In this document: positions 1 through 9,470 of the stretch, piece by piece
How the letters are laid out: each line of letters begins with the position of its first letter
How positions within the stretch are numbered: the first letter of the stretch is position 1
NCBI GenBank assembly: GCA_024400715.1
Contig: JAKSMH010000021.1
Location: forward strand, 1-9,470
Length of the DNA stretch: 9,470 nt
Reading direction: 5' to 3'
Source: Bacteroidales bacterium
Lineage (GTDB): Bacteria > Bacteroidota > Bacteroidia > Bacteroidales > WCHB1-69
Position numbers and translations under genes: made by a program
Notes under the pieces: model-generated
Told to the model about the DNA's origin: nothing
Seen by the model: only the letters and a program-made list of their open reading frames with translations
Databases searched by the model: none

Positions 1-14
1 GTTAAAATTGCCAT
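1..14 (-). CDS. rpoA: RNA polymerase alpha subunit, first four codons only
   Basis: The last bases of the window on the minus strand open a reading frame ATG GCA ATT TTA, giving Met-Ala-Ile-Leu, and then leave the window. Bacteroidetes RpoA proteins as I recall them start with Met-Ala-Ile-Leu, and rpoA is the usual gene after rpsD in the alpha operon. The call therefore rests on gene order plus four codons. The product would be the alpha subunit, which nucleates RNA polymerase assembly and contacts promoter UP elements and activators. A 77-base spacer with a strong hairpin separates it from rpsD. Confidence 0.65.
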
Positions 15-49
15 TTATATTTTGTTTTTATTGTTATTACATCGTCATT

Positions 50-79
50 ATGAATAGCAGGCCAACGCCCGCTATTCAT
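50..79 (-). promoter_or_regulatory. Strong hairpin between rpsD and rpoA
   Basis: Read on the minus strand, ATGAATAGCGGGC and GCCTGCTATTCAT flank a GTTG loop. They pair over 13 base pairs with a single G-U wobble. On the plus strand the same place is an A-C mismatch, so the structure is better as RNA from the operon strand. No run of U follows: the downstream bases are A-rich. A simple intrinsic terminator is therefore unlikely. An RNA processing site, an attenuator, or a site that tunes rpoA relative to the ribosomal genes would fit. Confidence 0.7.
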
Positions 80-91
80 CGATTTTACTCA

Positions 92-697
92 CTATTTAGA
101 ATACAATTCAACGATAGCCTGTTCGTTGATTGTTTCAGGAATTTCTTCTCTTTCAGGATAATTCATAAACTTACCGCTCATCAAGCTGCCGTCCCATTCC
201 AACCAAGAATAGGTATTTGACTTACCATTCAAGGAGTTGGTGATAACTTCCAATGATTTTGAACGTTCACGAACAGCGACAACGTCACCGGGAACGAGCA
301 AAGCGGAAGGAATGTTGCAGATTTGACCGTTAACGAGGATATGTCTATGGCTAACCAATTGACGAGCCGCTGCTCTACTTGGAGCAATACCCAAACGATA
401 AACAACATTATCGAGACGTGATTCGATGAGTTTCATCAAATTCTGACCGGTGATACCTTTTTTACGGGCTGCGGTGTGGAACAATTTTCTAAATTGACGT
501 TCCAGAATACCGTATGTATATTTAGCTTTTTGTTTTTCCTGAAGCTGCATACCGTATTCAGACAATTTAGAACGTTTTCTTGCCTGTCCGTGTTGTCCTG
601 GAGGGTAATTTTTGTGTTCGAAGTATTTATCAGCCCCATAAATAGGTTCATGGAACTTTCTTGCAATTTTGGTTTTAGGTCCAGTATATCTTGCCAT
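92..697 (-). CDS. rpsD: 30S ribosomal protein S4
   Basis: S4 is a primary 16S rRNA binding protein that starts assembly of the 30S body and helps shape the mRNA entry site. The 201-residue product is the usual length. It starts MARYTGPK, and an S4 RNA-binding domain runs from about residue 92 to 155, visible as [19 protein letters not shown] followed by HILVNG. The N-terminal region has no CxxC zinc site, so this is the cysteine-free form. It is the last complete gene of the operon here, 42 bases after rpsK. In E. coli S4 represses the alpha operon through the rpsM leader; no similar structure was recognised in the short spacer before rpsM here. Confidence 0.98.
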
Positions 698-739
698 TTT
701 CTATCTTTTTTAAGGTTTTAAACTAATGAATAATTAGGA

Positions 740-1129
740 TTATACACGTCTGCGTTTTGGAGGACGGCAACCATTGTGTGGAAGTGGAGTAACGTCGGTA
801 ATTTCTTCCACCATGATGCCGGCGGCGTGGATAGTTCTGATAGCGGATTCTCTACCACCACCAGGTCCTTTAACGAAAACCTTAACTTTTCTTAAGCCAA
901 GATCGTAGGCAACCTTTGCGCAATCCTGAGCAGCCATCTGTGCTGCGTATGGAGTATTTTTCTTAGAACCTCTAAATCCCATTTTACCGGCTGAAGACCA
1001 AGAGATAACCTGGCCGTCGCTATTGGTAAGGGAAACGATAACATTATTGAACGACGCGTAAACAAAAGCCTTGCCCATTGCATCAATTCTAACAACTTTT
1101 TTCTTGGTTGATTTTGTATTCTTTGCCAT
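740..1129 (-). CDS. rpsK: 30S ribosomal protein S11
   Basis: S11 sits on the 30S platform, near the Shine-Dalgarno helix region and the E site. The product is 129 residues, normal for the family. It shows the conserved core ([12 protein letters not shown] at about residues 87 to 98) and the characteristic C-terminus [13 protein letters not shown], which is rich in arginine for rRNA contact. The start is [14 protein letters not shown], a basic extension typical of bacterial S11. It lies 37 bases after rpsM and 42 before rpsD, consistent with co-transcription in the alpha operon order rpsM-rpsK-rpsD-rpoA. Confidence 0.98.
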
Positions 1130-1166
1130 AATACTATATTTTCTCTTCCCTAATAATCAATTAATA

Positions 1167-1541
1167 CTATTTAGTTGCTTTCTTCTTGTTTGCAACAGTT
1201 TTCTTACGACCTTTACGCGTACGTGCGTTGTTCTTGGTACTTTGTCCACGTAACGGTAAACCGAGACGATGACGAATGCCTCTATAACATCCAATGTCCA
1301 TTAAACGTTTAATGTTCATTTGAACTTCCGAACGCAAAGCACCTTCTACCTTCATATCGTTAATCATTCCACGGAGTGCTGCCAACCCATCATCGTTCCA
1401 TTCATTTACCTTTTTGTCATGGCTGATACCGGCCTTGTCCAAAATCTGAGCGGCTGTGCTTCTGCCAATACCGAAGATGTAAGTCAAACCGATTACGCCT
1501 CTTTTGTTTTTAGGTAAATCAATACCTGCAATTCTTGCCAT
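1167..1541 (-). CDS. rpsM: 30S ribosomal protein S13
   Basis: S13 is in the 30S head, contacts the P-site tRNA with its C-terminal tail, and forms bridges to the 50S subunit. The 124-residue product starts [14 protein letters not shown] and contains the helix-hairpin-helix segment [12 protein letters not shown] (residues 19 to 30). It also has the motif [17 protein letters not shown] and a long basic tail ([10 protein letters not shown] and on). All of these are normal for bacterial S13. It is 31 bases after rpmJ, which is the standard order. Confidence 0.98.
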
Positions 1542-1572
1542 AGTTATAAATCTATTTTATTGTTAATACTTA

Positions 1573-1689
1573 TTATCCTTGACGTTGTTTTTCTTTTGGA
1601 TTCTTTTTGTTAATTACATAGACTACGCCGTGTCTTCTCACGATGACGCAATCTTCAGATCTCTTTTTTACTGATGTTCTTACTTTCAT
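1573..1689 (-). CDS. rpmJ: 50S ribosomal protein L36 (zinc-free form)
   Basis: This gene was found by reading the 31 bases-plus gap between infA and rpsM. The minus strand has ATG at 1687-1689 and TAA at 1573-1575, encoding 38 residues that begin [14 protein letters not shown] and end NPKEKQRQG, a clear L36. L36 binds 23S rRNA near the base of the L7/L12 stalk. Zinc-binding L36 has three cysteines and a histidine; here only one cysteine (residue 14) remains and the histidine is replaced, so it is the C-minus form that needs no zinc. Spacing is 24 bases from infA and 31 to rpsM. The sequence CAAGAG just before ATG is a weak ribosome site at best. Confidence 0.96.
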
Positions 1690-1713
1690 CTCTTGATTTG
1701 CTTTATGTTATTT

Positions 1714-1935
1714 TTATGATTTATGTCTAAAAGTGATACGTCCCTTTGTCAAATCGTATGGAGACATTTCCACCTGCACCTTGTCACCGGGAAGAATCTT
1801 GATATAATGCAATCTCATCTTACCGGAAATATGCGCGGTGATGACGTGACCGTTTTCCAGCTGCACACGAAACATCGCATTCCCCAGTGATTCGATGACT
1901 ACGCCGTCTAACTCGATGGATGATTGTTTTGCCAT
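1714..1935 (-). CDS. infA: Translation initiation factor IF-1
   Basis: IF-1 binds the A site of the 30S subunit and works with IF-2 and IF-3 in start codon selection. The start at 1935 gives [13 protein letters not shown] and 73 residues, matching the usual 72. A longer frame opens at 1980 but would overlap the end of map and add 15 unsupported residues. The OB-fold protein shows the family core [18 protein letters not shown] and [18 protein letters not shown], and the ending [13 protein letters not shown]. It follows map by 10 bases and precedes rpmJ by 24. Confidence 0.97.
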
Positions 1936-1945
1936 ATATCTTATT

Positions 1946-2746
1946 TTATAATTTTTCTTCTGTTCCGAGAACCTCTCCAATTAATTTGTACGTTGATAAA
2001 ACTCTTGGTCCGTTTTTGGTGATAGCCAACTGGTGTTCGTAATGCGCAGCAGGTTTGTGGTCAAAGGTTCTGATGGTCCATTCATCACGTTCGCAATAAA
2101 TTTTGCGAGACCCCATTGTTATCATCGGTTCGATGCAGATGACCATTCCTTCTCGCAAGAGGTCGCCCTTACCGGGTTTGCCGTAATTGCAGACATCAGG
2201 TTTCTCGTGCATATTTCTACCGATTCCATGACCGCACAATTCGCGTACCACTCCGTAACCAAACGACTCACAGTAAGTCTGCACCGCATGTCCAATGTCG
2301 CCGGTGGTATTTCCCGCCACAGCCGCGTCGATGCCCCGATAGAGCGACTCCTTGGTGCGTTCCATCAGGAGTCTTTTTTCTTCGGAAACATTTCCTACCG
2401 CGAAGGTATAGGCGTAATCGCCGTGATAGCCGTTCAGGTAGGCACCGCAATCGACGGAAACGATATCGCCGTCGTTGAGGACGCTGTTGTCCGGGATTCC
2501 GTGAACAACCACATCGTCAACCGAGATACATAAGGAGGCGGGATAACCATTATAGCCCTTAAAGGAAGGAACACCGCCATTGTCCCTGATGAAAGTTTCC
2601 GCAATTCGATCCAAATAGGTTAACGGAACTCCCGGTTTGATGTACTTTGCCACTTCGGCCAAAGTTTTTCCAACAAGCAAAGAACTTTTTTGTATTATTT
2701 CAATTTCCTCTTCGCTTTTCAAGCGAATCTTGTTAAACATATTCAT
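1946..2746 (-). CDS. map: Methionine aminopeptidase, type I
   Basis: The enzyme removes the initiator methionine from new proteins when the second residue is small. The 266-residue product has all five metal ligands of the pita-bread fold in place (Asp99, Asp110, His173, Glu206, Glu238), plus His82 and His180 of the active site. These sit in [45 protein letters not shown] and HYEHQLAIT. The lack of an N-terminal zinc-finger extension places it with the bacterial type Ia enzymes. The secY stop and the map start overlap by one base (TAATG), which suggests translational coupling. A second ATG two codons downstream, giving MFNKIRLK, is an alternative start. Confidence 0.97.
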
Positions 2747-4101
2747 TAATAAGCACCGCCGCTGTAGCGTCCTTTAATTCTACCTGATTGAGTCAAGCCG
2801 TCATAGTGTCTCATCAACAAATGACTTTCGATTTGCTGAAGTGTATCAAGAACGACACCCACCATAATCAACAAGGAAGTACCACCGAAGAATTGGGCGA
2901 ACTGTTGGTTAACGCCGAACAATCTAACGATAGCAGGAAGGATAGCCACGATTGCCAAGAAAATAGAACCCGGAAGGGTGATTCTTGACATAATGTCGTC
3001 AATGTATTGAGCCGTTTGCTTACCAGGTTTCACGCCAGGGATAAATCCACCGTTTTTCTTCAAATCTTCAGAAATCTGCTGAGGATTGATGGTGATAGCC
3101 GTATAGAAATAAGTAAAGGCGATAATCATAATGAAGAATACGATATTGTAACCCAGTCCATTATAATCGATAAAGCTGTGCCAGAAACCGCCGGTTGACT
3201 GTTCGGTAACAGATACGAAAGTCAAAGGCAGGAACATAATCGCCTGAGCAAAGATGATGGGCATAACGCCGGCAGCGTTCACTTTCAAAGGAAGGAAGTT
3301 ACGCACACCACCGTATTGTTTGTTGCCCACGATTCTCTTGGCATATTGAACTGGAACACGACGTGTGCCTTGAACCAGCATAATACACAAGGCGATGATA
3401 AGCATCATCAGGACGATTTCAATGATAAAGATGATAGGACCACCGTTCATATCACCGATACGGGAGATGAATTCGGCTCTCAGGGCGTAAGGCAAACGAG
3501 CAATGATACCGATCATAATGATCATAGAGATACCGTTACCAATACCGTTATCCGTAATACGTTCACCCAACCACATAATGAACAGGGTACCTGAAATCAA
3601 GAGGATGAATGAGGTAACGGCAAACGCGCTAAATCCCAGGATATGGGTATTCAACATTGTTGGAGAAACGGCACCACCGAATTGACCTTGGATGTTGGCG
3701 ATATAGGCTGGTCCTTGGATAGCCACAACTGCCACGGTCAAGTAACGGGTAATTTGGTTCAGTTTCTTTCTACCGCTTTCACCTTCCTTTTGAAGACGCT
3801 GGAAGTAAGGAACCGCCAAGGTCATCAACTGGATAACGATAGATGCGGAAATGTAAGGCATGATACCCAGTGCGAAGATGGAAGCATTAGAGAATGCGCC
3901 ACCTGAGAACAAATCGAGCATACCCAACAGACCTTCTTGTGCCGATTTAGTAAATGCTGACAATGCGCCAGGGTTGATACCCGGAAGCACCACGTGAGCA
4001 CCTAAACGGTAAATCAGAATGATGAAAAGCGTATAGAGGATTCTCTTACGCAAATCTTCAATTCTAAAAATGTTTTTTATGGTCTCGATAAATTTTTTCA
4101 T
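2746..4101 (-). CDS. secY: Protein translocase channel subunit SecY
   Basis: SecY is the pore of the SecYEG translocon in the inner membrane, used by SecA for export and by the ribosome and SRP for membrane insertion. The 451-residue product has ten hydrophobic segments and is close to normal length. Recognisable parts are the plug and second membrane segment region (LGIMPYISASIVIQL, about 78-92), GERITDNGIGNGIS (179-192), the cytosolic loop RRVPVQYAKR (247-256), and the loop FIPGVKPGKQTAQYID (353-368). That last loop carries a lysine where E. coli has the conserved Arg357. The gene is 33 bases after rplO and overlaps map by one base. Co-transcription with ribosomal genes ties channel supply to growth rate. 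Confidence 0.98.
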   Translation of the reverse strand: MKKFIETIKNIFRIEDLRKRILYTLFIILIYRLGAHVVLPGINPGALSAFTKSAQEGLLGMLDLFSGGAFSNASIFALGIMPYISASIVIQLMTLAVPYFQRLQKEGESGRKKLNQITRYLTVAVVAIQGPAYIANIQGQFGGAVSPTMLNTHILGFSAFAVTSFILLISGTLFIMWLGERITDNGIGNGISMIIMIGIIARLPYALRAEFISRIGDMNGGPIIFIIEIVLMMLIIALCIMLVQGTRRVPVQYAKRIVGNKQYGGVRNFLPLKVNAAGVMPIIFAQAIMFLPLTFVSVTEQSTGGFWHSFIDYNGLGYNIVFFIMIIAFTYFYTAITINPQQISEDLKKNGGFIPGVKPGKQTAQYIDDIMSRITLPGSIFLAIVAILPAIVRLFGVNQQFAQFFGGTSLLIMVGVVLDTLQQIESHLLMRHYDGLTQSGRIKGRYSGGAY

Positions 4102-4134
4102 GAGATATAAAATGATAAATAATACTTAGGTTGG

Positions 4135-4608
4135 TTATTCCGCAGCAGGAGCTTCTGCGGCACCGATAACGTTGATTTGTCCACCGGCGTTAGTGATGGC
4201 AGCCTTAGCTGTTTCAGAGAAAGCGTGAGCAGAAACCTTCAAAGCGGCTTTCAATTCACCTCTACCCAACACCTTAACCAAGCTGTTTTTCTTTGCCAAA
4301 CCGTTAGCAAGCAAAACTTCGGGCGTGATTTCGCTCAAGTTCTTGCTTTCGGCTAAGGTCTGAAGCGTTCCAATATTAATGGCGTTATATTCAACGCGAT
4401 TGATATTTTTGAAACCTCTCTTAGGCATAATTCTGTAAATAGGCATTTGACCGCCTTCGAAACCAATCTTGCGGCTATAGCCAGATCTTGACTGAGCTCC
4501 CTTATGACCTCTTGTAGAAGTACCACCTTTACCTGATCCTTGACCTCTACCTACTCTTTTTGACAATTTTGTAGCGTTTTCAGCTGGTTTTAAACTATTC
4601 AAATTCAT
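4135..4608 (-). CDS. rplO: 50S ribosomal protein L15
   Basis: L15 is a late-assembly 50S protein that contacts many 23S rRNA domains. The 157-residue product has the L15 N-terminus MNLNSLKPAENATK and a glycine- and basic-rich extension (KRVGRGQGSGKGGTSTRGHK, about 18-37) that threads into rRNA. It also has GFEGGQMPIYRIMPKRGF and a globular C-terminal domain ending in an alanine-rich tail about ten residues longer than in E. coli. It follows rpmD by 32 bases and precedes secY by 33, the standard order. Confidence 0.98.
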   Translation of the reverse strand: MNLNSLKPAENATKLSKRVGRGQGSGKGGTSTRGHKGAQSRSGYSRKIGFEGGQMPIYRIMPKRGFKNINRVEYNAINIGTLQTLAESKNLSEITPEVLLANGLAKKNSLVKVLGRGELKAALKVSAHAFSETAKAAITNAGGQINVIGAAEAPAAE

Positions 4609-4640
4609 CTCTTATGCTAATTTCAAGATTAATAAACTAA

Positions 4641-4820
4641 TTAAATTTCTTCTACTGAAACCAAATGCTTAATGGAATCAACGATACCCAAAATCTGAGG
4701 TGTAGCATTGTGTTCAACGGTTTGGTGCATTTTTCTAAGACCTAATGCCTGGAGTGATCTTTTTTGGCGCAATGGTTTGTCGATAGCGCTTCTTGTTTGT
4801 GTGATTTTAATCCTTTTCAT
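4641..4820 (-). CDS. rpmD: 50S ribosomal protein L30
   Basis: L30 is a small 50S protein bound to 23S rRNA domain II. The chosen start at 4820 gives MKRIKITQTRSAIDKP and 59 residues, the usual size, and includes the core LGLRKMHQTVEHN. An in-frame ATG at 4853 would add 11 residues (MNLITKNNIEG) that are not part of the family. GAAGGG lies directly against the chosen ATG with no spacing, so neither start has a proper Shine-Dalgarno site. This is the first gene of the operon in this window. The usual upstream partner rpsE is missing and the gene instead follows a 210-base leader behind dnaJ. Confidence 0.95.
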   Translation of the reverse strand: MKRIKITQTRSAIDKPLRQKRSLQALGLRKMHQTVEHNATPQILGIVDSIKHLVSVEEI

Positions 4821-5036
4821 CCCTTCAATATTATTTTTTGTTATTAAATTCATTTCCGTTTAAAAGAAAAAATAGCGCAAATTTGGAAGAAAATTGCAAC
4901 TATTATTTCACATTTCGAACATCATAAAACCAAGCCCTTCTATCTTCAACATCGTTATAAAGTCCGTGAAATCAAGCAGTTGCGAGTCTTTCTATCGTTC
5001 AATTCCTACTTCTTCTATTTCACTTCAAAAGATGTG
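4821..5036 (-). promoter_or_regulatory. Leader of the rpmD operon with a long-range stem
   Basis: This gene-free stretch between dnaJ and rpmD would be the 5' untranslated RNA of the ribosomal operon. Read on the minus strand, GCAACT (4978-4983) and ATTTCAC (4966-4972) pair with GTGAAAT (4905-4911) and AGTTGC (4896-4901). That makes two stacked helices of 6 and 7 pairs with a 5/3 internal loop, closing a region of 54 bases. Ribosomal protein operons are often controlled by a product binding such a leader, so an autoregulatory element is a fair inference. No end of an rpsE gene was found here. A short frame inside the loop (ATG at 4945-4947, 14 codons) lacks support as a gene. Confidence 0.45.
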
Positions 5037-5044
5037 CAAATATA
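5037..5044 (-). promoter_or_regulatory. Promoter -7 element for the rpmD operon
   Basis: On the minus strand the bases read TATATTTG, a perfect match to the Bacteroides -7 element TAnnTTTG. It is followed by CACATC and lies about 40 bases after the dnaJ stop codon. Transcription would begin near 5030. A clear -33 TTG at the usual spacing was not seen; the upstream region is very A/T-rich. This would give the ribosomal genes their own start independent of grpE-dnaJ. Confidence 0.65.
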
Positions 5045-5084
5045 CGACTTTTTTTATTGATTTTATATTGTTGATAACTTTTTT

Positions 5085-6188
5085 TTATTCAAAGAATTGA
5101 CGCACCCGATTAAAGAAGCCCTTATCGCTTTTATTCGGCTTCGGTTTGAAGTTTTCCGACTCCGCGAATTTCTCGATGGCGGCCTTTTCCTCCTTGTTCA
5201 AGTTTTTCGGTGTCCACACGTTTACATTCACGATCAAATCGCCCATCATCCGGCTATTCAGTTCAGGCAGTCCCTTTCCTTGAAGACGCAAAATCTGTCC
5301 GCTCTGCGTTCCGGCGGCAATTTTGATTCGGGCCTTTCCTGTCAAGGTAGGCACTTCGACACTAGCACCTAAAGCCGCCTGTGGGAATGACACGTAATAA
5401 TTTGTATATATATTATTGCCATTTCTTTCAAAGAGTTCGTGTTCCTGTTCCTCTATCAACACCAGCAAATCGCCGTTCACGCCTCCATTGGGGGCGGCAT
5501 TGCCTTTACCGCGCATCGTCAGTTGCATACCCTCGGCAACGCCCGCCGGGATGTTGATTGAAACGACCTCCTCGCCTTTTACCACGCCGTTTCCGCCGCA
5601 ATGAGGGCACTTGTCCTTAATCACCTGACCGCTGCCATTGCAATTCGGGCATACGGACACCTGCTGCATCATACCGAACATCGTCCGCTGCTGGTTAATC
5701 ACCTGGCCACTTCCCTTGCAGGTCGGGCACGTAGTGATTGCGTTTTTATCTTTTGCCCCGGTACCATCGCAATGGGTACAAGGAATATATTTCTGTATCT
5801 TGATTTTCTTTTCGACACCCGAATTGATTTCTTCCAGGGTCAACTTGACCTTGATGCGGATATTGGAACCCTGACGTACTCGCTTTCCGCCACCGCGACC
5901 ACTTCCGCCGCCAAAACCACCGAAACCTGAAAAACCCGAAAAACCACCACCAAAAAGGTCGCCAAACCTTTCAAAGATGGTATTCAAGTCAAAATCAACA
6001 TTATAACCGCCACCGGCACCGCCCATTCCCGCGTGACCGAACTGGTCATAACGGGCCTTTTTATCCGGATTACTCAAAACATCGTAGGCCTCTGCCGCCT
6101 CCTTAAATCTCTCCTCCGCCTCCTTGTTTCCCGGATTCCTCGCCGTTTTCTCAACGCCGAGCACTTCGTAATTATCTCTTTTTTCCAT
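5085..6188 (-). CDS. dnaJ: Chaperone DnaJ lacking the HPD part of its J domain
   Basis: DnaJ (Hsp40) binds unfolded protein and passes it to DnaK, stimulating DnaK's ATPase through the J domain. The 367-residue product has a Gly/Phe-rich region (about 54-105), four zinc motifs CTHCDGTG, CPTCKGSG, CPNCNGSG and CPHCGGNG (137-201), and a complete client-binding C-terminal region. The J domain is broken. It reads NYEVLGVEKTA followed directly by RNPGNKEAEERFKEAAEAYDVL. By comparison with E. coli DnaJ about 19 residues are missing, including most of helix II and the whole HPD motif needed to activate DnaK. The gap is in frame. The ATG at 6188 is preceded by AGAGGAG at good spacing, a strong ribosome site for this phylum. 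It follows grpE by 52 bases. The protein may be a holdase only, or the gap may be an assembly error. Confidence 0.93.
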   Translation of the reverse strand: MEKRDNYEVLGVEKTARNPGNKEAEERFKEAAEAYDVLSNPDKKARYDQFGHAGMGGAGGGYNVDFDLNTIFERFGDLFGGGFSGFSGFGGFGGGSGRGGGKRVRQGSNIRIKVKLTLEEINSGVEKKIKIQKYIPCTHCDGTGAKDKNAITTCPTCKGSGQVINQQRTMFGMMQQVSVCPNCNGSGQVIKDKCPHCGGNGVVKGEEVVSINIPAGVAEGMQLTMRGKGNAAPNGGVNGDLLVLIEEQEHELFERNGNNIYTNYYVSFPQAALGASVEVPTLTGKARIKIAAGTQSGQILRLQGKGLPELNSRMMGDLIVNVNVWTPKNLNKEEKAAIEKFAESENFKPKPNKSDKGFFNRVRQFFE

Positions 6189-6240
6189 AACAAGCTCCTC
6201 TTTAATTCGTCCTACAACCCAACAAATCGTTCATTCAAAA

Positions 6241-6915
6241 CTAATTAGCAACGACCACTTTGGCATAACGGATTACCTTATCCTTTATTTTATACCCCTT
6301 TTCAGTCACATCCATTACCTTTCCCTTTTCCGCTTCATCCTGGGTGGGAAAATGTGTGACGGCTTCGTGAAAATCGGTATTAAAAACCTCGCCCTTGGCC
6401 TGAATCTCTTCCACGTTGAAGCGTTTTAGCAATTGAACCAACTTATTGTAAATCAATACGAAACCCTCTTTGATAGCAACTACGTCCTCGGATTTTTCAT
6501 TAGCGGCGATGGCTCTTTCATAATCATCAATAACGGGAAGGAGATTGACGATGACTTTTTCCGAAGCCGTAGAAAGCAATTCCAATTTTTCCTTATTGGT
6601 GCGCTTTTTATAATTATCAAATTCGGAATACATACGCAAGAACCTGTCATTCAGCTCTTTATATTTGATATCCAAATCTTCTAATTGTTTTTTCAGTTCC
6701 TCTTCCTTCGAAGATTTTTTACCGAAAAACTTATTTCTCTTTTCTTCAGTATGATTATCTTCACTGCTTTCTGGAACAGTTTTTTCCTCACTATCCGTAT
6801 TCTGCTGAGTCTCGTTTTCTTTGTCAGTTTCAACTGACATATTGTCATTATTCTGCTGACAATTTACATTTTCGTTATTCTCAGCAGTCATTTCAGCTTT
6901 TTCTTCATTTTCCAT
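6241..6915 (-). CDS. grpE: Nucleotide exchange factor GrpE
   Basis: GrpE releases ADP from DnaK and so resets the chaperone cycle; it acts as a cytosolic dimer. The 224-residue product has a long polar tail rich in Asn, Glu and Gln (1-60), then a coiled-coil helix from about 68 to 110 (EEELKKQLEDLDIKYKELND and on). The family core is NLLPVIDDYERA, and the C-terminal beta domain holds the signature FNTDFHEAV through VTEKGYKIKDKVIRYAKVVV. The tail is somewhat longer than in most relatives. It lies 74 bases after mazG, with a sigma-54 type promoter in that gap, and 52 bases before dnaJ. No Shine-Dalgarno site is seen; the region before ATG is AT-rich, as is normal in this phylum. Confidence 0.97.
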   Translation of the reverse strand: MENEEKAEMTAENNENVNCQQNNDNMSVETDKENETQQNTDSEEKTVPESSEDNHTEEKRNKFFGKKSSKEEELKKQLEDLDIKYKELNDRFLRMYSEFDNYKKRTNKEKLELLSTASEKVIVNLLPVIDDYERAIAANEKSEDVVAIKEGFVLIYNKLVQLLKRFNVEEIQAKGEVFNTDFHEAVTHFPTQDEAEKGKVMDVTEKGYKIKDKVIRYAKVVVAN

Positions 6916-6972
6916 AATATATTGATTTTTAAATCTCTACGAAATAAATTTAATCATTATCATTTATATATT

Positions 6973-6988
6973 AGCAAGATTTATGCCA
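6973..6988 (-). promoter_or_regulatory. Sigma-54 type -24/-12 promoter before grpE
   Basis: On the minus strand the bases read TGGCATAAATCTTGCT, a full match to the sigma-54 consensus TGGCAYRNNNNTTGCW with the required 12-base distance between the GG and GC pairs. It begins two bases after the mazG stop codon and would start transcription near 6962, about 47 bases before the grpE ATG. No good TAnnTTTG element is present in the same spacer, which makes this the best promoter candidate for grpE-dnaJ. An enhancer-binding protein would be needed; its site was not identified. Confidence 0.5.
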
Positions 6989-6989
6989 A

Positions 6990-7757
6990 TTATTTTTTGG
7001 CCTGCTGCCAATATTCTTCCATTTCGTCAAGGGTAAGGTCACCGATGGAGCGTCCCGACTCTTTTGCCTTTTGTTCAATATATTGAAAGCGTTGGATAAA
7101 CTTGCGATTGGTTTTTTCGAGTGCGTCTTCGGGATTGACGTTAATAAAACGGGCGTAATTGACCAGGGCGAAAAGCACATCGCCAAATTCCTCCTCTACC
7201 CTATCTGACTGTTGTTCCAATTCGGCTTTCAGCTCTCCGATTTCCTCTTCCACCTTATCCCAGACCTCATCAGCATTATGCCAATCGAAGCCGACGCCGC
7301 GAGCTTTTTCCTGGATTCGGTAGGATTTGATCATGGCGGGTAGTGAAACCGGGACACCGCCTAAGACGGAGCGGTTACCTTCCCTTTGCAATTTGATTTT
7401 TTCCCAATTGTTTCTGACGTCTTCGGCGGTTTCGGCCTTGGCGTCACCGAAAATATGAGGATGGCGACGAATCAACTTTTCGCAAATGCCATTAGCCACA
7501 TCGGCCACATCAAACAGATTTTGTTCAGAGCCGATTTTGGAATAGAAAACGATATGGAGCAGCAAATCGCCGAGTTCCTTGCTCATTTCATCATATTTCT
7601 TATCGATGATGGCATCGGAAAGTTCGTAGGTTTCTTCGATGGTAAGATAGCGAAGACTATCGAAGGTTTGTGTACTATCCCAAGGACATTTTTCGCGGAG
7701 TTCGTCCATAATGTCCAACAGTCGCTTAAAGGCGACCAATCTTTTATCTTCTAACAT
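6990..7757 (-). CDS. mazG: Nucleoside triphosphate pyrophosphohydrolase MazG
   Basis: MazG hydrolyses nucleoside triphosphates to monophosphates and pyrophosphate, cleaning damaged nucleotides and, in E. coli, limiting ppGpp. The 255-residue product has the tandem MazG layout. The first domain has EETYE (41-45) with ELGD (61-64), and the second has EEEIGE (170-175) with EEFGD (189-193), which are the metal-binding EExxE and ExxD motifs. The family start CPWDSTQTFDSLRYLTIEE is clear. The start at 7757 (MLEDKRLVAF) was chosen; an ATG at 7850 would add 31 unsupported residues and run into crcB. A -7 element lies 22 bases before the chosen start. Confidence 0.96.
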   Translation of the reverse strand: MLEDKRLVAFKRLLDIMDELREKCPWDSTQTFDSLRYLTIEETYELSDAIIDKKYDEMSKELGDLLLHIVFYSKIGSEQNLFDVADVANGICEKLIRRHPHIFGDAKAETAEDVRNNWEKIKLQREGNRSVLGGVPVSLPAMIKSYRIQEKARGVGFDWHNADEVWDKVEEEIGELKAELEQQSDRVEEEFGDVLFALVNYARFINVNPEDALEKTNRKFIQRFQYIEQKAKESGRSIGDLTLDEMEEYWQQAKK

Positions 7758-7778
7758 AGTTTGGAATTTTTCTGTTTG

Positions 7779-7786
7779 CAAAAATA
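7779..7786 (-). promoter_or_regulatory. Promoter -7 element for mazG
   Basis: The minus strand reads TATTTTTG, a full TAnnTTTG match, with TTTG at 7810-7813 as a possible -33 element 23 bases upstream, slightly long for the usual spacing. Transcription would start near 7772, giving a leader of about 15 bases. The gap between crcB and mazG is 70 bases and shows no clear terminator, so read-through from crcB is also possible. Confidence 0.5.
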
Positions 7787-7827
7787 CGAAAAATAAGGGC
7801 AGATTTATGCAAATTTCAGGTTCAAAA

Positions 7828-8199
7828 TTACATAACCATTTTTCTTCCAATGAAGAACAGCAGCATACCCACCACGATGCTCAAGGTCATATAGGCCAAT
7901 GCCGTCCAGCAGCGACCGGAGTCCATCAAGCGGAAAACATCGGCGGTAAAGGTGGAGAAAGTGGTAAAGGCACCGCAAAAGCCGACCGTCAGCAGCAGGT
8001 AAGTTGTTTCGGACAAGGCCGTTGATTTTTGGGCACATCCCATCAGGATGCCCATCAGGAAGCAGCCCAACACATTAACGACGAAGGTGCCTAACGGCAG
8101 TGAAGCAAAGCGCCAATGGGAGCAGCCTAAGCCCACGAGGTAGCGCGACACGGTGCCTAAGGAGCCACCCAACATCACAAAAAGAATATTTTTCAGCAT
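7828..8199 (-). CDS. crcB: Fluoride ion channel Fluc/CrcB
   Basis: Fluc channels export fluoride across the inner membrane as dual-topology dimers. The 123-residue product has four hydrophobic segments (about 3-22, 33-55, 66-87 and 97-118). The family motifs are GGSLGTVSRY (11-20), GTFVVNVLGCFLMG (37-50) with the conserved asparagine at 42, and GFCGAFTTFSTF (73-84), which holds the fluoride-lining phenylalanines and the central sodium site. The third motif has alanine where glycine is most common. Being a single short copy, it should form a homodimer. It follows a leader of about 187 bases. The known fluoride riboswitch was looked for there and not found. Confidence 0.95.
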   Translation of the reverse strand: MLKNILFVMLGGSLGTVSRYLVGLGCSHWRFASLPLGTFVVNVLGCFLMGILMGCAQKSTALSETTYLLLTVGFCGAFTTFSTFTADVFRLMDSGRCWTALAYMTLSIVVGMLLFFIGRKMVM

Positions 8200-8392
8200 A
8201 GTAAAGTTTATTAAAAAAACAACGACTAATCAAAAGACTGAGCGTTTCACTATAAATGAGCAGAAAAACAAAAACCTAATCCTATTCTGCAAATAGCAAC
8301 AAGCCAATCCAATATAAGCAACCCCTATGTTTATGTGTACAAAAGTGCAAACACTTAATTATTGTTCAAAGAACTGGTCAAATGCGACCTTG

Positions 8393-8400
8393 CAAAGATA
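8393..8400 (-). promoter_or_regulatory. Promoter -7 element for crcB
   Basis: The minus strand reads TATCTTTG followed by CA, the textbook Bacteroides -7 form. Transcription would start near 8387, leaving a leader of about 187 bases before the crcB ATG. No TTG was found at the expected -33 distance, so activity may depend on an activator. The near-palindrome at 8424-8437 is well placed for a regulator. Confidence 0.6.
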
Positions 8401-8585
8401 CAAAAAAACGGTTTAATAGTCATTTTGTTCAAACAAATCGTCTTTCACATATACAAAATGATGAAAATATAACCAGATACGTGTCTATGACAATGGGGCT
8501 GTGTTGGGCGGACAGACGACAATGAAGACAAATGAACACATATTCGCCCACCTAATGACTGCAACCCCAAAATACGATTTTTTTG

Positions 8586-8593
8586 TATTTTTG
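8586..8593 (+). promoter_or_regulatory. Promoter -7 element for the secreted protein gene
   Basis: The plus strand reads TATTTTTG followed by TGC, a full TAnnTTTG match, 30 bases before the ATG at 8624. Transcription would start near 8600 and give a short AT-rich leader of about 24 bases. No TTG is seen at the usual -33 distance. Confidence 0.55.
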
Positions 8594-8623
8594 TGCTTTA
8601 ATTATTGAATAAATATTGTAGTT

Positions 8624-9470
8624 ATGAATCGGTTAAAATGGCTCATCGTATTCCTCGCAATGTTTTCTCCATCTTACGCACAGCAGTTCAAATTGGTAGA
8701 AGATACCATACGGATTAATGCCGCCGATTACATAAGTCCTATTTCAACATTTGAAATGAAATGGGCAGCAAAATATCACGGCTTTTATTTTTGCATTTTC
8801 CAAGACCAACATATCTATTTGCATTGGATATCTAAGCATCGCTTATTGGTCATTTCTGAAGACGGGAAAGATATGATGGAGGTAAGTTTGCCTAAAGATT
8901 TTCAAAGAAACTATTATGGTGACCTTTTTGTTCGTCATGATACACTTTTTCTAAGACCATATCAGCCTGATAAAGAACAAAATGGCTATTATTTTGATAT
9001 GGATACATGGCAATGGATGCCCGTTGACATGGTTTCCAATGTGATATATGATGACGACCAATATTGTGTCGCAACGATAGATATGGGCGAATGGGGGGAA
9101 TACACTTGGTTTATGGACAAGAAAGTGCCGTATGTCGATACGCGATATCGCACGCCCCAAATAAGCAGCGACATTTGGGATGCTTCTTCGTCAGTTACGG
9201 TTAAGCCCGCCCATCCAAAAATTAAAGAAACTATGCGCCAATACATTATGCCTAGAAAATTATCACGTATTATCAAAAAAGACGGTGCATATTATTTCAT
9301 TTGTGGAAATAAGGTGGATACTTTGATTTCTTTGAAAGGGAAAGCACAATTGTGTGAAGACAACCAAACCTATGAGGCTGTTGTGCGTGATGGGCATAAT
9401 TATCTATATAGCCTTGGTAGTTGGGGATGCGTAGATACGCTAAGCACTACTCCCATTCCTACCTTATTCC
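8624..9470 (+). CDS. Secreted protein of unknown function, 3' end outside window
   Basis: A frame opens at ATG 8624 and stays open for 282 codons to the window edge, so the protein is longer than that. It starts MNRLKWLIVFLAMFSPSYAQ, a signal peptide with a likely type I cleavage after SYA, which places the mature protein in the periplasm or outside. The mature part is rich in aromatic residues and has alternating short hydrophobic strands with Asp-Gly turns (for example HRLLVISEDGKDMMEV and DGHNYLYSLGSWG). This suggests an all-beta fold such as a propeller; it is an inference from pattern only. No lipobox cysteine, catalytic motif or known family was recognised. It is divergent from crcB, has its own promoter, and shows no clear link to its neighbours. 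Confidence 0.8.
   Translation, partial: MNRLKWLIVFLAMFSPSYAQQFKLVEDTIRINAADYISPISTFEMKWAAKYHGFYFCIFQDQHIYLHWISKHRLLVISEDGKDMMEVSLPKDFQRNYYGDLFVRHDTLFLRPYQPDKEQNGYYFDMDTWQWMPVDMVSNVIYDDDQYCVATIDMGEWGEYTWFMDKKVPYVDTRYRTPQISSDIWDASSSVTVKPAHPKIKETMRQYIMPRKLSRIIKKDGAYYFICGNKVDTLISLKGKAQLCEDNQTYEAVVRDGHNYLYSLGSWGCVDTLSTTPIPTLF

Follow-up and report, generated by a model that had tools for sequence, protein, structure and literature searches.

Class A DnaJ proteins (Hsp40) are defined by an N-terminal J domain with the motif HPD, a central zinc finger with CXXCXGXG repeats, and C-terminal client-binding domains. According to the available part of PMC8215388, H33, P34, and D35 of E. coli DnaJ contact DnaK, and the positive residues R22, K26, R27, K48, and K51 help to position the J domain; no Hsp70 stimulation was left in any system tested once H or D of HPD had been replaced. 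In Salmonella, DnaJ with the H33Q replacement has been reported still to bind clients and act as an oxidoreductase in vitro, with an H2O2 sensitivity equal to that of the null (available sections of PMC8262869). Four heat-selected laboratory mutations of dnaJ, as far as the excerpt of PMC10537758 describes them, include no J-domain deletion and have no direct bearing here. As to the essentiality of DnaJ in Bacteroides, the main text of PMC10197588 makes no mention of the protein. A natural HPD-less or J-domain-deleted bacterial DnaJ was not recognised in the literature as judged by titles and the openings of abstracts, which is no proof of absence.

The DNA analysed here (the window) is a stretch of 9,470 nucleotides of contig JAKSMH010000021.1, from a Bacteroidales bacterium. 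Its dnaJ lacks the HPD-bearing part of the J domain. This lesion, whether real or an error, is very probably an isolated one and not a trait of the lineage.

The Gap in dnaJ

The gene was called as a single open frame of 367 amino acids, and the gap lies close to its start.

5085-6188, minus strand: dnaJ, a class A DnaJ whose J domain is without helix II and HPD (open reading frame; DnaJ_C and DnaJ central domain above the Pfam cut-off; identical to the closest relative found, P0001, at 365 of 367 aligned residues)
6140-6141, minus strand: deletion join, with 57 nt (19 codons, P0001 residues 17-35) missing between GCG (A16) and AGG (R)

The N terminus of the encoded protein is MEKRDNYEVLGVEKTA-RNPGNKEAEERFKE, in which T15-A16 is joined directly to R-N-P-G; in the DNA, GCG ends at base 6141 and AGG starts at 6140. 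In the protein alignment with P0001, exactly 19 residues are missing, namely 17-35, which comprise helix II and the HPD motif (H33-P34-D35). P0001 has these three residues at the E. coli numbers together with K22, R26, and K27, all within the stretch missing from the window. The same offset of 19 is given by the 5nro chain, where residues 15-84 of the query align to chain positions 34-107; the part of PMC8215388 available identifies this chain as the J domain of E. coli DnaJ. An earlier note on this DNA, which had described a DnaJ deprived of helix II and HPD by an in-frame gap and had counted 19 residues between the same anchors in E. coli DnaJ, is thus confirmed as to the gap, and the offset of the 5nro chain agrees with its count. 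The window gene also has an in-frame ATG at codon 55, an internal start that would yield a J-less protein.

Words of 12 bases taken from 6100-6188 are not repeated in the window, and exact words common to the two 300-base flanks reach 9 bases at most; therefore, the window holds no repeat for an assembler to collapse. Clear microhomology at the join was not seen in the DNA of relatives, which stood in for the parent DNA. The missing stretch was also looked for elsewhere in the window, in case it had moved, and only weak matches came up (E 2.3 and above).

Domains and Predicted Structure

The Pfam J domain, PF00226, is still found above its cut-off in the window DnaJ (32.2 vs 27.8 bits), but it covers only profile positions 32-63 of 63. 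The central zinc domain PF00684 lies at residues 137-201 (E 1.4e-19) and DnaJ_C, PF01556, at residues 110-327 (E 3.8e-48).

5586-5780, minus strand: zinc-finger (CXXCXGXG) domain, intact (PF00684 residues 137-201 converted to window coordinates; pLDDT block means 84-93)

Hence, the zinc finger (PF00684 and a confident model) and the client-binding domains (PF01556) of a class A DnaJ are present, and an N-terminal J domain with HPD is not, residues 17-35 being absent. Among the NCBIfam models, NF008035 is passed (358.2 vs a cut-off of 338), TIGR02349 is just missed (371.5 vs 377.2), and the remaining listed DnaJ models are also below their cut-offs; the full DnaJ models match the protein only from profile positions 32-39 onward. 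That the zinc fingers, the client-binding domain, and the GrpE partner are intact and the frame is kept, as the earlier note had it, is borne out by the Pfam matches and the one 367-residue frame.

The structure model used was built on 82 sequences; an earlier one, built on 11 close sequences (mean pLDDT 41), was set aside. The best fold match in the PDB is DnaJ 6jzb. The pLDDT block means are 84-95 for residues 111-340 and 58-65 for residues 21-50, while residues 1-20 have a pLDDT of about 40 and helix I is absent. The J remnant is gauged against the domains that follow it in this model, which are predicted with confidence; low confidence is a weak argument.

Comparison with Relatives

P0001 has 386 amino acids, stands for a cluster of 7 member sequences, and is found on 3 contigs; its source code, lgn, is taken here to stand for Logan assemblies. 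It possesses a full J domain including H33-P34-D35 and is aligned to the window DnaJ with 365 identities over 367 residues and one 19-residue gap. With such a sequence, P0001 would be a strain- or species-level relative. The nine next relatives aligned have a full J domain, as P0001 does. At the 90% identity to which the protein database is clustered, the window DnaJ has no row of its own and is probably hidden in the P0001 cluster.

The best 120 matches of each of two overlapping DnaJ searches, from 7718 and 7979 matches, comprise 228 other proteins. A gap anywhere in P0001 positions 17-35 occurs in 0/228 of these best-listed proteins, and the HPD site is nearly invariant among them (H33 in 227, P34 in 228, D35 in 228). 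The second search had query words from residues 1-50 including the join, which favors proteins with the same join, and none was present among its best 120 matches. The sole change at position 33 in this set is in P0173 (388 aa, one contig), which has LPD instead of HPD. In P0048 (574 aa), GrpE and DnaJ domains occur in a single frame with HPD kept, and GrpE-like sequence passes directly into the J domain shortly before helix II; a deletion or error across the same grpE/dnaJ boundary may be the cause.

The window DnaJ differs from P0001 at two aligned residues, one of which is close to the join.

6171-6173, minus strand: codon 6, AAT (N), with Y in 226 and F in 2 of the 228 other proteins

The change, Y6N, lies ten codons, or about 33 bases, from the join, inside one short-read length, and its position is compatible either with decay of a dead domain or with a bad read. 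The other difference, M for V at P0001 position 192, falls on a site that varies in the 228 best-listed proteins (I 85, T 66, V 21, M 17, among others).

At the level of genomes, the nearest locus is L001, from a horse faeces MAG (genome G001). HPD is present in 79 of 81 loci with a J-protein match, a set made of 63 loci with dnaJ matches, 7 repeats of the same dnaJ genes, 6 second J proteins, and 5 loci from the DnaJ survey of L001's order; the matches of the other two, L050 and L062, start past the HPD position, at residue 41 and residue 38, respectively. The join, written as a degenerate pattern, occurs in 0/393 genomes of that order (Bacteroidales). Two viral-contig matches to the pattern were rejected, being located in unrelated frames that are not DnaJ-like. 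The DnaJ survey of the 393 genomes gave a match in 392, above the cut-off in 365; it reports best-scoring matches only, all starting at profile position 1, so it cannot count damaged DnaJs and no rate was drawn from it. Among 41 genomes around G001, a full-profile J domain occurs in a frame of at least 380 aa in 36 and only in a shorter frame in 2 (G414, G024); 3 are without a full-profile J match (G400, G401, G370).

Gene Order around dnaJ

The neighbours of dnaJ are those of a standard locus. The genes dnaJ, grpE, mazG, and rpmD were named by Pfam and the other neighbours from their translations.

6241-6915, minus strand: grpE, directly upstream of dnaJ (PF01025 over profile positions 8-164 of 165)
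4641-4853, minus strand: rpmD (L30), next downstream of dnaJ (PF00327; same order in L001)

Downstream of dnaJ, the order is rpmD-rplO-secY-map-infA-rpsM-rpsK-rpsD. From crcB to rpsM the gene order is common to the window and L001, and the genes from S13 to L30 of the window have full matches there. The genes grpE and dnaJ adjoin in each of L001-L023, the 23 loci out of 63 that were compared. A GrpE identical to that of the window (P0229) is found on two contigs, i.e., on one further contig besides the window; a further GrpE of 97% identity occurs elsewhere.

Some features of the region stand apart from the gap. The gene dnaJ lies directly upstream of rpmD both in the window (4853-5085) and in G001 (L001 5152-5386). 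The secY regions retrieved from five other relatives have no dnaJ in that place, and on the one contig of G004 that holds both, dnaJ and secY are separated by about 355 kb; the adjacency looks like a rearrangement common to the two closest genomes. The synonymous distance to L001 is 0.09-0.37 in the ribosomal-secY genes (window 1167-4853) vs 0.84-1.86 in dnaJ, grpE, mazG, and crcB (5085-8199), with 0.21 for SecY and 1.16 for DnaJ. In six other unsaturated pairs, the values are 0.15-0.62 for SecY vs 0.23-1.08 for DnaJ and the step is smaller or absent; of 21 pairs, this comparison leaves out three that approach saturation (DnaJ 2.8-3.8) and eleven for which DnaJ gave no value. Recombination may lie behind this step. 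At 8624-9469, plus strand, an ATG-started open frame of 282 aa runs past the end of the window, and its start resembles a signal peptide.

Other J Proteins in Close Genomes

In each of 7 close genomes, a single frame of dnaJ size carries a full J domain, and 6 of the 7 have a second J protein. These six are 258-282 aa long and have HPD in a C-terminal J domain, which in L076 is truncated by the frame; they are presumed to be TerB/DjlA-like. The exception is G001, in which DnaJ was the only J protein found and which, as a 1.9 Mb MAG, may be incomplete. More widely, at least two J-domain matches (E 0.001 or better) were obtained in 34 of the 41 genomes around G001. On these sequence comparisons, another HPD protein in the cell of the window is possible.

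Origin of the Short Form

A recent and real deletion of 57 bases, in frame and private to the strain, in an otherwise ordinary dnaJ has about an even chance of being the explanation. The bases would then be missing in the organism and not merely in the contig, and the lost stretch would be the HPD loop with the positive helix II residues that dock on DnaK. Triggering of DnaK ATP hydrolysis is not expected, because the removed stretch holds both. The remaining functions would be at most client holding and zinc-finger activity, which would make this a loss-of-function or hypomorphic allele. If produced, the protein would hold clients and would not trigger DnaK, a predicted loss that fits established J-domain biochemistry. 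This reading is supported by P0001, with its full J domain and only 2 of 367 aligned residues different, by the lack of such a gap in the 228 best-listed proteins and of the join in the 393 genomes, by the preserved frame and the lack of a collapsible repeat in the window, and by a locus in the gene order of L001. Against it, the short form is known from one contig alone and the nearby Y6N would also suit a poor read. Loss of the J domain should be costly, and a deletion allele as the consensus of the sample would be surprising. An error of sequencing or assembly has a chance a little short of even: the organism would have a normal dnaJ, and the consensus at 6140-6173 would come from a faulty or chimeric low-coverage read. 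Such an origin would bring together the gap and a change at a near-invariant site within a few tens of bases in a gene otherwise nearly identical to P0001, and it agrees with the occurrence of the intact form on 3 contigs and of the short form on the window contig alone. Moreover, no other J protein was found in G001, and a true loss of HPD would leave a similar cell with none. However, the window offers no repeat by which an assembler could have passed over 57 bases; the reading frame is preserved, as it would be by only one in three errors of random length; and the remaining genes compared with L001 are full-length matches.

The earlier note had proposed, as alternatives, a recent deletion or assembly error and a lineage that uses a DnaK-independent DnaJ with another J protein supplying HPD. 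Its interpretation is supported in the former part, upheld as a pair by the intact and near-identical P0001 and by the lack of a second occurrence in the searches; the lineage-wide part is not supported, since P0001 (3 contigs) and the nine next relatives have a full J domain. Indeed, the alignment with close relatives that the note had suggested showed an intact J domain, and loss of this domain in more than one strain or species was encountered neither among the 228 best-listed proteins nor, by the join, in the 393 genomes. A working DnaK-independent DnaJ, acting as a holdase or zinc oxidoreductase while another HPD protein serves DnaK, is very improbable. The intact frame, zinc fingers, and client domains speak for it, as do the second J proteins of most close genomes and the activities that H33Q DnaJ retains in vitro; yet none of the relatives compared, P0001 included, has the loss, DnaJ is the only J protein found in the nearest genome, and Salmonella H33Q is null-like for H2O2 resistance, as far as the available sections go (PMC8262869). 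Just two other residue changes between the two forms give no sign of selective upkeep since the loss. Slightly less credible still is the fuller proposal of a natural gut-type Bacteroidales DnaJ that has shed the active J half and become a DnaK-free, client-holding or thiol-active chaperone, with a separate HPD protein for DnaK. The least credible account is a second, decaying copy, with an intact P0001-like dnaJ elsewhere in the genome. Two protein forms this close could share one genome, but the window gene occupies the standard locus, beside grpE and in the gene order of L001, and each of the 7 close genomes has a single dnaJ-sized frame with a full J domain.

Comparison with Known Systems

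The closest known proteins are the class A DnaJs of Bacteroidales, P0001 and then P0002-P0009 and that of L001. The window protein is like them in sequence and in domain order from the G/F region on, and the L001 gene lies beside grpE, as in the window. It differs from them in the absence of J-domain residues 17-35 and in its N at position 6. Laboratory DnaJ mutants (H33Q and an allele without the J and G/F domains; available sections of PMC8262869) keep the rest of DnaJ and have lost the triggering of DnaK, which in the window is only expected. In those described there, one residue was changed or whole domains were dropped, whereas in the window 19 residues are excised from the J domain. Were the short form real and common, such Bacteroidales would offer a natural test of life without a DnaK-triggering DnaJ. 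As a caution, a clean in-frame gap on one contig is not to be equated with a lineage trait before a close relative has been checked.

J-like proteins such as Pam16 retain the J fold, and their role is conserved. Pam16-type proteins without a working HPD share the absence of the motif with the window DnaJ; unlike them, the window protein misses a fold element and its form is on one contig. Cwc23 is a yeast splicing protein. Its J domain is dispensable, to judge from a title cited in PMC5473770, and its likeness to the window DnaJ is confined to a role that may not need the J domain. Taken with these systems, the window gene looks like a standard chaperone gene, damaged either itself or in its reading, known in kind and not a new type of chaperone.
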